Assembly (NCBI GenBank): GCA_017512175.1 | Contig: JAFWHA010000017.1 | Span: 124,001-188,000 of the forward strand | Length of the DNA: 64,000 nt | Direction: 5' to 3' | DNA from: Candidatus Saccharimonadota bacterium | GTDB taxonomy: Bacteria > Patescibacteriota > Saccharimonadia > Saccharimonadales > Saccharimonadaceae | Shown: positions 1 through 64,000 of the stretch, one piece after another | Position numbering within the stretch: position 1 is the first letter of the stretch | How the letters are laid out: the number at the start of each line of letters is the position of its first letter | Made by a program: the position numbers and the translations under genes | The notes under the pieces: model-generated | Databases searched by the model: none | The model's input: the letters and a program-made list of their open reading frames with translations, nothing else | Told to the model about the DNA's origin: nothing

Positions 1-1
1 G

Positions 2-955
2 TATGAAGAAATTCATCCTGCAGATATAGAAATTACGACTGCGGCGGTTGATATTTCGGACTTGGCAGACAGTTCGAAAGCGATGAATCTCTTAGCGTCT
101 AATGTTGGCATGACAAAAGAAATAGGCACAATGAACGGTAGAGATTTTATGGATAGTTGGTTTCAGTTTGTAATTGAGAATGGGCTAACGCGTGAGTATT
201 TTGATTCGACTGTTAAATCTCCACTTTCGGCATTGATGAAAGCCTATCAGTTGAGGACTTTAGATAAGCAAGGGGAGTTTACAGATTTTTTGAAGAGTAC
301 TGATAAGGGGCTTGCTGGTATGGTGGCTGGTAATGCTTTTGCGGATTTGACTAGCGGAGCGTACGAGGGTAGTACCATAGAGGAACTTCTTAGCAATTAC
401 CCGCCATATCAAGATTTGGTAAAAATTCTAAAAGGTACAGCAGTGGAAGCTGATATTGATGATTTTATATCATATCTGATAGTTTATATTGGAGAGTACT
501 CAGACTATGAAGAAGCTTTTGGTGATTCTTTAGCGGTGACTGAAGAAGAATTTGATATCATCAAGGAGAATATTCCGAAATTAATAAAGGCTTTAGCTCC
601 AATAATAGTCGCAGATGCGAAGTATACTCAGGCAAATTATGGCGATACTTATTCTCTGTTTTATACGTACACGCTTGCTTCTAATGCTGAAAATCTCGTT
701 GTAGGCCATATCCCAGAGAGTATTATGCCTATTTTGAAAAGCTTGATACCTAATGAGGATGATGACGACGATGATGAGGAGGAATCTGAAGAAGAAGCAG
801 CACCGAATATTCCAGATACTGGATATATGACTATGACCGAGACGCAAGAGAAAGGCTCGTCAGCAACATATATGCCGGTAATTGTTGTCGGCGCGGTAGT
901 GGTAGTGATAGCTGTCTCTTGCTATGCCATAAAAAAGACTCGGCTAAAACGCTGA
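2..955 (+). CDS. C-terminal part of a membrane-anchored surface protein (5' end outside window)
   Basis: The reading frame is open from base 2, so the gene begins upstream of the window; about 317 residues are visible. The visible part is largely helical and polar and has no domain I recognise. Near the end comes a run of Asp and Glu (about 20 acidic residues), a PDTG tetrapeptide, a short linker, one hydrophobic segment and a basic tail (KKTRLKR). This is the layout of an exported protein held by a C-terminal membrane helix. PDTG resembles a sortase motif, but it lies about 20 residues before the helix, farther than in true sorting signals, so sortase attachment is doubtful. The last codons and the stop lie inside a hairpin that serves as a terminator for the opposite strand. 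Confidence 0.6.
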   Translation, partial: YEEIHPADIEITTAAVDISDLADSSKAMNLLASNVGMTKEIGTMNGRDFMDSWFQFVIENGLTREYFDSTVKSPLSALMKAYQLRTLDKQGEFTDFLKSTDKGLAGMVAGNAFADLTSGAYEGSTIEELLSNYPPYQDLVKILKGTAVEADIDDFISYLIVYIGEYSDYEEAFGDSLAVTEEEFDIIKENIPKLIKALAPIIVADAKYTQANYGDTYSLFYTYTLASNAENLVVGHIPESIMPILKSLIPNEDDDDDDEEESEEEAAPNIPDTGYMTMTETQEKGSSATYMPVIVVGAVVVVIAVSCYAIKKTRLKR

Positions 956-1003
956 GTCGTATAGAATCTGGTGGGGGCGAATTGTTCAAACATTAACAAT
1001 CTA
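936..1003 (-). repeat. Decayed copy of the tRNA 3' end and its terminator (direct repeat of 2581-2640)
   Basis: The stretch from the hairpin at 937-957 through TGGTGGGGGCG (969-979) and a weakened T-arm matches the terminator, CCA end and T-arm of the tRNA gene at 2616-2691, in the same orientation. The tRNA 5' two thirds are absent. The two copies bracket the HNH gene, as expected for an att-type duplication left by integration at a tRNA 3' end. A remnant of a tandem tRNA gene would look similar. Confidence 0.6.
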
Positions 1004-1029
1004 CAAAGAAGATATTCGAAGACGTTTAG

Positions 1030-1057
1030 TTGAGAAATGTAGTTTTGATGTTATAAT
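1030..1057 (+). promoter_or_regulatory. Sigma70-type promoter of the HNH gene
   Basis: TTGAGA (1030-1035), a 16-base spacer and a perfect TATAAT (1052-1057). Transcription would start near 1064, giving a leader of about 25 bases before the ATG at 1089. Confidence 0.6.
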
Positions 1058-1088
1058 ATAAATAATTGAGAATAACAGACAAGCCGAC

Positions 1089-2456
1089 ATGGACGAGTAT
1101 TTAAATATAATTGGTAAAGCGAGAACTTGCACAAAATGTGGCAAGACTAAGCCAGTAGAATTTTTTGGAACTCGAGTCAGGGAGAATGGGAAGGTTCAGC
1201 CCCATTCTCAATGCAAAGAATGTCGACGCATTCATCGTATGGAATGGAGAAGGGCTAAAGGTGTAAAACCTAGAGAAAGAAGAACCGAAGACCAAATTCG
1301 ACGGGGCGTTAAAGTTTGCCTAACGTGTGGAATAGAGAAGCCACTTGAAGAATTCCCTAAAGCATTCATAAAAGATAGACAAAAAATAAAGTATTTTAGC
1401 CATTGTCGAGAATGCACGAATGCAAAGAATCGCAAAGGTCCTGCAAGAATTGCAAAAGTTAGCGATGGCAAAAACACATACTTAGTTACCCGTTCAGAGA
1501 AAAAAGAAATAGAACTTAGAACTGGTTTAAAGGTTTGTAATAAATGTGGTCAGACGAAGTCGTTAGACGAGTTTTATAAATCAAAAGACTATTACCATCC
1601 TGAATGTAAAAAATGCACGAACAAAAGCCAAGCTGAGTCAAGACGAAGACGTGGGCTATACAAAGGTTATTTTGAAAACACTCTAGAAAAAGCTCTAGCT
1701 GATGGGCATAAGACCTGTAAACGTTGCAGTAAAACGAAGCCTCTTAATGAATTTAGTTTTAGAAAGGACAGCAACAATTACAATAATACTTGCAAAAAAT
1801 GCAAGGCTGAAATAGCCCATGCGGATTACCACAATAATACGGAAGCTCGTCTTGAAATGAATAGGAAATATAGATTAAAAAATATTGAGCACATTAGAAA
1901 AAATAAGAGACGATACGGCCAAGAGCATAAAGAGGAACGAAAAATATATTTAAAGAAATGGTACGAGGAAAATAAAGACACAGTTGTTAAGGAGTATCGA
2001 GATAAAAACCATGATATTTTGATGCAGAAGCATATTAGTTATATGGTAGAGAGAGCAAAAACGGACCCTTTGTTTAGATTTACAAATAGTATTCGAGGGC
2101 TCGTAAGGGCTTCCTTCAAACGTAGGGGGTATAAGAAAAACAGTAAAACATACGATATCATAGGATGTGACTTTAAATATTTGTATACGCATTTAATGGT
2201 GACTTGGCGTGAAAATTATGGTACTGAATATAATGGTGAAGATTGCAATATCGATCATATATATCCGTTAGCAGACGCTAAGAGCGAGAAAGAAGTTATA
2301 AAGCTGTGTCACTATTCAAATTTGCAACTTCTTTCATCGAGCGACAATATTGATAAGAAAGATAAGAAGGATTGGGTACCTCCAAAAACGTCAAAGGCTT
2401 ATGGTCGTATCGAAATAAAAAACGGCAAGCGCATATTGCTTGCTAATGAAGCCTAA
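1089..2456 (+). CDS. HNH endonuclease with four N-terminal zinc-finger units
   Basis: A 455-residue protein. The first 245 residues hold four similar units of the form CxxCxxxKxxxxF followed 15-30 residues later by CxxC (starting near residues 14, 76, 150 and 210), each able to bind one zinc. A long Lys/Arg-rich helical linker follows. The C-terminus carries an HNH nuclease core: DH at about 389-390, His 408, the NLQLL segment from 411 and Asn 420. Known relatives of this fold in phages and mobile genes cut or nick DNA; the finger array probably binds nucleic acid. It stands alone, has its own promoter and lies between a tRNA gene and a partial duplicate of it, which suggests a selfish or homing element. 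No integrase gene is present. Confidence 0.8.
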   Translation: MDEYLNIIGKARTCTKCGKTKPVEFFGTRVRENGKVQPHSQCKECRRIHRMEWRRAKGVKPRERRTEDQIRRGVKVCLTCGIEKPLEEFPKAFIKDRQKIKYFSHCRECTNAKNRKGPARIAKVSDGKNTYLVTRSEKKEIELRTGLKVCNKCGQTKSLDEFYKSKDYYHPECKKCTNKSQAESRRRRGLYKGYFENTLEKALADGHKTCKRCSKTKPLNEFSFRKDSNNYNNTCKKCKAEIAHADYHNNTEARLEMNRKYRLKNIEHIRKNKRRYGQEHKEERKIYLKKWYEENKDTVVKEYRDKNHDILMQKHISYMVERAKTDPLFRFTNSIRGLVRASFKRRGYKKNSKTYDIIGCDFKYLYTHLMVTWRENYGTEYNGEDCNIDHIYPLADAKSEKEVIKLCHYSNLQLLSSSDNIDKKDKKDWVPPKTSKAYGRIEIKNGKRILLANEA

Positions 2457-2493
2457 TTGTTTAGGGTATTAGCAGACATTTTAATAGGGGTAG

Positions 2494-2517
2494 AAACTGT
2501 ATTTTTGACAGTTTTTG
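2494..2517 (+). terminator. Terminator after the HNH gene
   Basis: AAACTGT and ACAGTTT pair around an 8-base loop, followed by a T run, about 40 bases after the HNH stop codon. The stem is short, so strength is uncertain. Confidence 0.5.
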
Positions 2518-2580
2518 CCATAATAATTGCTTCGAAATTGCATACTATTTTTGCAGGGTACTTAACAGAAAATCATTATT

Positions 2581-2603
2581 AAAAAATCGGCCAAAATGCC
2601 GAC
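2581..2603 (-). terminator. Terminator of the minus-strand tRNA
   Basis: TCGGC (2587-2591) pairs with GCCGA (2598-2602). The A run at 2581-2586 reads as a T run on the minus strand, directly beyond the tRNA 3' end. Confidence 0.6.
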
Positions 2604-2615
2604 TTGTATAAAATC

Positions 2616-2691
2616 TGGTGGGGGCGGTTGGGTTCGAACCAACGACCAAGCGGTTATGAGCCGCCTGCTCTAACCCCTGAGCTACGCCCCC
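2616..2691 (-). tRNA. tRNA with CAU anticodon, probably tRNA-Ile2 (lysidine type)
   Basis: A 76-base cloverleaf with an encoded CCA: a 7-bp acceptor stem GGGGGCG/CGCCCCC, a D-arm, the anticodon loop CUCAUAA, a T-arm GUUGG/CCAAC with UUCGAAC, and ACCA. CAU can be Met or, after lysidine modification, Ile (AUA codons). The 1-72 pair is normal, so it is not the initiator. The D-arm, the anticodon stem GGCGG/CCGCU and the variable loop closely resemble E. coli tRNA-Ile2 as I recall it, more than elongator Met. TilS, which modifies this tRNA, is encoded at 57071-57904. Its 3' end is the likely insertion site of the neighbouring HNH element. Confidence 0.9.
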
Positions 2692-2772
2692 GATTAGGTC
2701 GTGCTTAACACTCGTTTCGGTGTTCGGGACTAGACTTATTTTAGCATAAAATGGTATAATAACAAAGCATAA

Positions 2773-3195
2773 ATGGAAAGAATTAAAACTGCTTTTCGTC
2801 GATTGAAATATTATTTTAGCCACTGGTTGTCCAGTGAACATGTGATTTTTTTGGTGGGAATTGGTATGTGTTTAGCTTGGACTTGGGGGGCAATTTCTGC
2901 AATGAGTAGAAATTGGGAACTTGAACAACGACTCACGGAGCGTAAGAATGAACTTGCGATGTTGGAGCTTGAGATTGAAGCGCTAGAGCTTGAAAATCAG
3001 TACTACGCATCGGAAGAGTATCAGGAGTTAGCGGCGCGAGATTTGCGAAATAAAATTGGCGAGGGCGAGTCGCTAGTCTATTTACCAAATAATTCTGATG
3101 TTGCTAAGCATAAGCATGAAAATATTATCGTAAAAGAAGAAGCTCCGGAGCCGACTAATTTTGAGCAGTGGATGTCGTTTATTTTTGGCGCGTAG
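2773..3195 (+). CDS. FtsB/DivIC-like septum formation protein
   Basis: A 140-residue bitopic protein. A basic N-terminal tail is followed by one membrane segment (about residues 25-46), then a coiled coil rich in Glu and Leu (about 48-90, LERRLTERKNEL-like heptads) and a short region with the sequence ARDLRNKIGEGE. That ending, in which an Arg-rich motif leads to a small conserved GE-rich turn, is typical of the septum formation initiator family, which links the divisome to peptidoglycan synthesis. TGGTATAAT (2752-2760) is an extended -10 box and would give a leader of about 6 bases. No other division genes are adjacent. Family membership is fairly secure; FtsB versus DivIC versus FtsL cannot be decided. 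Confidence 0.7.
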   Translation: MERIKTAFRRLKYYFSHWLSSEHVIFLVGIGMCLAWTWGAISAMSRNWELEQRLTERKNELAMLELEIEALELENQYYASEEYQELAARDLRNKIGEGESLVYLPNNSDVAKHKHENIIVKEEAPEPTNFEQWMSFIFGA

Positions 3196-3245
3196 CTTTG
3201 AAAATTAAACTTGATTTATTTAATGCTTATGTTTATAATTAAGGC

Positions 3246-4019
3246 ATGGATAAAGAAGGTCAAGATAATCCAAATCTTTCTAATGATTCTGATGATTTGA
3301 ATGATGTTGATGCTAGCGTTGAAGAGTCTCAAATTGAAACAAACACAAATCAGACGGAACAGCCGAAAATTGATCCGAAAAATGGGGTGGTATTTAAGAC
3401 TGAGAAAATTGGAGATAAAGCCACGACCGAATATTTTTCTAACGTGAAGGGGGAAGATCAGAAGAAAAATAATGAAGCAATAGAAAGACGTAGAGTAAAG
3501 ATTACGCGTAAAACTTTGTTCATAATTTTTGGAACGCTTATTGGCATCATTTTAGTTGTGATGCTGATTTTTGTGATTGTGAATTTGATAAATCCACAAG
3601 GAAAGAAATATACTGCGGAAGATTTTCCAGATAATATGACAGAATTGGAAAATAAGGCGGTGGAGATTGCGTTTGAGGGAGTGCCAGATGGGCAAAAAGT
3701 AAGTTTTCTCACAGCGGCTGATTATATTGACCAAGCTATAGAGAATACTACGGATGAAGATAGAAAATTTGAATTAAAAACACTCCATGCGAGAATGATG
3801 ATGATGGCTGGATATGGATATGCAGCTACTAAGGAAATTGAAAAATTAGAGCCAGAAGCGAATACTGATCAGAGAAAGTATCAGCTGTATAGACAAGCAG
3901 CATTTGTTTATTTCTACTACGGAGATAAATCTTTAGCGGAGCAATATGCAGATAAAGCGGATGCTTTGGATGTTCCAGAAAATCAAGGTGAGTGGATCGG
4001 AGATGACGATGGTGAATAG
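3246..4019 (+). CDS. Single-pass membrane protein with TPR-like C-terminal domain, first gene of the pilus operon
   Basis: 257 residues: an acidic, Asn/Asp-rich N-terminal half (1-95) without charge balance, a basic patch, one membrane helix (about 96-118), then a helical domain (125-250) with TPR-like helix pairs rich in Ala and Tyr. The topology is probably N-terminus inside, TPR outside. TATAAT at 3234-3239 lies six bases before the ATG, so the mRNA should be leaderless. The next gene overlaps its end, so it is probably the lead gene of the secreted protein and pilin operon that follows. A scaffold role like that of PilF or a pilus assembly protein is possible but is a guess. Confidence 0.55.
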   Translation: MDKEGQDNPNLSNDSDDLNDVDASVEESQIETNTNQTEQPKIDPKNGVVFKTEKIGDKATTEYFSNVKGEDQKKNNEAIERRRVKITRKTLFIIFGTLIGIILVVMLIFVIVNLINPQGKKYTAEDFPDNMTELENKAVEIAFEGVPDGQKVSFLTAADYIDQAIENTTDEDRKFELKTLHARMMMMAGYGYAATKEIEKLEPEANTDQRKYQLYRQAAFVYFYYGDKSLAEQYADKADALDVPENQGEWIGDDDGE

Positions 4020-7000
4020 AAGAGCGATAAGTAGGAATGGATTCATAGCAATAGCAGTGCTGTTTTGTGCGGCGCTTTTTGCGATTGTGTTCTCGGAACA
4101 GACTTTTGCTTGTACTGTCAATGGGGGTGGTTGTTATGGCTCGGACGGAGCAAGCAGTAGTGGCGGTAATCCAAATGCGGTGCTTTCTACTAGGTCAGTA
4201 GGGGTGGTTTCTATATCGGTCGCTGACATAAGAGCTGGACTAGTGCCAAATGCGCATATGAATGCTGACGGTAGCGTTACGTTTAATGGTGTACATACAG
4301 CGCATACAAATATCTCGTCTACGACTTATCCGGCAGCAGAAGTCGGTGGTGCATCACATATTATGGTTTATGGTGCGATTGCGCAGCATAGTGGTAATGT
4401 GAATGGTGTTCATTATGAAGCTGGGCAGCTTATTACTCCAGTAGGATTTGGTAACTCAAGTGATCCAGCATGGCGTTTGTCAGAGATGCAGGGTTATGCT
4501 AGGGAGTCGCCGTATTCATTAGGAGTTAATACTATGAAGCAAGTGTATTATAATTTGATGCAACAGGGTAGAATTTCTCCAGACCAGTACCAAAACTTTA
4601 TGAGAGGGGGTAATATCAGTATGGTGGCTTATTGGGATGGAATGACGGCGATCGGTGATTCATCGTTGCCGCCGTTCCCTCCGGTGTTCCCTCCGACGTT
4701 CCCTCCAGATGAGCCAGAAACGCCAGTAACTATTGTTCCACCTACGCCACCTGAGCCAGGAATGGGACCTGGTTGTCATGATGGACTAAATGCTGGATAT
4801 ACTACTGGTAGTGTGAGAATCAATAACCTTTCTGATGCTTCACAAGGTGGTTGGGTGGAGGGTCAGATTTGGGGACGTCCGGGTGATTCGATTAGGTTTG
4901 CGATTGATTATTGTTGGGGTGCGCAAGCAGTGACTGGCGCATCTGGTAGCAGTCAGAGCGGTTGGCCGGATCTTTATGGCGGAGAAAGAGAAAAGAACTA
5001 TTTCCAAATTGATGCTTCTCCTAGCCAACTATATTGGTTTGGGGATCATAGTATCCAAGCTGGTACTAGATATACATATGCGGGCGGCAGACCAATTTCT
5101 AATGCGTACGAGGCATTTCCTGGTGCGGGATACTTTGACAAGACGGGTGATTATCAATTCCAACTATTCTCTCCAAGTAACCGTACTGCGAATGGATATA
5201 GCTGTCAGATTTTTGACTTCACACCTTACTTCGTGGCGTTTGGCTTCCAAATACCTGGCGCGACTACACAGTGTCCGGCATCTAGTAGGACCGGAAATGG
5301 TAGTGGTTGGCAAGACGTTGGTAGTGAGATAAGCCAGAGGTTGACTTATGATGATATTAGAGCATGGCGTGCATACAGAATGTATAATAACTGGGGAGTA
5401 TGTGGTGGATGTAGCTGGGAAGAAGGCGGTTGTCGTGGCTCTGCATCCAGAGAGAAAGACATTAGTGAATACAACGCTTTGAACTTACAGAATATTAACT
5501 ATGGAGCACCACATGGCTCTTATGACGAGGCATATAATGGCGGTACAGATTTTGGCGTAGCTGAACAGTATGGAGATAATGCTTTCCATGAGCATGCTTG
5601 TCTTGACCAAGGTTCGTGTGCGCCAGATCCAAATAGCTATAAACAACAATATAAGACTACGTGTACAAGGTCAGTGTTTGCGGGATATGATTTCTTCGGA
5701 CAGGCAATGTATGATACTGAAGAATATGAGTGCGTGAAGACAAAAAGCTGTAGTCCGTGTGATGATTGTGTGGATGGATATTGTCCATATCCAACAAGCA
5801 ATTTAGGTAGAGTATATAATTCGCCAACGTATGATTACAACCACCTGAGTGAGAATAAAGGCACTGTCACAAAACAGGCTTCTGTTAAGATTCCGTTTAG
5901 TTTCATGACATCTGCTGATTCTGGAATTGTTGGGCATAGTAATGGAGTAGTATATTTAGGAGAGGAAGTATCTTCGCACTTTGATGTAACGATATTGCCA
6001 CGTTCGCATAGCGATGTGCATCCGGGTGAGGCATATGCGACAATTGTACCAGGGGAAATTAAGGCAGTAGAATTTATCGCTAGAGAAGATACAGGCATGA
6101 ATGATATGTCTGGTAGTTCTGATGCTGGTGGCAGTGACCCGTGTGCGTTCTATAGTGGATATATGCTTGACCCTAGTGAGTGCTATACGATTTGGAGTGT
6201 AGGAAGCCCGCTGAATCCGGATGGTCTATATTCTGGTTATTCTTATGGTACAGTAGTAGATAATCGCAACGTGCCAGATCTTGAAAAATATCCCGTAGGC
6301 TCTAAATATTGTGTGGCAGTTGGGGTTTCTACATCTGATAGTCATAGCGATCCAGATAACCCTAGCCCAGTGTCTGGTATGAGTAGCTTATCTGGTTGGC
6401 GTATTTCTGGCGCATCTTGCCGTACAATTGCTAAACGACCAAGTTTCCAAGTTTGGAATGGTGGAGTTTATACGAATGGTAGTATTTCTACGATTAATGC
6501 CTTTAAGGATGTTGGTGAAGGTCTGGGACATCATAATGATCCTACTAGTATCTTTGGCTCTTGGGCAGAATATTATGTAATTGCTGCTGGCGAAATATCT
6601 GGTTATTCTTCTGGTGCGGCTGATGGCTATTATGGATATCAAGGCAATTCTCTAGGTCTGAAAGGTGGCGCAAACATCGACAAAGAGCCTTGTGATATGA
6701 CTAGAATGACGATTGCAAATGATGAATGCAGTAAAGAAATATTTGGTAAATCTGGCATTCATAATCTTTCACAAGACATAATTCTTGAACGTGTGCGTTC
6801 ACGCTATACGGATGGCTCAATAGAAGGAACATCAGCGACGGGGAATTTGCTGAGTAATGGTGCTAGATATGTTAAGGTTAAAGGAGATTATAATTTAAGT
6901 ACCTTTATTACGGCGATTGCAAATTCTAGTGATGCTGCGGAGAGGAATTGTCTATTTACGGCTGGCTCTAATTCTAATTTAGCTTTGAGACGATGCAAGG

Positions 7001-7632
7001 GGACGATTAATTCTCAATCGCAGCAGACTACGTCGAATTATGCTAGTAATACATTGGTAATTCACGTTTCTGGTACTTTGACGATAGACCGTAATATTTG
7101 TAATGGAAATGGTGATTGTAATACAGATAATAATACTATTCGACTTGGTGATAGTAATAATGAATTCTTTAGCAATATCTACAGCTTGCCACAGGTGCTT
7201 TTGATTGCGGACGGTGGAGTAAGAATTACTAATAACGTAAATCAAATTGATGCTTGGATTATCACTAATGGAAACGTCAATACTTGTACTGGATTTACGG
7301 TTGGTAGTGGCTCGGAGCGTGATTGTAAGAGTACGCTAATCGTTAATGGCCCAGTCTTTGCCCGCTCGATGACACTTAATCGTACTGGTGGTGCGTATCC
7401 GAATGTGGGCAATTACGGAACGGATGATGTGCTTAGGAAAGATATTTCTGGCACGAGTGAAATAAACAGATGGGGAGGTGTATCCAGCAAGGGAGATAAT
7501 CGTAATGGCTCAGTTATCTCGGCAGAAATCTTTAATCTTCGTCCAGATGTATATTATTGGGCATATTCTCAGGCACAGCGTTTCTCTCAAGCTTCGGTAA
7601 CGTATACTCGCGAATTAGCCCCGAGATATTAG
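4009..7632 (+). CDS. Giant cysteine-rich secreted protein of the pilus operon
   Basis: About 1208 residues from ATG 4009; the in-frame ATG at 4003 is too close to the GGAG at about 3998 to be preferred. A basic start, a hydrophobic signal helix and cleavage after TFA make it exported. Around residue 220 there is a Pro-rich hinge with three FPP repeats, then large Gly/Ser/Tyr/Cys-rich regions with many paired cysteines, suggesting disulfides outside the cell. The last 250 residues look like a beta-helix (many NTLVIH, GTLTID, GGVRIT strands). It ends in ELAPRY, just before three prepilin genes. A pilus-tip or host-contact adhesin, similar in role to PilY1, is my inference from size and neighbours; I recognise no catalytic motif. 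Confidence 0.6.
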   Translation: MVNRRAISRNGFIAIAVLFCAALFAIVFSEQTFACTVNGGGCYGSDGASSSGGNPNAVLSTRSVGVVSISVADIRAGLVPNAHMNADGSVTFNGVHTAHTNISSTTYPAAEVGGASHIMVYGAIAQHSGNVNGVHYEAGQLITPVGFGNSSDPAWRLSEMQGYARESPYSLGVNTMKQVYYNLMQQGRISPDQYQNFMRGGNISMVAYWDGMTAIGDSSLPPFPPVFPPTFPPDEPETPVTIVPPTPPEPGMGPGCHDGLNAGYTTGSVRINNLSDASQGGWVEGQIWGRPGDSIRFAIDYCWGAQAVTGASGSSQSGWPDLYGGEREKNYFQIDASPSQLYWFGDHSIQAGTRYTYAGGRPISNAYEAFPGAGYFDKTGDYQFQLFSPSNRTANGYSCQIFDFTPYFVAFGFQIPGATTQCPASSRTGNGSGWQDVGSEISQRLTYDDIRAWRAYRMYNNWGVCGGCSWEEGGCRGSASREKDISEYNALNLQNINYGAPHGSYDEAYNGGTDFGVAEQYGDNAFHEHACLDQGSCAPDPNSYKQQYKTTCTRSVFAGYDFFGQAMYDTEEYECVKTKSCSPCDDCVDGYCPYPTSNLGRVYNSPTYDYNHLSENKGTVTKQASVKIPFSFMTSADSGIVGHSNGVVYLGEEVSSHFDVTILPRSHSDVHPGEAYATIVPGEIKAVEFIAREDTGMNDMSGSSDAGGSDPCAFYSGYMLDPSECYTIWSVGSPLNPDGLYSGYSYGTVVDNRNVPDLEKYPVGSKYCVAVGVSTSDSHSDPDNPSPVSGMSSLSGWRISGASCRTIAKRPSFQVWNGGVYTNGSISTINAFKDVGEGLGHHNDPTSIFGSWAEYYVIAAGEISGYSSGAADGYYGYQGNSLGLKGGANIDKEPCDMTRMTIANDECSKEIFGKSGIHNLSQDIILERVRSRYTDGSIEGTSATGNLLSNGARYVKVKGDYNLSTFITAIANSSDAAERNCLFTAGSNSNLALRRCKGTINSQSQQTTSNYASNTLVIHVSGTLTIDRNICNGNGDCNTDNNTIRLGDSNNEFFSNIYSLPQVLLIADGGVRITNNVNQIDAWIITNGNVNTCTGFTVGSGSERDCKSTLIVNGPVFARSMTLNRTGGAYPNVGNYGTDDVLRKDISGTSEINRWGGVSSKGDNRNGSVISAEIFNLRPDVYYWAYSQAQRFSQASVTYTRELAPRY

Positions 7633-7646
7633 GAGGGGGTGGGAAA

Positions 7647-8630
7647 GTGAAAAATCCAAATAAAAATCAAAGCAGAAAGGGCTTCACCATGGTGGAAACT
7701 TTGCTTGTGCTAGCTATTTCTGCATTGATGCTGATGGGCTTCATGGCGGGAATTGGCGTGAGGATTGGCGCGCAACGTTATTCTGATGCAACTAATGATT
7801 TTGCTGATTTTTTGAGACGAGTTTATACGGAGACAATTAATGTAGAGATTGAACGTACTGGACATTTGAGAAATAATCAAGAGAATTACTGTACACTAGC
7901 TGGGCAAAAGGCGAATGCGGAGGGTAAGTATACTGGAGGTTCTACTACTACAGCGGAGAAAAATGGTAGTTTTCCAGGTCGTTCGGGATGCGCGGTCTAT
8001 GGAAAATTGATTAGCTTCGGAGAAGACCCTACAGGAGATACAATATACGTTTATGATGTGATTGGTAGAGCGGTAGATATTAATCATCCACTCACTGCTT
8101 CGGATGCTAAGCAAGAATTAATAAATGTACATGCGGATGTCTTGTCTTATAATCAAAATGATAACGGCACATGCTCGCTTACTACTGCTGGTACAGTGGC
8201 AACGTATAGACCACAGTGGGCGAGCCGTATAGAAAATACTAATAAAGGAAGTCTGTATCAAGGTGCGGTGCTAATTGTACGTTCTCCAAATTCTGGCTCA
8301 GTGAGGACTTTTTCGATGGAAGGGCAGACTATGCCGATTCAGCAATTGATTCAAAATAATCAGAATGGGAATTGTTCATCTACTTTGAATTCTGTAGTAA
8401 ATAATGTCAATAATGCTAAGGGAAGTTTGATTATGCATCTTAATAACGATAATAATGGCAATAGTAAATTTGAATTAAAGGATGCTAATTTCTGTGTTGC
8501 TTCAGAACAAATTTTCTCCGCAATTGGTAGGCGAAATAATATTCGAATTAAGAATGATGGTAGAAATGCAGATTCAGTGGTTTTTGTAGAGACGGATCTT
8601 TCTAAAAATCAGGGAGGAAATCAATGCTAA
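7647..8630 (+). CDS. Prepilin-like protein 1
   Basis: 327 residues from the GTG at 7647, chosen because AGGAGGGGG (7631-7639) stands at the right distance and because it puts the prepilin signal near the N-terminus. The leader is short and basic, ending RKG, and is followed by FTMVETLLVLAISAL, the classical type III signal: cleavage after Gly, Phe +1, Glu +5, then a hydrophobic helix. The rest is a soluble domain with several Cys and many Asn. Such proteins are processed by PilD and built into the pilus or its tip complex. It overlaps the next gene by 7 bases. Confidence 0.75.
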   Translation: MKNPNKNQSRKGFTMVETLLVLAISALMLMGFMAGIGVRIGAQRYSDATNDFADFLRRVYTETINVEIERTGHLRNNQENYCTLAGQKANAEGKYTGGSTTTAEKNGSFPGRSGCAVYGKLISFGEDPTGDTIYVYDVIGRAVDINHPLTASDAKQELINVHADVLSYNQNDNGTCSLTTAGTVATYRPQWASRIENTNKGSLYQGAVLIVRSPNSGSVRTFSMEGQTMPIQQLIQNNQNGNCSSTLNSVVNNVNNAKGSLIMHLNNDNNGNSKFELKDANFCVASEQIFSAIGRRNNIRIKNDGRNADSVVFVETDLSKNQGGNQC

Positions 8631-9478
8631 AGAATTTTCGTCAAGTTTTTCGTCGAGGAGATACGATTATAGAAGTGGCATTTGCGATTGCAATATTTTC
8701 ATTAGTGGCGATTATCTCTATTGCGGTAATGAATGCTGGTCTTCAAACTGCAGAGGCATCAATGGAAGTGACAGTTGCTAGAAATGAAATCGATGCACAA
8801 GCAGAAGCTATTCGGTATATTCACAATTCATTTACGTTAGAGCGTGAACTTCCAGTGCAGAATCAGGAATATCGTGATTTGTGGTATAAACTTAGTCGTG
8901 ATAGTAATGCTACGAGCAACCCTGGTATGGTGAATAGCCCAGAAAACTTACCTGCGCTTGCAGTCAACTCCTGCTCAGAAATATATAATAGAGGCAACCA
9001 AGCTAGTATTCTAAATTCTAGTCGAATTAGGGCTTTCATAATGAATACGCGGGTAATTGACCCACAGGACCAAACTTTTATGCCGTCTAGCTCAATTTCT
9101 AGGAAAATAGAAGAAATTGTAGTCGCTACAAATAAATATCCGCAGAGGTTTTCGGAAACGTTATTGTATCCGAGAGTGATTTATACGAATAATCGAGCAC
9201 TTGCAGATAATGGCAACATTGGAAGTAATAATACTGCAGATGAAGTTTATGAAGATGATGACAGCTTTCGTTATGTGGCTAAGGCAGAGGGAATTTGGGT
9301 AATTGCAGTGCGTGATAAGACAGATTCTGCAAATAGTAGTGCGAATAAAAATAATGTCATTCCTGAGTTTTATGATTTCCATATTCGTACCTGCTGGACA
9401 GCTCCTGGTCGTGCTCGTCCAAGTACGATTGGTACCATTATCCGTCTGTATAACCCTGAATTAGTGGAGCGCATATAA
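8624..9478 (+). CDS. Prepilin-like protein 2
   Basis: 284 residues. The N-terminus ends RRG and continues DTIIEVAFAIAIFSLVAI: Gly at -1, an unusual Asp at +1, Glu at +5 and the hydrophobic pilin helix. The remainder is a polar domain with two conserved-looking Cys near Ser/Asn-rich segments. It starts inside the previous gene (ATGCTAA overlap) with GGGAGG upstream, and its stop shares one base with the next start (TAATG), so all are translated as one operon. It is probably a minor pilin. The Asp at the mature N-terminus is uncommon and may affect N-methylation. Confidence 0.72.
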   Translation: MLKNFRQVFRRGDTIIEVAFAIAIFSLVAIISIAVMNAGLQTAEASMEVTVARNEIDAQAEAIRYIHNSFTLERELPVQNQEYRDLWYKLSRDSNATSNPGMVNSPENLPALAVNSCSEIYNRGNQASILNSSRIRAFIMNTRVIDPQDQTFMPSSSISRKIEEIVVATNKYPQRFSETLLYPRVIYTNNRALADNGNIGSNNTADEVYEDDDSFRYVAKAEGIWVIAVRDKTDSANSSANKNNVIPEFYDFHIRTCWTAPGRARPSTIGTIIRLYNPELVERI

Positions 9479-10338
9479 TGAAAAAACGAACTGGTTTTAC
9501 GATTATTGAAACGTCGCTCGCAATGATATTTGTTGCAGTGCTACTTATTACTGTGGCAATGATTATCATGCAGATGACTTCGCTTTACCAAAAGACTATT
9601 GCGATTAAAACCGTGAACACTACTGGTCAAGAAATTGTTGATGAAATCTCTCGTACGGCAGGGGAGTCTTCTATTATTAATAGAAAGAATATGTGTAATA
9701 ATTTGGGTAATCAAGAATATTATAACCAATGTGTAAAAGACAGTGCTTATAATTTTGTCTATCATCAGTTTTATAGCAATGATATTTACATAGGAAATCG
9801 ACGTACGGATGAGGCGGTGCCGACCAGTGGAGTATTTTGTACTGGAAAGTATTCTTATATTTGGAATACAGGGTATGTGCTAAAAGATAATCGTGCAAGC
9901 AATTACAGGGCGAAAGTAACTTATAATGTTCCTGGTAGAGGCTCTACTACTATCTCTGATTTTAGATTGTTGCGCACGATAGACATTGGTGGAAAAGTTT
10001 GTGCAAGTAATTTGAATGGCAATACTTATAGTATTACGAAGGCGGCTAATAATGTAACTTATACGCTTAGTACTGCTGAGGCGCCGAGAGAACTTTTGGA
10101 TGAAGCAGAGAAACAGCTAGCAATTTATGATATGAAAGTTTTCCGTCCGGCTAGACACTCTGCATCTGGACACGCATATTATTCTGGTACATTTACACTC
10201 GCTACGTTAACTGGGGATATAGATATTACCGCATCCGGCAACTATTGTACGTCGCCACCGAGCGGGATTGTGAGTGATTTTTCCTATTGTGCAATAAATA
10301 AATTTAATTTCGCCGTTCAGGCAACAGGAGAGGAGTAA
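9478..10338 (+). CDS. Prepilin-like protein 3
   Basis: 286 residues. MKKRTG followed by FTIIETSLAMIFVAVLL is a textbook type IV prepilin signal (Gly/Phe cleavage, Glu +5). The rest is a beta-rich Asn/Tyr/Thr domain with several Cys, probably disulfide-bonded outside the cell. It follows the second prepilin directly (TAATG) and precedes the PilX-like gene by one base. A set of three prepilins plus a PilX-like protein after a giant tip-like protein matches the minor-pilin priming complex of type IV pili in other bacteria; that assignment is inference. Confidence 0.75.
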   Translation: MKKRTGFTIIETSLAMIFVAVLLITVAMIIMQMTSLYQKTIAIKTVNTTGQEIVDEISRTAGESSIINRKNMCNNLGNQEYYNQCVKDSAYNFVYHQFYSNDIYIGNRRTDEAVPTSGVFCTGKYSYIWNTGYVLKDNRASNYRAKVTYNVPGRGSTTISDFRLLRTIDIGGKVCASNLNGNTYSITKAANNVTYTLSTAEAPRELLDEAEKQLAIYDMKVFRPARHSASGHAYYSGTFTLATLTGDIDITASGNYCTSPPSGIVSDFSYCAINKFNFAVQATGEE

Positions 10339-10339
10339 T

Positions 10340-11647
10340 ATGAAAAAACAATCTTTACGTGGTGCGGTGTCAATATATATAGTAGTGTTTTTAACATTAG
10401 TGTTTGGCGTGATAACGTTGGGATTTATTCGCATTATTATGAATGATGCGGTAGAAACTACGAATACCGACTTGTATCGTTCGGCGTATGATTCTGCATT
10501 GGCTGGAATTGAAGACGGAAGAATTGCCTTGATTAAATATCATGACTGTTTGTCTCAAGGTGCAGTAGGAAAGAGTGGTGCTTCGGCGGGCTCTTGCGCA
10601 GATATTATTTACGAAATGGAAAAAGGTGCAAACGAAGATGACTGTGATGTAGTTCAGCGCATGCTTGGGCGTGAACAGGCGGATCAAAATGAGGTAATTG
10701 TACAGGAGGTGCAGAGTTCTAATCAGGCCGGAAACGCTACGGAATTAGCACAGGCGTATACGTGCGTAAAGATTACTGAAAATACTGACGACTATTTGAC
10801 AACGCTGACCTCTACGGACGATAATCGTATTATTCCGTTACGTTCGGACGAGATTAATAGTGTTAAGGCGGTGGAATTTAGTTGGTATGCACTCTCTAAT
10901 GGCGGGACAAATTATATGGGAGATAAGTTTAAGAGTAATAACGTTTCCGATGCTTATACTCCACCGGTTATAGCGTTAGATTTGTGGCAGACTGACACTA
11001 ATAGAGATGGAAGATGTGGGGGAGCTGATGCTAACTCACCGTGCTATTCGTTAGGGGAACTAAGTGTTAATAATAGTAATAGCTCTGGTACTGATAGAGC
11101 GATGCTTGTATTCCAACCGGTTACTAGTGGGGGTACGAATTTCGTGTCTTCGGGAGAAGTTTTGGATCATGCTGATAAATATGATAATGCACCGATTAAG
11201 GTTAACTGTAATCCAAACGGAAGTTTTTACTGCAATGTCGTGATTGAGCTTCCAGACACTTTCCGCCACCAGCAACGTGCAGAGTCTACGACATTCTTGC
11301 GTTCGGCACTTTTGTATGAACGTCCGAATACCGATATTTCAGTTACGTTGTGTAAAGGGGTTAGCTCTGGTAGCTGTACTGACAAGACTAGATTTACTGG
11401 TGTTCAGGCGGCAATAGATTCTACTGGACGAGCTAATGATTTATTCCGTCGTTTGGAGACTCGTATAGAATTAGTAGATCTTTATTATCCGTATCCGGAA
11501 TATGAATTGTATCTTTCTGGTGATGGGAATGCGTTGGAAAAACGCTTCTATGTAACTAATAATTGTTGGCAGTCAGATAATGGTAGTGGCTCTGGATGTT
11601 CTAATAGTGCTAACGTAAGTGGCGGAATTAGTTACAGCGACGAATAA
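10340..11647 (+). CDS. PilX-like pilus accessory protein
   Basis: 435 residues. The start is MKKQSLRGAVSIYIVVFLTL, a basic tip followed by one long hydrophobic helix without the Glu +5 of true prepilins, as in PilX N-terminal domain proteins. A long soluble domain follows, rich in Asn, Asp and Cys. GAGGAG stands before the ATG. It is the last gene of the pilus operon; no clear terminator is seen after it, although a strong promoter for the tRNA begins 27 bases later. The function as minor-pilin partner is inferred from the N-terminus and position. Confidence 0.6.
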   Translation: MKKQSLRGAVSIYIVVFLTLVFGVITLGFIRIIMNDAVETTNTDLYRSAYDSALAGIEDGRIALIKYHDCLSQGAVGKSGASAGSCADIIYEMEKGANEDDCDVVQRMLGREQADQNEVIVQEVQSSNQAGNATELAQAYTCVKITENTDDYLTTLTSTDDNRIIPLRSDEINSVKAVEFSWYALSNGGTNYMGDKFKSNNVSDAYTPPVIALDLWQTDTNRDGRCGGADANSPCYSLGELSVNNSNSSGTDRAMLVFQPVTSGGTNFVSSGEVLDHADKYDNAPIKVNCNPNGSFYCNVVIELPDTFRHQQRAESTTFLRSALLYERPNTDISVTLCKGVSSGSCTDKTRFTGVQAAIDSTGRANDLFRRLETRIELVDLYYPYPEYELYLSGDGNALEKRFYVTNNCWQSDNGSGSGCSNSANVSGGISYSDE

Positions 11648-11674
11648 TAGATATTGGCTAATGCTCTCATGAGC

Positions 11675-11703
11675 TTGACAATTTTGGTGGTTTTTGGTAA
11701 ACT
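11675..11703 (+). promoter_or_regulatory. Strong promoter of the initiator tRNA locus
   Basis: A perfect TTGACA (11675-11680), a 17-base spacer and TAAACT (11698-11703). Transcription would start near 11710, before the tRNA-like sequence at 11714, so that sequence is transcribed together with the tRNA. Confidence 0.75.
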
Positions 11704-11713
11704 ATGTTTATGT

Positions 11714-11785
11714 CGCGGGATAGAGCAATTTGGTAGCTCCTCGTTGTGACGGCTCATGAGCCAAACGGGCTCTTGGGTGTTAAAA
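11714..11785 (+). pseudogene. Degenerate copy of initiator tRNA
   Basis: The first 26 bases match the 5' end and D-arm of the real initiator tRNA 79 bases downstream with few changes (CGCGGG.TAGAGCA...TGGTAGCTC). GGCTCAT recurs where the anticodon arm should be, but the arm is rebuilt as a palindrome and the 3' acceptor strand and CCA are missing. It cannot fold into a cloverleaf. It may be decay of a tandem duplicate, or a leader used in processing. Confidence 0.5.
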
Positions 11786-11792
11786 GTATTAT

Positions 11793-11869
11793 CGCGGGGT
11801 AGAGCAGCCTGGTAGCTCGTTTGGCTCATAACCAAAAGGTCGTTGGTTCAAATCCAACCCCCGCCACCA
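11793..11869 (+). tRNA. Initiator tRNA-fMet (CAU)
   Basis: 77 bases with encoded CCA. The acceptor stem CGCGGGG/CCCCGCC leaves C1 opposite C72 unpaired, the mark of bacterial initiators (normally C1-A72). The anticodon loop is CUCAUAA. The anticodon stem has two of the three usual G-C pairs next to the loop; the third is U-A. The T-arm is UUGG/CCAA-based with UUCAAAU. Confidence 0.9.
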
Positions 11870-11890
11870 AGTCAAGATTATTTCGTGACC

Positions 11891-11936
11891 AAAAGTGGCA
11901 CCATGTATTCCCCCCAATCATGGTGCCACTTTTGTT
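11891..11936. terminator. Bidirectional terminator between tRNA-fMet and the flavoprotein
   Basis: AAAAGTGGCACCATG and CATGGTGCCACTTTT form a 15-bp stem with a C-rich loop, with A and T tails on both sides. It can end the tRNA transcript from the left and the oxidoreductase mRNA from the right. Confidence 0.85.
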
Positions 11937-11940
11937 TAGG

Positions 11941-13323
11941 CTATTTTTTGGCGGATAAGATTTGCCTGGCAGCTACTTTTATAAGTTCGGTCCAAGAGCC
12001 ATTTCTATGTGGAGTACTAGCGATTTGGACTAGAGGGAGATTATGCCTCATGACAAGGGATATTTCTTGTAAAACTATTTCTGCATTAGGACAGATTAAT
12101 GAGCTTCCAACAAGTTTTCCTTGCGAATCGACCAATAATTTGATGAAACCAATTTTAAAATCAGAAGTAATAGAGGCTTGTACAGCGGAAAGCGGAACTA
12201 TTACTTTCTTGTATTTTTTGGTCTTTTTAGCAAGTTCTTTTTCGGTAATGCCGATAGTAGCAATTTGAGGGTTAGTGTCGACTACTCTCATAAAACCGTC
12301 AAAATTAACATACGTTTTGGAGCGCTCAAGTATATTTTGCACGGCGACCTCGGCAGTGTAAATGGCTCTTTCAGTGGAGCTTTCTCCTCCTATTACGTCA
12401 CCGACTGCCATAATATTTCTTGCGGAAGTTTGCAAAGTTCTGTCTACTACTATGCCGGTTTTATCGAAGCTGACTTTAGCGTTGGCAAGACCAAGATCGG
12501 TAGCGGGTGCTGAGCCAGTTGCGAGGACGATAGTTTCTACTCGAATGGTACGTTCTTGTCCATTCCTCATGAATACTACTTTTGGACTAATTTTGTCTTT
12601 CTCTAAAGCAATAACACGAGTTTTGGTGAATATCTTGATGCCGAGTTTTTTAGATAGGTATTGTTCTATAACTTGTCCGACCTCAATATCTTCTTTAGGT
12701 AGAAGTTGGTCTGCAGATTCCAGCAAAACAACTTTTGCACCTAATTCTGCATAATACTCAGCAATTTCTATGCCTGAGCTTCCTCCACCAACAACTATTA
12801 CTGCTTTTGGAGGACGTTGTATAGCTAGCGCACTTGTTGGCGTATAGTATGGGACTATTTCTGTTCCAGAAATTCCTTCGGTTGATGTTTCTGCGCCGGT
12901 AGCAATGATGAATTTATTAGCGGAAAATTTACCGTCGCCTACAGAAATATCATTAGTACTAATAAAATGAGCCTTACCTTTGAGACAGACTATGCCAGCT
13001 GCTTCCAAATCTTTTTTCTTTGGAACGGCTTTCTGGGTCGCTGTATCCCTCCAATGGACAACGGTAGGGTAGTTGTATTTTAGGTTGCTAGAGGTAATTC
13101 CGAATTTGTTTCCGGCAATAGCGTCCGCATAGAGATGAGAAAAAGAAAACAATGCTTTTTCTGGAACATCTCTTGAAGCCATGCCGGCTCCTCCCCATTT
13201 GTTCTGCTCGATGATAGCTACTTTTCTATTAGCCTTCGCTAGTCGAAGAGCAGCGGTCGTACCAGCTACTCCTCCACCGATTACAATGTATTCAAAGTCA
13301 AATCTTTTTCCCATATTGCTCAC
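11941..13323 (-). CDS. FAD-dependent pyridine nucleotide oxidoreductase without the redox disulfide
   Basis: 460 residues from a GTG at 13323 (ATG 13314 is also possible). The architecture is that of dihydrolipoamide dehydrogenase and mercuric reductase: FAD-binding GGGVAG near residue 17, NAD(P)-binding VVGGGSSGIE near 177, a second FAD motif VGDV near 309, and a C-terminal dimerisation domain with the HRNGSWTE stretch where family members have HAHPTxSE. The segment that should read GGTCLNxGCxPSK is GGAGMASRDVPEK (about 44-56): both cysteines are replaced. It therefore cannot shuttle electrons through a disulfide and may act as an NAD(P)H oxidase, transhydrogenase or quinone reductase. It has its own promoter region. 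Confidence 0.8.
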   Translation of the reverse strand: MSNMGKRFDFEYIVIGGGVAGTTAALRLAKANRKVAIIEQNKWGGAGMASRDVPEKALFSFSHLYADAIAGNKFGITSSNLKYNYPTVVHWRDTATQKAVPKKKDLEAAGIVCLKGKAHFISTNDISVGDGKFSANKFIIATGAETSTEGISGTEIVPYYTPTSALAIQRPPKAVIVVGGGSSGIEIAEYYAELGAKVVLLESADQLLPKEDIEVGQVIEQYLSKKLGIKIFTKTRVIALEKDKISPKVVFMRNGQERTIRVETIVLATGSAPATDLGLANAKVSFDKTGIVVDRTLQTSARNIMAVGDVIGGESSTERAIYTAEVAVQNILERSKTYVNFDGFMRVVDTNPQIATIGITEKELAKKTKKYKKVIVPLSAVQASITSDFKIGFIKLLVDSQGKLVGSSLICPNAEIVLQEISLVMRHNLPLVQIASTPHRNGSWTELIKVAARQILSAKK

Positions 13324-13378
13324 TTCTTTATAATATTATATATCTAATTCTCAATTTTAGCTAATCATTATAGTCTAG

Positions 13379-13741
13379 TTAAATTATTTTGCCTTTTTGC
13401 TTGTAGATGAACGCAAGATCTTGGTTATATTTTTCTAACTCTTGTGCGACTTTCTTGTTGATATCGGATGTCGTGACTATTCCTCGCGCTCTAACCCACT
13501 GGGAGATTCTATCGGACACGTTGTCGGCATATCTAGCAGAGACTTTATCGGAGATTCCTAGTACTTTTGCGTTTCTGATGATGTCTTTTGTTAAGTCGTT
13601 TTTAGAAAATTTTAATGGTTGTGGCTTAGATTTTTTCGTTCGTGCTAAGATTCTTTTTGGTTTTGCTTTAATTATTTTAGCTTTTGCTTGTTTTAGATTC
13701 GCTTGAGCTTTGTCTTGTGAGCTTGATTGTTTAGTAGACAT
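13379..13741 (-). CDS. Basic protein with ATP-cone-like domain
   Basis: 120 residues. The first 50 are Lys-rich and probably disordered or nucleic acid binding. Residues 55-115 resemble an ATP-cone: a helix (DIIRNAKVLGIS), then DNVSDRISQWVRARGIVTTSDINKKV-like spacing and a final helix ending in AFIYKQKG, as in NrdR and ribonucleotide reductase regulatory ends. The ATP-cone assignment is by pattern only and moderate. It starts one base after the stop of the membrane protein gene upstream, so both are in one operon. Confidence 0.45.
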   Translation of the reverse strand: MSTKQSSSQDKAQANLKQAKAKIIKAKPKRILARTKKSKPQPLKFSKNDLTKDIIRNAKVLGISDKVSARYADNVSDRISQWVRARGIVTTSDINKKVAQELEKYNQDLAFIYKQKGKII

Positions 13742-14437
13742 TTAGGCTGCTCCTATTACTTTGAATGCAAGTAAGAACAAGGCTAGTACAAAAAAGCCGA
13801 TGCCAGACATTATTCTGAGAAAATTTTTATTCTTTAGACGCCATTTTTGAACATCAACGACCGTTCCACCTTTTCTTATGGCGATTCGCATAATAATCAA
13901 TGGAATTACGGATATGATTACATATAATGCTACTGATAAGATTTGCAATGATAAGGGTAAATTAATGATACTGTTTGCTACGACGATTATAAGCATAAAA
14001 GTAAAAGGAGCTTCTGCGAAACAAGCAAGCATTCCTAGTGAGAATGCCTCAGTCTTACTTTCGGTAATTTTTGCACGGTTGTTAATAAATTTTGCTACGG
14101 ATTTTGGTAGCCATAGTTCTGTGCTTTTACCCCAACGATAGTAAAATACCCATACAGATATTGCTAGTGCGACAAGAAAGCCTACGATAATGGTAAGCAT
14201 TGCTGGATTCATTTCTCCTTGAAAAATTACGGATATTAAAAAACAAGTTGCAAGTACTGCTAGTGTAGTTAAAAATGCGTTTCCTAGAATGTAATTTGAG
14301 ACTAATTCACGAGTCTTTCTTTTGACATGCTTGCCTAAGCTAGCGTGATAGAGTAAAAGTAGTGCTCCAACACCGAGCTGTAAAGTAGCATGAACAATCC
14401 CAGCCAGTAAGATGATGAACAGATCAGACCTAACCAT
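13742..14437 (-). CDS. Polytopic membrane protein of unknown function
   Basis: 231 residues from ATG 14437, chosen because TGATATAAT (14452-14444) ends six bases before it; the GTG at 14443 would directly abut the -10 box. Six membrane segments are visible, with a basic loop after the third (RWGKSTELWLPKSVAKF) and an acidic-proline patch (FAEAPFTF) in the middle. The layout recalls small transporter-like or LysE-type proteins, but I see no diagnostic motif. It leads an operon with the ATP-cone-like gene. Confidence 0.5.
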   Translation of the reverse strand: MVRSDLFIILLAGIVHATLQLGVGALLLLYHASLGKHVKRKTRELVSNYILGNAFLTTLAVLATCFLISVIFQGEMNPAMLTIIVGFLVALAISVWVFYYRWGKSTELWLPKSVAKFINNRAKITESKTEAFSLGMLACFAEAPFTFMLIIVVANSIINLPLSLQILSVALYVIISVIPLIIMRIAIRKGGTVVDVQKWRLKNKNFLRIMSGIGFFVLALFLLAFKVIGAA

Positions 14438-14496
14438 AACCACATTATATCATGCTTACGCTTGCATTGCAAAATGCGCTATGCTAACCTCGAAAT

Positions 14497-16143
14497 ATGA
14501 GCAACTTAAAATTTATTTCCGTAAGAATAGCTGCTTTTATAGTGGCCACAACCCCAATACTTGCTCAACCCCTAGTATTGTTTACAAACCATTTTGGGAT
14601 TCAACCTACCAATTTGGCTCACAATAATAGTTTTAGTCATAGTAATTTTTCCGAAATGCCGTTACTTTCAAGTCTTTCCGTTGAAGATAATGAAGACTTG
14701 TCGACAATCTCGGACTCTGGTGCGGAGGATGAAAGACGAATTGCGATTAACGCAATTAATCCCGGTTATTCCACAGATAGTGGTAAGAACTCGGGAGAGA
14801 TGATAGAGTTAATTAACCTCACAGATGAAACGGTCTCACTTGATGATATCGCCATTATTTACGCTGCAAAGCCTACAGGCGGGAATGTATATGGAAAATC
14901 AACTGTATTATATAGTTTCCCGAAGGGGAGTAAATTTGTGGGAGAGAAGATTTTGATGAGGCTCGATTCTGCTCCAGAAACGACAGAAGGGAATCAAGAT
15001 GTGGTTTATAGTACTTCGCTTGCGATGACTGGCTCTCTTGCAATCGTGAAATTAGCGAATAACTATGATGCGCTGAATGTTCCAGATAATTCTGATTTTT
15101 CCGAATACGGGGAGGTGATTAACTCTGTCTGTTGGCTTGGAGGAGAAGAATGTCTGCCAATTTTTTCTACGACAGTGAAGTCGAGAGCCTATACGACAAT
15201 TTTGAGAAATGAGGAAACTGGAGAATACGCGCATGCGGCTGAGTATGCACCAGATTATAATGGAAAATTTTCTGGGCTTTATTTGCCGCCTGAAATTGAG
15301 GCTGAGTCGATTGAGAAAGATAATTTATTTGACGTGGATAAAGAGTCAGAATGTCAGGGGCTGATCTTTTCTGAAATCTTAAGTTATTATGATAGTGATG
15401 CTTCAGAGCAATTTGTTGAGTTTTATAATTCGTCAGCAGAAACGTTAAGATTAGATAATTGCAGAATAAAATATAAAAATAAATACTATGAGCTGGCTAA
15501 TTCTACAACATTGCTTTCAGCTGCGGAGTACTACGTTTTCAGGCCGGAATTTAGATTGACGAAAAATCCAAATACGGAAAATACTTTAGAACTTTATGAT
15601 GCAAATGGAACTGTAGTTTCTAAGCTTTCTTACCCACACGGTCAGAAGAAGGCGGCTTCGTATGCGCTGGTTGGCTATGATAGTGATGGGTCGGATAACT
15701 GGCAAATAACGTATATGGTTACTCCGGGTGCAGCAAATTATTATCAGGGATATCGTAGTTGTCCGGCGGGAAAGGTTATAAATGAGATTACTGGAAATTG
15801 CGTAAAAGTAACAACTATCTCTAATGCTTTAGCTGATTGTCCGGCGGGAAAATATAGGAATCCGGCTACTGGAAGATGTAAATCTATGGCTGGAGATGAT
15901 GACGGATCTTCAGAATGTAAAGAGGGGTACGAGAGAAACCCCGAAACTAATCGATGCCGCAAAATAAAGAGCAATAATGGTGCTGAATTTCCGATAGTAC
16001 CTATTACCGGGGAGGTGGAGCAGACTACTTTTATTGCGATTTGGGCAATAGCGGGAGTGGTTTTGTTAGGTGTTTTATATGTTATTTTCCAATTTAGAAA
16101 AGAAATTAAATATCTTTTAAGAAAGATTTTTAATAAATTTTGA
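14497..16143 (+). CDS. Exported lamin-tail-domain surface protein
   Basis: 548 residues. An N-terminal signal helix is followed by two lamin-tail-like beta domains: residues about 85-235 (INAINPGYST...GEMIELINLTDETVSL) and 280-415 (LIFSEILSYYDSDASEQFVEFYNSS). Then come three short Cys repeats of the form CxxGxxxNxxTxxC near 427, 447 and 475, a linker and a C-terminal membrane helix with a basic tail. Bacterial lamin-tail domains are found in secreted nucleases and adhesins; no nuclease domain is present. The promoter TTGCAT (14462)-17-TAACCT (14485-14490) lies six bases before the ATG, so the mRNA should be leaderless. A cell-surface adhesion or structural role is inferred. Confidence 0.65.
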   Translation: MSNLKFISVRIAAFIVATTPILAQPLVLFTNHFGIQPTNLAHNNSFSHSNFSEMPLLSSLSVEDNEDLSTISDSGAEDERRIAINAINPGYSTDSGKNSGEMIELINLTDETVSLDDIAIIYAAKPTGGNVYGKSTVLYSFPKGSKFVGEKILMRLDSAPETTEGNQDVVYSTSLAMTGSLAIVKLANNYDALNVPDNSDFSEYGEVINSVCWLGGEECLPIFSTTVKSRAYTTILRNEETGEYAHAAEYAPDYNGKFSGLYLPPEIEAESIEKDNLFDVDKESECQGLIFSEILSYYDSDASEQFVEFYNSSAETLRLDNCRIKYKNKYYELANSTTLLSAAEYYVFRPEFRLTKNPNTENTLELYDANGTVVSKLSYPHGQKKAASYALVGYDSDGSDNWQITYMVTPGAANYYQGYRSCPAGKVINEITGNCVKVTTISNALADCPAGKYRNPATGRCKSMAGDDDGSSECKEGYERNPETNRCRKIKSNNGAEFPIVPITGEVEQTTFIAIWAIAGVVLLGVLYVIFQFRKEIKYLLRKIFNKF

Positions 16144-16157
16144 ATCTGACCTCTGTA

Positions 16158-16195
16158 TTAGCACTCTTGACATGAGAGTGCTAATTTGCTACAAT
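16158..16195 (+). promoter_or_regulatory. dnaK promoter with perfect CIRCE operator
   Basis: TTAGCACTC (16158-16166), nine bases, GAGTGCTAA (16176-16184): the HrcA-binding CIRCE element without a mismatch. The -35 box TTGACA (16167-16172) is the CIRCE spacer, and TACAAT (16190-16195) follows at 17 bases. HrcA binding would block polymerase directly. Confidence 0.92.
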
Positions 16196-16206
16196 AGAGG
16201 TATAAA

Positions 16207-16233
16207 TTAGCAGTCGAGTAGTTCGAGTGCTAG
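16207..16233 (+). promoter_or_regulatory. Second CIRCE-like operator in the dnaK leader
   Basis: TTAGCAGTC-N9-GAGTGCTAG, one mismatch to the CIRCE consensus in each arm, just downstream of the expected transcription start. The spacing is the canonical nine bases. It would also form a hairpin in the 5' leader just before the ribosome site AAAGGAAG (16234-16241). Confidence 0.75.
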
Positions 16234-16246
16234 AAAGGAAGTAAAA

Positions 16247-18154
16247 ATGAGTAAAATTATCGGTATAGACCTCGGTACAACTAACTCCGCTTTTGCCTAT
16301 ATGGTTGCGGGTAAACCAGAGGTAATTACTAACGCTGAGGGTGATCGTACTACACCTTCTGTGGTTGCTGTAACTAAGAAAGGTGAGCGCCTAGTTGGTA
16401 AAGTAGCTCAGCGCCAGAGGGTGACTAATCCAAAGAATACTATTTATGGCATCAAACGTTTGATTGGCCGTAAGTATGATGATAAAGAAGTACAGCGTGA
16501 TCTTGATATTATGCCTTATAAAATTGTGAAAAAAGGTGGTAGCGTTGCTGTAGAAATGGATGATAAGAAATATACTCCAGAAGAAATATCTGCAATGGTA
16601 CTTTCTAAGATTAAAGCTGATGCAGAGGCTTTCTTAGGCGAGAAAGTTACGGAGGCTATTATTACGGTACCAGCTTACTTTGACGATTCTCAGCGTCAAG
16701 CGACGAAAGATGCTGGTAAAATTGCTGGACTTGAAGTAAAGCGTATTATTAATGAGCCAACTGCAGCTGCGCTTGCTTATGGTCTAGAGAATAAGAAAGA
16801 TGAGCAAATCGCAGTATTTGATCTCGGTGGCGGTACTTTCGATGTGTCTATTTTGGAACTTGGAGATGGTGTTTTCGAAGTGAAATCTACTAATGGTGAC
16901 ACTCATCTTGGTGGTGAAGATTTTGATAATATCATTGTAAATTATCTTATTGATGAATTTAAGAAAGAGTCTGGAGTTGATATCAGAGATGATGCGGCTG
17001 CTATGCAACGTATCAAAGACGAAGCTGAGAAGGCTAAGAAAGAACTTTCTAGCGCTACATCTACGGATATCAACTTGCCATTCTTAACTGCTGATGCGGA
17101 TGGGCCAAAGCATTTTGAACATACTTTGACACGTGCAAAACTAGAAGAACTAGTGGAGCCGTTGATCGAAAGGCTTGAAGGTCCAGTAGAGAAGGCTTTG
17201 AAAGATGCTAAGCTGAAGGCTTCTGATATTGACGAAGTAGTAATGGTCGGTGGTATGACAAGAATGCCAGCTGTCGTAGAGAAAGTGAAGAAGATTTTTG
17301 GTAAAGATCCAATGCAGGGTGTTAATCCTGATGAGGTAGTGGCAGTAGGCGCTGCTATTCAGGGTGGTGTGCTTCAGGGCGACGTCAAAGACGTGTTGCT
17401 TCTTGATGTGACCCCGCTTTCTCTAGGCATTGAGACTATGGGCGGTGTTTCTACTAAATTAATTGAAAGAAATACCACTATTCCAACTTCTAAATCTGAA
17501 GTATTTTCTACTGCAGCAGATAACCAGCCACAGGTGGAAATTCATGTACTTCAAGGTGAGCGTGAATTTGCAAATGATAACAAATCGCTTGGACGTTTCA
17601 TTCTTGATGGGATTGCTCCTGCTCCACGTGGTGTACCACAGATTGAGGTAACGTTTAATATTGATGCAAATGGTATCCTTAATGTAACTGCTAAAGACAA
17701 AGGAACTGGTAAAGAGCAATCTATTACGATTCAGAATTCTGGCAACATGAGCAAGGAAGATATTGAAAAGGCTGCCCATGAAGCTGAGGAACATGCTGAA
17801 GAGGATAAGAAAAAACGTGAAGCTATTGATGCTAGAAATCAATTAGAAAATGCAGTCTATCAAGCAGAAAAGATGCCAAAAGATTATAAAGATAAGATTT
17901 CTGATGATGATGCAAAGACTATTAAAGAAGCTGTAGTAGAAGCTAAGAAGGTGTTGGACGATAAAGATGCAGATAAGGATGCATTAGAGAAGGCAGCTTC
18001 TGAGCTTTCTGAAAAGATTATGCCAATTGGCGCTAAGATGTACAACAGTGCATCGGATGACAAAAAGGCAGAATCTTCAGATTCTAAGGATGATAAAAAG
18101 TCTGATAAAGACAATGGCGATGAGCCAGTCGAAGGAGAAGTGGTCGATAAATAA
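16247..18154 (+). CDS. dnaK: Chaperone DnaK (Hsp70)
   Basis: 635 residues, the usual length. The N-terminus [13 protein letters not shown], the phosphate motif [25 protein letters not shown] and [11 protein letters not shown] mark the ATPase domain; the substrate domain with [13 protein letters not shown] follows, then a helical lid and an acidic tail ending [12 protein letters not shown]. It folds proteins with DnaJ (63833) and GrpE (61346), which are encoded separately in this window. Two CIRCE operators precede it, and unlike most genes here it has a leader with a strong ribosome site. A terminator follows. Confidence 0.98.
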
Positions 18155-18172
18155 TTAGGCCACTCAGTATTA

Positions 18173-18208
18173 AAAGAAGCTCTGGATATTATTCGGAGCT
18201 TCTTTTTA
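18173..18208 (+). terminator. dnaK terminator
   Basis: AAGAAGCTC and GAGCTTCTT pair around a 14-base loop, followed by TTTT, about 20 bases after the dnaK stop. Confidence 0.85.
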
Positions 18209-18233
18209 TAAAGAAAATTTATTGTGTGGATAT

Positions 18234-18818
18234 TTATTTTTGATTACGCGAAGAGCGTGCTTTAGCTGGAAAGGCTAGGATTGTTCCAATCATGCCACCG
18301 ATTAGTGCAACGATAATATCCCACATGGTGTCTGCTATGCCAGGCTCGATTAATTGTTGCATGCTTTGTCCAAGTAACTGATCACAAGAAAATTCAAAAC
18401 ATTCCCAAAGTACTGCTGTAAGTGCTACGAAAGAGATGGAAAATAGAGCTTTAAACCACATTTCGTCTGGTCTGCCAGAAGCTTGATCGATAATTTCTCT
18501 AGCGCCGAAGGCGACTAGGACTCCAGATGCTCCATGTACGATTTTGTCGAATGGATAGATGATTTTATAGACGTCAAAATCGATACCCATAACCATAGCA
18601 GGAATGATAAAAATGAGGTATGCGATTTCAAAACGATTGGATACTTTGATGCCAAAGATGCGGAGGATATCCATGGCAAATGGTAAAGCCATAGTTGCGA
18701 GATAGCTCCAAATTTTTGTAAAACCGGTTCCGGGTATGAAGTGGACAATTGCGAGAATTGCGCCAGTTAGTAAAATACCCCATTTTAAAATCCATTTAAT
18801 AATATTTTGTGCTTTCAT
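18234..18818 (-). CDS. Membrane protein resembling the YjdF/DUF2238 family
   Basis: 194 residues with about five membrane segments. FDKIVHGASGVLVAFGAREI, an LWECFEF segment and ADTMWDIIVALIGGMIG form the pattern of conserved Asp, His, Glu and Asp in helices seen in the YjdF-like family, whose function is unknown. TAAAAT (18830-18825) lies six bases before the ATG, giving a leaderless mRNA. It is separated from the reverse transcriptase gene by 28 bases, which hold this promoter, so it is transcribed on its own or by readthrough from that operon. A membrane-embedded acid/His site suggests metal binding or hydrolysis, but that is speculation. Confidence 0.5.
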   Translation of the reverse strand: MKAQNIIKWILKWGILLTGAILAIVHFIPGTGFTKIWSYLATMALPFAMDILRIFGIKVSNRFEIAYLIFIIPAMVMGIDFDVYKIIYPFDKIVHGASGVLVAFGAREIIDQASGRPDEMWFKALFSISFVALTAVLWECFEFSCDQLLGQSMQQLIEPGIADTMWDIIVALIGGMIGTILAFPAKARSSRNQK

Positions 18819-18846
18819 GCGATTATTTTACCATAACATTTTATTT

Positions 18847-20373
18847 TTATCTATTATCAAACGAGAAAAGTCTGACTTGCTTGACGGGAATATTTTGTGA
18901 AAGAGTAGCAATTTTATCTTCATCTATGATGCTTTCTGTCGGCAGAATACCATCTTTTAGCCAATCTGAATTCCAGATTTTTAAATGTTCTCCCGCGTAA
19001 ATTTTTTGACACAACGGAGTTTCATAAATGACATTGCGATTAAGAGTGATAGTTAATCTTTGTAACCAGATATTTAGATAATCAATGTTTGGTACGAGAA
19101 TGAACTTACGTTTGATTTTTTCAAGTAAGATTAACTTTTCAGATTTTTGCCATTTTTCAGTTATTTTTCCAATTATTGCAATGCCAAGCCCGTACGTTCT
19201 AGGGCTGTCCAGCATGATGTCGATAATTAGAGAAATTATTTGATTGATACCATCGGGAGCTTCTTTCATTGGAAAGACACGTTTTTCGTATAGTTCAGCT
19301 AAAGCACGTTCGACGCTTCCAGATTGTGGATATTTTTTACCATATTCTCGTATTTCTAATAATTCTTTGATGAGGCTTTGATGGTAAATTTCGTGATGTT
19401 CGTTTGGGTACATCATCTCTACACGATTAGTAATTAGGCAGTATTTATCTTCTTTTAATGATCTTTTGATGATATTGGTTGTGATTCTGATTTTCTTGGG
19501 GTTTAATCTTAAGCCCATATCCCTCAAAAGGTTGTTTAGAGTAAGCAAAATAGTTTTTGCATCATTTTCGCTTTGTGTGAAAATTCTGTAATCGTCACGG
19601 TATCTAATAATATGATAATCTTTGACGATAGGGGGAATTGACGACTCTAATTTATTATCGATATAGAGAAGAATGATTTCTGCGATGAAGTGCATTAATT
19701 CTCCACTTTGCGGTAAGCCATTCATTTTTCCACCGACTAACTGTTTTAAAATAGATTCTATTTTTTTGCCTATAGTTTCTGCATATTGAGAATCGATTGA
19801 GTTACTGTTTAATAATTGGGAAATATATTCGAACTCGAGATTATCGTAGCAATTAGAAATATCCGCTTCTGCTAAATATTGATATTCTAATGCTAATTTT
19901 AGAGTCTCTCGCTCAACTTTATGATGCCAGTTTGTAATCATGATTTCATCTTGTGAGCGTTTTGTTTTTGATGCGATAGGAAAACTCTCACAACTGATAT
20001 GTGGGTTAGTGAAATGAAATTTTATAGAACGCGTTAATTCTTTCCAGCAACTTTCTTCAGTAATTGTATTTACTAAGAATACATATAATACTGGATGAAG
20101 TAATTTGAGCGCTCTCCAAGAATACTTGCTGTCTTTACTGGCGTAAATAGTATAATTGATATTTTTGTAATTATCTGGAAAATCAATTTCGGAATTATGC
20201 GTTTTGCAAAGTTCAGCTAAATTAGTACAGTCAGATATTTTAGAATCAATATTCTGGAGTAGTCTTTTGAAATTATAATATTCCGGGAGTCTTCCGCTAT
20301 AGTAGCTGTCGCTTTTTAAGAAGAAATTTTTCGCTTCATAATTATCGAGTTCTAAAACACTAGACGTTTTCAT
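18847..20373 (-). CDS. Reverse transcriptase of the defence/unknown-group type
   Basis: 508 residues. Polymerase motifs are clear: A, ADISNCYDNL (169-178); B, GLPQSGELMHFIAEIILLYID (about 219-239); C, RYRDDYRIF (257-265) with the catalytic YxDD; D/E, GLRLNPKKIRI (287-297). An alpha-rich C-terminal domain of about 170 residues follows. No maturase, endonuclease or integrase domain is present, so it is not a group II intron. Motif B lacks the SQ motif of diversity-generating retroelements and the usual retron form. The combination of LPQ, AEIIL and RYRDDYRIF recalls antiviral unknown-group (DRT/Abi-like) enzymes. It starts 10 bases after the Clp ATPase gene and must be co-transcribed with it. 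The DRT class is uncertain. Confidence 0.85.
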   Translation of the reverse strand: MKTSSVLELDNYEAKNFFLKSDSYYSGRLPEYYNFKRLLQNIDSKISDCTNLAELCKTHNSEIDFPDNYKNINYTIYASKDSKYSWRALKLLHPVLYVFLVNTITEESCWKELTRSIKFHFTNPHISCESFPIASKTKRSQDEIMITNWHHKVERETLKLALEYQYLAEADISNCYDNLEFEYISQLLNSNSIDSQYAETIGKKIESILKQLVGGKMNGLPQSGELMHFIAEIILLYIDNKLESSIPPIVKDYHIIRYRDDYRIFTQSENDAKTILLTLNNLLRDMGLRLNPKKIRITTNIIKRSLKEDKYCLITNRVEMMYPNEHHEIYHQSLIKELLEIREYGKKYPQSGSVERALAELYEKRVFPMKEAPDGINQIISLIIDIMLDSPRTYGLGIAIIGKITEKWQKSEKLILLEKIKRKFILVPNIDYLNIWLQRLTITLNRNVIYETPLCQKIYAGEHLKIWNSDWLKDGILPTESIIDEDKIATLSQNIPVKQVRLFSFDNR

Positions 20374-20383
20374 TTTCCACTTT

Positions 20384-22792
20384 TTATTTTAATTCGTTTT
20401 CAATCATTTCGCGCGTGATTGTTATTGACGAGCCTGTTCCTGCTTGCCCAGATAGTACATATTTGGCGACCATGTTTTCTACGGTTTTTTGTACGATACG
20501 TTTCATTGGTCTAGCGCCGAGCTGCGGATCATAACCACGTTCAACGAGGAGTTGTTTAGCTTCTGGCTCGAGGGTTACGGATATTTTTTGAGTGGCAAGA
20601 GTTTTGTTAGTGCCTGCAATGATGAGGTCAATGACTTTCATACAATCGGCAGGAGATAGAGGTTTGAATAAACAAATTTCATCGAAACGGTTTAAGAATT
20701 CTGGACGAAATTCATTAGTGGATAGTAACCAATTCATGAAGGTGTCCTTTGCGGATGATAAATCTACGCCGCTATTTACATATTCTCTAATTTTTTCGGC
20801 GCCAGCATTACTGGTGGCGATAACGATAGTATCCCGAAAAGAAACTTCTCTGTTCTTAACATCTCTTAAAATACCTTCGTCTAGCATCTGCAAGAGTGTG
20901 GTTAGTACTTGAGGGTGGGCTTTTTCAATCTCGTCAAGAAGTACGACAGAAAAAGGTTGTTTCATGACTTGTGCGGTGAGGCTTAGCTCGTCTTCGGAAG
21001 CATCGGCGATTAGCCTAGAAACATCTTTCGCTTCGACGAATTCATTTAAATCTAGACGAACAATTTTATTTTCGCCATTGAAATATACTTGAGACAATGC
21101 TTTGGCAAGTTCAGTTTTACCTACGCCGGTTGGACCAAGAAAGAGGAAAGTGCCAATTGGTCGATTTTCATTTCTGACTCCGGCAGCTGCCCTTCTTAAG
21201 GCATCAGAAACAGTCTTAACGGCGGCCTCTTGGTCAATCATTCTTTGGTGAATCAGTTCTTCCATGTTGAGCAATCTACTTTTGTCCGCTTCGTTTTCGG
21301 CGAGTTGAACTTTTACTCCGGCGGTTTTTTCAATTGCATTTTGTACACTTTCTGCGGTGATTAATTTATTTTCATCATAGCTACCAGCAATATCAAGTAA
21401 CGCTACAGCTCTACCCGGCATCTCGAGATCATGGATGTATCTCTCGCTCAGCCTGTAGGCCTCTTTGAGTGCCCAAATAGTATAAGAAACTTTATGTTGG
21501 TATTCAAGGAATGGAACTTGATCTTGCATGACCTTCATAGTCTCTTCTTCATTTGCAGGCGAAACCATGATTTTGTTTAATGTGTTAGCGAGAGTGGACT
21601 TTTTAGCAGAGATTTCTAGGAATTTTTGTCTGTCTAAGGTCAGGATTATCCTGAGTTTTCCAGCTTCTAAAATCGGCAGAAGGATATTAGTAATATCTAC
21701 AGAGCCAACTCCCTCCTCGAAGAATAATTGAGCATTTTCCAACCAAATGATAATGTTTTTTGCGGAATAAGCTTCTGACAGGACATGATTTACAAGGCCT
21801 TCAATTTGGCCACGTTCTGGTGCGGCGCTGATAAGGGCGGCAGCATCTAATTTAAAAATTTGACGAAACTTCAGACTATTCGGTAGTTTACTATCGGCAT
21901 CCATTAGCTTTTCGGCGAAGGCAGTGACAATAGTGCTACGACCACTTCCTTCGGTGCCAATTAAAGCTACATTCTGTCTGCCGCCACTAGTAAAAATTTG
22001 TATCATTTTTTCTAAAGTTTCTTTGTGTGAGGAGAGTTGTATTTGAGTTTCCATAGCTCCTTCACGAAGCCTTGAGATGTTAGTGCCAAATCTTTGGAGA
22101 ACTGGTATGTAGCCGAAACTCAGATCTCTTGCAATTCCACCGCGATGACGTTTCTTGCCTACACTTCTGACCAGACCGTTTAAATAATTAAACCAGATTA
22201 TGCCATCAAGTAAATCTTTCATATCTAGCTTCATGCGTTTTAAGATGAGTTCATTTTTTGGGTGATTAGCAATTATAGCTACTGCCAAAATAGCACCATG
22301 AATTTCTTCGGAGTCTGTACCTCTTTGGATTTTTTGGGCGGTTTGGAAAATTCCAGAAGGGTTTTCTGGGAGCTCTCTAGCAATAGCTTCTAATAGATTA
22401 GTGCCTATACCGTAGCGTACCGCTAAGAATTTACCGCTAGAAGTCTTACCAACTAAAGTTGCGACATCAGATGTCTTTGGATTTCTTGGCATACTTGCGA
22501 GCACATCGTTCGATAAAGCATCGTTTAGCTTGCCGGTGTTTTTAGCTGGTATAATGATAAGTTCTTTTTTAGTCCAGTATATAATCATGATTAGGAAGAT
22601 AGCGAGGGAAAATAATAACCAGAAAATAGAAATTTTCTGAAGCATAAAAATAATGCCAAATACTATAAGCGAAATAGTTGTTAGCACAAGTAAAATAAGA
22701 AGAGCTTTTTTGCCTAAGATTTTTCCGAGTCTAGCTTCTCTTGCTCGGAGAGAATTATAATCAAAAGATTCGAGTATAGTATTGTCGTTCAT
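20384..22792 (-). CDS. Membrane-anchored ClpB/ClpC-type AAA+ ATPase
   Basis: 802 residues from ATG 22792, which overlaps the upstream stop (ATGA) and has GGGGGTGA before it. Two membrane helices occupy about 29-72, then a Clp N-domain-like helical region (100-205). D1 has Walker A GTEGSGRS (279-286), but its Walker B reads IIIWLEN, lacking the usual Asp. D2 has GPTGVGKT (553-560), LLDEIEKAH, an Arg finger region (EFRPEFLNRFDE) and a C-terminal ARPMKRIVQ sensor 2. This is an unfoldase anchored on the inner face of the membrane, with a degenerate first ring. It lies between a small membrane protein and a reverse transcriptase in one operon; the substrate is unknown. Confidence 0.85.
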   Translation of the reverse strand: MNDNTILESFDYNSLRAREARLGKILGKKALLILLVLTTISLIVFGIIFMLQKISIFWLLFSLAIFLIMIIYWTKKELIIIPAKNTGKLNDALSNDVLASMPRNPKTSDVATLVGKTSSGKFLAVRYGIGTNLLEAIARELPENPSGIFQTAQKIQRGTDSEEIHGAILAVAIIANHPKNELILKRMKLDMKDLLDGIIWFNYLNGLVRSVGKKRHRGGIARDLSFGYIPVLQRFGTNISRLREGAMETQIQLSSHKETLEKMIQIFTSGGRQNVALIGTEGSGRSTIVTAFAEKLMDADSKLPNSLKFRQIFKLDAAALISAAPERGQIEGLVNHVLSEAYSAKNIIIWLENAQLFFEEGVGSVDITNILLPILEAGKLRIILTLDRQKFLEISAKKSTLANTLNKIMVSPANEEETMKVMQDQVPFLEYQHKVSYTIWALKEAYRLSERYIHDLEMPGRAVALLDIAGSYDENKLITAESVQNAIEKTAGVKVQLAENEADKSRLLNMEELIHQRMIDQEAAVKTVSDALRRAAAGVRNENRPIGTFLFLGPTGVGKTELAKALSQVYFNGENKIVRLDLNEFVEAKDVSRLIADASEDELSLTAQVMKQPFSVVLLDEIEKAHPQVLTTLLQMLDEGILRDVKNREVSFRDTIVIATSNAGAEKIREYVNSGVDLSSAKDTFMNWLLSTNEFRPEFLNRFDEICLFKPLSPADCMKVIDLIIAGTNKTLATQKISVTLEPEAKQLLVERGYDPQLGARPMKRIVQKTVENMVAKYVLSGQAGTGSSITITREMIENELK

Positions 22793-23163
22793 AAGGTCAC
22801 CCCCATAACTGTGAGGACTATACCAGCTATTACTCCGATCGGTGCTAGTGGCCATAATACTATAAGTACTGCTCCGAAAATTATTTCAAGAAGCATAACG
22901 ATGATGCCAAAAATGATGATAAAGAATCTAGTAAAAGCACCAACAATTCTGGAAATGAGTCTGTCAAAGAAAGCACTTAATCTGCTGCCAGATGACTCCG
23001 CATCTGCACTTGCGGAAATTTGACGATAAGGCATAAAAAACGTCCTGAAAAGTTGGCCGACGGAAAAGAAATCTGCCGTATCGCTTAGTTTTGATTTTAG
23101 GGATTTTACAAAAATACTGAATCCTCGTAAATACCACCACTGGACTAGGTCGACCATAAACAT
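22789..23163 (-). CDS. Small membrane protein, partner of the Clp ATPase
   Basis: 124 residues: an amphipathic N-terminus (WWYLRGFSIFVKSLKSKL), an Arg/Ser polar stretch and one long or two close hydrophobic segments (about 75-122, FFIIIFGIIVMLLEIIFG). TATAAT (23175-23170) ends six bases before ATG 23163, so the operon mRNA should be leaderless. Its stop overlaps the Clp start by four bases (ATGA), so production of the two is coupled. A membrane adaptor or substrate-recruiting subunit for the ATPase is a reasonable inference. I do not recognise a named family. Confidence 0.55.
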   Translation of the reverse strand: MFMVDLVQWWYLRGFSIFVKSLKSKLSDTADFFSVGQLFRTFFMPYRQISASADAESSGSRLSAFFDRLISRIVGAFTRFFIIIFGIIVMLLEIIFGAVLIVLWPLAPIGVIAGIVLTVMGVTL

Positions 23164-23195
23164 ATTGTAATTATATAACTTATGCTAAAAATTAT

Positions 23196-23774
23196 CTAGT
23201 AGTTTAGATGGGCGGAGCGAGTTAATTTAATTAATTTTTTGGCGAGTTTTGGTATTGATTCTTCTTTGAAATTTTCTTTTGCTCCCCACCACCAAATTTC
23301 TCCGCAGATTGTCCACGATAGAATAGTAAATTTGTAACTAAAATTAGGCGGAGAGATATCTTTCCATGCTTCAGTTAGTTTTGGTTTGATTATTGCCACA
23401 GCTAGAAGTAAAGCTGCTATGTTATTGCTATTTATGACTGAGGCGTAGTATTCTTTGTGTTTGAAAATGAAATATAAAAGTTTGGAATATAAGACTTCTA
23501 AATTACTTTTCGTCTCTAAGGTTTCAATCATAAGTTCATTAAGGTCGTTTTGCATTTTGCTGTCAAAATGTTGAATGGCTTCATCTAGATTTTGATGATG
23601 CTCGTAGAATGTAGAAGTGTAGATATTGGCTTCGCGACTGACTTCGGTAACGCACATTCCGGCAACGTGCCCGCGTCTAATAAATTTTCCAATAACGCGG
23701 TCGATGGTTGATTGAACTTTGGTATAACGTTTGTCGAATTGATTTTTAATTTTTCTTCGAGCTTTGCCTTTCAT
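23196..23774 (-). CDS. TetR/AcrR-family transcriptional regulator
   Basis: 192 residues. The N-terminal helix-turn-helix is typical: a helix with DRVIGKFIRRGHVAGMCVTEVSREANIYTSTFYEHHQNLDEA-like spacing (about 25-68), in which YTSTFYEHHQNLDEA is the recognition helix and the Phe/Tyr-rich helix 4 of the family. The ligand domain (70-190) is helical with a Trp-rich stretch (CGEIWWWGA). It is divergent from pilB across 315 bases, where a perfect inverted repeat overlaps the pilB -10 box, so pilB is a likely target. The ligand is unknown. Confidence 0.75.
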   Translation of the reverse strand: MKGKARRKIKNQFDKRYTKVQSTIDRVIGKFIRRGHVAGMCVTEVSREANIYTSTFYEHHQNLDEAIQHFDSKMQNDLNELMIETLETKSNLEVLYSKLLYFIFKHKEYYASVINSNNIAALLLAVAIIKPKLTEAWKDISPPNFSYKFTILSWTICGEIWWWGAKENFKEESIPKLAKKLIKLTRSAHLNY

Positions 23775-23832
23775 TTTTCAACGTAATAAGATATGCCCTT
23801 TCCTACACAAAATAAGTATAACACCAATTTAG

Positions 23833-23859
23833 CTCTTATGATATAATTTAGGATAAGAG
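23833..23859 (+). promoter_or_regulatory. pilB promoter within an inverted-repeat operator
   Basis: CTCTTAT (23833-23839) and ATAAGAG (23853-23859) are exact inverse complements, 13 bases apart, centred on the extended -10 box TGATATAAT (23839-23847). A dimeric repressor bound here would block transcription; the divergent TetR gene is the obvious candidate. Transcription would start near 23854, leaving a leader of about 235 bases. Confidence 0.6.
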
Positions 23860-23977
23860 GTTTGTATTTTAGCATAAGCTAATAAAATTTAAGAATAACA
23901 ATTATAGATTTAAGAATAAATTAGATGAATATAAGCATAAAAGATATAGATAAAGGGCATTGAGTAATAGATTAGTG

Positions 23978-24073
23978 AAAAGATAAAAGTAGCGGATAAG
24001 GAAAAGATAAAAGTAGCGGATAAGGAAAAGATAAAAGTAGCGGGTAAGGAAAAGATAAAAATAACGGGTAAGG
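23978..24073 (+). repeat. 24-base tandem repeat in the pilB leader (four copies)
   Basis: Units of 24 bases beginning AAAAGATAAAAGTAGCGGAT start at 23978, 24002, 24026 and 24050; the first two are identical, the third has one change and the fourth three. A fifth, diverged partial copy runs to the ATG at 24090. In the pilB frame every unit carries a TAA, so it is not coding there. Each unit contains TAAGGAAAAG, which looks like a weak ribosome-binding site. The rest of the 315-base gap (23775-23977) is A+T rich with only the operator/promoter recognisable. Confidence 0.85.
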
Positions 24074-24089
24074 AAAGAGATATAAAGCA

Positions 24090-25718
24090 ATGGATGAGAA
24101 AGAGATACAAAGTAAACGTCGAGAGAACGAAGAAAAAGCTGCAGCACAGCGTGCTAAGATTTTGGGGCTTCCATATCTAGATACTCGTAATTTCGAGAAT
24201 GACATCCCACTTGTGAAGGGGTTACTAGACAAGAAGCAGATGCATACGGACTTTATTTTGCCATTGCAAAAGGGTGGAGAAGGTGAACATTTTCAATTCA
24301 TGGTGACGAGCCAGACTCCGCGCAGTGTTATTGATAAGATTCGCAAGGAGTATTTAGACAAAGGCGAGCGCACAGATTTCTTCTTGATTACAGATTCGGC
24401 ATATAAAGTTTTTATTTTGCGCTATGACCCGCCACAAGAAACTGATTATGATGACATTACTATTGCGGGCGAGGGTGATTCGGAGACATTAGCGGCAGTT
24501 TCCAAAGTATTAAACGAAGTGTCTACGGACAAGGTTTTTGATTATTTGCTTGACCAAGCAGATAAGTTAGGTGCATCCGATATCCATATTGAAAACTTAA
24601 GAAACGAAATTCGCATTCGTATGCGTGTAGATGGGCTTTTGCACCCAGTAGCGACGATTAATCGCGATCGCTATCGCATCTTCATGGGCGAGCTTTCTTC
24701 ACGCGCAGGTGCATCTACAGCGGCTACGACTCCGCAATCTGGGCACATGCAGAAAGATATTTATAGAGATGGCAGCTCGCACCTTTTGAATATTCGTGTG
24801 GAGATTATCCCTACGTTGTATGGTCAAGACGCAGTGCTACGTCTCTTTAACTTTGACGAAACTTTGCTTAATCTAGACCTTTTGGGACTTGGTACGGAAG
24901 AAAGGGCAGAAATAAATGAGGTTATCTCTCATCCGCGAGGATTAGTGCTGATGGTAGGTCCGACTGGCTCTGGTAAGTCTACTACGCTTTATTCGATTAT
25001 TAATGCTCTGAATACGACTGACCGTAAGATTATTACACTGGAGGACCCGATTGAGTATGGGATTACGGGTATTTCTCAGATTCCGATTAACACTACTGAA
25101 GGTGGCTCGTTCGCAGATGGGTTGCGTTCGGTGCTTCGTCTGGACCCAGATGTGGTGATGGTCGGCGAGATTCGCGATGCGGATACGGCGCGTACGGCTA
25201 TTCAGGCTTCCATTACCGGGCACTTGGTGTTGTCTTCTTTCCACGCGAACTCTACTTCGGCGGCTTTTTCGCGTATGATTGACATGATTGGTACGAATCC
25301 GATTTTCTCTAGTTCAGTACGCTTAGTGATCGCACAGCGTTTAGTAAGAAAACTTGCGGATAACAAAGAGCCATTTAAGCCAGATGAGGCGACGCTTAAA
25401 TATATTCATAAAGTATTTGAAGGGGTGCCAGAGGCGGCTTTGCAGGAACGTGGAGTGGACTTAAATAATATCACGCTATATAAACCTGTACCATCTGAAG
25501 AAATACCGTTCGGCTATAAAGGACGTACGGTAATTATGGAGCAGCTAATCGTGTCGGAAGACATCCAGTCGTTCATTCGGGGAGACGTAAAAGATATTAA
25601 TACGGATGCGATTGAAAAAACGGCCAAGAAAAATGGAATGTTGACTCTGGAGCAAAAAGGTGTGATTTCTGCTTTGCGTGGAGAAACGACACTAGAGGAA
25701 GTTTCTCGCGTAATCTGA
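24090..25718 (+). CDS. pilB: Type IV pilus assembly ATPase PilB (GspE family)
   Basis: 542 residues. An N-terminal helical part (1-140) is followed by the secretion ATPase core: Walker A GPTGSGKS (290-297), Asp box, Walker B LRLDPDVVMVGEIRD and His box ASITGHLVLSSFHAN. It powers pilus extension from the inner face of the membrane. The four-cysteine zinc site found between the His box and C-terminus of most PilB/GspE proteins is absent: no Cys occurs there. It follows a long leader with tandem repeats and a repressor-like operator. The pilin operon lies about 12 kb upstream; pilC, pilM and pilD are not in the window. Confidence 0.93.
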   Translation: MDEKEIQSKRRENEEKAAAQRAKILGLPYLDTRNFENDIPLVKGLLDKKQMHTDFILPLQKGGEGEHFQFMVTSQTPRSVIDKIRKEYLDKGERTDFFLITDSAYKVFILRYDPPQETDYDDITIAGEGDSETLAAVSKVLNEVSTDKVFDYLLDQADKLGASDIHIENLRNEIRIRMRVDGLLHPVATINRDRYRIFMGELSSRAGASTAATTPQSGHMQKDIYRDGSSHLLNIRVEIIPTLYGQDAVLRLFNFDETLLNLDLLGLGTEERAEINEVISHPRGLVLMVGPTGSGKSTTLYSIINALNTTDRKIITLEDPIEYGITGISQIPINTTEGGSFADGLRSVLRLDPDVVMVGEIRDADTARTAIQASITGHLVLSSFHANSTSAAFSRMIDMIGTNPIFSSSVRLVIAQRLVRKLADNKEPFKPDEATLKYIHKVFEGVPEAALQERGVDLNNITLYKPVPSEEIPFGYKGRTVIMEQLIVSEDIQSFIRGDVKDINTDAIEKTAKKNGMLTLEQKGVISALRGETTLEEVSRVI

Positions 25719-25740
25719 TTTTTATGGTATAATATAATTA

Positions 25741-26229
25741 ATGATAGCCAAAAAGAAAACGATACTAAAATCGGAAAAAGATTTGCTTGATTTTGGTGAG
25801 AGGATAGGGCAGAGGCTAAAAGCTGAACTCCAGAAAAATCCTGAAGCGATTGTAATAGAACTTGTTGGAGATGTGGGAGCTGGAAAAACTACGCTGACTC
25901 GTGGGATAGCTAAAGGGCTTGGAATAAATGCAGCGATTACTTCGCCGAGCTTTACTATTTCTAAGCAGTATGCTTTTAAATTGGATGCATCAAAAACACA
26001 GGAGAGTCTAGGCACGTTAGTCCACTATGATTTTTATAGATTAGATGAGCCGGGTCTAATGATGGAAGATTTAGCAGAGATGATCCAATATGATAATACT
26101 GTCGTTATCGTAGAGTGGGGCGATTCTATAGCGGAAGTTTTGCCGGAAAAACGAACAATATATAATATATATATAAATGATGACGAGTCGCGTTTAGTAG
26201 TGGAGAATAAAAATGAAACTCTATCTTGA
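25741..26229 (+). CDS. tsaE: TsaE, ATPase for tRNA t6A modification
   Basis: 162 residues. Walker A is VGDVGAGKTTL (about 44-53), the switch region follows as ITSPSFTISKQY, and Asp-Phe-Tyr-Arg-Leu (YDFYRLDEPG) and VEWGD are the family hallmarks. With TsaB and TsaD it makes N6-threonylcarbamoyl adenosine at position 37 of ANN-decoding tRNAs. TGGTATAAT (25725-25733) ends seven bases before the ATG, so the mRNA is nearly leaderless. The gene overlaps tsaB by 17 bases. Confidence 0.93.
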   Translation: MIAKKKTILKSEKDLLDFGERIGQRLKAELQKNPEAIVIELVGDVGAGKTTLTRGIAKGLGINAAITSPSFTISKQYAFKLDASKTQESLGTLVHYDFYRLDEPGLMMEDLAEMIQYDNTVVIVEWGDSIAEVLPEKRTIYNIYINDDESRLVVENKNETLS

Positions 26230-26545
26230 TACTTCTACTCCGGATACTATTTTGAAGTTAGACGAGAAACTTTATGTCGAAACGCTTGGTCGGGATACGG
26301 CGGAAAAGATTTTTGCTTTCATATTGGATAAGTTACAGGAGAACGGTAAAGATTGGGAAGATATTTCCGAGATTACTTTCATGTCGGGACCAGGAAGTTT
26401 CACAGGGCTAAGAATTGGGGCGGCGGTAGTGAATGCGCTTGCGGATGGACTAAATGTCCCACTCAGAGACCATCATGGCAATTTAGTGCCAATTATTCTT
26501 CCAGAATATGGTAGGGAAGCAAATATATCAAAACCAAGAAAATAA
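26213..26545 (+). CDS. tsaB: Half-length TsaB-like protein
   Basis: 110 residues only; typical TsaB has 200-230. The visible part is the N-terminal ASKHA lobe: LDTST at the start, FMSGPGSFTGLRIGAAVVNALADGL (the PGSFTGLR motif, about 59-66), then it ends after EYGREANISKPRK. The whole C-terminal lobe is missing, and no remnant of it is seen downstream, where a hairpin and the 6S-like RNA begin. It starts inside tsaE with GTGGAG before it. The N-terminal lobe carries the TsaD-binding helices in known structures, so it may still scaffold the complex. Confidence 0.8.
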   Translation: MKLYLDTSTPDTILKLDEKLYVETLGRDTAEKIFAFILDKLQENGKDWEDISEITFMSGPGSFTGLRIGAAVVNALADGLNVPLRDHHGNLVPIILPEYGREANISKPRK

Positions 26546-26574
26546 TGTTGTAAAAAATACAACACTATTTTATT
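26546..26574 (+). terminator. Probable tsaE-tsaB terminator
   Basis: TGTTGTA (26546-26552) and TACAACA (26558-26564) pair around AAAAA right after the tsaB stop and are followed by CTATTTTATT. The stem is weak in G-C pairs. Confidence 0.5.
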
Positions 26575-26604
26575 CAAAACATAAAAAGTATGCTATAATC
26601 AGAA

Positions 26605-26775
26605 GTGGAATACCTACAGGACTGTTTGGCATATCTAGCCATCAGCGCAATTTGGACAATTTAACTATACATTGTATGGAGTCTGCTTGATCGAACGTAA
26701 AGAGGCGCTACGAGCACCGCGTTGGATCAAGTGATGTTTTTATTGCGGAGTCCCGTAGGTATTCCACTCGTAGTG
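26605..26775 (+). ncRNA. ssrS: 6S-like regulatory RNA
   Basis: An extended -10 box TGCTATAAT (26591-26599) predicts a start at about 26605. From there GTGGAATACCTAC pairs perfectly over 13 bp with GTAGGTATTCCAC (26755-26767); a bulge and a second stem GGACT/AGTCC follow. A large unpaired centre leads to a terminal arm built on CTTGATC/GATCAAG. A single rod of about 165 nt with a central bubble copying an open promoter is the 6S RNA design, which binds the sigma70 holoenzyme. A small hairpin with TTTTT follows near 26765-26783. No open reading frame of note exists here. The remainder up to 26865 holds only the leader of the next gene. Confidence 0.7.
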
Positions 26776-26865
26776 CCTTTTTAGATCATTACCACATGCG
26801 ATTTAGAGAGGCACTTCCGAGGAATAATAGGGGTTACAAGATTTGCTAGCCTTAACGGAGGTGTA

Positions 26866-28878
26866 ATGATAAACAAAACAAACTATAGGGAAAAAACAAT
26901 CAACCACGGTTTAAGTATAAACGGTTATCAAAGGTGGGCCGTTAGCATTATCGTGGTATTTTTAATGGCTTTTACTACTGCTTTTGTGGCTTCCTCCGTT
27001 TTTGCGCCACAAAACATTACCAATGCAGATACTTTATACTTTAATTTTACTGGCTCAGACTACACTACCTCCGTCAAGTCTGCCGATAACGTAGTAATTA
27101 ACATGGAAGCAACACCTTCTGGTAATGTGGCAATTGCACATGATACTGTAACTACTATCACTAATAACCCAGATGGTTACCAACTATACTTTTCTATGGA
27201 TCAAATAGCAGATTATGATACCACCCATCCTGGTAATGCACTATATAAAGATGGTAATACTACTGTTTCTCAAATGCTGAAGCCGACTACTGCAACAGCC
27301 TCTGCTCCAGCAGTACTTGATAATAATACTTGGGGCTTTGCGATTCCAGCTGGACAGACTGGTGTTCCAAGCACTATGGATAACTTTGATGCTGCTTACT
27401 CCGAGACTTCTGCTAGTACGAATAAGTTCGCTTTCGCTCCACTACGTTCTTCTGCTGTTAAAGTCCAAGAACGTTCTGGCTCTGCTACTACTACCGAAGG
27501 AGATAATCTAGAAGTTTACTACGGTGCGAAGGCTAACTTATTGGTAGATTCCGGTCAATATACTGGTACAGTAAACTATTTTGTAGTGTCTGATACTTCT
27601 ATCTCTTCCTTTGACACTATCGCAGTTAACCCTACTGTAATTAGTCCGAATGGCGGAGAAGACCTAACTATTGTAACTAGCCTACATACTAACTATGCTT
27701 TTACTAGCTCTGATATTAACGTGACTATCACTAGCAAGACTGATAGTTCTAATTCTAAGGCTTGTGCTATTACTGATATTAACTCTGATACTGGAAACGT
27801 GAATATCGCTTGTACTACTCCAGCAATGTTTGCAGATGGCGATTACGAAGTGGAAGTGGAAATACCATCTTATGGCAAAGACTGGACTACGGACATTACA
27901 GTAGCTTCTCCTACTCCTACTTTCTGGAATATCACTTATATGCAGGAGATGACGACGGCTGTCTGTTCCACCGCTACGACTCCATCTAACACCGCACAAG
28001 AAGAAGACACCAACGGCTCCCATGCAGGCTCTTCTGCTTACGTTCCGACCAGAGTGCTTTACGACTGGCGAGGTAAAGATGGCACTGGAAGCATCACGAA
28101 CAAAGTCGCTCCAAGTAGCTCCAATGCGCAATCATACACTATTAGGAAGATGGCTGATGGTAACTGTTGGATGACAGAAAACCTCAACCTTCCACTCTAC
28201 AAAAACTACACAACTCCTGGCATGAACAAGAGCTCTAGCTTAACTGCGCAGCCAGTAGAAGTCTCTCAGAATGGCCAAGCGGTAACTACTTCTAGGACGG
28301 ATGCAGTTTACGGCAATATCACTTCTGATGGCATCTGGACTCCAGTCAAGGCCTCTAACTTGACTAATAACGATAATACTTATGCCCTGAACGGCAATAC
28401 TGCTTATAACGTTAATAGTGGCACGAGCTATGATAATATCTGGTACTACTCTTGGAGCGCAGCCACGGCCGGCTCTGGTAAGTCAGATATGGTAACATCT
28501 AGCGGTGATGCCCAGTACTCCATCTGTCCAATTGGTTGGAAACTTCCGACTAACTACACTAATAATAACTTTGCTAGTGGTGGAGCGCAGAAATCTTGGG
28601 GCTCACTACTGAACGCTTACGGTATTAGCCCTGCTAATCACGATACCACTTCCGAATACCAGATACTAGAAGCCTTCCCATTCAATCTTCCCCGCGCCGG
28701 CTACTTCATCTCGGGTGCCTTCCGGAATAACGGCGGCGGCGTCTGGTGGTCTTCTACTGCTTATAGTACTGCTACCTACGCTTACAACCTGAGCTTCGGC
28801 ATGACGGTCGTCAATCCGCAGTTCGGCACCAACAAGTACCACGGGTTTACTGTTCGCTGCGTGTCGGCTGGACTGTAG
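26866..28878 (+). CDS. Exported surface protein with FISUMP-type C-terminal domain
   Basis: 670 residues. A long basic N-terminus and signal helix (about 23-46, ending SSVFA) are followed by Ser/Thr/Asn-rich beta domains (50-340). From about residue 380 comes a domain with RKMADGNCWMTENLNLPLY, ICPIGWKLPT, WWSSTAYS and HGFTVRCV, the signature of the Fibrobacter succinogenes major paralogous domain, a C-type-lectin-like fold in secreted proteins. CGGAGGTG stands before the ATG. The last 180 bases or so are far richer in G+C than the rest of the gene. Surface binding is likely; the ligand is unknown. Confidence 0.75.
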   Translation: MINKTNYREKTINHGLSINGYQRWAVSIIVVFLMAFTTAFVASSVFAPQNITNADTLYFNFTGSDYTTSVKSADNVVINMEATPSGNVAIAHDTVTTITNNPDGYQLYFSMDQIADYDTTHPGNALYKDGNTTVSQMLKPTTATASAPAVLDNNTWGFAIPAGQTGVPSTMDNFDAAYSETSASTNKFAFAPLRSSAVKVQERSGSATTTEGDNLEVYYGAKANLLVDSGQYTGTVNYFVVSDTSISSFDTIAVNPTVISPNGGEDLTIVTSLHTNYAFTSSDINVTITSKTDSSNSKACAITDINSDTGNVNIACTTPAMFADGDYEVEVEIPSYGKDWTTDITVASPTPTFWNITYMQEMTTAVCSTATTPSNTAQEEDTNGSHAGSSAYVPTRVLYDWRGKDGTGSITNKVAPSSSNAQSYTIRKMADGNCWMTENLNLPLYKNYTTPGMNKSSSLTAQPVEVSQNGQAVTTSRTDAVYGNITSDGIWTPVKASNLTNNDNTYALNGNTAYNVNSGTSYDNIWYYSWSAATAGSGKSDMVTSSGDAQYSICPIGWKLPTNYTNNNFASGGAQKSWGSLLNAYGISPANHDTTSEYQILEAFPFNLPRAGYFISGAFRNNGGGVWWSSTAYSTATYAYNLSFGMTVVNPQFGTNKYHGFTVRCVSAGL

Positions 28879-28940
28879 GAAAATCTTTCCATTTTTATAC
28901 ATCTCATGATATAATTAAGTTATAACGTAAGGACTTTTTA

Positions 28941-29924
28941 ATGGACAATAATATGCAACCTTTTGCTCCGCAGCCGAGCAGCCGTCCAGAACAGGGTGGT
29001 AATCAAAATCTTAATCAAAATCAACCGAGTCAGTTCGTCGGTGGGCAGCCACAAGGCCAGCCGAATATGAGCCAAATCGACCCGCAGCTTCCACCGGCGA
29101 TGGGTAATAATCAGGGGAATTTCCAGCAGGCGCCGACTGGGAACGTGGATGCGAATAATGGTCCGATGATTCACAATACTGGGGTGCAGCTAGAATCGCC
29201 TATTCTGGCACCTACGCATTTTGATGGGATTAAGGACCCAGGGATTCAAGGACAAACGATGATTACTTCTGGTACGGCTCAAATGCCGGGAGCAAAGCAG
29301 CCGATGGACGAGAAGAAACTATTCAAGACCTTGACTATCGTGTTCGGTGCTTTGGCTTTCGTAGGGATAGTATTAGGTATCTGGAGCTTAGTCTCTAACA
29401 TCAGTACATCTGGAAAACTTGTTGCAGCGCAGTCTCAGTTAAATGTTGCTAATGCGATTATCGCTAAAGTCGAAGCGGATACGGGAGCGACCATTACCTC
29501 TCCGGATACTGTTCCAGCGTATACAGCGATTACTGATACCATCTATATCCCAGAATGGGGAATTAGTTTCAAGATTCCAGATGATTTGGAGAATGTATCT
29601 TATACCGTAGACCAAAAATATCGTCCACAGATTTGTTTCACTGCACATAAGACTGGTATTAAGTACTTCCCGGCTTTTGCTGACATAGATCAAAACACTG
29701 CCACGCTTGGTTGTGTGACGAGAGTTGCGACCTACGAAGGAGATGCGGATAAGGATACCGGTGCGAGCTTCGGACAGAAGATTTATACCTATGGCGATTA
29801 CAACTATTTTTATGTAGCACCAACGAATCACTTCTCGACGGATGCTTCGGAGCAAGGCCTAGAAGATACTGCGGTCCAGATTATCAAAAATATGGTGAGT
29901 GGTAATATCTCACACTATCAATAA
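28941..29924 (+). CDS. Single-pass membrane protein with Gln/Asn/Pro-rich N-terminus
   Basis: 327 residues. The first 120 are disordered-looking (Gln, Asn, Pro, Gly, no Cys), followed by a basic patch and one membrane helix (about 132-155), then a short coiled region and a compact beta-rich domain (195-325) with two Cys that could pair. No signal cleavage is expected; the N-terminus stays inside. TGATATAAT (28907-28915) and AAGGA (28929-28933) precede the ATG, so unlike many neighbours it has a normal leader. I recognise no family. It stands alone, between the FISUMP protein and a terminator. Confidence 0.5.
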   Translation: MDNNMQPFAPQPSSRPEQGGNQNLNQNQPSQFVGGQPQGQPNMSQIDPQLPPAMGNNQGNFQQAPTGNVDANNGPMIHNTGVQLESPILAPTHFDGIKDPGIQGQTMITSGTAQMPGAKQPMDEKKLFKTLTIVFGALAFVGIVLGIWSLVSNISTSGKLVAAQSQLNVANAIIAKVEADTGATITSPDTVPAYTAITDTIYIPEWGISFKIPDDLENVSYTVDQKYRPQICFTAHKTGIKYFPAFADIDQNTATLGCVTRVATYEGDADKDTGASFGQKIYTYGDYNYFYVAPTNHFSTDASEQGLEDTAVQIIKNMVSGNISHYQ

Positions 29925-29936
29925 TTAGCCGAAACT

Positions 29937-29974
29937 AAAGTGGTAGTATTTAGCTAAAGTGCTACCACTTTTTG
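29937..29974 (+). terminator. Terminator after the 28941-29924 gene
   Basis: AAAGTGGTAG (29937-29946) pairs with CTACCACTTT around a 14-base loop and is followed by a T run. Strong and close to the stop codon. Confidence 0.88.
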
Positions 29975-29997
29975 TATCAAAAATTAATAAAATATGC

Positions 29998-30066
29998 TAT
30001 AATGTAAGTGGAAAATTATTTAATTTATATTATTTGTTAACCCGTTGATATCAGGAAAATATCAAC
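29998..30066 (+). promoter_or_regulatory. rny promoter and leader hairpin
   Basis: TGCTATAAT (extended -10, 29995-30003) predicts a start near 30010. In the 75-base leader GTTGATAT (30044-30051) pairs with ATATCAAC (30059-30066), eight base pairs around CAGGAAA, 12 bases before the ribosome site AGAAAGG. It could be a target for RNase Y autoregulation, which is inference. Confidence 0.55.
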
Positions 30067-30084
30067 AAAATTAGAAAGGTATTT

Positions 30085-31602
30085 ATGGAGATAGCCATAG
30101 CAATAGTTGCCGCTATTATCGGCATTGGAGCCGGAGCTGGTGGTGTTTTTGCATACAATAAAAAGAACGAGAAAGGTGGTAAGAATAAGGCTGACGATCT
30201 CGTAAGAAAGGCAAAGCGCGAAGCTCAAGATATCGTAATGGAAGCTAGGAAAGAGGCTAGCGAGATTGACGAGAAGTCTAAGGTGGAAGAAAATGAGCGC
30301 AGAAAAGAATGGAAACGTACAGAAAACCGTCTGGCAGAACGAGAAACTGCCCTAGATAGTAAACTTGACCAGATAGAAAAGAAGACCGAAAATCTGATTA
30401 AGCAAGAGAAGGAAATTGAAGCACTGAAAGGTGAGATTCGAGACATTCGCACTAAGCAACATGAGAAACTAGAAAAGATTGCTGGTTTATCCAAAGCTGA
30501 TGCTAAAGAGAAGCTGATGAAAATGACAGAAAATGATATCAAGCAAGATTTGATGGAACTTGTGGCAAAAGAGCAGAAAGAAATTAAACATGATGTTGAT
30601 GAAACTGCGCAGTCTATTTTGCTAACAGCGATGGAGAGAATGTCGTCAGAAGTAACAGCGGATCGCACTATTACGGCTTTGAAACTTCCAGATGATGAGA
30701 TGAAGGGGCGCATTATCGGTAAAGAGGGTAGAAATATCCAAGCTTTGCAGCGAGCTACTGGCGTGGATATCATGGTTGATGACACACCGGGTATGGTGGT
30801 ACTTTCTAGCTTTGATCCGATTCGCCGTCAGGTGGCAAGGTATGCTTTGGAGAGGTTGATGAAAGATGGACGTATTAATCCTTCATCAATCGAAGAAGCA
30901 GTAGCTAAGGCAGAAAAGGAAATCGAAAAAGAAGTTGTACGGGCTGGCGAAGATGCGGTGCGCGAAGTGGGGTTAGTAGGAATTCCGCGTGAGCTGGTAC
31001 ATCTAATCGGTGAGCTTAAATTCCGTACGTCTTATGGACAAAACGTATTGCTCCATTCTATTGAAATGGCACATATTGCTGGCATGATTGCAGAAGAAAT
31101 TGGTGCGGACAAGCGTGTAGCGAAGACGGCCGCTTTGATGCACGATATGGGTAAGGCTGTCACTCACAAAATTGAAGGAAAACACGCAGATATCGGTGCG
31201 GAACTGGCTAAGAAATATGGCATGTCTGACGAGATAGTCCATGCTATTGCGGCACATCATGATGACATAGAGCCGACTACTCCAGAAGCGGTGATTATTA
31301 AGATTTGTGATGCGATTTCTGCGGCACGTCCAGGTGCTCGTAATATATCTGCAGAGAATTTTGCAGAACGTATGCGTGATCTTGAAAACATTGCGACCAG
31401 TTTTCCTGGAATCGATAAGGCCTATGCGATTTCTGCGGGCAGAGAGATACGCGTTATCGTAGAGCCGAAGCAGATTGATGATCTTACCGCGCTGAAACTT
31501 GCTCGTGATATTGCTGATAAAATTGAAGCAACAATGAGCTATCCTGGCGTCATCAAAGTCAACGTCATTCGCGAAACTCGTGCGATTGAATATGCAAAAT
31601 AA
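30085..31602 (+). CDS. rny: Ribonuclease Y
   Basis: 505 residues, the family length. An N-terminal membrane helix (2-25), a long charged coiled coil (30-190), a KH domain with GRIIGKEGRNIQALQ (about 210-224), and an HD domain with HSIEMAHIAG, MHDMGKAVTH (the HD metal pair) and AAHHDDIEP. It is the membrane-bound endonuclease that starts mRNA decay. AGAAAGG precedes the ATG at a good distance. In a window where many mRNAs would lack a 5' leader, its choice of entry sites is of interest. Confidence 0.96.
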   Translation: MEIAIAIVAAIIGIGAGAGGVFAYNKKNEKGGKNKADDLVRKAKREAQDIVMEARKEASEIDEKSKVEENERRKEWKRTENRLAERETALDSKLDQIEKKTENLIKQEKEIEALKGEIRDIRTKQHEKLEKIAGLSKADAKEKLMKMTENDIKQDLMELVAKEQKEIKHDVDETAQSILLTAMERMSSEVTADRTITALKLPDDEMKGRIIGKEGRNIQALQRATGVDIMVDDTPGMVVLSSFDPIRRQVARYALERLMKDGRINPSSIEEAVAKAEKEIEKEVVRAGEDAVREVGLVGIPRELVHLIGELKFRTSYGQNVLLHSIEMAHIAGMIAEEIGADKRVAKTAALMHDMGKAVTHKIEGKHADIGAELAKKYGMSDEIVHAIAAHHDDIEPTTPEAVIIKICDAISAARPGARNISAENFAERMRDLENIATSFPGIDKAYAISAGREIRVIVEPKQIDDLTALKLARDIADKIEATMSYPGVIKVNVIRETRAIEYAK

Positions 31603-31616
31603 GCACAACTCTTTTC

Positions 31617-31645
31617 TTGACACTCAAGAAGGTTTACTCTAGAAT
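31617..31645 (+). promoter_or_regulatory. Consensus promoter placed for leaderless transcription
   Basis: TTGACA (31617-31622), 17 bases, TAGAAT (31640-31645), then six bases to the ATG at 31652. With both boxes this close to consensus, the start point falls on the start codon. Confidence 0.8.
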
Positions 31646-31651
31646 ATAAGT

Positions 31652-32548
31652 ATGAGCAAAACTAATGCATTAAAGAATCATAAAGCGATGACTATCGCTT
31701 CGATTATCGCGTTAGTAGCATTCTTGGGCGTGGCAAGTTTTTCTGCTATTTCTGTAACTAGTATCGCTTCTATCGTAGAAGGTAAGGTGCTAGCGAACAA
31801 AGACGGCGTGCCTAAGGCTTGGGATACTTATGATACTGCAGAGTCAGTTCAAGCTACTACGGAAACGCAAATTAACGATAGCTATGTAGAATATACTGCA
31901 TCTATCAAAAACTCTGACAATAACGTAGTAAGCCTTACCCACCTATCTTCTTATGTAGAGGAGGAGGGTACGCGGGGAGGTTTTGTCCCACTTGCAGAAA
32001 ATACTTTGGAATATACCTATAACCCAGAGGACAAGGATTCGTGGTCTCCAGTTAAGATATCTGCGCCGAGCAATAAGGAAGATGGATACAAATTAGATTC
32101 GGCATTATATATAGGAGAGGAAGGTACGAATACGGATACGATTTACTTTAGGTATAGTGTCTCTCCGGCTGAAGATGGAACTGTGAATGACAAGGTAGCT
32201 TTCGTGACAGAAGATGCGTCGGGAGATGCTGCAGTGTCTGTAAGTAATTCTTCAGTAGAGTATCAGAAGACACCTGTAGAGACTGCATCTGATACTAATA
32301 CCGAGACTAACCCTAGCAACACCGAAAATGGAGATTCGTCTTATGCTAAACCTTTAGGGGTTTCGTCTAAAGCGCCAACCACTACGATAGTGAATGCATC
32401 TTCGCTTGGTGCGATTTCTATTTCTGAGGAAACGGTTACTCCGAGTATAATCGTCGTATTCGTTGCGTTAGGAATTTTCGCAATGAGCTTAATAGTATAT
32501 CTAATTATCAGAAATAAAGATACGAAGAAAAAGTCGCATCGACGTTAG
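31652..32548 (+). CDS. Exported, C-terminally membrane-anchored protein
   Basis: 298 residues. A hydrophobic signal helix (13-36), then an acidic Ser/Thr-rich extracellular part of about 220 residues with beta-strand-like stretches (EYTASIKNSDNNVVSLTHL; DTIYFRYSVSP), a Thr/Asn/Glu-rich linker, a C-terminal membrane helix (about 262-285) and a strongly basic tail (KDTKKKSHRR). No Cys, no enzyme motif, no family recognised. The layout matches several other surface proteins of this window (bases 2-955 and 14497-16143). It is transcribed alone from a consensus leaderless promoter and ended by the hairpin at 32558. Confidence 0.55.
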   Translation: MSKTNALKNHKAMTIASIIALVAFLGVASFSAISVTSIASIVEGKVLANKDGVPKAWDTYDTAESVQATTETQINDSYVEYTASIKNSDNNVVSLTHLSSYVEEEGTRGGFVPLAENTLEYTYNPEDKDSWSPVKISAPSNKEDGYKLDSALYIGEEGTNTDTIYFRYSVSPAEDGTVNDKVAFVTEDASGDAAVSVSNSSVEYQKTPVETASDTNTETNPSNTENGDSSYAKPLGVSSKAPTTTIVNASSLGAISISEETVTPSIIVVFVALGIFAMSLIVYLIIRNKDTKKKSHRR

Positions 32549-32557
32549 GAGCTAAAA

Positions 32558-32594
32558 GTAAAATACCACGTTTTTTAAGCGTGGTATTTTTAGT
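32558..32594. terminator. Bidirectional terminator between the surface protein gene and yebC
   Basis: AAAATACCACG and CGTGGTATTTT form an 11-bp stem with A and T runs on either side, between two convergent genes. Confidence 0.88.
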
Positions 32595-32619
32595 TTTAAA
32601 ATTATATTTAGACTTGATG

Positions 32620-33321
32620 CTACGCTAAATTTGTATGTACGGCGGTAACGTCATCTAAGTCATCAACTGCATCAAGTAAGTTTTCTGCTTTTTCTAGATC
32701 GTCTCCATCGAGTTCAATTTTGTTATTAGCGACATATTTTAGTTCGGCGGAAGTAACATTGAGGCCGGCATCAACTAGAGCTTGACGCACTTTAGCTAGA
32801 TCTGAAGGGGCGGTGGTGATTTCCGTTCCGTCATCTTCTTCTGAGACATCTTCTGCACCAGCATCTAGGGCTATCATCATAGGATCATCACCTTTATCGG
32901 TGATAAAGATAACTCCTTTTCTTTCGAACTGAAACATCACACTACCTGGATCGGCCATTCTACCACCAGCTTTGTTAAGAGCGTTCTTAACCTCTGGCAT
33001 GGTGCGATTTTTATTATCGGTAGCGACTTCGATGATGATGCCGATTCCGCCTGGACCGTAGGCTTCGTAAGTTTCTTCGATAAGTGCGGCTGAAGATTTG
33101 TCAGCGGCTCGAGCAATAGCACGTTCAATGTTTGCTTTTGGCATGTTAGCATGTCTAGCTTTTTCTAAGACCATAGCAAGACTTGGATTCATATTCGGAT
33201 CTGTACCGGCTCGAGCTGCGATTGCGATTTGGTTTCCTATTTTAGTAAAAAGTGCGCCGCGTTTGGCATCTACTACCGCCTTTTGGCGCTTGGTAGTTTC
33301 CCATTTACTGTGTCCTGACAT
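32620..33321 (-). CDS. yebC: YebC/TACO1-family protein
   Basis: 233 residues. The start MSGHSKWETTKRQKAVVDAKRGALFTKI is nearly the family signature, followed by GTDPNMNPSLAMVLEKARHANMPKANIERAI and YGPGGIGIIIEVATDNKNRT. Members act as regulators of transcription or as helpers of translation at difficult sequences such as proline runs. AGGAGTAAC stands before the ATG, an ordinary led gene. The length is close to normal (about 240). Confidence 0.96.
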   Translation of the reverse strand: MSGHSKWETTKRQKAVVDAKRGALFTKIGNQIAIAARAGTDPNMNPSLAMVLEKARHANMPKANIERAIARAADKSSAALIEETYEAYGPGGIGIIIEVATDNKNRTMPEVKNALNKAGGRMADPGSVMFQFERKGVIFITDKGDDPMMIALDAGAEDVSEEDDGTEITTAPSDLAKVRQALVDAGLNVTSAELKYVANNKIELDGDDLEKAENLLDAVDDLDDVTAVHTNLA

Positions 33322-33388
33322 GTTACTCCTATATTTAAAACTTGGTTATATTATACCAGATATGACGGTAGCTTTCAACAATAGCGTT

Positions 33389-34024
33389 TTAGTCAGTACG
33401 TTTCATGACGGCGGCAATAGAACTATCTTCTAGAAAATCATCATGGGGAATATACCCAAGTAAGAAACCGACAAGCATTTTGTAGGTGAGTAAACCAACT
33501 ACTTGACCAGAATGGTCTATTACGATGAAGAAGAAACAGTTAGTGCGAAGAAATGCCGACATGGCTTGTTCAAGGGTATAATCATTCCTAATGTAGTAGA
33601 TTTTCTTATCTAGATATTTAGTAGCGCGGTCGGTATTTTTAATTTCTAGGCTATTTAGGGAATCGGTATGAAGCACACCGATGACCTGTTTACCATCAGA
33701 AGAAAGGACAGGAAAATGTGATGAGCCGGATTGATAGAGCTTATCTAGCATTAAAGGGCCAAGAAAATCGTGTTCATAGACGAAGGTAATTTCTGAGCGC
33801 GGCATCATGATTTCTGATACTTTTCTTTCGGAAAAGCTCATGCTACTTGCGATTGTGGCACGTTGTTTGGCGGTAATTATGTTTTTTGGAGTGCGTTTGA
33901 TAACTCCGATGAAATCTTCCAAGGTTTCTGGAACATAAGGAGGAATTTCTTCTGGCTCTGCTGGATCGCGAAAACGATCGAGTTTGGGGTCCACCCAACT
34001 TACGAAAGATTTCATAAAACTCAT
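33389..34024 (-). CDS. CBS-domain pair protein of CorC type, without membrane part
   Basis: 211 residues. After an N-terminal tail with several Pro/Glu there is the sequence RKVSEIMMPRSEI (about 68-80), typical of the segment joining the membrane domain to the CBS pair in HlyC/CorC/CNNM proteins, then two CBS motifs (80-140 and 145-200). The DUF21 membrane domain and the C-terminal transporter-associated domain are both absent. It may bind adenine nucleotides and regulate a partner. The minus-strand sequence upstream is very A+T rich with TATAAT near 34055, giving a short leader. Confidence 0.75.
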   Translation of the reverse strand: MSFMKSFVSWVDPKLDRFRDPAEPEEIPPYVPETLEDFIGVIKRTPKNIITAKQRATIASSMSFSERKVSEIMMPRSEITFVYEHDFLGPLMLDKLYQSGSSHFPVLSSDGKQVIGVLHTDSLNSLEIKNTDRATKYLDKKIYYIRNDYTLEQAMSAFLRTNCFFFIVIDHSGQVVGLLTYKMLVGFLLGYIPHDDFLEDSSIAAVMKRTD

Positions 34025-34106
34025 AGCGTCACACCAATTTTTGTGATATTATATATAGTATATTATATCATATAAATCATTTTTTTGGAAGTTATAAGGA
34101 GGAATA

Positions 34107-34829
34107 GTGAGAAAGGGAATGTCTAACCTTGCGGCTGCAATTATAGTTGCCGTAATAGGTGTCGCGATGATTGGCGGTATAATTTGGGCGGCAGTATCTA
34201 AGAAGGCGAGCGAGCCAGATTTTAGCCAGTATAATGTGAATACGGTTATCGCTGCTAGCGAGGAAAATGGTAATATAGGCGACCACGTAAAAGGTAATCC
34301 AGATGCGCCGGTATTGATTTTTGAGTATGCTGATTATCAATGCTCGGCTTGTGCTGTAGCTAACCCAAGAATCAATAAACTAGTAGATGAATATGGTGAT
34401 AAACTCGGCGTAGTTTATCGTGATTTCTTGCTGTCTTATCATCAGAATGGGACAGCAGCAGCAAGTGCGGCTGAGGCTGCTGGTTTACAAGGCTACTGGA
34501 AAGAATATGCTAATAAACTCTTCACGAATCAGTCGGTTTGGGCTAATGCTTCTGGCGACGCTAGAACAGACGTGTTCGTGGAACTTTTCCGTTCTGCAAC
34601 GAATGGTGAGGGAGATGAAACTAAGTTCGTGCAGGATATGAAGAGCGAAGCAGTGAAGAAGAAAATTAACTTTGATGCGGGTATTTCGAAAAATTTAGAC
34701 ATTCCTGGTACTCCAGCATTCTTTATTGACGGTGAGAGAATTGACTTTTCTAATGCGAAGAACGAAGAAGAATTCTTGAATATCTTCCGCGAGAAAATTG
34801 ATGCGAAACTAAATAAAATAACTAATTAA
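34107..34829 (+). CDS. DsbA-like membrane-tethered thiol oxidoreductase
   Basis: 240 residues from a GTG at 34107 with AAGGAGG (34097-34103) in front. One N-terminal membrane helix (8-30) tethers a thioredoxin-fold domain: the active site FEYADYQCSACAVAN (Cys 79 and Cys 82), then a helical insertion, and the cis-Pro loop IPGTPAFFIDG. This is the DsbA/DsbG-like group of Gram-positive-type secreted disulfide enzymes. The window encodes several Cys-rich exported proteins (4009-7632, the pilins, the lamin-tail protein) that are likely substrates. No DsbB or VKOR partner is nearby. Confidence 0.88.
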   Translation: MRKGMSNLAAAIIVAVIGVAMIGGIIWAAVSKKASEPDFSQYNVNTVIAASEENGNIGDHVKGNPDAPVLIFEYADYQCSACAVANPRINKLVDEYGDKLGVVYRDFLLSYHQNGTAAASAAEAAGLQGYWKEYANKLFTNQSVWANASGDARTDVFVELFRSATNGEGDETKFVQDMKSEAVKKKINFDAGISKNLDIPGTPAFFIDGERIDFSNAKNEEEFLNIFREKIDAKLNKITN

Positions 34830-34845
34830 ATGGTAAATCATAACA

Positions 34846-34877
34846 TCAAAAAACCTCTGGCACCTGTCAGAGGTTTT
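34846..34877. terminator. Bidirectional terminator
   Basis: AAACCTCTG and CAGAGGTTT pair over nine bases around an 8-base loop. On the minus strand the stem is followed by TTTTTT, ending the structured RNA described at 34848-35116; on the plus strand TTTT follows, ending the DsbA-like gene. Confidence 0.88.
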
Positions 34878-35116
34878 GCGCGTTTTACCATAGAAACTTG
34901 GATTCTTTAGCACGGCAAGTTTTATGCTTGCCACCTCCGGCTAGTCAATTTTCGTTTCTATGAACTCTTGCCATGGGGCAGGAGGAATCTGCGACTTTCT
35001 GCGAGAGTAATCTCGCTTGAGTCCGATACGCATATTCTTTAAGTTCGTACTCCTTTTTAATTTATATCGTCCACACGACCAACCCACCAGGTTTGCTGTT
35101 TTTCTTCAAGGACGAC
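34848..35116 (-). ncRNA. Unassigned structured RNA of about 270 nt
   Basis: A TTGCAA-17-TATCAT promoter predicts a start at G35116, and a strong terminator ends it near 34848. The 5' end GUCGUCC pairs with GGACGAU (35072-35066). Further stems are GCGAGA/UCUCGC, a 9-bp long-range pairing CAUAGAAAC/GUUUCUAUG, GGCAAG/CUUGCC and the terminator. It follows no rule of tmRNA, RNase P RNA, SRP RNA or a riboswitch that I know, and no gene lies downstream on its strand. A 30-codon open frame beginning MRIGLKRDYS is present at about 35032-34940, but its SD is 16 bases away. A non-coding role is favoured. Confidence 0.55.
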
Positions 35117-35122
35117 TTTTTT

Positions 35123-35151
35123 ATGATAGCAAAGGATAATTTTTATTGCAA
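35123..35151 (-). promoter_or_regulatory. Promoter of the structured RNA
   Basis: On the minus strand: TTGCAA (35151-35146), 17 bases, TATCAT (35128-35123). The seventh base beyond the -10 box is G35116, where the first RNA stem begins. Confidence 0.6.
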
Positions 35152-35245
35152 GCATAAGCATTTTTATGAATAGTGCATGAAATTTGCATTTTGGGACATT
35201 AGGTAAAGTTGTGTTTCGGCTATTTTTGTAGTATAATAACAGATT

Positions 35246-37045
35246 ATGAGAATGTTATCACAAGAGCTAGAAAATTATTTAGGAAAAAAGGTTACAGTAT
35301 CGGGATGGGTTAATAGCAGGCGCGATCATGGTGGGTTGATTTTCATTGATCTTCGTGACCATTCTGGGATTATCCAGCTTGTAGTAACTCCAGATACTAA
35401 AGATGCTTTTGAACTCGCAGAGACTCTCCGTGATGAATTCGTAATTACTGCTACTGGCGTGATGCGTGAGCGTGCTCCTGAACTAAAGAATCCGAATATA
35501 CCTACTGGTGAGATAGAATTAGTAGTAGAAACTTTGGAACTTTTGAATCGTTCAGAGCCGTTGCCGGTCAATACTCATGATGATGGTCCAGAAACTGGAG
35601 AAGATTTGCGCCTTAAATATCGCTATCTAGACCTTCGTCGACCGTCTATGCAACATCTGATGTATAGGCGCTCAGAGTATTATCAGGTACTTAGAAAATA
35701 CATGGTCGAGCACGATTTTATCGAGGTGACTACGCCGATTCTTGCTAACTCTTCGCCAGAAGGTGCACGCGATTTTCTGGTACCATCTAGGTTGCATCAG
35801 GGCAAGTTTTATGCATTGCCACAAGCCCCACAGCAGTTCAAACAGCTTTTGATGGTCGGTGGTGTGCCACGTTATTTCCAGATTGCGCCATGTTTTCGAG
35901 ATGAGGACCCGAGAGCAGACCGTCTATATGGAGATTTTTATCAGTTAGACTGCGAAATGGCTTTTGTGGATGATGGCGAAGATGTAAGGTGCACAGTAGA
36001 GCCTCTGATTAAGTCACTAGTCACTAAATTTGCGGGAAAGAAATTAGAAATTCGTTCGACGTATGCAAAATCGTTCATTCCAAAAGATGGGACTGTTCCG
36101 CGCATCCCGTATCAGGTTGCTATGGATGTGTATGGTGTGGACAAACCAGATTTGCGCTATGGGATGGAAATGGTAGATTTAACTGAAGCACTCTCTGGAA
36201 CTGATTTTAAAGTATTCCAGTCGCCATGTGTGAAGGCTCTTTGTGTGAAAAATGGAGCCTCGCTCTCTCGTTCACAAATTGATGGCTTTACGGAGCAGGC
36301 TAAGAAGCTTGGCGCTGGTGGACTAGCATATATTATTTATGAAAACGGTGCAGAAAAATCTCCGATTGCAAAGTTTTTGAAAGAGGAAGAACTAGCAAAA
36401 ATTAAAGAACTAACTGGTGCAGAAGATGGAGATGCGGTATTTTTCGGTGCTGATGAGAAAGAAAAAGTCAATAAAATTTTGGGACAGCTTCGTATTGCTT
36501 TTGCGGAGCATTTTGGATTAACCGATAATAAAATCGTTGCACTATGTTGGATTACGGATTTTCCGTTCTATGAATGGAATGATGGAGAGGAAAAGTTAGA
36601 TTTCGGACATAACCCATTTTCTATGCCAAAAGGTGGGTTGAAGGCTTTGGAAGAAGCTAAAACCGATGCCGAAAAACTTGCGATTGTAGCGGACCAGTAC
36701 GATATGGTAATGAATGGTCTAGAAATTTGTTCTGGTGCAGTAAGGAATTATAGCCCAGAAATAATGTATAAAGCGTTTGGACTGCTTGGCTATGACGAGA
36801 AATATGTCGAAGAGCGCTTTGGTGGAATGTTATCGGCTTTCAAATTTGGTGCACCACCACACGCTGGTTGTGCTTTTGGTATTGATCGTATATTCATGGA
36901 ACTGATGGATGCGAAAAATATTCGAGATATTATTGCCTTTCCTAAGAATGGCTCGGGTATTGACCTCATGATGGGCTCACCATCTGTGGTTGATGAAGAT
37001 CAGCTGACTGATGCGCATATTGCAGTAGTCGAAGAAGACGAGTAA
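35246..37045 (+). CDS. aspS: Aspartyl-tRNA synthetase
   Basis: 599 residues, the long bacterial form. An N-terminal OB fold (VSGWVNSRRDHGGLIFIDLRDHSG) is followed by motif 2 (FQIAPCFRDEDPRADRLYGDFYQLDCEM), the bacterial GAD insertion (about 290-420) and motif 3 (GAPPHAGCAFGIDRIFM). It charges tRNA-Asp. TATAAT (35232-35237) lies eight bases before the ATG with TTGTGT at 17 bases upstream, so the leader is one base or none. The preceding 416-base gap carries the structured RNA on the other strand. Confidence 0.97.
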   Translation: MRMLSQELENYLGKKVTVSGWVNSRRDHGGLIFIDLRDHSGIIQLVVTPDTKDAFELAETLRDEFVITATGVMRERAPELKNPNIPTGEIELVVETLELLNRSEPLPVNTHDDGPETGEDLRLKYRYLDLRRPSMQHLMYRRSEYYQVLRKYMVEHDFIEVTTPILANSSPEGARDFLVPSRLHQGKFYALPQAPQQFKQLLMVGGVPRYFQIAPCFRDEDPRADRLYGDFYQLDCEMAFVDDGEDVRCTVEPLIKSLVTKFAGKKLEIRSTYAKSFIPKDGTVPRIPYQVAMDVYGVDKPDLRYGMEMVDLTEALSGTDFKVFQSPCVKALCVKNGASLSRSQIDGFTEQAKKLGAGGLAYIIYENGAEKSPIAKFLKEEELAKIKELTGAEDGDAVFFGADEKEKVNKILGQLRIAFAEHFGLTDNKIVALCWITDFPFYEWNDGEEKLDFGHNPFSMPKGGLKALEEAKTDAEKLAIVADQYDMVMNGLEICSGAVRNYSPEIMYKAFGLLGYDEKYVEERFGGMLSAFKFGAPPHAGCAFGIDRIFMELMDAKNIRDIIAFPKNGSGIDLMMGSPSVVDEDQLTDAHIAVVEEDE

Positions 37046-37091
37046 ATACGCCTTTTAAGCTTTCTTTAAGCTTTTTTAGTATAATGTAATT

Positions 37092-37799
37092 ATGACTAAA
37101 TTACAACAAGTTTTTAGAAGGACGGAGACGAAATATATTATTTCGGAAAAAGAATTCCAGCAGCTAATGGAGTTAATTGGACCGTATCTAAAAAAAGATA
37201 AGTACTTTAAGGGTACTAATTGTAGTGTTTATTATGATGATGATAATCGTTATTTAGCGATTCATTCTTTGGAAAAGCCTTTGTACAAGGAAAAGATTCG
37301 CTTGAGGAGCTATGGAATTCCGACTTTAGACGATGTAGTTTTTTTGGAAATTAAAAAGAAGTTTGATGGAGTTGGTAGTAAACGTCGAATTCCAGTGAAA
37401 CTCAAAGATTTTTATTTGTACGAAAAAACTGGAAAACTCGAAACTGAAAATGCGAATATTAAACAAGAGTTGGATGAATGTTTTAGCCGGTATAGATTGA
37501 GGCCAAAAATGTTTTTGGCTTACGACAGAACATCGTATTGCGACAAAGACAACCCTACATTCAGATTAACATTCGATAGAAACGTGAGAAGTCGCAATGA
37601 AGATTTAAGACTGGAATTAGGAGACTATGGAGAGAAGTTTTTTGAGAAAGGAGAAATAGTAATGGAAGTAAAAGCTCTTGATAAATATCCATTTTGGTTT
37701 GTTCGTGCGTTGTCGAAGTTAAAAATATATCCGGCCTCATTTTCTAAATATGGTCGAGTTACGGAAAAAGTAATATATAATAAAGTAAAGGAGAAATAG
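37092..37799 (+). CDS. VTC-domain polyphosphate polymerase-like protein
   Basis: 235 residues made almost entirely of a VTC (triphosphate tunnel) domain: ETKYIIS near residue 12, the basic strands KEKIRLRSYG and FLEIKKKFDGVGSKRR lining the tunnel, YDRTSY, LTFDRNVR and the acidic EVKALDKYPFWF. In yeast the domain makes polyphosphate from ATP. TATAAT (37080-37085) is six bases from the ATG. It leads a three-gene operon with a DUF4956 membrane protein and an anchored carbohydrate-binding-like protein, a set that recurs together in other bacteria. Confidence 0.85.
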   Translation: MTKLQQVFRRTETKYIISEKEFQQLMELIGPYLKKDKYFKGTNCSVYYDDDNRYLAIHSLEKPLYKEKIRLRSYGIPTLDDVVFLEIKKKFDGVGSKRRIPVKLKDFYLYEKTGKLETENANIKQELDECFSRYRLRPKMFLAYDRTSYCDKDNPTFRLTFDRNVRSRNEDLRLELGDYGEKFFEKGEIVMEVKALDKYPFWFVRALSKLKIYPASFSKYGRVTEKVIYNKVKEK

Positions 37800-37801
37800 T
37801 T

Positions 37802-38464
37802 ATGTTTAATAGTATTTTGGGAACAGAACTTACACCGGTGCATTTCTTAATTTGCATTGGAGTGGCATTCGTGCTAGGGCTAATTGTGGCCTTTACGCAT
37901 CAAAAGACCAGTCGTACATCATCAAATTTTGTGATTACATTAGCAATTTTACCAGTGCTAGTGGCAATGGCGATTATGCTAGTGAATGGAAATCTTGGTG
38001 CTGGCGTTGCAACGGTAGGGGTATTCTCGTTAGTTAGATTTCGTTCTATTCCTGGTAACTCTAAGAGTATTCTTTCGGTATTCTTTGCGATGGCAATAGG
38101 CCTTGCGGTCGGTACCGGATACGTTGCTTTTGCGGCAATGTTCACAGTGATTGTGTCGGCGCTGATTCTCTTTCTTAAACTTATTAGGTTTGGCGAAGGA
38201 AAGACTGATGAGAAGAAATTAATTATCCTAGTACCAGAAGATTTAGATTATACAGAAATATTTGATGACGTGTTTGGTAACTATACGAATGCGCACTATC
38301 TAGAAAAATCTAAAACGACTAATATGGGTAGCTTGTTTGAACTTACGTATCGTATCAATTTGAAACGGAATGTTAATGAGAAAGAATTCATTGATAAATT
38401 ACGTGTGAAAAATGGTAATCTTAAAGTGTCCTTATCGCATCCAATTGCTGACGAGGAATTATAA
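37802..38464 (+). CDS. DUF4956 membrane protein
   Basis: 220 residues. About four membrane helices in the first 125 residues, including the family hallmark GVATVGVFSLVRFRSIPGNSKSI, where charged Arg and Ser sit between helices, then a cytoplasmic alpha/beta tail (135-220). AAAGGAG precedes the ATG, two bases after the VTC gene. DUF4956 proteins are commonly encoded beside VTC polymerases; a membrane channel or export partner for the polymer is a guess. Confidence 0.8.
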   Translation: MFNSILGTELTPVHFLICIGVAFVLGLIVAFTHQKTSRTSSNFVITLAILPVLVAMAIMLVNGNLGAGVATVGVFSLVRFRSIPGNSKSILSVFFAMAIGLAVGTGYVAFAAMFTVIVSALILFLKLIRFGEGKTDEKKLIILVPEDLDYTEIFDDVFGNYTNAHYLEKSKTTNMGSLFELTYRINLKRNVNEKEFIDKLRVKNGNLKVSLSHPIADEEL

Positions 38465-38473
38465 GGAGGAATT

Positions 38474-39802
38474 ATGGAAAACACTGATAGAAACTCTATA
38501 GTTGATAATTCTAATAAAGATAGTAAAAAGAATAATATGGGCCGTAATATAGCAATCATTGTAGGAGCAGTGGTCTTAGTAGGCGGTCTAGCCGCAGGTG
38601 GAATTTATCTTGCTACTCATCAAAAACAATCTACGGTAATAGACAGTGGTACATCTGGCAGTATTGCGTTAAAAGATGGTGAAAATAAAATTAAAGCAGG
38701 CGGAACTTATACTTTTACGGGTAGTACTGCAAACGGAAAAATTGAAATTGATACGACGGAAGACGTGAAAATTATCCTGAATAATGTAAGTATTACGAAT
38801 AAGACTGGTGCAGCAATTAAATCTAAGGGAACTTCTGGTAAAGTAGTAATTGAACTTGTGGGAAGCAATACGCTAATTTCTACTGATACGGATACTCAAG
38901 ATCCAGCCGCGGCGGTGTCTGGTGATGCGACAATAGAATTTACTGGCTCGGGCTCGGTAAAGATTGAGTCTAATGGCAAGGGAATTAAAGCGGATAGTGG
39001 CTTGGCGTTAAATAGTGGCAGCTATAATATTACTGCAAAAGATGATAGTCTACATTCTAATGGAAATATTACGATTATTGATGGTACATATATTTTGAAT
39101 ACTGAAGATGATGCAATTCATGCTGATGGGACGTTTAAGACTATTGGTGGAAAAATCGTTATAGAAAAGTCGCATGAGGGGATAGAAGCTAATATTGTCG
39201 AGATTGCTGGTGGGGATATTTCCGTTACGGCATCTGATGATGGCATTAATGCGCAGAATTCAGATGGGACTAATCGAGTGGGTGTCACTGGAGATGGTAA
39301 GTTGGCCATTTCTGGCGGAAAAGTATATGTTAACTCTGGTGGCGATGGTCTAGATTCTAATGGAGCAATCACTATTTCTGGCGGGGAAGTTTATGTTGAT
39401 GGTCCAGTGAATGATGGTAATGGAGCTATTGACTGTGATGGGGAGATTAGCATTACTGGCGGGACATTAGTGGCAGTTGGCTCTGTCGGAATGGCACAGA
39501 ATGCTACTTCTGCAACGCAACCATCAGTACTGATAACTCTAAGTCAGAGCTATAGCGGTAATATAATATTCGGTGGGGTTGCTTATGAGCCTGCTAAGAA
39601 GTTCCAGTCTGTGTTGATTTCTTCTGACAAACTGAAAGTCGGAGATACTTATCAGCTGACCATTGCTGGCAATCAAGTTCAGTCTGTAACGATTTCTGAA
39701 AACATTACAGGACAGGGGAATGGAATGGGCGGTATGATGCCTGGCGGTACTGGTACTGGTGCTAATGGTATGGCACCAAGTAACGCAGGCAGAAGATTTT
39801 AA
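38474..39802 (+). CDS. Anchored carbohydrate-binding-like beta-helix protein (Cthe_2159 type)
   Basis: 442 residues. A charged N-terminal tail, one membrane helix (about 25-47), then a long right-handed beta-helix region (70-340) with repeats such as GKGIKADSGLALNSGSYNIT, DDSLHSNGNITI and DDAIHADGTF, each turn carrying Asp/Asn/His. It ends in a Gly/Met-rich tail. Members of this family bind acidic polysaccharides with calcium. The DGLxSNGxI-like turns supply many carboxylates for metal. AAGGAGG precedes the ATG. Third gene of the VTC operon. Confidence 0.78.
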   Translation: MENTDRNSIVDNSNKDSKKNNMGRNIAIIVGAVVLVGGLAAGGIYLATHQKQSTVIDSGTSGSIALKDGENKIKAGGTYTFTGSTANGKIEIDTTEDVKIILNNVSITNKTGAAIKSKGTSGKVVIELVGSNTLISTDTDTQDPAAAVSGDATIEFTGSGSVKIESNGKGIKADSGLALNSGSYNITAKDDSLHSNGNITIIDGTYILNTEDDAIHADGTFKTIGGKIVIEKSHEGIEANIVEIAGGDISVTASDDGINAQNSDGTNRVGVTGDGKLAISGGKVYVNSGGDGLDSNGAITISGGEVYVDGPVNDGNGAIDCDGEISITGGTLVAVGSVGMAQNATSATQPSVLITLSQSYSGNIIFGGVAYEPAKKFQSVLISSDKLKVGDTYQLTIAGNQVQSVTISENITGQGNGMGGMMPGGTGTGANGMAPSNAGRRF

Positions 39803-39832
39803 AAGTAGCACTTATATGTTATAATATAGTGC

Positions 39833-42169
39833 ATGAATGAATATCGTGGGCTGTCTAGCCAAGAAGTTTCTGAGCGTGTGCGTGCAGGGCAAAGTAATGC
39901 GCCTGTAGAGGCATCTTTTAAGACTACGTGGCAGATAATAAAAACCAATACATTTACATATTTTAATGCGATATTCGTAGTTTTGGCGATTATCTTGATT
40001 GCGGTGGGCTCGTTTAGAGATATAACTTTCTTGCCGGTCATCGTGATAAATTCACTGATTGGAATTATTCAGGAGTTTAGGGCTAAGGCAACGTTAGAAA
40101 AATTAACAGTTTTGAATGCACAGCGAGTGACTGTGATTCGTGATTCTGAGAAACAGTCGATTCCTACTACTGAGTTAGTGCTAGATGATGTTGCGATTTT
40201 TAAGTCGGGAGACCAGATTTCTGCAGATGCAACGGTGCTTAGTGGAACAGCTTATGTTAATGAGTCATTACTAACTGGCGAGCCTGATGAAGTAGAAAAG
40301 GTTTCGGGTAGCGAACTTAAATCTGGCTCGTTTGTGGTGTCTGGTGAATGCGTTGCTCAAATTACTAAGGTCGGAGCTGATTCTTATGCGGCACAGCTTA
40401 CACTGCAAGCTAAGGCGATTAAGACTGGAGAGCAGTCGGAAATTATTAGGTCGCTCAATAAAATTGTGAAGATGGCGGGGATTGCCGTAATTCCAATCGG
40501 TGTATTGTTATTTTCTAGACAGTTTTTCTTAAATGGGACTTCAGTACAAGCATCTGTGCAAGGAATGGCGGCTGCAGTAGTGGGAATGATCCCAGAAGGT
40601 TTATTCTTGCTTGCAAGTGTGTCGCTTGCGATTTCTGCTATTAAGATGGCAAGACAAGAAGTTTTAGTACATGAGATGAAATCGGTAGAAACTTTGGCAC
40701 ATGTTGATGTTTTCTGTGTGGATAAGACAGGAACAATCACTAGCCCAGAAATGAACGTGAAAGAGATTGTATCTACGAATCAGGGAAAAGTGTCTGCAGA
40801 AATTACAGACATATTGGCAATTTTTGCACACTCAACGATTACATCAAATGCTACGGCAACTGCTATACAGAAGTTTCTGAATAAGCCAAAAAAGAAAGCG
40901 TCTAAATTTATAGATTTTTCTTCAAAATATAAATACAGTGCGGCAGAGATTAATAAGAAAAATTATGTGCTTGGTGCGCCAGAATTTGTAATGAAAGATA
41001 ATTATGGTGAAATAGAGGAAAAGGTAAAGAGCTATTCTAGCTCTGGATATAGGGTGCTAGTATTTGGGGAATACAGTGGTAAACTTACGGGCAAAGAATT
41101 GAAAGCTAAATTTGAGCCACTTGCATTTATCGTGCTAGAAAATCCTGTACGCGAAACAGCGCCGGACACTTTTAGGTATTTTGAAGAACAAGGCGTAAGA
41201 ATAATTGTTATTTCTGGGGATAATCCAGTAACGGTGTCGGAAGTGGCAAAGGCTGCTAGCATTTCTCATGCAGAGAATTACATTGATGCTAGTGAGCTGA
41301 AAGAAGATAAAGATTATGCGAATGCAGTGAAAAAATATACAGTTTTTGGTAGGGTACTTCCAGAACAAAAACGTAAAATCGTCCAAGCTTTGCAAGCGCA
41401 AAAGCACGTAGTAGCCATGACTGGAGATGGCGTGAATGATGTACTAGCGCTCAAAGATGCAGATTGCAGTGTAGCAATGTCTTCTGGTGCGGATGCAGCG
41501 ATACAAGCGGCACAGCTAGTATTACTTGATTCAGATTTTTCGCACATGCCGAGTGTTGTGCGCGAAGGCCGAAGAGTGGTAAATAATTTAGAGCGCTCGG
41601 GAAGCCTATTTATCGTGAAAAATATCTTTAGTGCGATTGCTGCAGCACTATCAATTATCATCGGATTTAAGTACCCGCTTCTTCCAGCACAGGTTTCTTT
41701 CGTGACAATGTGGGTAATTGGTGTGCCATCATTCTTACTCTCACAGATGCCAAATGAAGATTTGATACACGGCAGGTTTATTGACAACATTATGAAAAAA
41801 GCAATTCCGGGCGGTCTTGCGAATGTGATATTAATATTACTGACAGATTTAGTGCTGAACATATTTAATGTTAATGATGAAATCATTCCGACTGCGTGTA
41901 CGCTAGTATTTGCTACGGTAGGAATAGTTTATCTATTTCGGGTTTGTTGGCCGTTGGACGCATATAGAACAATTGTTTGGGCAGGATGTCTTGCGGGGCT
42001 TATTGCTTGCTTTATCTTCTTACCATGGTTTTTCTATCTTAGGACTGATATTCCGATAGGTATTGCTGCGGTGTCAATCGGTATTGGGCTTTTGTCTTTC
42101 CCACTGATTTCATTCCTGGAAAGATATGCAGGCTCTTTGATTAAAAAATTTCAGGTAAAACTCAATTAA
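39833..42169 (+). CDS. P-type cation-transporting ATPase
   Basis: 778 residues. Actuator motif LLTGEP (about 147-151), phosphorylation site DKTGTIT with Asp 297, hinge GDGVNDVLALKDAD, and membrane helix 4 with GMIPEGLFLL. Ten hydrophobic segments including four after the hinge. The PEG in helix 4 and a compact N-domain are like the mycobacterial CtpE type, a calcium-uptake group, rather than copper or heavy-metal pumps (no CPx). TGTTATAAT (39817-39825) gives a leader of one base or less. The histidine phosphatase gene starts two bases after the stop. Confidence 0.88.
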   Translation: MNEYRGLSSQEVSERVRAGQSNAPVEASFKTTWQIIKTNTFTYFNAIFVVLAIILIAVGSFRDITFLPVIVINSLIGIIQEFRAKATLEKLTVLNAQRVTVIRDSEKQSIPTTELVLDDVAIFKSGDQISADATVLSGTAYVNESLLTGEPDEVEKVSGSELKSGSFVVSGECVAQITKVGADSYAAQLTLQAKAIKTGEQSEIIRSLNKIVKMAGIAVIPIGVLLFSRQFFLNGTSVQASVQGMAAAVVGMIPEGLFLLASVSLAISAIKMARQEVLVHEMKSVETLAHVDVFCVDKTGTITSPEMNVKEIVSTNQGKVSAEITDILAIFAHSTITSNATATAIQKFLNKPKKKASKFIDFSSKYKYSAAEINKKNYVLGAPEFVMKDNYGEIEEKVKSYSSSGYRVLVFGEYSGKLTGKELKAKFEPLAFIVLENPVRETAPDTFRYFEEQGVRIIVISGDNPVTVSEVAKAASISHAENYIDASELKEDKDYANAVKKYTVFGRVLPEQKRKIVQALQAQKHVVAMTGDGVNDVLALKDADCSVAMSSGADAAIQAAQLVLLDSDFSHMPSVVREGRRVVNNLERSGSLFIVKNIFSAIAAALSIIIGFKYPLLPAQVSFVTMWVIGVPSFLLSQMPNEDLIHGRFIDNIMKKAIPGGLANVILILLTDLVLNIFNVNDEIIPTACTLVFATVGIVYLFRVCWPLDAYRTIVWAGCLAGLIACFIFLPWFFYLRTDIPIGIAAVSIGIGLLSFPLISFLERYAGSLIKKFQVKLN

Positions 42170-42171
42170 GT

Positions 42172-42708
42172 ATGAAACTGTACGTTGTTCGACATGGAGA
42201 AACGGCATCAAATGTGTCAGGAGTAGTTTCTGGACGTTCAGAAGAAGGTCTAACCGAAAAAGGGATAATGCAGGCAGAAATATTAAACCAGAAAATTGCT
42301 GATACTAAATTTGATGCGGTTTTTGTTTCGCCGATGAGGCGAACTTTACAAACAGCGGAGATAATTGTCCCGGAATATGATTATGTGGTTGATGAACGAA
42401 TTTCTGAACGTGATTTGGGTACGCTGAAGGGATATACAATAGATGAACTTTGGCAAATGCCACTATGGAATTCTTTGACGGAAAAAAGGACTAAAGAAGG
42501 TGCGGAAACCTTTGCAGCTGGGATAGAACGAGTGCAAGATTTTCTGAGCGAACTTAAGGCTAATTATGGTGAACGGGCGGTAATTCTGCTAATTACACAT
42601 AGCTTTATTAGTAGATGCATTTGGAAAATTGCGAATGGTATTCAAGATTCAGCTGATTTTTTTGAATTTTCGCATAAAAACGATGAAATAAAAATATATC
42701 ATATATAA
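42172..42708 (+). CDS. Histidine phosphatase (phosphoglycerate mutase-like)
   Basis: 178 residues with VVRHGETASN at the start (the phospho-His motif RHG), SPMRRTLQTAEI, the acidic ERDLGTLKGYT and LITHSFI near the end with the second His. The fold hydrolyses phosphoesters; family members range from phosphoglycerate mutases to phosphatases of sugars and nucleotides, and the substrate cannot be read from the sequence. It follows the P-type ATPase directly with no ribosome site of its own, so translation is coupled. Confidence 0.88.
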   Translation: MKLYVVRHGETASNVSGVVSGRSEEGLTEKGIMQAEILNQKIADTKFDAVFVSPMRRTLQTAEIIVPEYDYVVDERISERDLGTLKGYTIDELWQMPLWNSLTEKRTKEGAETFAAGIERVQDFLSELKANYGERAVILLITHSFISRCIWKIANGIQDSADFFEFSHKNDEIKIYHI

Positions 42709-42719
42709 TATAGACATAG

Positions 42720-43817
42720 ATGGAACGTCAAAAGAAAATTATTAAAACTAGTGTTCTTGGAATCGTCATGAATGTTACTCTTGTAGCATTCAAAGCGACG
42801 ATTGGTTTTCTGTCGAATTCGATCGCGATTATTTTGGACGCATTGAACAACTTAACTGATGCAATTTCTTCAATTGTAACTATTCTTGGTACAAAACTTG
42901 CGAATAAGGCTCCAGACAAGAAGCATCCTTATGGTTATGGTAGGATAGAATATTTTAGTTCGATAGTTGTAGCGGGATTAGTGCTTTATGCTGGCGTAGC
43001 TGCTGTTACAGAATCTATAGATAAAATTATAAATCCTGGAGAGGTAGATTATTCTTTCGTTTCGCTTGTAATCATTGCAGTAGCAGTGTTAGTAAAGTTT
43101 TTCTTCGGACGATATGTAAAATCGGTTGGAAAAAAGTATAATTCTGGCGCACTTGTTGCGTCTGGACAAGATGCGTTCATGGACTCAATTTTGTCATTTT
43201 CTACGCTTGTTGCGGCGGTGATAAGTTTTATATGGGGAATACATCTTGAGGGATATTTAGGTGTAATACTGGCGGCATTTATCATAAAAGCTGCGATTGA
43301 TATGTTAATAGAGCCAATTAATTTGATGATTGGTACGCGTGCCGATAAAAATTTGACCTCTAAGATTAGAAAACTCGCAATGTCTTATCCAGAAGTTGAA
43401 GGTGTCTATGATTTGACGATTCATGATTACGGTCCAAACAAGGCCATTGCGACACTTCACATTCAAATTCCCGATAAGACTACTGCGAGAGAAATACATA
43501 GACTATCACGTCAAATATCGTATGATATTTTTAACAAGTATGGAATTGTAACGACAGTGGGGGTTTATGCGGCTAATATTTCTGGAAAATATGGTGAGAT
43601 AAAAACGGACGTAGAAAAAATTGTGAAGAAACGTAAAGAGATTAAACAAGTCCATGGTTTTTATGTAGATAATGACAATAATGTCTATTTTGACCTTGTA
43701 ATAAATTTTGAAGCGGAAAATCCAGAAGCGATAACTAAAGAAGTTATTTCTGAATTAAAGTTGAAATATCCGAAGTATGATTTTCATATTATTATAGATG
43801 CGGATATTTCTGACTAG
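42720..43817 (+). CDS. Cation diffusion facilitator transporter, probably manganese-type
   Basis: 365 residues: six membrane helices (10-215) and a cytoplasmic ferredoxin-like domain, followed by an extra C-terminal domain (300-365). In helix 2 the site reads LDALNNLTDAISS and in helix 5 SGQDAFMDS. An Asn/Asp pair in helix 2 and DxxxD in helix 5 are characteristic of Mn(II)-exporting CDF proteins; zinc CDFs have HxxxD. KKHPYGYGRIEY is the helix 2-3 loop signature. TATAAT (42704-42709) lies 10 bases before the ATG. Metal choice is inferred. Confidence 0.88.
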   Translation: MERQKKIIKTSVLGIVMNVTLVAFKATIGFLSNSIAIILDALNNLTDAISSIVTILGTKLANKAPDKKHPYGYGRIEYFSSIVVAGLVLYAGVAAVTESIDKIINPGEVDYSFVSLVIIAVAVLVKFFFGRYVKSVGKKYNSGALVASGQDAFMDSILSFSTLVAAVISFIWGIHLEGYLGVILAAFIIKAAIDMLIEPINLMIGTRADKNLTSKIRKLAMSYPEVEGVYDLTIHDYGPNKAIATLHIQIPDKTTAREIHRLSRQISYDIFNKYGIVTTVGVYAANISGKYGEIKTDVEKIVKKRKEIKQVHGFYVDNDNNVYFDLVINFEAENPEAITKEVISELKLKYPKYDFHIIIDADISD

Positions 43818-43826
43818 CATTAAAAA

Positions 43827-43902
43827 TGGTCAGGGTGATGAGACTTGAACTCACGACCTCAGCGTCCCGAACGCTGCGCGCTACCAACTGCGCCACACCC
43901 TG
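43827..43902 (-). tRNA. tRNA-Pro (CGG anticodon)
   Basis: 76 bases with encoded CCA. Acceptor stem CAGGGTG/CACCCTG, D-arm with GTTGGTA, anticodon loop UUCGGGA (anticodon CGG, codon CCG), T-loop TTCAAGT. The G in the loop after the anticodon, as usual for Pro. Confidence 0.93.
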
Positions 43903-43945
43903 ACGCGATATTCCCATTTTACCAAAAAACTGGTAAAATATCTAT

Positions 43946-45481
43946 ATGGTAAAAACTCTGAAAAAATTAAATAACGGTAGTACTAGAAAAACTATGATTT
44001 TAAGTGTTGTGATTCCGTTAATTTCTTGTATAGTTTTTATGATTTTTTGTATGCTGAATTTGAATAGTACGATTTGGTTTGACGAATCATATTCTGCGTA
44101 TTTAGTGCGAGGGAATTTTGGGGAAATTTGGAACATGACGAGTATGGATGTACACCCTCCGTTTTTCTATTTTTTGTTAAAAATTTGGTCTAACATCTTT
44201 GGATATACAGATTTTTCTATGCGGTTTATGTCGGTGTTTTTTGGAGCGATGACTCTGATTTTCTTGTTCCATTTGTTGAAACGTTGGTTTGGAATAAAAA
44301 TGGCAAGTATAGCGACTATTATAACAGCGTTCTCGCCAATGCTGATACGCTATGGTCAAGAAATGCGGATGTACACGTTAGTAGCATTTATTGTAGTCGC
44401 AGCTACTTATGTTTTAGATTTGGCATTATCAACTAAAAAGACTAAGTATTACATCCTTTATGGAATTTTAATATCACTTGGAATGTGGACACATTATTTT
44501 ACGGCAATCGCTTGGATAGCGCATATTGTGTACTATAAGTTTACGAAGCGTGGAAAGATTTTCGACAAGAAGATGCTAATGGCGTATATTCTCGGGGTCG
44601 TATTGTTTATTCCGTGGATGCCTTCATTGTTCAAGCAGGTGGTTGAGGTGCAGAGTGGCTTTTGGATTCCTTCCATAAGTTTAGTAACTCCGGTTGACTA
44701 TTTGTCACAGTCGTTAATGTATTCTGAAGCGGGATATGCGACTGGTTGGTTAGTACTAATAGCTTTGGCTGCAATTATTCCGACGATTTACTTTGTCTTG
44801 AAATTTTATAAAGAACAGAAAAAAGACGGAAAATATGGTTTTTGGTTTTTGATTGCCCTTGTTGCAGTGCCGCCAAGTATTTTGATTATTTTAAGCTTGC
44901 CGCCTCTTACATCAATGTTCATAGATAGGTATATTTTGTATAGTGCGATGTTGATTTGGACGGTGATTGGTCTTGCAGTTTTTTATGCTATTAGTTCAAT
45001 GAAACAGCACAGAAAAGATAATAAACATAAAATAGCGTTGGTGGCTTTAGCTGTTGGGGTAATAGGTTGCGTAGTTACTGGTATTGTTAATGTCACTAAT
45101 CGAGTCCCAGAGGGATTTGTAAAAGAAACAATTTTGGCAGTGCAAGCGATTTCGGAAGAGAATGAGCCAATTCTCATGAATAACGAATGGAATTATTATG
45201 ATGCAGTGTTCTATTCTAAGGATAAACATCCAGTATATGGTGTTGATGAATGGATTAACTATCAGTATGGATCGATTTTCCCAATCAGAGAATTCAGATA
45301 TAATTTGATAGATGATATAAATGCGTTCGTCGATGAACACCAGAAGATTTGGTATGTGACAGATTTGAATGATGCTAGTAAAGAGTCTAAACTTGAACAC
45401 GAGATTCTTTCTGATAATTATCGCATTGTTACGACTATTGCGGATGATCGCTTAGTGGCGTTTGAACTAGAGAAGAAATAG
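43946..45481 (+). CDS. Membrane glycosyltransferase (GT39/ArnT-like)
   Basis: 511 residues with about 11 membrane helices. The first outer loop has the hallmark WFDESYSAYL (catalytic Asp-Glu), then DVHPPFFYFLLKIW and RYGQEMRMYTL, typical of the polyprenyl-phosphate sugar-dependent PMT/ArnT superfamily. A soluble outer domain of about 110 residues closes the protein. It transfers a sugar from a lipid carrier to a protein or lipid outside. With so many Ser/Thr-rich exported proteins around, protein O-glycosylation is a plausible role. TAAAAT (43934-43939) is six bases before the ATG. Confidence 0.85.
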   Translation: MVKTLKKLNNGSTRKTMILSVVIPLISCIVFMIFCMLNLNSTIWFDESYSAYLVRGNFGEIWNMTSMDVHPPFFYFLLKIWSNIFGYTDFSMRFMSVFFGAMTLIFLFHLLKRWFGIKMASIATIITAFSPMLIRYGQEMRMYTLVAFIVVAATYVLDLALSTKKTKYYILYGILISLGMWTHYFTAIAWIAHIVYYKFTKRGKIFDKKMLMAYILGVVLFIPWMPSLFKQVVEVQSGFWIPSISLVTPVDYLSQSLMYSEAGYATGWLVLIALAAIIPTIYFVLKFYKEQKKDGKYGFWFLIALVAVPPSILIILSLPPLTSMFIDRYILYSAMLIWTVIGLAVFYAISSMKQHRKDNKHKIALVALAVGVIGCVVTGIVNVTNRVPEGFVKETILAVQAISEENEPILMNNEWNYYDAVFYSKDKHPVYGVDEWINYQYGSIFPIREFRYNLIDDINAFVDEHQKIWYVTDLNDASKESKLEHEILSDNYRIVTTIADDRLVAFELEKK

Positions 45482-45491
45482 TTTTCCACTC

Positions 45492-45520
45492 TTGAAACTC
45501 GAGGCTGGACATGCTATAAT
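45492..45520 (+). promoter_or_regulatory. Promoter of tRNA-Pro (UGG)
   Basis: TTGAAA (45492-45497), 17 bases, TATAAT (45515-45520, extended as TGCTATAAT). The tRNA begins 12 bases further on. Confidence 0.8.
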
Positions 45521-45531
45521 GATAGAGGAAA

Positions 45532-45607
45532 CGGGGCGTAGCACAGTTGGTAGCGCACGCGGTTTGGGACCGTGAGGTCGCAGGTTCGAGTCCTGTCGCC
45601 CCGACCA
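45532..45607 (+). tRNA. tRNA-Pro (UGG anticodon)
   Basis: 76 bases, encoded CCA, acceptor CGGGGCG/CGCCCCG, anticodon loop UUUGGGA (anticodon UGG), T-arm with TTCGAGT. Together with the CGG tRNA at 43827 two of the Pro isoacceptors lie within 1.8 kb. Confidence 0.93.
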
Positions 45608-45650
45608 GTAATTGGCCCAGAAAGGCTATTTTTTATGCTATAATAAGGTA

Positions 45651-46706
45651 ATGGAGCCTAGCGTAGCAAAACAAAAACAGATACAGAAGACATTTAAGCA
45701 GCTGTTTTTTAACGTTTTGATTTTTACGCTTCTAATTGGTCTTACTTTCTTTTTTGTGTTCAAAGACCAAGATATAGGCGAAGCGATAGCAGTTTTTAAT
45801 AATGCTAAGTTTGGCTATGTCATTACGGGTATTTTCTTGATGTTACTATATTTTTCTATGGAAGCGTGGAATATTTATAGCCTTTTGAGAGCTTTTGGCG
45901 AAAAACTTTCATTTTTCCAAGCGTTGAAATTTACCTTTATTGGATTTTTCTTTTGTTCTGTTACGCCTGGCGCCAGCGGTGGGCAGCCGCTCGAAATATA
46001 TTATATGACGAAGGAGAAGATTTCTGGTGCACATGCAACAATGGCGCTTTTGATACAGATTTGTGGAGTGCAAGTGGCGGTGCTCGCATTGGGAATTTTT
46101 GGGCTACTTATTAACATTGGGAAACTGGAATCAAGCGTGATAAGTCTGGGAATAATAGGACTAATTATTAATGGCGTAGCGCTAGCTATTCTGCTAATTG
46201 GAGTGTTTTCTAAACGTCTTACTAAAAAAATAGTGGAATTTGGTTTGTCTGTAATTAAGTTCTTCGGTTATAAAAAGATAGAACAAAAAAGAGAATCAAT
46301 TAATAATTCACTTGAACAATATTCAAATAGCGCAAAGTTCATTAAGACGCATAAAAAACAATTTGCTCTATGTATCTTACGCTCGGTATTACAGATGATA
46401 ATTTATTTCTTGATACCGTTTTTTGTCTATAAAGCATTAGGATTAAAAGGTACTAGTATTTTTGAAATATTCTTTTTGCAAGCAGTACTTTTTATGGCGA
46501 CATCTGGATTACCACTTCCGGGCGCAGTTGGCGCAAGCGAAGCGGTGTTTTTGAGTATCTATGGTGTGATTTTTGGAGAAGATTTCTTAGGTGGCGCAGT
46601 GCTATTAAATCGTAGCATCAGCTTCTATTGGTTCGTGCTAGTATCTATGATGGTGGTATTTATGAATATTATTAGGTTACGAGCTAGTAAAAAAATTGCA
46701 AAATAA
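45651..46706 (+). CDS. UPF0104/LPG-synthase-type flippase-like membrane protein
   Basis: About 351 residues from ATG 45651, chosen because TGCTATAAT (45636-45644) ends six bases before it; the frame continues 13 codons upstream, but those overlap the promoter. Eight or so membrane helices. The motifs FFFCSVTPGASGGQPLEIYYM (about 98-118) and GLPLPGAVGASEAVF are conserved in the membrane domain of MprF and AglD-like proteins, which flip or bind lipids. No aminoacyl-transfer domain follows. Its substrate is not known. Confidence 0.82.
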   Translation: MEPSVAKQKQIQKTFKQLFFNVLIFTLLIGLTFFFVFKDQDIGEAIAVFNNAKFGYVITGIFLMLLYFSMEAWNIYSLLRAFGEKLSFFQALKFTFIGFFFCSVTPGASGGQPLEIYYMTKEKISGAHATMALLIQICGVQVAVLALGIFGLLINIGKLESSVISLGIIGLIINGVALAILLIGVFSKRLTKKIVEFGLSVIKFFGYKKIEQKRESINNSLEQYSNSAKFIKTHKKQFALCILRSVLQMIIYFLIPFFVYKALGLKGTSIFEIFFLQAVLFMATSGLPLPGAVGASEAVFLSIYGVIFGEDFLGGAVLLNRSISFYWFVLVSMMVVFMNIIRLRASKKIAK

Positions 46707-46730
46707 AATAGGGCCGCAGGTGCGGCCCAA
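46701..46730 (-). terminator. Terminator of the uracil permease gene
   Basis: GGGCCGC (46711-46717) pairs with GCGGCCC (46722-46728). On the minus strand the stem is followed by a T-rich tail, so it ends the permease mRNA; the plus-strand side is A-rich and would be a poor terminator. Confidence 0.8.
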
Positions 46731-46746
46731 AAGTTTGATGAAAATG

Positions 46747-48147
46747 TTAAACGGATTTTGTGTCGAAGTTTGAAGTGATAGTGTAGTTATCACTTTTAAA
46801 CTTAGCACCATCTTTGTAGTTGAAATTGTTTCCAGGAATGATAGCGTTAAGCAAAATACCTACGACCGAAGCAATAGCCAGGCCAGTAATGGTGATTTCT
46901 GTATTGCTGGCGGTGAAGGTAATGCCATCTTTGAAGCCAAGTCCGCAAACCAGAATAATACTAAAGATTATTAGGTTACGTTGACTATTAAGAGAATTTT
47001 CTTCTGAGCTTCCCACATTTTGCAGATTTTTCATTCCTATTCCTGATATCATTCCGTAGAGAATGAACGATACGCCACCGATGATGGCAGTAGGCATGGT
47101 ATTGATGACTGCTGACACTTTCGGCAAGCACCCAAGTATCATAGCGATTATTGCTGCCATCCTGATTAAGAATGGATCGTATACTTTGGTAAGTGCAAGT
47201 ACGCCAGTGTTTTCTCCGTAGGTTGTATTGGGCGGTCCGAATAGAAATGCCGAAAGAACGGTAGCTAGACCATCTCCAAGCAAAGTACGATGCAGACCAG
47301 GGTCTTTAATGTAGTCTTCGCCGGTGGTGTCACTTAGCGCCGAAATGTCGCCAATATGCTCCATCTGGGTAGAAAGAGCTATCGGGACCATTGTGATGAT
47401 GGCTGAAAGTCCAAATTTTGCTAAGTGAATGGGCGGCAAGCCAATGATTTTTGCTTCACTGATAGGAACAAAATCGATAGACATGATTCCGCATGCATTC
47501 ATGATGAGTGCGGCTATGTATGCCACAAGTACGCCCATCAAGATTGGAGTAATTTGGGCCATTGATAGAAATGCATCTAGATATTTCTGCTTTCTTAAGC
47601 CCTCCAAGATTTGCGGTATAGCACAAATTATCATGGTTGCCATTGCTATGAGTGCAAGTGGCCAATTCGTGCTAGCATTAGTGATTGCTGATGGTGCAAG
47701 AGTTAGTCCAATGCAAATGATAATTGGACTAGTGACAATTGGCGGTAGGAACTTGAGAACACGTTCGATACCAATTTTCTTGATAATGAGTGCAAGCACT
47801 AAATACATTAAGCCGGCAATTACCACTCCGCCATTCGCATAAGCCAATCTTTCAATGTCGTTCATTTCGGCATAGGCAGGGTTTTCGGCAATTGCCGCAT
47901 AACCGCCAAGAAACGCAAAAGACGAGCCAAGAAAAGCTGGCACTTTGAATTTAGTCAGAATGTGGAAAAGGATAGTTCCTGCACCAGCAAAGAATAATGC
48001 TGTTTGCACAGGTAGGCCGGTTAGTATTGGAACGAGCACCGTTGCGCCAAAAAAAGCAAAGACATGCTGAAATGATAGGACTAATATTTGTCCCCAGTTC
48101 AGTTGCTCCCTAGCATTGGTAATGGGATCTTCTCCTAATTTAAGCAT
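46747..48147 (-). CDS. uraA: Uracil permease (NCS2 family)
   Basis: 466 residues, about 14 membrane segments. The N-terminus GQILVLSFQHVFAFFGATVLVPILTGL with the conserved His, the SSFAFLGGYAAI segment, and the substrate-binding region STQMEHIGDISALSDTTGEDYIKDPGLHRTLLGDGLAT (Glu of the QxEHIGD motif) identify the uracil:proton symporter subgroup. Import of uracil fits an organism lacking pyrimidine synthesis. AGGAGGG (48160-48154) stands six bases before the ATG; its leader is about 50 bases long. No PyrR element is obvious. Confidence 0.93.
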   Translation of the reverse strand: MLKLGEDPITNAREQLNWGQILVLSFQHVFAFFGATVLVPILTGLPVQTALFFAGAGTILFHILTKFKVPAFLGSSFAFLGGYAAIAENPAYAEMNDIERLAYANGGVVIAGLMYLVLALIIKKIGIERVLKFLPPIVTSPIIICIGLTLAPSAITNASTNWPLALIAMATMIICAIPQILEGLRKQKYLDAFLSMAQITPILMGVLVAYIAALIMNACGIMSIDFVPISEAKIIGLPPIHLAKFGLSAIITMVPIALSTQMEHIGDISALSDTTGEDYIKDPGLHRTLLGDGLATVLSAFLFGPPNTTYGENTGVLALTKVYDPFLIRMAAIIAMILGCLPKVSAVINTMPTAIIGGVSFILYGMISGIGMKNLQNVGSSEENSLNSQRNLIIFSIILVCGLGFKDGITFTASNTEITITGLAIASVVGILLNAIIPGNNFNYKDGAKFKSDNYTITSNFDTKSV

Positions 48148-48282
48148 TTTTCACCCTCCTTATAAATCTACTTTTGAATCGAAGTTGTTAGCGACATAAT
48201 ACTTTTCATCAAACTACGCTTAGTTTAGCATAACTTGCTAAAAATCCAAAACATAAAAATTATCATGGTGTATAATGTATAT

Positions 48283-48843
48283 ATGAAGTTCAAAAACTCT
48301 ATATCTTTTTTAGGTAGAATAGTGGTTTTTAGTGGACTAAGTTTAGGGTTAGTATCAGTTTCTACTACTTCTGTTTTTGCAGATGATGCAATTTTAGACC
48401 AGAATCAAGCTGGTGCGATATCACAGAACTGTGCGTCTATTAAGCAATCTTTGCGAGCGCTTCAGCGTACGGATGCTAGAACACGAGCATATTTGGGAGC
48501 AGCCTATGAAAAGGCACTTTCGGATTTTATTACGCCAATGGATCTGAGATTGATTAATATTAGTAAGCCGAATGCTAATTTGACTACTATTCATTCAAAT
48601 ATTATTGAAGCGCGCCAGGAATTCGTACACGACTATACTTCATATAGTCAGAAATTGGAAGAACTAATTACGCATGATTGTCAGAATGATCCACAGAATT
48701 TTTATCATACACTGTTAGATACTAGAGCAAAACGTGAGAAGTTGCAATATTCGACGGAAAAGATTAGGAAACTACTCTCGGATCATCTTAGTGCAGTCAA
48801 AAAATTAGAGCAAAGCATAGGAGGGGAAGATGGCAATAATTAA
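48283..48843 (+). CDS. Exported helical protein
   Basis: 186 residues from ATG 48283; TATAAT (48271-48276) lies six bases before it, and the upstream ATGs fall on the promoter. A signal peptide (1-33, ending VFA) is followed by an all-helical domain with Cys at about 49 and 144, which could pair. No family recognised. It overlaps the next gene by 14 bases. An extracytoplasmic binding or scaffold protein working with the membrane-anchored partner is likely. Confidence 0.6.
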   Translation: MKFKNSISFLGRIVVFSGLSLGLVSVSTTSVFADDAILDQNQAGAISQNCASIKQSLRALQRTDARTRAYLGAAYEKALSDFITPMDLRLINISKPNANLTTIHSNIIEARQEFVHDYTSYSQKLEELITHDCQNDPQNFYHTLLDTRAKREKLQYSTEKIRKLLSDHLSAVKKLEQSIGGEDGNN

Positions 48844-49288
48844 AAAGCAACAAAAAAAGTCATCAGATTCTTCTTTGGATGTAGAAAAGTCTAACGTAGA
48901 TAGGGGCAGTAGGAATTTGGTGATTTTAGGTATTGTATCTACTGGGATAGCGGTACTTACTACGGCTGTGAGCTTGATAGTTTATCATAATTCTGGAGAT
49001 ATTTATCTTGATCGTTCACGACCGGGTTTTCTTCCTGACGAATCGGAAATTGAAGCTCAAGTTGAAGCTGAATCTTATGATTTTTCCGTTACTGGGCCGT
49101 TGACGAAGGAAGATCTTGATGAATACATTAAGCATTTTGACGAAACATTAAATAGTATTGATGACTTAACGGATCCATTTTCTAATGCTCCGCTTTCTGA
49201 TGAATCATTAGGGATTCCAGCTAAGGAGCAAAAGCCGACTCAAGAGTCAGAGCCAGAGCCTGAAGAACCAGTATATTATTGGTGGTAA
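48830..49288 (+). CDS. Single-pass membrane protein, partner of the preceding gene
   Basis: 152 residues: a basic N-terminal tail, one membrane helix (about 28-52), then an acidic helical outer domain and a Pro/Glu-rich tail ending PVYYWW. AGGAGGGG stands just before the ATG, inside the end of the previous gene (14-base overlap), so both are made together. Function unknown. The Pro-Glu stalk with an aromatic tip resembles proteins that span the cell wall. Confidence 0.55.
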   Translation: MAIIKKQQKKSSDSSLDVEKSNVDRGSRNLVILGIVSTGIAVLTTAVSLIVYHNSGDIYLDRSRPGFLPDESEIEAQVEAESYDFSVTGPLTKEDLDEYIKHFDETLNSIDDLTDPFSNAPLSDESLGIPAKEQKPTQESEPEPEEPVYYWW

Positions 49289-49354
49289 TTTTAAGTTTTC
49301 TAGTTTACTTTTCTGAAGTTAAGTTCTACAATAGATAGAAATTGGAGGTAATAA

Positions 49355-49492
49355 ATGTCACTTGTGATTCGTGATTCAAGTGGGTGGGCTACGCATAGGG
49401 TAGAACGTGCGGCGAATGGGGTAGATTTAGTAGTGAGGAATATCTCGACTGGTCTAGTAGAGGAGCGTGTCGAGAACGGGGCTTTACTGTAG
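49355..49492 (+). CDS. 45-residue hypothetical protein
   Basis: A short gene with full expression signals: TTTACT (49304-49309), 17 bases, TACAAT (49327-49332), then TTGGAGG (49342-49348) six bases before the ATG. The product starts MSLVIRDSSGWATH and alternates hydrophobic and polar residues (VDLVVRNIS), suggesting a small beta-sheet protein. It has no membrane segment or Cys. It lies alone between two operons; no family recognised. Confidence 0.5.
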   Translation: MSLVIRDSSGWATHRVERAANGVDLVVRNISTGLVEERVENGALL

Positions 49493-49537
49493 AACACAAA
49501 AGGTCACTATGAAGTGGCAAAAAATAACGTTACCATC

Positions 49538-49566
49538 TTGACATAACAGGGATTTTGTGATAAAAT
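49538..49566 (+). promoter_or_regulatory. Promoter of the RimB/RimK-like operon
   Basis: TTGACA (49538-49543), 17 bases, TAAAAT (49561-49566): near consensus. The start point is near 49573, giving 14 bases of leader to ATG 49587 or 29 to ATG 49602. Confidence 0.75.
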
Positions 49567-49586
49567 GGTAATAAGCATTATTTAAA

Positions 49587-50120
49587 ATGGAATTGTTTTC
49601 TATGTCCAGTAAGGAAAATGAGACATTGCCTGTAATCGGGCCATCTGAATATATTTCTATTGGTAAACGAGCTATTAATGTTCCAGCGAAAATTGATACT
49701 GGTGCAGAAGCTTCTGCTATATGGGCTAGTAAAATTAAAATTGATAAGAATGGCGTGCTTAAATTCTCTCTTTTTGGCGAGGGTAGCCCATTCTATAATG
49801 GGAAAATCTATAAACGTACAGATTATAAGGTCATTGCTGTTCGTTCTGCTATGGGGCAGGAACAGATTCGCTATCGTGTTTATTTCCCAGTAAAGATTAA
49901 AGGTCGTAGAATTCGTGTTCTATTTTCGCTTGCAGATCGTAGTAAAAACAGCTTTCCAGTTTTGATAGGGAAACGTACTTTGCAAGGAAAATTTTTAGTA
50001 GATGTTTCTTTGCCAGATATAGAATATGAGATAAAGCCAAAGACTAAATTAGACTTAAAAACATTTAAAGAGAATCCGCATAGATTTCATAAACGATATG
50101 TAAAGAAAGGAGAAAAATAA
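49587..50120 (+). CDS. Retropepsin-like protease (RimB / putative ATP-dependent zinc protease family)
   Basis: 177 residues; ATG 49602 is an alternative start. The signature VPAKIDTGAEASAIWA (Asp-Thr-Gly near residue 38) is that of a single-chain aspartic-protease fold, followed by strands RIRVLFSLADRSKNSFPVLIGKRTL typical of the family often annotated as ATP-dependent zinc protease. In Pseudomonas the homologue RimB is encoded with RimK and removes poly-glutamate. Here it is followed within two bases by a RimK-like gene, so the pair probably adds and trims a peptide tail. Confidence 0.85.
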   Translation: MELFSMSSKENETLPVIGPSEYISIGKRAINVPAKIDTGAEASAIWASKIKIDKNGVLKFSLFGEGSPFYNGKIYKRTDYKVIAVRSAMGQEQIRYRVYFPVKIKGRRIRVLFSLADRSKNSFPVLIGKRTLQGKFLVDVSLPDIEYEIKPKTKLDLKTFKENPHRFHKRYVKKGEK

Positions 50121-50122
50121 CT

Positions 50123-51031
50123 ATGAAAATCGCAATTTTATCAAATGGTAATGCTAATTACTCTACCAAGCGACTTGTTGAAGAAGCTGAAGCGCGTGGG
50201 CATAAAGTAAAGGTTATTAAATATAAGAATTGTTATCTTTCTCTCGATGAAAAGCACCCGAATATATACTATAAAGGTAAAAAAGTGGAAGGGTATGATG
50301 CGATTATTCCACGTATCTCTAACAACATGACTAGGTATGGTTGTGCGATTGTGCGCCAGTTCGAAATGCAGGGAATTTGGACAGCTTCGAGTTCGATTTC
50401 TATTACACGTTCTCGTGATAAGTTGCGTGCGGCACAAATTCTAACTAAGGCTGGTGTAGATACGCCGAAGACTTTGGTTTCTAGAAACAGTGCTGATATT
50501 GAAGATTTGATTGATCAAATTGGCTTGCCAGTGATTATCAAACTTGCAACTGGTACTCATGGAAATGGTGTAGTATTGGCTGATACGAAAAAAGCAGCTA
50601 AGTCAGCTTTGCAGGCGTTTTACCTATATAATGAAGATGGTACTAATATCTTACTTCAGGAATACATTGAGGAATCAGCTGGTACAGACATTCGTGCGTT
50701 CGTGGTAGGCTCTAGAGTGGTTGCTAGTATGAAACGCCAGTCACTTGATGATGATTTTCGTTCAAATCTGCATAAAGGTGGTGAAGGCACAGCAATTAAA
50801 TTAACAGACGAGGAGAAGAAACTTGCTGTGCGTGCCGCCAAAGCTATGGGATTACATATCGCTGGTGTAGATCTTATGCGATCAGCTCGTGGACCATTAG
50901 TGCTAGAAGTAAATGCTTCACCAGGATTCGGTATCGAAAAAATTACTGGTAGGAATGTTGCTGAAAAAATTATTGATTATGTAGAACAGAATGCAACTCG
51001 TAGAAATTCTAAAGATAGAATTGGTGCTTAG
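50123..51031 (+). CDS. rimK: RimK-type ATP-grasp amino acid ligase
   Basis: 302 residues, the length of E. coli RimK. Start MKIAILSNG, then ITRSRDKLRAAQIL, the ATP-grasp core with IIKLATGTHGNGVVLA, LLQEYIEES, DIRAFVVGSRVVASMKR, and the metal site GVDLMRSARGPLVLEVNASPGFGIE. RimK adds glutamates to the C-terminus of ribosomal protein S6; homologues act on other acceptors. AAAGGAG lies 17 bases from the ATG, so coupling to the protease gene matters. The acceptor here is unknown. Confidence 0.9.
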   Translation: MKIAILSNGNANYSTKRLVEEAEARGHKVKVIKYKNCYLSLDEKHPNIYYKGKKVEGYDAIIPRISNNMTRYGCAIVRQFEMQGIWTASSSISITRSRDKLRAAQILTKAGVDTPKTLVSRNSADIEDLIDQIGLPVIIKLATGTHGNGVVLADTKKAAKSALQAFYLYNEDGTNILLQEYIEESAGTDIRAFVVGSRVVASMKRQSLDDDFRSNLHKGGEGTAIKLTDEEKKLAVRAAKAMGLHIAGVDLMRSARGPLVLEVNASPGFGIEKITGRNVAEKIIDYVEQNATRRNSKDRIGA

Positions 51032-51052
51032 ATAAAATTTAAAGGAGTTTTT

Positions 51053-52036
51053 ATGGAAGATTTTGATGCGATAGACAGTAAAACTATTTCTAACAGTTTT
51101 ATAAATCTTCGAAGAATTCTGAAAGAGCGAGGGTGGAAAAACGCAAAAGTTATCATCACGAATCAGAGTTATATTAAGGTTACACGTCCAGATGGGAAAG
51201 AGATTATGATTGGCGGTGGAACTCCTCCGACTACTAGTTATTTAGCGGCCGCATTGTCTGACGATAAGTATGCGACATATGTAATGCTGAAAAGTTTGCC
51301 AGAGCTAAAACAGCCCGAAACGATTTTACTTAGGGCTTCTGATGATATTGAAATAGAGAATGAGAAACTAAAAGCCCTTCTAAAGTCGCATGAAAAAATC
51401 GTTCTTAAACCTTTCAATGGCGCACACGGACATGATGTGATGGTTAATATTAACAGTTTGGATGAAGCAATGAAAGCACTTGCGAAAATTAGGGAGCATG
51501 GAGCAGATTTAGTAATTGCACAGCAAATGCTAAAATCGGATAAACCAGAAACACGAGTGATTTGCATTGACTATAAATTTGTTGCTGCGTATAGCAGAAT
51601 ACCGGCTGCGGTTACTGGAGATGGCGAGCATACCGTAGAGGAGCTAATAGATATAGAAAATTCGACTATAAGAACAGCACCGTATTTATCCAACTTGGCG
51701 TATATTAATAAGGATGCGGCGATTTCCTATCTTCAGGAAGAACATCCTAATACGCTTAAATCTATTCCTGAAAAAGGAAAAAAGGTGCAAGTCTTGGCAG
51801 TTTGTAATACTGGTCAAGGTGGCACAATGGAAGATATTTCTGGATCGTTTCCAGAGGAGCTGAAACGATTATCGGAAAAAGTAGCATCTAAGTTGGAACT
51901 TCCGCTTGCAGGGATTGATTTCTTTTCTGATTATGTAATTGAGGTGAATAAAGCTCCGGCGCTCTACCATCCAGTTGAAGGTAAAGGTGCTACTTATTGT
52001 ATAGAGAAATTCGTACAGTATTTGGAAACAATCTAA
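51053..52036 (+). CDS. Second, divergent ATP-grasp ligase of the operon
   Basis: 327 residues. The ATP-grasp core reads VLKPFNGAHGHDVMVNI (near 118-134), AQQML, TRVICIDYKFVAAYSRIP, and the catalytic GIDFFSDYVIEVNKAPALYHP with the family's Asp, Glu and Asn. A central stretch TGDGEHTVEELIDIENS resembles the equivalent part of cyanophycin synthetase and glutamate-cysteine ligase fusions. The N-terminal 90 residues look like a short substrate-binding domain. Third gene of the operon, with AAAGGAG before the ATG. It probably extends the same peptide with another amino acid, which is inference. Confidence 0.8.
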   Translation: MEDFDAIDSKTISNSFINLRRILKERGWKNAKVIITNQSYIKVTRPDGKEIMIGGGTPPTTSYLAAALSDDKYATYVMLKSLPELKQPETILLRASDDIEIENEKLKALLKSHEKIVLKPFNGAHGHDVMVNINSLDEAMKALAKIREHGADLVIAQQMLKSDKPETRVICIDYKFVAAYSRIPAAVTGDGEHTVEELIDIENSTIRTAPYLSNLAYINKDAAISYLQEEHPNTLKSIPEKGKKVQVLAVCNTGQGGTMEDISGSFPEELKRLSEKVASKLELPLAGIDFFSDYVIEVNKAPALYHPVEGKGATYCIEKFVQYLETI

Positions 52037-52057
52037 AAACTGTGTTATAATATACTT

Positions 52058-52504
52058 ATGGTTATTATTGCCACACTGGTTGCACTATTTCTAATATTCT
52101 TTTTCGTTCGTCATCATACTGGTCCTGCACATCTTGCGATGATTGCTGGACTATCGGTGTATGAGATGTTTGGGACTCAATTTGCAGATTGGATACATAA
52201 GTTACTTACGGGTGTGCCACTCGATTTAATTCAGACGGGAGTGTATGTAGCATTAATTTTGCTATTTCCAGTGTTGCTATATTTGCGGTCTTCTCGCGGT
52301 GGAATGTTCGGTATTTTGCGTGTAGTTGAGGCGGCACTTTTTTCGGCGTTGCTTACTTCACTACTTTCTGCAACTATCGCAAAATATGTTACTTTTGATT
52401 CGCTGGCTACACAAATTTCAAATTTTATTACTTCGATTGAGGGTACTATTGTACTAGTCGGTATAGGCGCTGCTTATTTTGACATTTTGATGTACCACGA
52501 ATAG
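52058..52504 (+). CDS. Small four-helix membrane protein
   Basis: 148 residues with four hydrophobic segments (about 2-18, 24-40, 60-77, 88-108) and a hydrophobic C-terminus around 128-145. A HHTGPAHLAMIAGLSVYEMFG stretch between helices carries two His. No family recognised. TGTTATAAT (52043-52051) is six bases before the ATG, so it has its own leaderless transcript, separate from the ATP-grasp operon that ends 21 bases before. Confidence 0.5.
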   Translation: MVIIATLVALFLIFFFVRHHTGPAHLAMIAGLSVYEMFGTQFADWIHKLLTGVPLDLIQTGVYVALILLFPVLLYLRSSRGGMFGILRVVEAALFSALLTSLLSATIAKYVTFDSLATQISNFITSIEGTIVLVGIGAAYFDILMYHE

Positions 52505-52566
52505 TCGTGGATAAAAATATCGAGCTAATGCTTTATGAGGATTTTATTTTGTGCTAGGCTCGTTTC

Positions 52567-54042
52567 ATGAAATTACATGCATCATGGTTTGTTTTGGCGA
52601 ATGCAGCCGGAATTATAGTAGGCGACATTTTAGCTTTAATTTTTAAACCGACTTTCATGGGTGGTGTGTTGTGGGTAATAACTAGTATTTTAGTGTTTGT
52701 TGTTTCTATGATGATAGCAGCAAAACCTTTGATTGTGCTAGCTTTTGTTTCGGGAATCATGCTAATTTTTTGCCGAGTGACTCCTGATAATATTTCAAAA
52801 GAATATATCAATAATATGGTCGGGAAAGATGTAACTGTTGTTGGCAAAATTACAAAAGATCCGGAAGAAAAAGATGCGGGAAAGAAAAATTTAATTCTGG
52901 AAGATTTGGAATTTGAGTTTTTTAATGACGACGGAGTACAAAATATCCAGAAATGTGGGGGAAAGATTTTTACGCAAATTACTAATTTAGATGTAGGACG
53001 GTCTGATAAAATTGTGCTTTCTGGTGTGATTTCGGAGGGATTTGGAAATTATATAGCGACTGTTTTTCGTCCAGAAGTTAAGGAGATAATTCATCCAGAG
53101 CCGGGAGATTTGTTTCTAAAATTTCGGAACTTTTTTGCTGATGGTGTTAAAAAATATTTACCAGAAAAAGAAGCAGGACTAGGACTAGGTTTTTTGTTAG
53201 GACAGAAAAGCGGAGTAGATAAGGGTTTTCAAGAATCGCTTCGAGTTGTAGGTTTGACGCATATTATTGTCGCTTCTGGGGCGCATTTGGGAGTTCTTAT
53301 TAGTATTGCTCGAAAGATTTTCGGTAGATTATCGAGATTCTCTAGCTTGCTTTCTGGCATGGTCTTTATGGCTATATTTATTGGAATTACTGGGGTCTCT
53401 GCTAGTATGTTAAGAGCAGGACTTGTGGTAGGAATATCTTTAATTGCATGGTATTATGGCAGAAAAATTCATCCACTAAGATTAATACTTTTGGTTGCGG
53501 CTATTACATTGATGATTTCTCCAGAATACCTTACTGATTTAGCGTGGCTACTTTCGTTTGCCTCTTTTTCTGGGATATTGATTATAGCGCCAGTTATTGC
53601 AAGAATTTTTTATGGCAAAAGTAAAAAACCTGGATTTATTGCCAATACGTTTATTTCTTCTATATCGGCAAGTTTGCTGTGCACGCCGATATTAATATAT
53701 TTTTATGGCTCGTTTTCGTTAATATCTACGATTGCGAATATTCTAATTTTGCCAACAGTTTCTATTGCGATGGGACTAACTTTTCTAGTTGGCATATTTG
53801 CAATTTTTGTACCACTTATAGCGAGCATAGCTCGCGAGGTGGCTTTGTGGGTGTTAGATTACCAAATAGCAGTAGTGGAATTTTTTGGCGACAAGAAGGA
53901 GTTTTTAGTTGCAATTCCAGCAGAGAATCCGCTGATTTTTCTGACTTATATTCCAATAGCTATTAGTCTTGTCGTGATGGTAATTTGGCAAAGAAAAAAG
54001 CTAAGGCAGAGATTTTTAGATATAGAGCCTATGCTTGCATAG
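52567..54042 (+). CDS. comEC: ComEC/Rec2 DNA-uptake channel without nuclease domain
   Basis: 491 residues. N-terminal helices, an OB-like outer domain (DVTVVGKITKDPEEKDAGKKNL...), then the competence domain with VGLTHIIVASGAHLGVLISI and LRAGLVVGISLIAWYYGRKIHPLR, and eight or more helices. The protein ends after the channel: the C-terminal beta-lactamase-like domain that trims incoming DNA in long ComEC proteins is absent. ComEC passes single-stranded DNA through the membrane, and with the pilus genes suggests natural transformation. TAGGCT (52555-52560) is six bases before the ATG. recA follows. Confidence 0.92.
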   Translation: MKLHASWFVLANAAGIIVGDILALIFKPTFMGGVLWVITSILVFVVSMMIAAKPLIVLAFVSGIMLIFCRVTPDNISKEYINNMVGKDVTVVGKITKDPEEKDAGKKNLILEDLEFEFFNDDGVQNIQKCGGKIFTQITNLDVGRSDKIVLSGVISEGFGNYIATVFRPEVKEIIHPEPGDLFLKFRNFFADGVKKYLPEKEAGLGLGFLLGQKSGVDKGFQESLRVVGLTHIIVASGAHLGVLISIARKIFGRLSRFSSLLSGMVFMAIFIGITGVSASMLRAGLVVGISLIAWYYGRKIHPLRLILLVAAITLMISPEYLTDLAWLLSFASFSGILIIAPVIARIFYGKSKKPGFIANTFISSISASLLCTPILIYFYGSFSLISTIANILILPTVSIAMGLTFLVGIFAIFVPLIASIAREVALWVLDYQIAVVEFFGDKKEFLVAIPAENPLIFLTYIPIAISLVVMVIWQRKKLRQRFLDIEPMLA

Positions 54043-54138
54043 AAAATCTATTTTTGTTAATCTTAGCTTGGCTTTACTGTCTGAAAAAATTTTATCCGAA
54101 GAGTTCAAAATAAGATATAATGGAATAAAGGAGATAAT

Positions 54139-55197
54139 ATGGTTAAAAAATCAGAGAATTTAGATGCAGAGAAAAACGGTAAGAGTGAAGCTCTCAATCT
54201 TGCAATTGCGCAAATAACGAAACAGTTTGGTGATGGCTCAATCATGAAACTTGGCGAAGCTAAGAAAATTGACGTGGAGCTACTGCCTTCAGGCTCGTTG
54301 TCGCTTGATTTGGCGTTGGGTGGTGGTTATCCGAAAGGGCGTATTATTGAGATTTATGGTCCAGAATCTTCTGGTAAAACCACTTTGGCATTACATGCGA
54401 TTTCCGAGATTCAGAAACAAGGTGGGCAAGCGGCGTTCATTGATGCGGAGCATGCCTTAGACCCGGCCTATGCTAGAAAGATTGGAGTAAATACTGGCGA
54501 TTTGCTTATTTCTCAGCCAGACAATGGTGAACAAGCATTAGAAATTTGTGAGACTCTAGTGCGTTCTGGGGCAGTAGATTTGATTGTGGTAGATTCTGTA
54601 GCGGCATTAGTACCACAAGCAGAAATTGATGGGGATATGGGTGATGCACAGATGGGACTTCAGGCGCGTTTGATGAGTCAAGCGATGAGGAAACTTACTG
54701 GCATTATCAGTAAGTCTAAGGCAACGGTCATATTCATTAACCAAATTCGCATGAAGATTGGCGTAATGTTCGGTAACCCTGAAACTACTACTGGTGGTAA
54801 CGCACTTAAATTCTACGCTTCGGTACGTATTGACATTCGACGTATTGGGCAGATTAAAGATGGAGATAAAATTGCAGGTAATCGCACGAAGATTAAAGTC
54901 GTGAAAAACAAAATTGCTGCACCGTTTAGAACTGCAGAATTCGACATTATGTACAACGAAGGAATCAGCAAGACTGGGGATATTTTGGACTTAGCAGTAG
55001 AACATGGTGTCATAGAGAAATCTGGTGCATTTTTGAAATATAATGGAGAGACTATTGGACAAGGTAGAGAGGCAGTCAAGAGACTATTCAAAGAAAAGCC
55101 AGAGCTAATGGCAGAAATTGAGGGAAAAGTCCGAGAAAAGGTATTCCCGTCTGAAGAAACTGAAAAGAAACCTTCTTCAAGTAAGGTTACAAAATAG
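54139..55197 (+). CDS. recA: Recombinase RecA
   Basis: 352 residues. Walker [15 protein letters not shown] (about 72-79), the Glu of [24 protein letters not shown], the loop-2 region [27 protein letters not shown], and a basic C-terminal tail. TATAAT (54116-54121) lies so that the start point falls at or next to AAAGGAG (54127-54133): the mRNA begins with the ribosome site. It starts the recA-nudix-recX operon. Confidence 0.98.
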
Positions 55198-55213
55198 AAG
55201 TGGAGATATCTCT

Positions 55214-55768
55214 ATGCACCATGACGAGCTATGGCAAGAGTATGATCGAGCTGGTAGGCGGCTGAAGACAAGTTGGCCGTCTATCAAGAATAATCCGAAG
55301 ATGAATCAAAATGCAGCTTTCGTGTCGACAGTTTGTGTATGGCTATATCGGCATACTGAAGATGGAATAGAAATATTATTCCAGAAACGTTCCCCATATA
55401 TAGATAGCTACGCGAATCTTTACGACCGTTCCGCTGGAGGGCACGTCAATTTTGGTGAAGATGATATTGATGCGGTAATTCGTGAGACTAGAGAGGAAAT
55501 AGGTGTAGATTTGTTGCCGGATAATGTGAGTTTTGTGTCCTCACACGTGAGTAATTATAAGAATCTAATAGTCAAAGTTTACGCTTATGATTGTACCGGG
55601 TCTGAAATGGAGTTTTCTTTTGATGATAAAGAAGTGTCAGAAGTAAAATGGGTGCGATTGACAGATTTTGATGAATTTGTTGAACAGAACGCTAAGCCAC
55701 CGCTAAAAGCTGATACTGAAGTTAATATGTTGTTTAAGAAATGGCTAGAGTTTCGTGGAAATTATTAG
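55214..55768 (+). CDS. NUDIX hydrolase (isopentenyl-diphosphate isomerase-like subgroup)
   Basis: 184 residues from ATG 55214 with GTGGAG before it; the frame is open into recA. The Nudix box is complete: GGHVNFGEDD...RETREEIGV (about 79-101), with the catalytic REVxEE pattern as RETREE. The N-terminus (HHDELWQEYDRAGRRL) resembles the IDI-like/NUDIX 10 subgroup. It hydrolyses a nucleoside diphosphate derivative, unknown which; a house-cleaning role in nucleotide damage fits its place between recA and recX. Confidence 0.88.
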   Translation: MHHDELWQEYDRAGRRLKTSWPSIKNNPKMNQNAAFVSTVCVWLYRHTEDGIEILFQKRSPYIDSYANLYDRSAGGHVNFGEDDIDAVIRETREEIGVDLLPDNVSFVSSHVSNYKNLIVKVYAYDCTGSEMEFSFDDKEVSEVKWVRLTDFDEFVEQNAKPPLKADTEVNMLFKKWLEFRGNY

Positions 55769-56528
55769 TCTAAAAGAGCAAGCATCTGATGCTGAAACAG
55801 CTGTGCAATCAGATGCGTATGTAGTGACGGCTATTAAGCCGCAAGCAGGCAATAATAATCGCGTTAATGTTTTTGTTAATGACGAATATGATTTTTCTTT
55901 GGACATTGCACAGGTTGTTGACTATAAATTAAAAGTTAAAAGATGTTTGACTGAGCTAGAATTATCAGAGTTAAGGAATGCTTCGGAATTTGGGAAATTA
56001 TATCAACGTGCATTAGAAAAAACGTTGTCACGCCCACATTCTATTAAAGAAATTCGTGACTACTTAGACACTAAGAGAAAAAAACGAATAGCGGAAAATA
56101 AAATAGCACATAATAATCGTAAAAAAGACAAAGAATTAGTAAAAAAATATAAATTAAAAGTAAAAGAGCAACCAATTTATTCCGACGAAACGATTAAAAA
56201 AATTATTGGGATATTAGTAGAAAAGGGATATTTAGACGATAGAAAATTTGCTGAGTATTATGTAGCAAATCGTAATCAGAAGAAGGGAACGAGTTTAAAG
56301 AAATTACGTTTGGAGTTAAATTCTAAAGGGATTAGTGAAGAAATCTGCGAGCAAGTTTTAGCGGAGTCAGGTAGAAATGACGTGGAAGAAATTAAAAAAA
56401 TAATGAAGAAAAAAGCTAAGCATTATGATATGGAAAAGATGACTAACTATCTGATTCGTCAGGGGTTTGACTATCAACTTGTGCGAGATCTGCTTCAGGA
56501 GCAAGCCGAGCTTCTCGGAAAGGATTAA
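55755..56528 (+). CDS. recX: RecX-family RecA regulator
   Basis: 257 residues from the GTG at 55755, which overlaps the NUDIX gene by 14 bases. An N-terminal region of about 75 residues with a beta-rich part (VNVFVNDEYDFSLDIAQVVDYKL), then three-helix RecX repeats: KLYQRALEKTLSRPHSIKEIRDYL, then RKFAEYYVANRNQKKGTSLKKLRLELNSKGI, and the last MEKMTNYLIRQGFDYQLVRDLL. RecX binds within the RecA filament groove and limits it. Its last 86 bases are overlapped by the PRC-barrel gene on the other strand. Confidence 0.88.
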   Translation: MEIISLKEQASDAETAVQSDAYVVTAIKPQAGNNNRVNVFVNDEYDFSLDIAQVVDYKLKVKRCLTELELSELRNASEFGKLYQRALEKTLSRPHSIKEIRDYLDTKRKKRIAENKIAHNNRKKDKELVKKYKLKVKEQPIYSDETIKKIIGILVEKGYLDDRKFAEYYVANRNQKKGTSLKKLRLELNSKGISEEICEQVLAESGRNDVEEIKKIMKKKAKHYDMEKMTNYLIRQGFDYQLVRDLLQEQAELLGKD

Positions 56529-57063
56529 CAAAATTAGGTACAAAATCTTCACGCATGCCATTTTTCCTGATTTTGTCTTCTTCATCTTTGACGATAACTT
56601 TATCGTCAGTAACTTTGATTACTTCGCTGCGCCCGATTATAAGTTCGGGATCAAGAAATGACTTTATAAGCGGTCTTTGGACGACAAATTGTTGGACCAT
56701 AAAATCTTTAGTATTGACGGTGAAACTGATGATTTTTCCGATTTTGCTACCTTTTTTAGATTCGACTTTTTTGCCGATTAATTCGAATCTGATATCGAGA
56801 ATTTTGTCTAGTTTCACAACGTCGCCAGGATTTACGAAATCGTCAATTGAATCTATGACCATGCCCAATTCGGAAAATTCGCGGACTAATTGCGTTTGTA
56901 AAATTGTGCCGTTTTCACCGCCAACTTCTGGACCTTCGAGCCTAAAAGCAATTACTTTTAAACTATTAGGGTCGATGATTAATTCAGTTACTTTAGCAAT
57001 CATTCCATTCACGTGTAAACTGAGTATTGGGTAACCGATAAGTTTGTCTGCGTTAATTAGCAT
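56443..57063 (-). CDS. PRC-barrel domain protein
   Basis: About 206 residues from ATG 57063; TATAAT (57075-57070) ends six bases before it. Two PRC-barrel-like beta domains: residues 1-75 (LINADKLIGYPILSLHVNGMIAKVTELIIDP) and 85-165 (DIRFELIGKKVESKKGSKIGKIISFTVNTKDFMVQQFVVQRP), then an acidic tail. PRC barrels occur in RimM and in regulatory or RNA-binding proteins. Its tail is encoded antisense to the end of recX (86 bases), so the two genes share DNA. Its promoter lies over the stop of tilS. Confidence 0.8.
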   Translation of the reverse strand: MLINADKLIGYPILSLHVNGMIAKVTELIIDPNSLKVIAFRLEGPEVGGENGTILQTQLVREFSELGMVIDSIDDFVNPGDVVKLDKILDIRFELIGKKVESKKGSKIGKIISFTVNTKDFMVQQFVVQRPLIKSFLDPELIIGRSEVIKVTDDKVIVKDEEDKIRKNGMREDFVPNFVNPFREARLAPEADLAQVDSQTPDESDS

Positions 57064-57070
57064 AAGTTTA

Positions 57071-57904
57071 TTATATCTTAAAATAGGTTTTGTGTATAGT
57101 GACCATTTTGCCGCCGGGAAGATTAAATTTCTTTTCTGGAGCATAAGTTTTAATAGCGTTAAGAAAATCTAAAATCTGTGGTCTAGTGGCTAGAATGTCA
57201 TGTCTTGAGAGCTCAAATTTAAGAATTTCTAGAGCAACAGTTTCGTCAATGTCGGTAAACCATTTTCTTTCAAAAACACCGTTTAAAGGAATAATTTCGG
57301 CTAGTATTTTTTCTATCTCTAAACGTAACTTTAGTTGTTTTTGATAGAGATTATAAATTGCTAGAAGTTTGGGTTTGGACATCTGAGATACTTTTGGACG
57401 AAGCCTGTTTCTAAGGTAATTTTCCTCTGCATTAGTGGGGTCTTGTCTGAACGATAAATTATTATTAGCGGCGAAGATGTCGATTTCTGTTTTAGTCATC
57501 GGCTCTACCTCTAAGAAAAAATGATGAACTTTTTCATTACTGAATGGAGTAAGCCCTCTCCAACCAGTGCCACGTAAGATATTGATTGCAACTGACTCTA
57601 CTAAATCATTAATATGATGTGCTGTCCAAATTTCTCCGCTGACTTTTTTGGAAACTTGGTTTAAGAACTTATAGCGAGCTTCTCGCGCTGTTGCTTCGGA
57701 AACGGTATCGCCAAGTTCTGCAGTTCCGAGAAAAAATGGTAATCTGAATTTTTCTGCGGTATTTCTTACAAAATTCGCATCATCTTTCGACGATTCTCTA
57801 GTTCCATGGTCAAAATGAGCGACTACCACGTCGGGATCGTTTTTAAGCATGGCTAAAAGAGCCATTGAATCCACCCCTCCAGAAATTGCCAAGACCTTCT
57901 TCAT
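57071..57904 (-). CDS. tilS: tRNA(Ile)-lysidine synthase
   Basis: About 277 residues from ATG 57904. The PP-loop SGGVDSM (about 8-14), AHFDHGTRESS with the catalytic His, TAHHINDLVESVAINILRGTGWRGL and RNRLRPKV are the TilS signature. It converts C34 of the CAU tRNA-Ile2 to lysidine so that it reads AUA. The long C-terminal domain of the E. coli enzyme is missing, as in the short form. A likely substrate tRNA is at 2616-2691. It is divergent from lepA, the two start codons being 18 bases apart. Confidence 0.93.
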   Translation of the reverse strand: MKKVLAISGGVDSMALLAMLKNDPDVVVAHFDHGTRESSKDDANFVRNTAEKFRLPFFLGTAELGDTVSEATAREARYKFLNQVSKKVSGEIWTAHHINDLVESVAINILRGTGWRGLTPFSNEKVHHFFLEVEPMTKTEIDIFAANNNLSFRQDPTNAEENYLRNRLRPKVSQMSKPKLLAIYNLYQKQLKLRLEIEKILAEIIPLNGVFERKWFTDIDETVALEILKFELSRHDILATRPQILDFLNAIKTYAPEKKFNLPGGKMVTIHKTYFKI

Positions 57905-57918
57905 ATGGTATAATTTTA
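57886..57918. promoter_or_regulatory. Overlapping divergent promoters of tilS and lepA
   Basis: For lepA: TTGCCA (57886-57891), 17 bases, TATAAT (57909-57914, also TGG-extended), eight bases to ATG 57923. For tilS on the minus strand: TAAAAT (57918-57913), eight bases to ATG 57904. The two -10 boxes overlap, and the lepA -35 box lies inside the tilS coding sequence, so the genes cannot be transcribed at the same instant. Confidence 0.7.
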
Positions 57919-57922
57919 CCAC

Positions 57923-59740
57923 ATGAATCAAGATAAAATCAGAAATTTTTGTATAATTGCACATATTGACCATGGAAAATCCACGCTCGCTGACCGTATG
58001 ATGGAGCTAACTAATACTGTAGAGAAACGCCAGATGAAACAACAGCTTCTAGACAGTATGGAGCTGGAGAGAGAAAAAGGAATTACAATCAAACTTACGC
58101 CTGTGCAAATGCACTATAAAGGCTATGAACTAAATCTTATTGATACTCCGGGCCATGTTGATTTTTCTTATGAAGTATCACGTTCGCTTCAGGCTGTAGA
58201 GACCGCAATTTTGGTCGTAGATGCAACGCAGGGAATCCAAGCTCAGACTTTGGCGAATGTGTATCTTGCATTGGAACAAGATTTATATATTATTCCGGTG
58301 ATTAACAAAATTGATCTACCGGCAGCAGATGTGCCAAAAGTAGAGGACCAGTTAATTAATTTGTTAGGTTGTAAGCGCGAAGAAATTATTGGTGTATCTG
58401 CAAAAACCGGGTTGAATGTAGAAAAGGTACTCGATGCAATCGTAGAAAAAGCTCCAGGTCCCAGAAAGGATATTCGTGGTTTGGACAAATCAATGACAGA
58501 AGAATCTAGCGGTGTTTTACGCGCGCTGATTTTTGATTCGTATTTTGATGATTATCGTGGAGTAGTGTTGTATGTCCGTATTGTAAATGGAAATTTACCT
58601 AAAAACTCAGAAATTAAAATGATGGCTGCAAAAACTTCTGGTATTGCCTTAGAAGTTGGAATTTTGAAACCGGAAATGTCTTCGAAAGAGGAACTATCGG
58701 AAGGAGAAATTGGATATATCGTGACAAATCTTAAGACTACACGTGAAGCAAAAGTTGGCGATACGGTTACACTTAAAAAAGCAGAGGCAAAAGAGCCTTT
58801 GCCTGGATATAAAAATGTTCAGCCTTTTGTATATGCTGGATTTTTCCCGGTTTCTAATGAAGATTATAAGACTTTAAAGGAAGCAATAGAAAAACTTGCA
58901 CTTTCCGATTCTGCACTACAATTTGAGCCAGAAAACTCGCCAGTTTTGGGATTCGGACTACGTATTGGCTTTTTGGGGCTGCTTCATATGGATATTATTA
59001 AAGAGCGCTTAGAAAGAGAATTTGATTTAGACTTAGTGGTAACTAATCCATCTACTAATTACAAAGTTAAAATGAATAATGGTGAAGAAATTGAGATTAA
59101 ATCGGCGGCGGATTTGCCGGATATGTCAGAGATTTTGGAAATCAAAGAGCCATGGGTGAAGGGCGAAATAATTGTGCCAAAATCTATGATTGGTAATGTA
59201 CTTAATCTTATAGTAGAAAAACGAGGTAGGCAAACTAATCTCTCCTACATAGAAGACCGAGCGGTAATTGATTTTGAAGCGCCAATGGCGAATCTTTTGA
59301 CAGATTTTTATGACCAATTAAAATCTACGACTTCAGGTTATGCTAGTTTTAATTATGAACTTGCTGATTATCGTCCAGAAGATTTAGTGCGAGTAGATGT
59401 GTTGGTCGCAGGGCAAAAAATGGATGCTCTGTCAATTATGTGCCATCGTTTAGAGGCTGATAGTATCGGCAGAGATATCACGAAGAAGCTGAAACAAGTT
59501 ATTCCGAGACAGAACTATGAAGTTGCTTTGCAGGCGGCGATTGGCGCGAGAATTATTGCTAGGGAAACAATTGGTGCGTATAGAAAAGATGTTACAGTAA
59601 AAATACATACTGGAGATCGTGATCGTAAAGCGAAGCTTCTGGAAAAGCAAAAACGTGGTAAAGCACGCATGAAACGATTTGGGAAAATTGACATTCCATC
59701 AGAAGCCTTTACTGTAATGCTGAAGCGTGATGATAATTAG
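57923..59740 (+). CDS. lepA: Elongation factor 4 (LepA)
   Basis: 605 residues. G1 AHIDHGKSTLADR (about 12-19), the switch DTPGHVDFSYEVSRSL, NKIDLPAAD and SAKTGLNV; after the G domain come domains II, III and the V-like domain, and the LepA-specific C-terminal domain (about 490-600) with AAIGARIIARETIGAYRKDVTVKIHTGDRDRKAKLLEKQKRGKARMK. It back-translocates or matures stalled ribosomes. The first codon is only eight bases from the -10 box, so the mRNA has nearly no leader. Confidence 0.97.
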   Translation: MNQDKIRNFCIIAHIDHGKSTLADRMMELTNTVEKRQMKQQLLDSMELEREKGITIKLTPVQMHYKGYELNLIDTPGHVDFSYEVSRSLQAVETAILVVDATQGIQAQTLANVYLALEQDLYIIPVINKIDLPAADVPKVEDQLINLLGCKREEIIGVSAKTGLNVEKVLDAIVEKAPGPRKDIRGLDKSMTEESSGVLRALIFDSYFDDYRGVVLYVRIVNGNLPKNSEIKMMAAKTSGIALEVGILKPEMSSKEELSEGEIGYIVTNLKTTREAKVGDTVTLKKAEAKEPLPGYKNVQPFVYAGFFPVSNEDYKTLKEAIEKLALSDSALQFEPENSPVLGFGLRIGFLGLLHMDIIKERLEREFDLDLVVTNPSTNYKVKMNNGEEIEIKSAADLPDMSEILEIKEPWVKGEIIVPKSMIGNVLNLIVEKRGRQTNLSYIEDRAVIDFEAPMANLLTDFYDQLKSTTSGYASFNYELADYRPEDLVRVDVLVAGQKMDALSIMCHRLEADSIGRDITKKLKQVIPRQNYEVALQAAIGARIIARETIGAYRKDVTVKIHTGDRDRKAKLLEKQKRGKARMKRFGKIDIPSEAFTVMLKRDDN

Positions 59741-59813
59741 TAGTAAAATATGTGCGATTTTAGAGTGCGGCGCATAGTTGGAATAGGTGCAGGTTCAGGG
59801 TGCGACTTGTGGC

Positions 59814-60458
59814 TTAGAAATTTGGTTTAGTAATAAATGCGTAGAGCTTGTCGATTAATTCTGCAAATACTTCGTCTCTTGACATGTCTGCGCGAACTGG
59901 AACGAGGATACCTAGCTGCTGATAGTGTTGCAATACCGGAATAGTTTTTTGATTGAATTCGTCAATGCGTTTCTGAAATACACTACGTCTTCTATCGTCT
60001 TCACGTTTTGTGATTTCATCTCCTTCGCGTGTACCAGCTTCTTGAACTGCCTCCCAACGCACCATGACATCGGCTTCGGAAACATTTAAAAGGACTGCGG
60101 CTTTGATTGCATGTCCGGCATCTTCGGCTGCTTCCATGACTTGATTCTCCTCGCCTGCCCAACGCCCGACAGAAGAAAGAATTAGCGCTGAATCACGTAA
60201 ATCTTCTCGTGCAAAGTAGGGAAGTACCCATTCCAAAAATATATCTGTGGGAGCTAACTCGCCACTATCAGTGTAGTGTTTATTTTTTTCGGCTTCCATG
60301 GCGCGAATAATCATTCCAGAGGATAAGAATCTTGCTCCGAGTGTTTCTGCTAATCTGATGCCGACGGTGTCTTTACCGCTCATAGGTAACCCAAAAATAT
60401 CGATAGAGCCACGACCAAGCCATGTTTTAATTGCGTTTATTTTTTCTTCCATATTCAT
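59814..60458 (-). CDS. Adenylate kinase-like nucleotide kinase
   Basis: 214 residues. P-loop GLPMSGKDT (about 23-31, with Ser-Gly-Lys-Asp-Thr in place of the usual GAGKGTQ), a strand-helix LAETLGARFLSSGMIIRAM where adenylate kinases have the AMP-binding segment, and the lid-region pattern TREGDEITKREDDRRRSVFQKRIDEFNQKTIPVLQHY. The last part is very close to adenylate kinases. TATACT (60470-60465) is six bases before the ATG. I cannot exclude activity on other NMPs. Another, canonical adk may exist elsewhere. Confidence 0.82.
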   Translation of the reverse strand: MNMEEKINAIKTWLGRGSIDIFGLPMSGKDTVGIRLAETLGARFLSSGMIIRAMEAEKNKHYTDSGELAPTDIFLEWVLPYFAREDLRDSALILSSVGRWAGEENQVMEAAEDAGHAIKAAVLLNVSEADVMVRWEAVQEAGTREGDEITKREDDRRRSVFQKRIDEFNQKTIPVLQHYQQLGILVPVRADMSRDEVFAELIDKLYAFITKPNF

Positions 60459-60495
60459 GTATCTAGTATAGCATAAATAAGAGCTGTGTAGTAAA

Positions 60496-60533
60496 TTAGC
60501 ACTCTTGCTTTTTAAGTGCTAATTATGTATAAT
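60496..60533 (+). promoter_or_regulatory. hrcA promoter with CIRCE operator
   Basis: TTAGCACTC (60496-60504), nine bases, AAGTGCTAA (60514-60522), one mismatch to CIRCE. The -35 box TTGCTT (60505-60510) lies in its spacer and TATAAT (60528-60533) follows at 17 bases, six before the ATG. HrcA represses its own gene. Confidence 0.88.
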
Positions 60534-60539
60534 GAAGCT

Positions 60540-61349
60540 ATGAGCATTACTAAGCGTCAGAAAGAAATTCTCTTTGCAATTATTGAAGAATATGCGGAAA
60601 TGGCAGCACCAGTTGGATCGGTGACACTAGCTAAGCTTTTTGATGTGTCTAGTGCTACAATTCGTTCGGAGATGGCAAAGTTAGAGGAGATGGGGTATAT
60701 TGCGCAGCCGCATACTTCTGCAGGACGTATTCCTACGGATGCTGGGTATCGCTTGTATGTCAATTCTTTGACCGACCAAATTGATAAAGAAGTAGAGGGA
60801 GAAGAAAATTCGAATTTTGAAGCTTTGAGAAATGAGTCTTCTCGTCTAGTTCCCGAAAACGTGGAAAAAGATCCGGCTAAATTACTTGCTAATAAAACTT
60901 TTGATCGTGGGGTACATGCGCTAGAGCTTAGAGTGTCTTCGCAAACGCGTGCCGACTATGCAATTCGTGGCGCGGTAGATTCTTTAGTAGAATTAACTGG
61001 AAATCTTGGGCTTGCGACTATCGGCGATCAGCTTTATCTTGCTGGAATTTCTAGATTGTTTACGCAGCCTGAGTTCTCTGACAATGCACGTGTCCAAAGT
61101 GTGGCAAAATTACTAGATAATTTAGAGCCTTGGCTGAAGGAAGCTTCGCCTGGCGAGCCTTTAAATATTTTCATTGGTCAGGAAAATCCGATCGGTAAGA
61201 CCTCGGGTGTATCATTAATCATCAGTAAGTTTCGTTCGCCGTATTCTGACAATAGTTATATCGGAGTGTTAGGGCCGACGCGTCAAAATTATGGTAGAGT
61301 TATGGCGCTTGTTCGCCATGCGGGTAATATGTTGGAGGAGATGTTATGA
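60540..61349 (+). CDS. hrcA: Heat-inducible repressor HrcA
   Basis: About 269 residues from ATG 60540, which is six bases after TATAAT; the in-frame ATGs upstream lie on the promoter. A winged-helix N-terminal domain (MSITKRQKEILFAIIEEYAEMAAPVGSVTL and SSATIRSEMAKLEEMGYIAQPHTSAGRIPTDAGYRLYV), then a shorter GAF-like domain than usual (most HrcA have about 340 residues). It binds the CIRCE elements at 16158, 60496 and 63789. It overlaps grpE by four bases (ATGA). Confidence 0.96.
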   Translation: MSITKRQKEILFAIIEEYAEMAAPVGSVTLAKLFDVSSATIRSEMAKLEEMGYIAQPHTSAGRIPTDAGYRLYVNSLTDQIDKEVEGEENSNFEALRNESSRLVPENVEKDPAKLLANKTFDRGVHALELRVSSQTRADYAIRGAVDSLVELTGNLGLATIGDQLYLAGISRLFTQPEFSDNARVQSVAKLLDNLEPWLKEASPGEPLNIFIGQENPIGKTSGVSLIISKFRSPYSDNSYIGVLGPTRQNYGRVMALVRHAGNMLEEML

Positions 61350-61795
61350 AAGTAAAAGAAGAGCCAAAAATGAAATTAAAAAAGAATTTGCAAAACGATA
61401 AGATAGTGGAGCTGACAGCCGATCTTCAGCGCACTCGTGCTGATTTTGAAAATTATCGTAAGCAAATGGACTTGCAGAAAGCTCAGACTGCAGAGTTTGC
61501 GCGTGAAGAAACTATTAAAAAAGTGTTGCCACTGCTAGATGATTTTGAGCGTGCTATTGCAGCTACACCTGGTCTCGAGCCACTCGCTAAGAATCTGGAA
61601 AAAACAACTAAAGAATTAGGACTAGAGAAAATTAATTCGAATGTCGATACTGAGTTTAATCCAGATTATCATGACGCTGTAATGATGGAAGGTGGTGACG
61701 GTAATAAGGAAGTAATTGCTGAATCACTTCGTTCCGGATATATATATAATGGTGCAGTTATTCGTCCAGCAATGGTAAAAGTTAAGAATATCTAG
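61346..61795 (+). CDS. grpE: Nucleotide-exchange factor GrpE
   Basis: 149 residues, on the short side. A coiled coil (KIVELTADLQRTRADFENYRKQ, with the family motif RTRADFENYRKQ), then EETIKKVLPLLDDFERAI, the beta domain with FNPDYHDAVM, and the end RSGYIYNGAVIRPAMVKV, typical of GrpE. It frees ADP from DnaK. It starts in the last codon of hrcA (ATGA), with GGAGGAGATG before it, and is therefore in the same CIRCE-controlled transcript. Confidence 0.95.
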   Translation: MKVKEEPKMKLKKNLQNDKIVELTADLQRTRADFENYRKQMDLQKAQTAEFAREETIKKVLPLLDDFERAIAATPGLEPLAKNLEKTTKELGLEKINSNVDTEFNPDYHDAVMMEGGDGNKEVIAESLRSGYIYNGAVIRPAMVKVKNI

Positions 61796-61796
61796 T

Positions 61797-62393
61797 TTAG
61801 TATTTTAGGATAGCTAGGCTCTCGCGTCTTTCTAGTTTTGCACGATGAGAAAGTAGCCATTCGTCTACGGCTTTGGATACTCCGGGTAGTTCTGGATTGT
61901 TATAGTCATGTACTATGACAGTGGCGCCAGCAGAAAGTTTAGGCCAAATTAGCTGAAGGCTAGTAAGGATAGATTTGTATAAATCTCCATCCAAAAATGC
62001 AAAAGAGATAGTATCCGGAAAATCTGACGTGGCATCTAATGTATCAAAGAAACCTTTACGAATTCGAGGTATTCGCAAACCGGCTTTCTTGAAACGGAGG
62101 ACGACATCTCTCTTAGAGACTAATAGTTCTCCTGCACGAAAATTGTCGCCAGCCACAGAATTGTCTTCTGAGGTTTTGGGAGGTAAGCCTTCGAACGAAT
62201 CGTAGAGCCAGAGGCGTTTATTTTTGAAATTAGTATCAGATTCTAGTAGGCGTTCCATCAAAAGAGAAGTATCTCCTCGATAACAACCTAACTCTACGAT
62301 ATCGCCGAGTGTGTCTGCGCTAGATTTTAGTAGTTCTAAAATAATCTCAGTTTCTTTGTCGGAAACTTGTTTGAGGAAATTGGTATTACTCAT
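61797..62393 (-). CDS. TylF/MycF-like SAM-dependent methyltransferase
   Basis: 198 residues. VELGCYRGDTSLLM (SAM-binding, about 33-46), LWLYDSFEGLPPKTSED (metal-binding region typical of the macrocin O-methyltransferase group), FAFLDGDLYKSIL with the Asp-Gly-Asp metal pair, and VIVHDYNNPELPGVSKAVDEWL. These are Mg-dependent O-methyltransferases of sugars. Its start overlaps the stop of ackA (TAATG), so it is in that operon. Sugar O-methylation of surface glycans would fit the glycosyltransferase elsewhere in the window. Confidence 0.85.
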   Translation of the reverse strand: MSNTNFLKQVSDKETEIILELLKSSADTLGDIVELGCYRGDTSLLMERLLESDTNFKNKRLWLYDSFEGLPPKTSEDNSVAGDNFRAGELLVSKRDVVLRFKKAGLRIPRIRKGFFDTLDATSDFPDTISFAFLDGDLYKSILTSLQLIWPKLSAGATVIVHDYNNPELPGVSKAVDEWLLSHRAKLERRESLAILKY

Positions 62394-63634
62394 TATTTTT
62401 TGATTGTAGCGTCATCAAGTTCGGCTTCGGAAACGTTACCATCGCCGTCAGTATCGAGAATTGCACCAGCACGTCTAATCATTTCTTCGAATTCGTCAGT
62501 GCGAATTACCCAGACAGGTTTGCTTCCTTCGGCGGCAATATTAGTGTGTCGCTCTGGCATTTCTGCGACGTTCTTCTGCTCGTCAATAGCAAGACCGAGA
62601 TATGATAATTTTTGAGTAACGGTACGACGAATTTCATCGGAGCGTTCGCCAATAGTAGCGGTGAACACGATGGCATCTACACCGCCAAGAGAGGCTGCCA
62701 TTTGTCCGATAAGACTTTGAACTTTGTAAACGAACATGGCATGAGCAAAGGTACCACGTTTGTCGCCTTCGTCGCGTAAGCGCAAGATTTCGCGCATATC
62801 ATCACTTTGTCCGGAGACACCGAGAAGACCAGTTTCTTTGTTGAGATATTTTTCAATAGATTCATCGGCGTCGTATTTGAGGTAATGTTTAAGTCTCAAA
62901 GCAGCAGACGGATCGATATTGCCGCATCTTGTTGCCATCATTACGCCCTCAAGAGGGGTGTAGCCCATAGAAGTGTCAAGAGATTTTCCCTCAAAAACTG
63001 CGGTGACAGATGAGCCGCTACCAAGATGACAGACGATTAGTTTTTCTGGCAAAATGTCTTGAGACTTCATATAGTTTACAATGGAGCCGACAGAAAGACC
63101 ATGATAACCAAAGCGTTTGACGTCAGCTTTGTCGGCAAGCTCGGTGTCGAAAGCGTAATATTTCATGAGGTCTGGGCGATCAGCGTGGAAAGAGGAGTCA
63201 GAAATAGCAATAACTGGAGTGCCCTTGAAAGATTTGACGAAGTGTTCGATTTCTCCGGCTACGACAGGAACGTGGAGTGGTGCACGTTTGCGACCTTTTT
63301 CGAGCATCTTGAGATATTCTTCGTCTACGATGTGGTCCTGCGTAAAGTACTCGCCTGGGCAAGCTACGCGAGCAAGAATAGCATCAAGTTTAGTCATACC
63401 ACCAAGATAGCCTTCTTCGGTCAAAATACGATTAAGATTGGCAACAGTAGAAGTTAGTTCTTTGAAATCTTGTTTTAGGACTTTTTTGCTACCGTCAGAT
63501 TTTTTCAGGGTGCAGATAATCTCTTTTCCTTCAAATTCGAAGTGTAAAGAGCAAATTAACTCTTGGCCTTTATAAAGGGCATATTTGCGTGAGCTACTGC
63601 CCGGATTAGTAATCAAAATTAATTTGTTTTCCAT
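62393..63634 (-). CDS. ackA: Acetate kinase with a C-terminal EF-hand-like extension
   Basis: 413 residues. NPGSSSRKYAL at the start (phosphate motif), ISDSSFHADRP, KRFGYHGLSV, IVCHLGSGSSVTAV, and the catalytic Arg in MMATRCGNIDPSAAL, with FTATIGERSDEIRR later. It makes ATP from acetyl phosphate. After the normal end (VWVIRTDEFEEMIRR) there is an extension holding DTDGDGNVSEAE (about 394-405), a perfect EF-hand loop: Asp at 1, 3, 5, Gly at 6, Ser at 9, Glu at 12. AAGGAG precedes the ATG. It is preceded by a 26-residue gene on the same transcript. Confidence 0.95.
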   Translation of the reverse strand: MENKLILITNPGSSSRKYALYKGQELICSLHFEFEGKEIICTLKKSDGSKKVLKQDFKELTSTVANLNRILTEEGYLGGMTKLDAILARVACPGEYFTQDHIVDEEYLKMLEKGRKRAPLHVPVVAGEIEHFVKSFKGTPVIAISDSSFHADRPDLMKYYAFDTELADKADVKRFGYHGLSVGSIVNYMKSQDILPEKLIVCHLGSGSSVTAVFEGKSLDTSMGYTPLEGVMMATRCGNIDPSAALRLKHYLKYDADESIEKYLNKETGLLGVSGQSDDMREILRLRDEGDKRGTFAHAMFVYKVQSLIGQMAASLGGVDAIVFTATIGERSDEIRRTVTQKLSYLGLAIDEQKNVAEMPERHTNIAAEGSKPVWVIRTDEFEEMIRRAGAILDTDGDGNVSEAELDDATIKK

Positions 63635-63653
63635 AAAACTCCTTACTCTTTTA

Positions 63654-63734
63654 CTATTTTAGATGCTTGCGTTTTTCGCTGTGCTTATGGTTGTTATTAC
63701 GGTTTAGTTTAGCAATTCTTACTTTTTTACTCAT
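63654..63734 (-). CDS. 26-residue basic peptide gene ahead of ackA
   Basis: The start at 63734 is exactly six bases from TATAAT (63746-63741), the leaderless pattern of this genome. The product begins MSKKVRIAKLNRN, is rich in Lys, Arg, His and Asn, and has no acidic residue but one Glu; length and charge are like the smallest ribosomal proteins. Its stop is 19 bases from the ackA start, with the ackA ribosome site between, so the two are co-transcribed. I do not recognise a family. A translational link to ackA or a ribosome-associated peptide is possible. Confidence 0.5.
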   Translation of the reverse strand: MSKKVRIAKLNRNNNHKHSEKRKHLK

Positions 63735-63788
63735 GACTTTATTATATCGCATCTTGAGAGAAAAGAGAAGTTCTAGATAAAGAATATT

Positions 63789-63826
63789 CTAGCACTCTTG
63801 ACACTCGAGTGCTAGAAGCATATAAT
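63789..63826 (+). promoter_or_regulatory. dnaJ promoter with CIRCE operator
   Basis: CTAGCACTC (63789-63797), nine bases, GAGTGCTAG (63807-63815): two changes at the outermost pair that keep perfect symmetry. TTGACA (63798-63803) lies in the spacer, 17 bases, TATAAT (63821-63826), then six bases to the ATG. Confidence 0.9.
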
Positions 63827-63832
63827 AGAAGT

Positions 63833-64000
63833 ATGACGAAACGTGATTATTATGAAGTTCTTGGCGTGTCTAAAAACGCCTCTGATGATGAGATTAAAAA
63901 AGCTTATAGAAAGCTTGCAATTAAATATCATCCTGATAAAAATCCGGGTAATAAAGAGGCTGAAGAAAAATTTAAAGAGATATCTGAGGCACATGAAGTA
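63833..64000 (+). CDS. dnaJ: Chaperone DnaJ, N-terminal part (3' end outside window)
   Basis: The first 56 residues of a J domain: [20 protein letters not shown], then the HPD motif in YHPDKNPG and [11 protein letters not shown]. DnaJ hands clients to DnaK. The frame runs off the end of the window. Transcription is leaderless and under a CIRCE operator, completing the HrcA regulon of the window (dnaK, hrcA-grpE, dnaJ). Confidence 0.95.

Follow-up and report, generated by a model that had tools for sequence, protein, structure and literature searches.

A putative abortive-infection polymerase of the AbiP2 family encoded between housekeeping genes of a reduced-genome bacterium

The closest described relative of the enzyme treated here is Abi-P2, the product of ORF570 of the P2-EC30 prophage, which is reported to give resistance to T5 (PMC9508834). 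In this polymerase, DNA synthesis is primed by Tyr61 and the Y61F variant is inactive; Tyr46 is dispensable, full activity being retained in Y46F, and the DNA-stacking Tyr245 of AbiK has its counterpart in Tyr282 (PMC9508834). More recently, the class 1 UG/Abi reverse transcriptases (RTs) have been described as homo-oligomers performing template-free, protein-primed synthesis (2026 paper, PMC13275509). In the limited open-access literature consulted, no description of AbiP2 in Saccharibacteria or in other reduced-genome bacteria was found. Here, we report on an RT gene of a Saccharimonadaceae bacterium, on its assignment to this family and on its occurrence in related genomes.

Family, predicted fold and active-site residues

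The gene, located at 18847..20373 on the minus strand of the window (the whole stretch of 64,000 nucleotides that was analysed), starts with ATG, encodes 508 amino acids and is a real, intact gene with a complete RT core. Pfam detected RVT_1 (E 6.3e-15) and no other domain, hence no maturase or integrase; this agrees with a previous sequence-only reading of this DNA, which had noticed no intron, maturase or integrase features and had considered all of the polymerase motifs, YRDD included, to be intact. In fact, the catalytic Asp171 of motif A (codon 19861..19863, minus strand) is invariant in the alignments of relatives, while motif B, GLPQS, and motif C, YRDD, are present at residues 219-223 (19705..19719) and 258-261 (19591..19602), respectively, both on the minus strand.

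An HMM search of RT classes, which had been proposed as a check, gave a clear assignment: the AbiP2 model of PADLOC scored 465 bits (E 7.8e-140) over residues 2-505, and the second-best class, RT_UG14, 105 bits; the Drt4 and Drt6 models reached at most 85 bits. The NCBIfam Drt4 model gave 66.5 bits against an equivalog cut-off of 450, the group II model TIGR04416 gave 66 bits against a cut-off of 300, and the Drt3b and group II models of NCBIfam were far under their cut-offs. Among solved proteins, 7r08 is the nearest in sequence (phmmer, E 2e-58, residues 5-503), and its record is entitled “Abortive infection DNA polymerase Abi-P2.” On these profile matches and alignments, the window RT is assigned to AbiP2, a known family of abortive-infection polymerases. 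The earlier suggestion that the enzyme resembles DRT/Abi proteins rather than group II, retron or diversity-generating retroelement (DGR) enzymes is thereby confirmed, and in all of the AbiP2 relatives compared the catalytic Asp residues, whose loss in orthologues had been named as a point to check, are kept. The label of “unknown-group” RT has instead to be abandoned, AbiP2 being a named family with a solved structure. A group II intron maturase was rejected (RVT_1 as the sole domain, TIGR04416 below its cut-off, no Rfam match), as was a DGR RT, given the AbiP2 profile match and the lack of space beside the gene for repeats.

The predicted structure leads to the same family. The AlphaFold2 model, obtained from the window protein together with 21 relatives, is confident (pLDDT 86.1, pTM 0.88) and contains a helical region from about residue 300 onward. 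Foldseek aligned it to 7r08 with an E of 1.5e-29 and a TM of 0.81-0.85, the runners-up being DRT6, UG15 and DRT4 at E of about 2e-12; with VIA-align, the match to 7r08 reached a Z of 37.8, at 2.3 Å over 459 residues (model residues 3-504). The second-best Z was 22.6, DRT4, DRT6, UG15, AbiK and AbiA spanned Z values of 14-23, and the RTs of DGRs, group II introns, retrons and DRT2 remained at about 13 or below. In the model, the C-terminal helical domain (about residues 308-508; 18847..19452, minus strand) superposes on the helical domain of Abi-P2 and is predicted to be the same domain, an alpha-solenoid replacing the thumb as in 7R08. The sequence-only reading was right in expecting a helical domain; since the model aligns with 7R08 over residues 3-504, this domain is not private to the protein, and the structure prediction proposed for the C-terminal part places it within the Abi-P2 fold.

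The alignment with 7r08 also allows the residues studied in Abi-P2 to be located. The priming Tyr61 corresponds to Tyr32 of the window RT (codon 20278..20280, minus strand; phmmer alignment), which lies in the fingers loop, within LPEY aligned to LPAY of 7r08, while Tyr46 corresponds to Phe17 and Tyr282 to Tyr258, the tyrosine of YRDD. Tyr32 is invariant across 14 aligned AbiP2 members drawn from Gram-positive plasmids, a P2 prophage, other phyla and the host phylum. Among six RTs of other classes (UG14-, Drt6/4- and UG21-type), a Tyr is found in this column only in the UG21 RT L019, and its sister L018 is devoid of it. As Tyr32 is conserved and the catalytic triad D171, D260 and D261 is kept, with YxDD intact, the residues on which protein-primed, template-free synthesis depends are all present.

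Genomic neighbourhood, distribution and turnover

The RT gene is placed, on the same minus strand, between a gene for a ClpA/B-like AAA+ ATPase upstream (20384..22855) and one for a DUF2238 membrane protein downstream (18234..18818), both regarded as outside the system. Only 10 nt separate the Clp-like stop from the RT start (20374..20383, minus strand) and 28 nt the RT stop from the DUF2238 start (18819..18846, minus strand), so that no ncRNA gene fits adjacent to the RT, and Rfam found no match over window positions 16000-25000. Furthermore, in relatives in which AbiP2 belongs to restriction-modification (R-M) operons, the gene overlaps or abuts its neighbours. The search for a neighbouring non-coding RNA that had been recommended was thus negative, and, as far as adjacent RNA genes are concerned, the tight spacing agrees with a protein working by itself rather than with a templated mechanism of the DRT2 or DRT9 kind. 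No R-M or other defence gene adjoins the window copy, in a host genome that is 72% complete and in which further defence genes may be missed.

Other features of these flanks were observed. The 28-nt stretch before DUF2238 holds a TAAAAT −10-like element just 5′ of the ATG, and a −10-like element a few nt from this ATG recurs in all four genomes compared (window, L052, L060 and L061), which suggests, on the basis of the sequence motif, that transcription of DUF2238 may be leaderless or near-leaderless. A small membrane protein gene (window 22789-23163) precedes the Clp-like gene, and the N-terminus of the Clp-like ATPase is hydrophobic. The full-length Clp-like ATPase is present in about half of the genus, the other genomes matching the canonical Clp protein alone. 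A functional tie of AbiP2 to this ATPase was rejected: three of the six carriers of AbiP2 in the genus are devoid of the full-length protein, and most of the genomes with the Clp-like protein have no AbiP2.

AbiP2 is rare in these bacteria. It was found in six of the 174 genomes of the genus and, with a strict cut-off, in 7/393 genomes of an order sample; looser counts gave 12/394 in the family and 6/380 in a phylum sample, at thresholds that other RT classes also pass, so that the true AbiP2 numbers there are lower. Of the genomes closest to that of the window in flanking genes, G447 has an RT 48% identical to the window RT at the same position, between the Clp-like gene and DUF2238, while the site is empty in the nearest sister genomes, G032 and G443, where the Clp-like gene is followed directly by DUF2238. 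A strongly supported tree of four flanking proteins joins the window genome to G032 and G447 to G443, each occupied site being thus paired with an empty one, and the two RTs sharing the site are sisters at 100/100; their 48% identity, compared with about 80% for the flanks, indicates a much faster divergence of the RT. Either an ancestral insertion has been lost twice or the site has been filled twice, and these data do not rank the two. Elsewhere in its genome, G443 carries an AbiP2 copy (L051) that contains a stop codon and has a garbled, decayed N-terminus. The patchy presence and the empty site in sister genomes imply that the window RT is not, as had been proposed, stably embedded in a housekeeping-like operon. 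The same site holds other cargos in four genomes (G515, G030, G021 and G501), namely DnaJ, acetate kinase, methyltransferase-like and membrane proteins, as read from their sequences; a defence hotspot was discarded, because these cargos point to rearrangement and not to a defence island. The site shows a gene of a defence family coming and going within a tight housekeeping array, with neither a mobile element nor a defence island in view, and neighbours alone are a poor ground for naming such a gene housekeeping.

AbiP2 also occurs in other settings. Elsewhere in the phylum it is part of type I restriction operons, and in operons of this type from G397, G832 and a deltaproteobacterial MAG its neighbour is hsdR. 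On plasmids of Pediococcus and Lactiplantibacillus it is followed by a DNA methylase gene, and it is also found in P2-like prophages. The genus of the window has four lone AbiP2 genes (window, G447, G500 and G342). That of G500 lies just after the enolase gene, which has no adjoining AbiP2 in the related genomes compared, and that of G342 (L050) is beside a gene named from its sequence as RNase Y-like, with a poorly conserved protein downstream. All four lack the YTHS stretch that follows motif A in nearly all other AbiP2 members, so that the contacts within the oligomer or the length of the product may not be the same, and they form a moderately supported group (67/93 and 84/84 in two trees). 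A single origin of all the phylum copies was rejected (p-AU 0.0005), and one within the genus was not (p-AU 0.33). It could be imagined that the lone copies are one AbiP2 sublineage which moved as a bare gene beside the Clp-like, enolase and RNase Y-like genes, lost YTHS and acquired altered oligomer or product properties, perhaps in adaptation to a symbiotic, small-genome life, but we regard this scenario as unlikely.

Further defence-type RTs were noticed in the phylum: UG14-like (L007, L008 and L059), Drt6/Drt4-like (L009) and UG21 (L018 and L019). A single-protein query returned no close viral relatives of the window RT, and a profile query returned 32 loci. In L057 (AbiP2) and L059 (UG14-like), a recombinase-like gene and phage-like genes come after the RT gene, a gene content suggesting that these may be prophages of small-genome bacteria carrying defence RTs. 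With these data, the occurrence of a studied antiphage polymerase family extends to several lineages within a single phylum of reduced genomes.

The same genome also contains a DGR, on another contig (L125, G000:C12; 8929-9104, 9213-10388 and 11848-14004), with a DGR-type RT, an adjacent template repeat and a FISUMP-like cis target, whose mismatches are confined to template adenines (8/8 to 17/17 per 100 nt). A remote second target of this DGR lies within the window (26866-28878, plus strand), with a variable part at about 28700-28850; in the best stretch of this target, adenines account for 9/9 mismatches. This DGR locus is distinct from the AbiP2 RT.

Proposed mechanism and alternative explanations

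We consider it very probable that the window gene encodes an AbiP2-family abortive-infection polymerase acting alone as an antiphage system through protein-primed, template-independent DNA synthesis. What is observed here comprises the assignment to the family, the conservation of the catalytic and priming residues, the fold of the model, a layout as a single gene with no space for an ncRNA gene, and a patchy distribution with turnover at the site. For the catalytic part, the evidence from sequence and fold is strong. By analogy with studied relatives, DNA synthesis, a trimeric state and an antiphage effect would be expected. The gene is probably transcribed from the Clp-like gene, 10 nt upstream, and its product, following the Abi-P2 model, would form a trimer of bilobal subunits, each with an RT lobe and a helical lobe. 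The hydroxyl of Tyr32 would accept the first nucleotide, and the site formed by Asp171, Asp260 and Asp261 would lengthen this primer, with no template, into single-stranded DNA of undefined sequence, while the helical lobe would hold the nascent strand in the place normally taken by a template. Phage infection might then release or misdirect the polymerase activity, and the infected cell would die or the phage would be blocked.

Several defence RTs in the literature use a structured RNA encoded next to them as the template for a defined DNA product, and an ncRNA-templated enzyme like DRT2, DRT9 or DRT10, or a retron-like one, was therefore weighed. This is highly improbable for the window RT, in view of the 10- and 28-nt gaps, the absence of an Rfam match at 16000-25000 and the overlapping or abutting neighbours of the relatives in R-M operons; moreover, the structures of DRT2 (Z 12.8) and DRT9 (Z 11.1) are far behind that of Abi-P2.

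Somewhat less improbable, although still quite unlikely, is that a descendant of AbiP2 has been domesticated by the host and retained, along with the Clp-like and DUF2238 genes, for a housekeeping task (e.g., in DNA end or stress metabolism). A lone gene between housekeeping genes, the occupied site of G447 and the diverged stretch after motif A would agree with it, but 168 of the 174 genomes of the genus have no match, both sister genomes have the site empty, half of the six carriers have no full-length Clp-like gene and the RT has diverged much faster than its flanks. As for an inactive remnant of a mobile defence gene, the decayed state of the related copy in G443 would agree with it, but the window copy is full length with all of the family-invariant residues, which its 48%-identical relative keeps too, and this explanation has almost no probability. 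The single-protein AbiP2 system remains the preferred reading.

Comparison with known systems

The DGR RT that this genome encodes at L125 (9213-10388) has the RT core in common with the window RT and no further relation to it. DRT4, DRT6 and UG15 (9VDO, 9WY8 and 9L9S) share its general architecture, with Z values of 21-23, but the Drt4 and Drt6 sequence models score far lower than that of AbiP2. AbiK of Lactococcus (PDB 7R06, 7R07 and 7Z0Z), itself performing protein-primed, template-free synthesis, also combines an RT lobe with a helical lobe, although its helical domain is only loosely similar (Z 18.0 against 37.8 for Abi-P2). The closest counterpart is Abi-P2 of E. coli (ORF570, prophage P2-EC30; PDB 7R08). 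Unlike this prophage-borne protein, to which it is about 30% identical, the window RT is chromosomal and located between housekeeping genes, is without YTHS after motif A and has F17 in place of the dispensable Y46; the two proteins share full-length homology, the fold of both lobes, the catalytic Asp residues, YRDD, the priming Tyr and the single-gene layout.

Follow-up and report, generated by a model that had tools for sequence, protein, structure and literature searches.

A conserved reading frame of about 30 codons in a structured transcription unit of Saccharibacteria, and a possible role of its fold in translation

What fills the 416-nt gap between a dsbA-like gene and aspS, the longest seen between open reading frames (ORFs) of at least 100 aa in a 64,000-nt stretch from a Candidatus Saccharimonadota bacterium? 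A sequence-only reading of this stretch, hereafter the window, had singled out the same gap as the longest and placed in it an unassigned structured RNA with no downstream gene. The promoter, start point, 5' stem, hairpins and terminator that it named are located where it had placed them. On the minus strand, a promoter scan finds a -35/-10-like pair, TTGCAA-17-TATCAT, with TG ahead of the second hexamer, at 35151-35123; transcription is predicted to start near 35116, and the terminator-like stem of an intrinsic terminator lies at 34850-34877. For the region 35116-34848 the folding energy is -76 kcal/mol, with a z of -2.72 relative to 200 dinucleotide shuffles, two of which fold equally well. 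Motif scans alone remain at the level of shuffles, with 8 promoters against a mean of 6.7 and 3 terminators against 2.1, and the case for the unit therefore rests on comparison and conservation. Homologous loci are preceded by a promoter that resembles that of the window when read by eye. The most constant neighbour, the dsbA-like gene (34107-34829, plus strand), is convergent and lies outside the unit; of 92 loci, 60 have it downstream in convergent orientation, 13 downstream on the strand of the unit and 9 upstream, and it is convergent in 30 of 40 further loci. This varying orientation implies that the unit is transcribed on its own. The unit is complete and structured, with its own promoter and terminator.

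Rfam 15 gives no match for the window region at the gathering threshold, and permissive thresholds add only chance hits; 20 homologous loci are likewise without a match apart from tRNAs. This bears out the earlier impression that none of the common families (tmRNA, RNase P, SRP, 6S, T-box) is concerned, and extends it to the rest of Rfam. In the window, ARAGORN recognises four tRNAs but no tmRNA. The label of an unassigned structured RNA holds in so far as the unit is complete, structured and without an Rfam match, but it misses a conserved coding ORF inside the unit. The absence of a downstream gene is true as stated, and the same ORF was overlooked there.

This ORF (34941-35033, minus strand) specifies 30 aa, MRIGLKRDYSRRKSQIPPAPWQEFIETKID, and follows a Shine-Dalgarno sequence, AAAAAGGAG, at 35050-35058. 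It is the best-conserved stretch of the unit: an in-frame ORF of 26-39 aa is present in all 91 distinct loci of the genus, and AGGAG precedes it in 86 of them. For 602 pairs of genus proteins that are equal in length and share at least 75% identity, the pN/pS ratio is 0.21. Conservation is lowest at third codon positions: it is 0.73 there, versus 0.88 and 0.93, in family f1 outside the genus, and 0.48, versus 0.66 and 0.77, in other families. The predicted protein has a conserved C-terminal motif, W-[QR]-x-[FY]-[IL], and its conservation reaches the last residues. Judging by this codon signature, the unit appears to encode a previously unrecognised protein of about 30 aa under protein-level constraint. 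Mean GRAVY values are -0.99 in the genus, +0.19 in f1 and -0.40 in other families, and the mean net charges are +4.8, +1.5 (weakly basic) and +5.3, respectively. The AlphaFold model (mean pLDDT 70.9, pTM 0.19) offers no usable fold. Pfam and NCBIfam return no family for three genus peptides and, for 24 peptides from across the order, only single-member hits with E of 0.047 or worse; the best E in the PDB sequence search is 0.53, which points to no relative. Phage records queried with one genus peptide and viral contigs queried with the genus profile gave no match. We found no report of the protein or the RNA in a literature search whose scope excluded most subscription journals and all bioRxiv preprints, and an excerpt of PMC10633639 holds nothing on the locus.

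Among 60 genomes, BLASTN detects the region in 22: its own, 21 of the 35 others that belong to the genus, and none of the 24 outside it. The ORF is present in 20 of these 22 loci; in the exceptions, L006 and L010, both ends of the protein are retained and the core is different. The genus profile (A1, 20 sequences, E≤0.1) recovers the ORF in 159 of 174 genus genomes, and in 103 of 110 of good quality. Of 159 loci, 146 carry the motif ORF and reduce to 92 distinct ones; the 13 without it are L006, L010, L025, L070-L074, L076-L079 and L146. Counts over 91 loci leave out L075, which lies outside the genus; L006 and L010, having no WQE motif, fall outside both this set and the alignment A7 used below. 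In a profile scan of genome contigs, nearly all of the best 80 of 98 loci belong to Candidatus Saccharibacteria, and one to Candidatus Nanosyncoccus alces.

The dsbA-like neighbour was also traced in 30 genomes that lie outside the genus. At its 3' end, 24 of them have an ORF of about 30 aa; the profile adds one in L211, L190 and L191 have a diverged one (see below), and no small ORF was found in L204, L214 and L218. An order-wide profile (A2, 24 sequences, E≤0.01) identifies relatives of about 30 aa, with the consensus MPVKIKIxxSRxxxVEVKVRRPxWQQFLxY, in 163 of the 246 genomes sampled from the order and in 102 of 132 genera. A2 catches one genome of the window's genus and A1 adds 22 more at E≤6e-7, which makes a union of 185 genomes if both profiles drew on one set of 246, as is suggested by the handles they have in common. 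Forty further loci taken from profile matches all contain the ORF. In a phylum-wide sample of 286 genomes all strong matches lie within the order, and nothing convincing appears outside it (best E 2e-4); the weak matches L259-L262 look like chance, because they have neither a dsbA-like neighbour nor a small ORF ending at the motif.

Several loci depart from the common pattern. In L006 (1542-1634) and L010 (minus strand, from about 1588) the core QIPPAPWQ is replaced by QESLALGL and HEPLGLGL, while MRIGLKR and EFIETKIV are retained and a hairpin still occupies this place. In one genus of f1, L190 (minus strand, 1302) and L191 (plus strand, 1323) have a diverged ORF of 23-24 aa, e.g. MKKRSRKGTLRVEDALRWNEYIEM, behind a leader resembling P1 and GGTCG (described below), and might represent a link between protein types. 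Genome G185 contains two copies of the small ORF with equal scores (C15:4542-4625 and C38:1507-1590), and one metagenome-assembled genome likewise contains two (L151 and L152); both cases may reflect redundancy at contig ends.

Upstream of the ORF, the leader forms a predicted stem, P1 (35066-35116, minus strand), in which GTCGTCC at 35116-35110 pairs with GGACGAT at 35072-35066. The stem begins exactly at the predicted first base of the transcript, as the sequence-only reading had it. A GGTCGT element (35075-35080) ahead of the 3' strand of P1 is found in 122 of 137 leaders; GTCG is invariant in 21 aligned genus leaders, which were themselves chosen for having it. We scored P1 as the best helix between the 5' end of a leader and the stretch after GTCG, and compared it with permuted partners, because MAFFT alignment of leaders of varying length (A3) misaligned the 3' strand. 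A3 holds 21 of 23 short leaders, without L104 and L137, and cannot itself test P1, since its members were picked because their insert was short and their P1 score good. Scoring was possible for 116 of the 137 leaders, the other 21 being without the motif or a recognised -10 element. The mean helix score is 17.3, against 12.8 for permuted partners (sd 0.28, maximum 13.6 in 200 permutations), with relatedness among leaders remaining in this and the following statistics. The excess is seen in 87 genus leaders (16.9 versus 13.9, sd 0.29), in 50 distinct genus stems (17.2 versus 12.9, sd 0.42) and in 29 leaders beyond the genus (18.6 versus 14.2). Variants such as TCGCTC/GAGCGA, GTTGTTC/GAACAAC and GTCGTTC/GAACGAC display the compensatory changes by which the earlier reading had proposed to check its stems. 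A gapped pattern for the commonest form of P1 matches in 63 of 170 genus genomes, and matches with the full element sit just upstream of the small ORF. No second target of such a leader is evident in these 170 genomes: the remaining matches look like chance by eye, and a reversed control matches as well.

In other families the tested leader stem does not exceed permuted partners (43 leaders, with four more lacking the motif), and a second leader type built around GAAGACAAAAACA was rejected on this ground. By eye, the leaders L287-L326 of these families carry an A-rich motif, GAAGACAAAAACA or GAGACAAAAA; it lies some 60-110 nt ahead of the small ORF and often follows a CTTC close to the predicted start. 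We do not claim sequestration of the Shine-Dalgarno sequence by CTCCT of the ORF. Of 91 genus loci, 63 have AGGAG together with CTCCT, but the latter is also part of hairpin H2, and by eye it is not at that place in the ORFs of f1.

Two hairpins are predicted within the coding sequence on the minus strand. H1 (34993-35023) consists of an outer GACT..AGTC around GCGAGA-TTAC-TCTCGC, and H2 (34965-34984) of CTCCTGCC-CCAT-GGCAAGAG, with a fold z of -3.0. Among same-length genus sequences (A7, 31 of 34, omitting L022, L101 and L139), 14 cells of the named structure carry changes on both sides, where shuffles give 2.1 (0 of 500), and its covariation score is 0.089 against 0.034. The double-sided changes fall in the inner stem of H1, and H2 has none in these 31 sequences. 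Two further sets, A6 (35 ORFs) and A8 (48 ORFs), were sorted by regular expression and contain only ORFs that are 30 aa long. In A6, from f1, H2 and a hairpin at the Ser-Arg codons jointly reach 21 cells against 7.0 and a score of 0.226 against 0.129 (0 of 500 for each), while the numbers of changed pairs and of pair types do not exceed those of shuffles (238 and 294 of 500). RNAalifold, run unsupervised, predicts most of the same pairs. An additional hairpin in A7, GATAC-ATGC-GTATC, places the start codon in its loop and is present in the window at most in a weak form, by eye; it hardly varies, and covariation thus speaks neither for nor against it.

H2 is reflected in the choice of synonymous codons. 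Its Pro codon is CCT in 75 of 86 genus loci (17% in background ORFs), its Ala codon GCC in 69 of 91 (29%) and its first Glu codon GAG in 74 of 91 (35%), against only 26 of 90 for the next Glu. In highly expressed rpsL, used as a control over 24 loci, the respective frequencies are 27%, 16% and 46%, a usage that does not explain the codon bias of H2. Similar preferences are found in 36 f1-like loci, with CCT in 26 (22% background) and GCC in 32 (25%). The full seven-pair form, CTCCTGCC-N4-GGCAAGAG, occurs in 57 of 91 loci, and two more have an eighth pair. Resampling of synonymous codons over the 91 loci gives a mean hairpin energy of -5.5 kcal/mol, compared with the actual -8.6 (mean z -1.24); the effect is absent from the first nine codons (z +0.2). 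A hairpin also folds at the place of H2 in L006 and L010, where the amino acids are different. These comparisons indicate that in the window's family the ORF hairpins co-vary or are held by the choice of synonymous codons. By eye, no other family shows this ORF fold, while the protein persists in others.

A further stem joins the end of the ORF to the 3' untranslated region, CATAGAAAC (34962-34954) pairing with GTTTCTATG (34897-34889) on the minus strand over exactly 9 bp, as had been claimed. Of the 12 loci among the 91 that have EFIETK in the protein, four (L001, L002, L030 and L120) form all nine pairs, with A-T, C-G and T-A at the wobble position; the other eight form 6-8, as the best match within 190 nt, which might arise by chance.

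We consider it probable that the unit is a monocistronic mRNA, with its own promoter and terminator, for an order-specific protein of about 30 aa, and that its fold sets its own translation. Transcription would start at the promoter of the unit and end at the intrinsic terminator, leaving a single cistron. In the window's family, the 5' end of the mRNA would pair with the stretch before the Shine-Dalgarno sequence (P1, beside GGUCG), and two hairpins would form within the coding sequence. P1 with GGUCG and the ORF hairpins might together set the use of the start site, by which the mRNA would control its own translation; we infer that the fold tunes the output of a lineage-specific microprotein. 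Small ribosomal proteins act back on their own leaders. As a guess, the present protein may bind RNA or the ribosome and may likewise feed back on the leader that precedes it. The fullest version of this idea, a ribosome-bound microprotein of the Saccharibacteria order that feedback-regulates its mRNA through a fold embedded in part in its codons, with selection acting on a 90-nt stretch at once for the protein and for the regulatory RNA, is rather doubtful as a whole.

Could the RNA instead be the product that matters? A purely noncoding structured RNA with an incidental ORF would agree with the fold z of -2.72, the covariation of P1 and the strong terminator. It is at odds with the in-frame ORF and Shine-Dalgarno sequence in relatives and with the order-wide peptide profile, and the codon signature (pN/pS of 0.21, variable third positions) rules it out, leaving this reading next to no probability. 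A dual-function RNA, which would encode the small protein and also act in trans or by binding a protein, fares better, though it is still unlikely. It draws on the covariation and synonymous constraint within the ORF, and on L006 and L010, where the hairpin stays in place in the absence of the conserved PxWQ core, a counterpoint to the view that the protein is what is conserved. However, the leader pattern gave no second site, and the peptide is common across the order while the ORF fold is seen by eye only in the window's family, which makes the protein more likely to be the primary product.

The small size of the ORF invites two other explanations. A leader or arrest peptide, sensing a signal during its own translation and controlling another gene, would be short, contain Pro and Trp and reside in a structured mRNA, as is the case here. 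However, a terminator follows the ORF, the dsbA-like neighbour is mostly convergent and seldom downstream on the same strand, no regulated gene was found downstream on the same transcript, and the protein is conserved to its last residues; we regard this explanation as very unlikely. A type I toxin with a translation-inhibiting fold would likewise combine a tiny ORF with a structured mRNA. Such toxins are hydrophobic membrane peptides, whereas the genus peptides are hydrophilic and positively charged by the values given above; the ORF is mostly present in one copy per genome and is near-universal in the genus, and its searches against phage records and viral contigs were empty. The toxin reading is accordingly hardly credible.

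The self-regulated mRNA for a small protein finds partial parallels among known systems. Bacterial bTHX and mycobacterial bL37 are very small lineage-specific ribosomal proteins. The present protein resembles them in its length (about 25-30 aa), single copy and confinement to a lineage, and in being basic in the genus and distant families; it differs in its conserved C-terminal motif, in being weakly basic in f1 and in having no sequence match in the PDB, which holds many ribosomes. Autogenous leaders of ribosomal proteins similarly present a structured, co-varying leader directly before the Shine-Dalgarno sequence of a small gene, and P1 covaries in the genus and in the 29 leaders beyond it; the unit differs from them in matching no ribosomal-protein leader of Rfam and in a fold that reaches into the coding sequence. 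Like SgrS and tmRNA, the transcript would be under constraint at both the peptide and the RNA level; unlike them, it is not recognised as a tmRNA by ARAGORN or Rfam, and a role in trans would be hypothetical.

A near-universal lineage-specific protein that is absent from family libraries points to an overlooked core function in these ultrasmall episymbionts. According to a review (PMC11665869), the ribosomes of Patescibacteria are without three proteins conserved in free-living bacteria, and regulation of translation is likely key in this group and yet unstudied. If the protein is linked to translation and controls itself, it would provide a concrete handle on this regulation. The locus would also illustrate clearly how selection for a peptide can overlap with selection for the fold of the RNA that encodes it.

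Elsewhere in the window, three adjacent ORFs lie downstream of aspS on the plus strand (37092-39802); presumably they resemble VTC-type domain, membrane and repeat-rich surface proteins.
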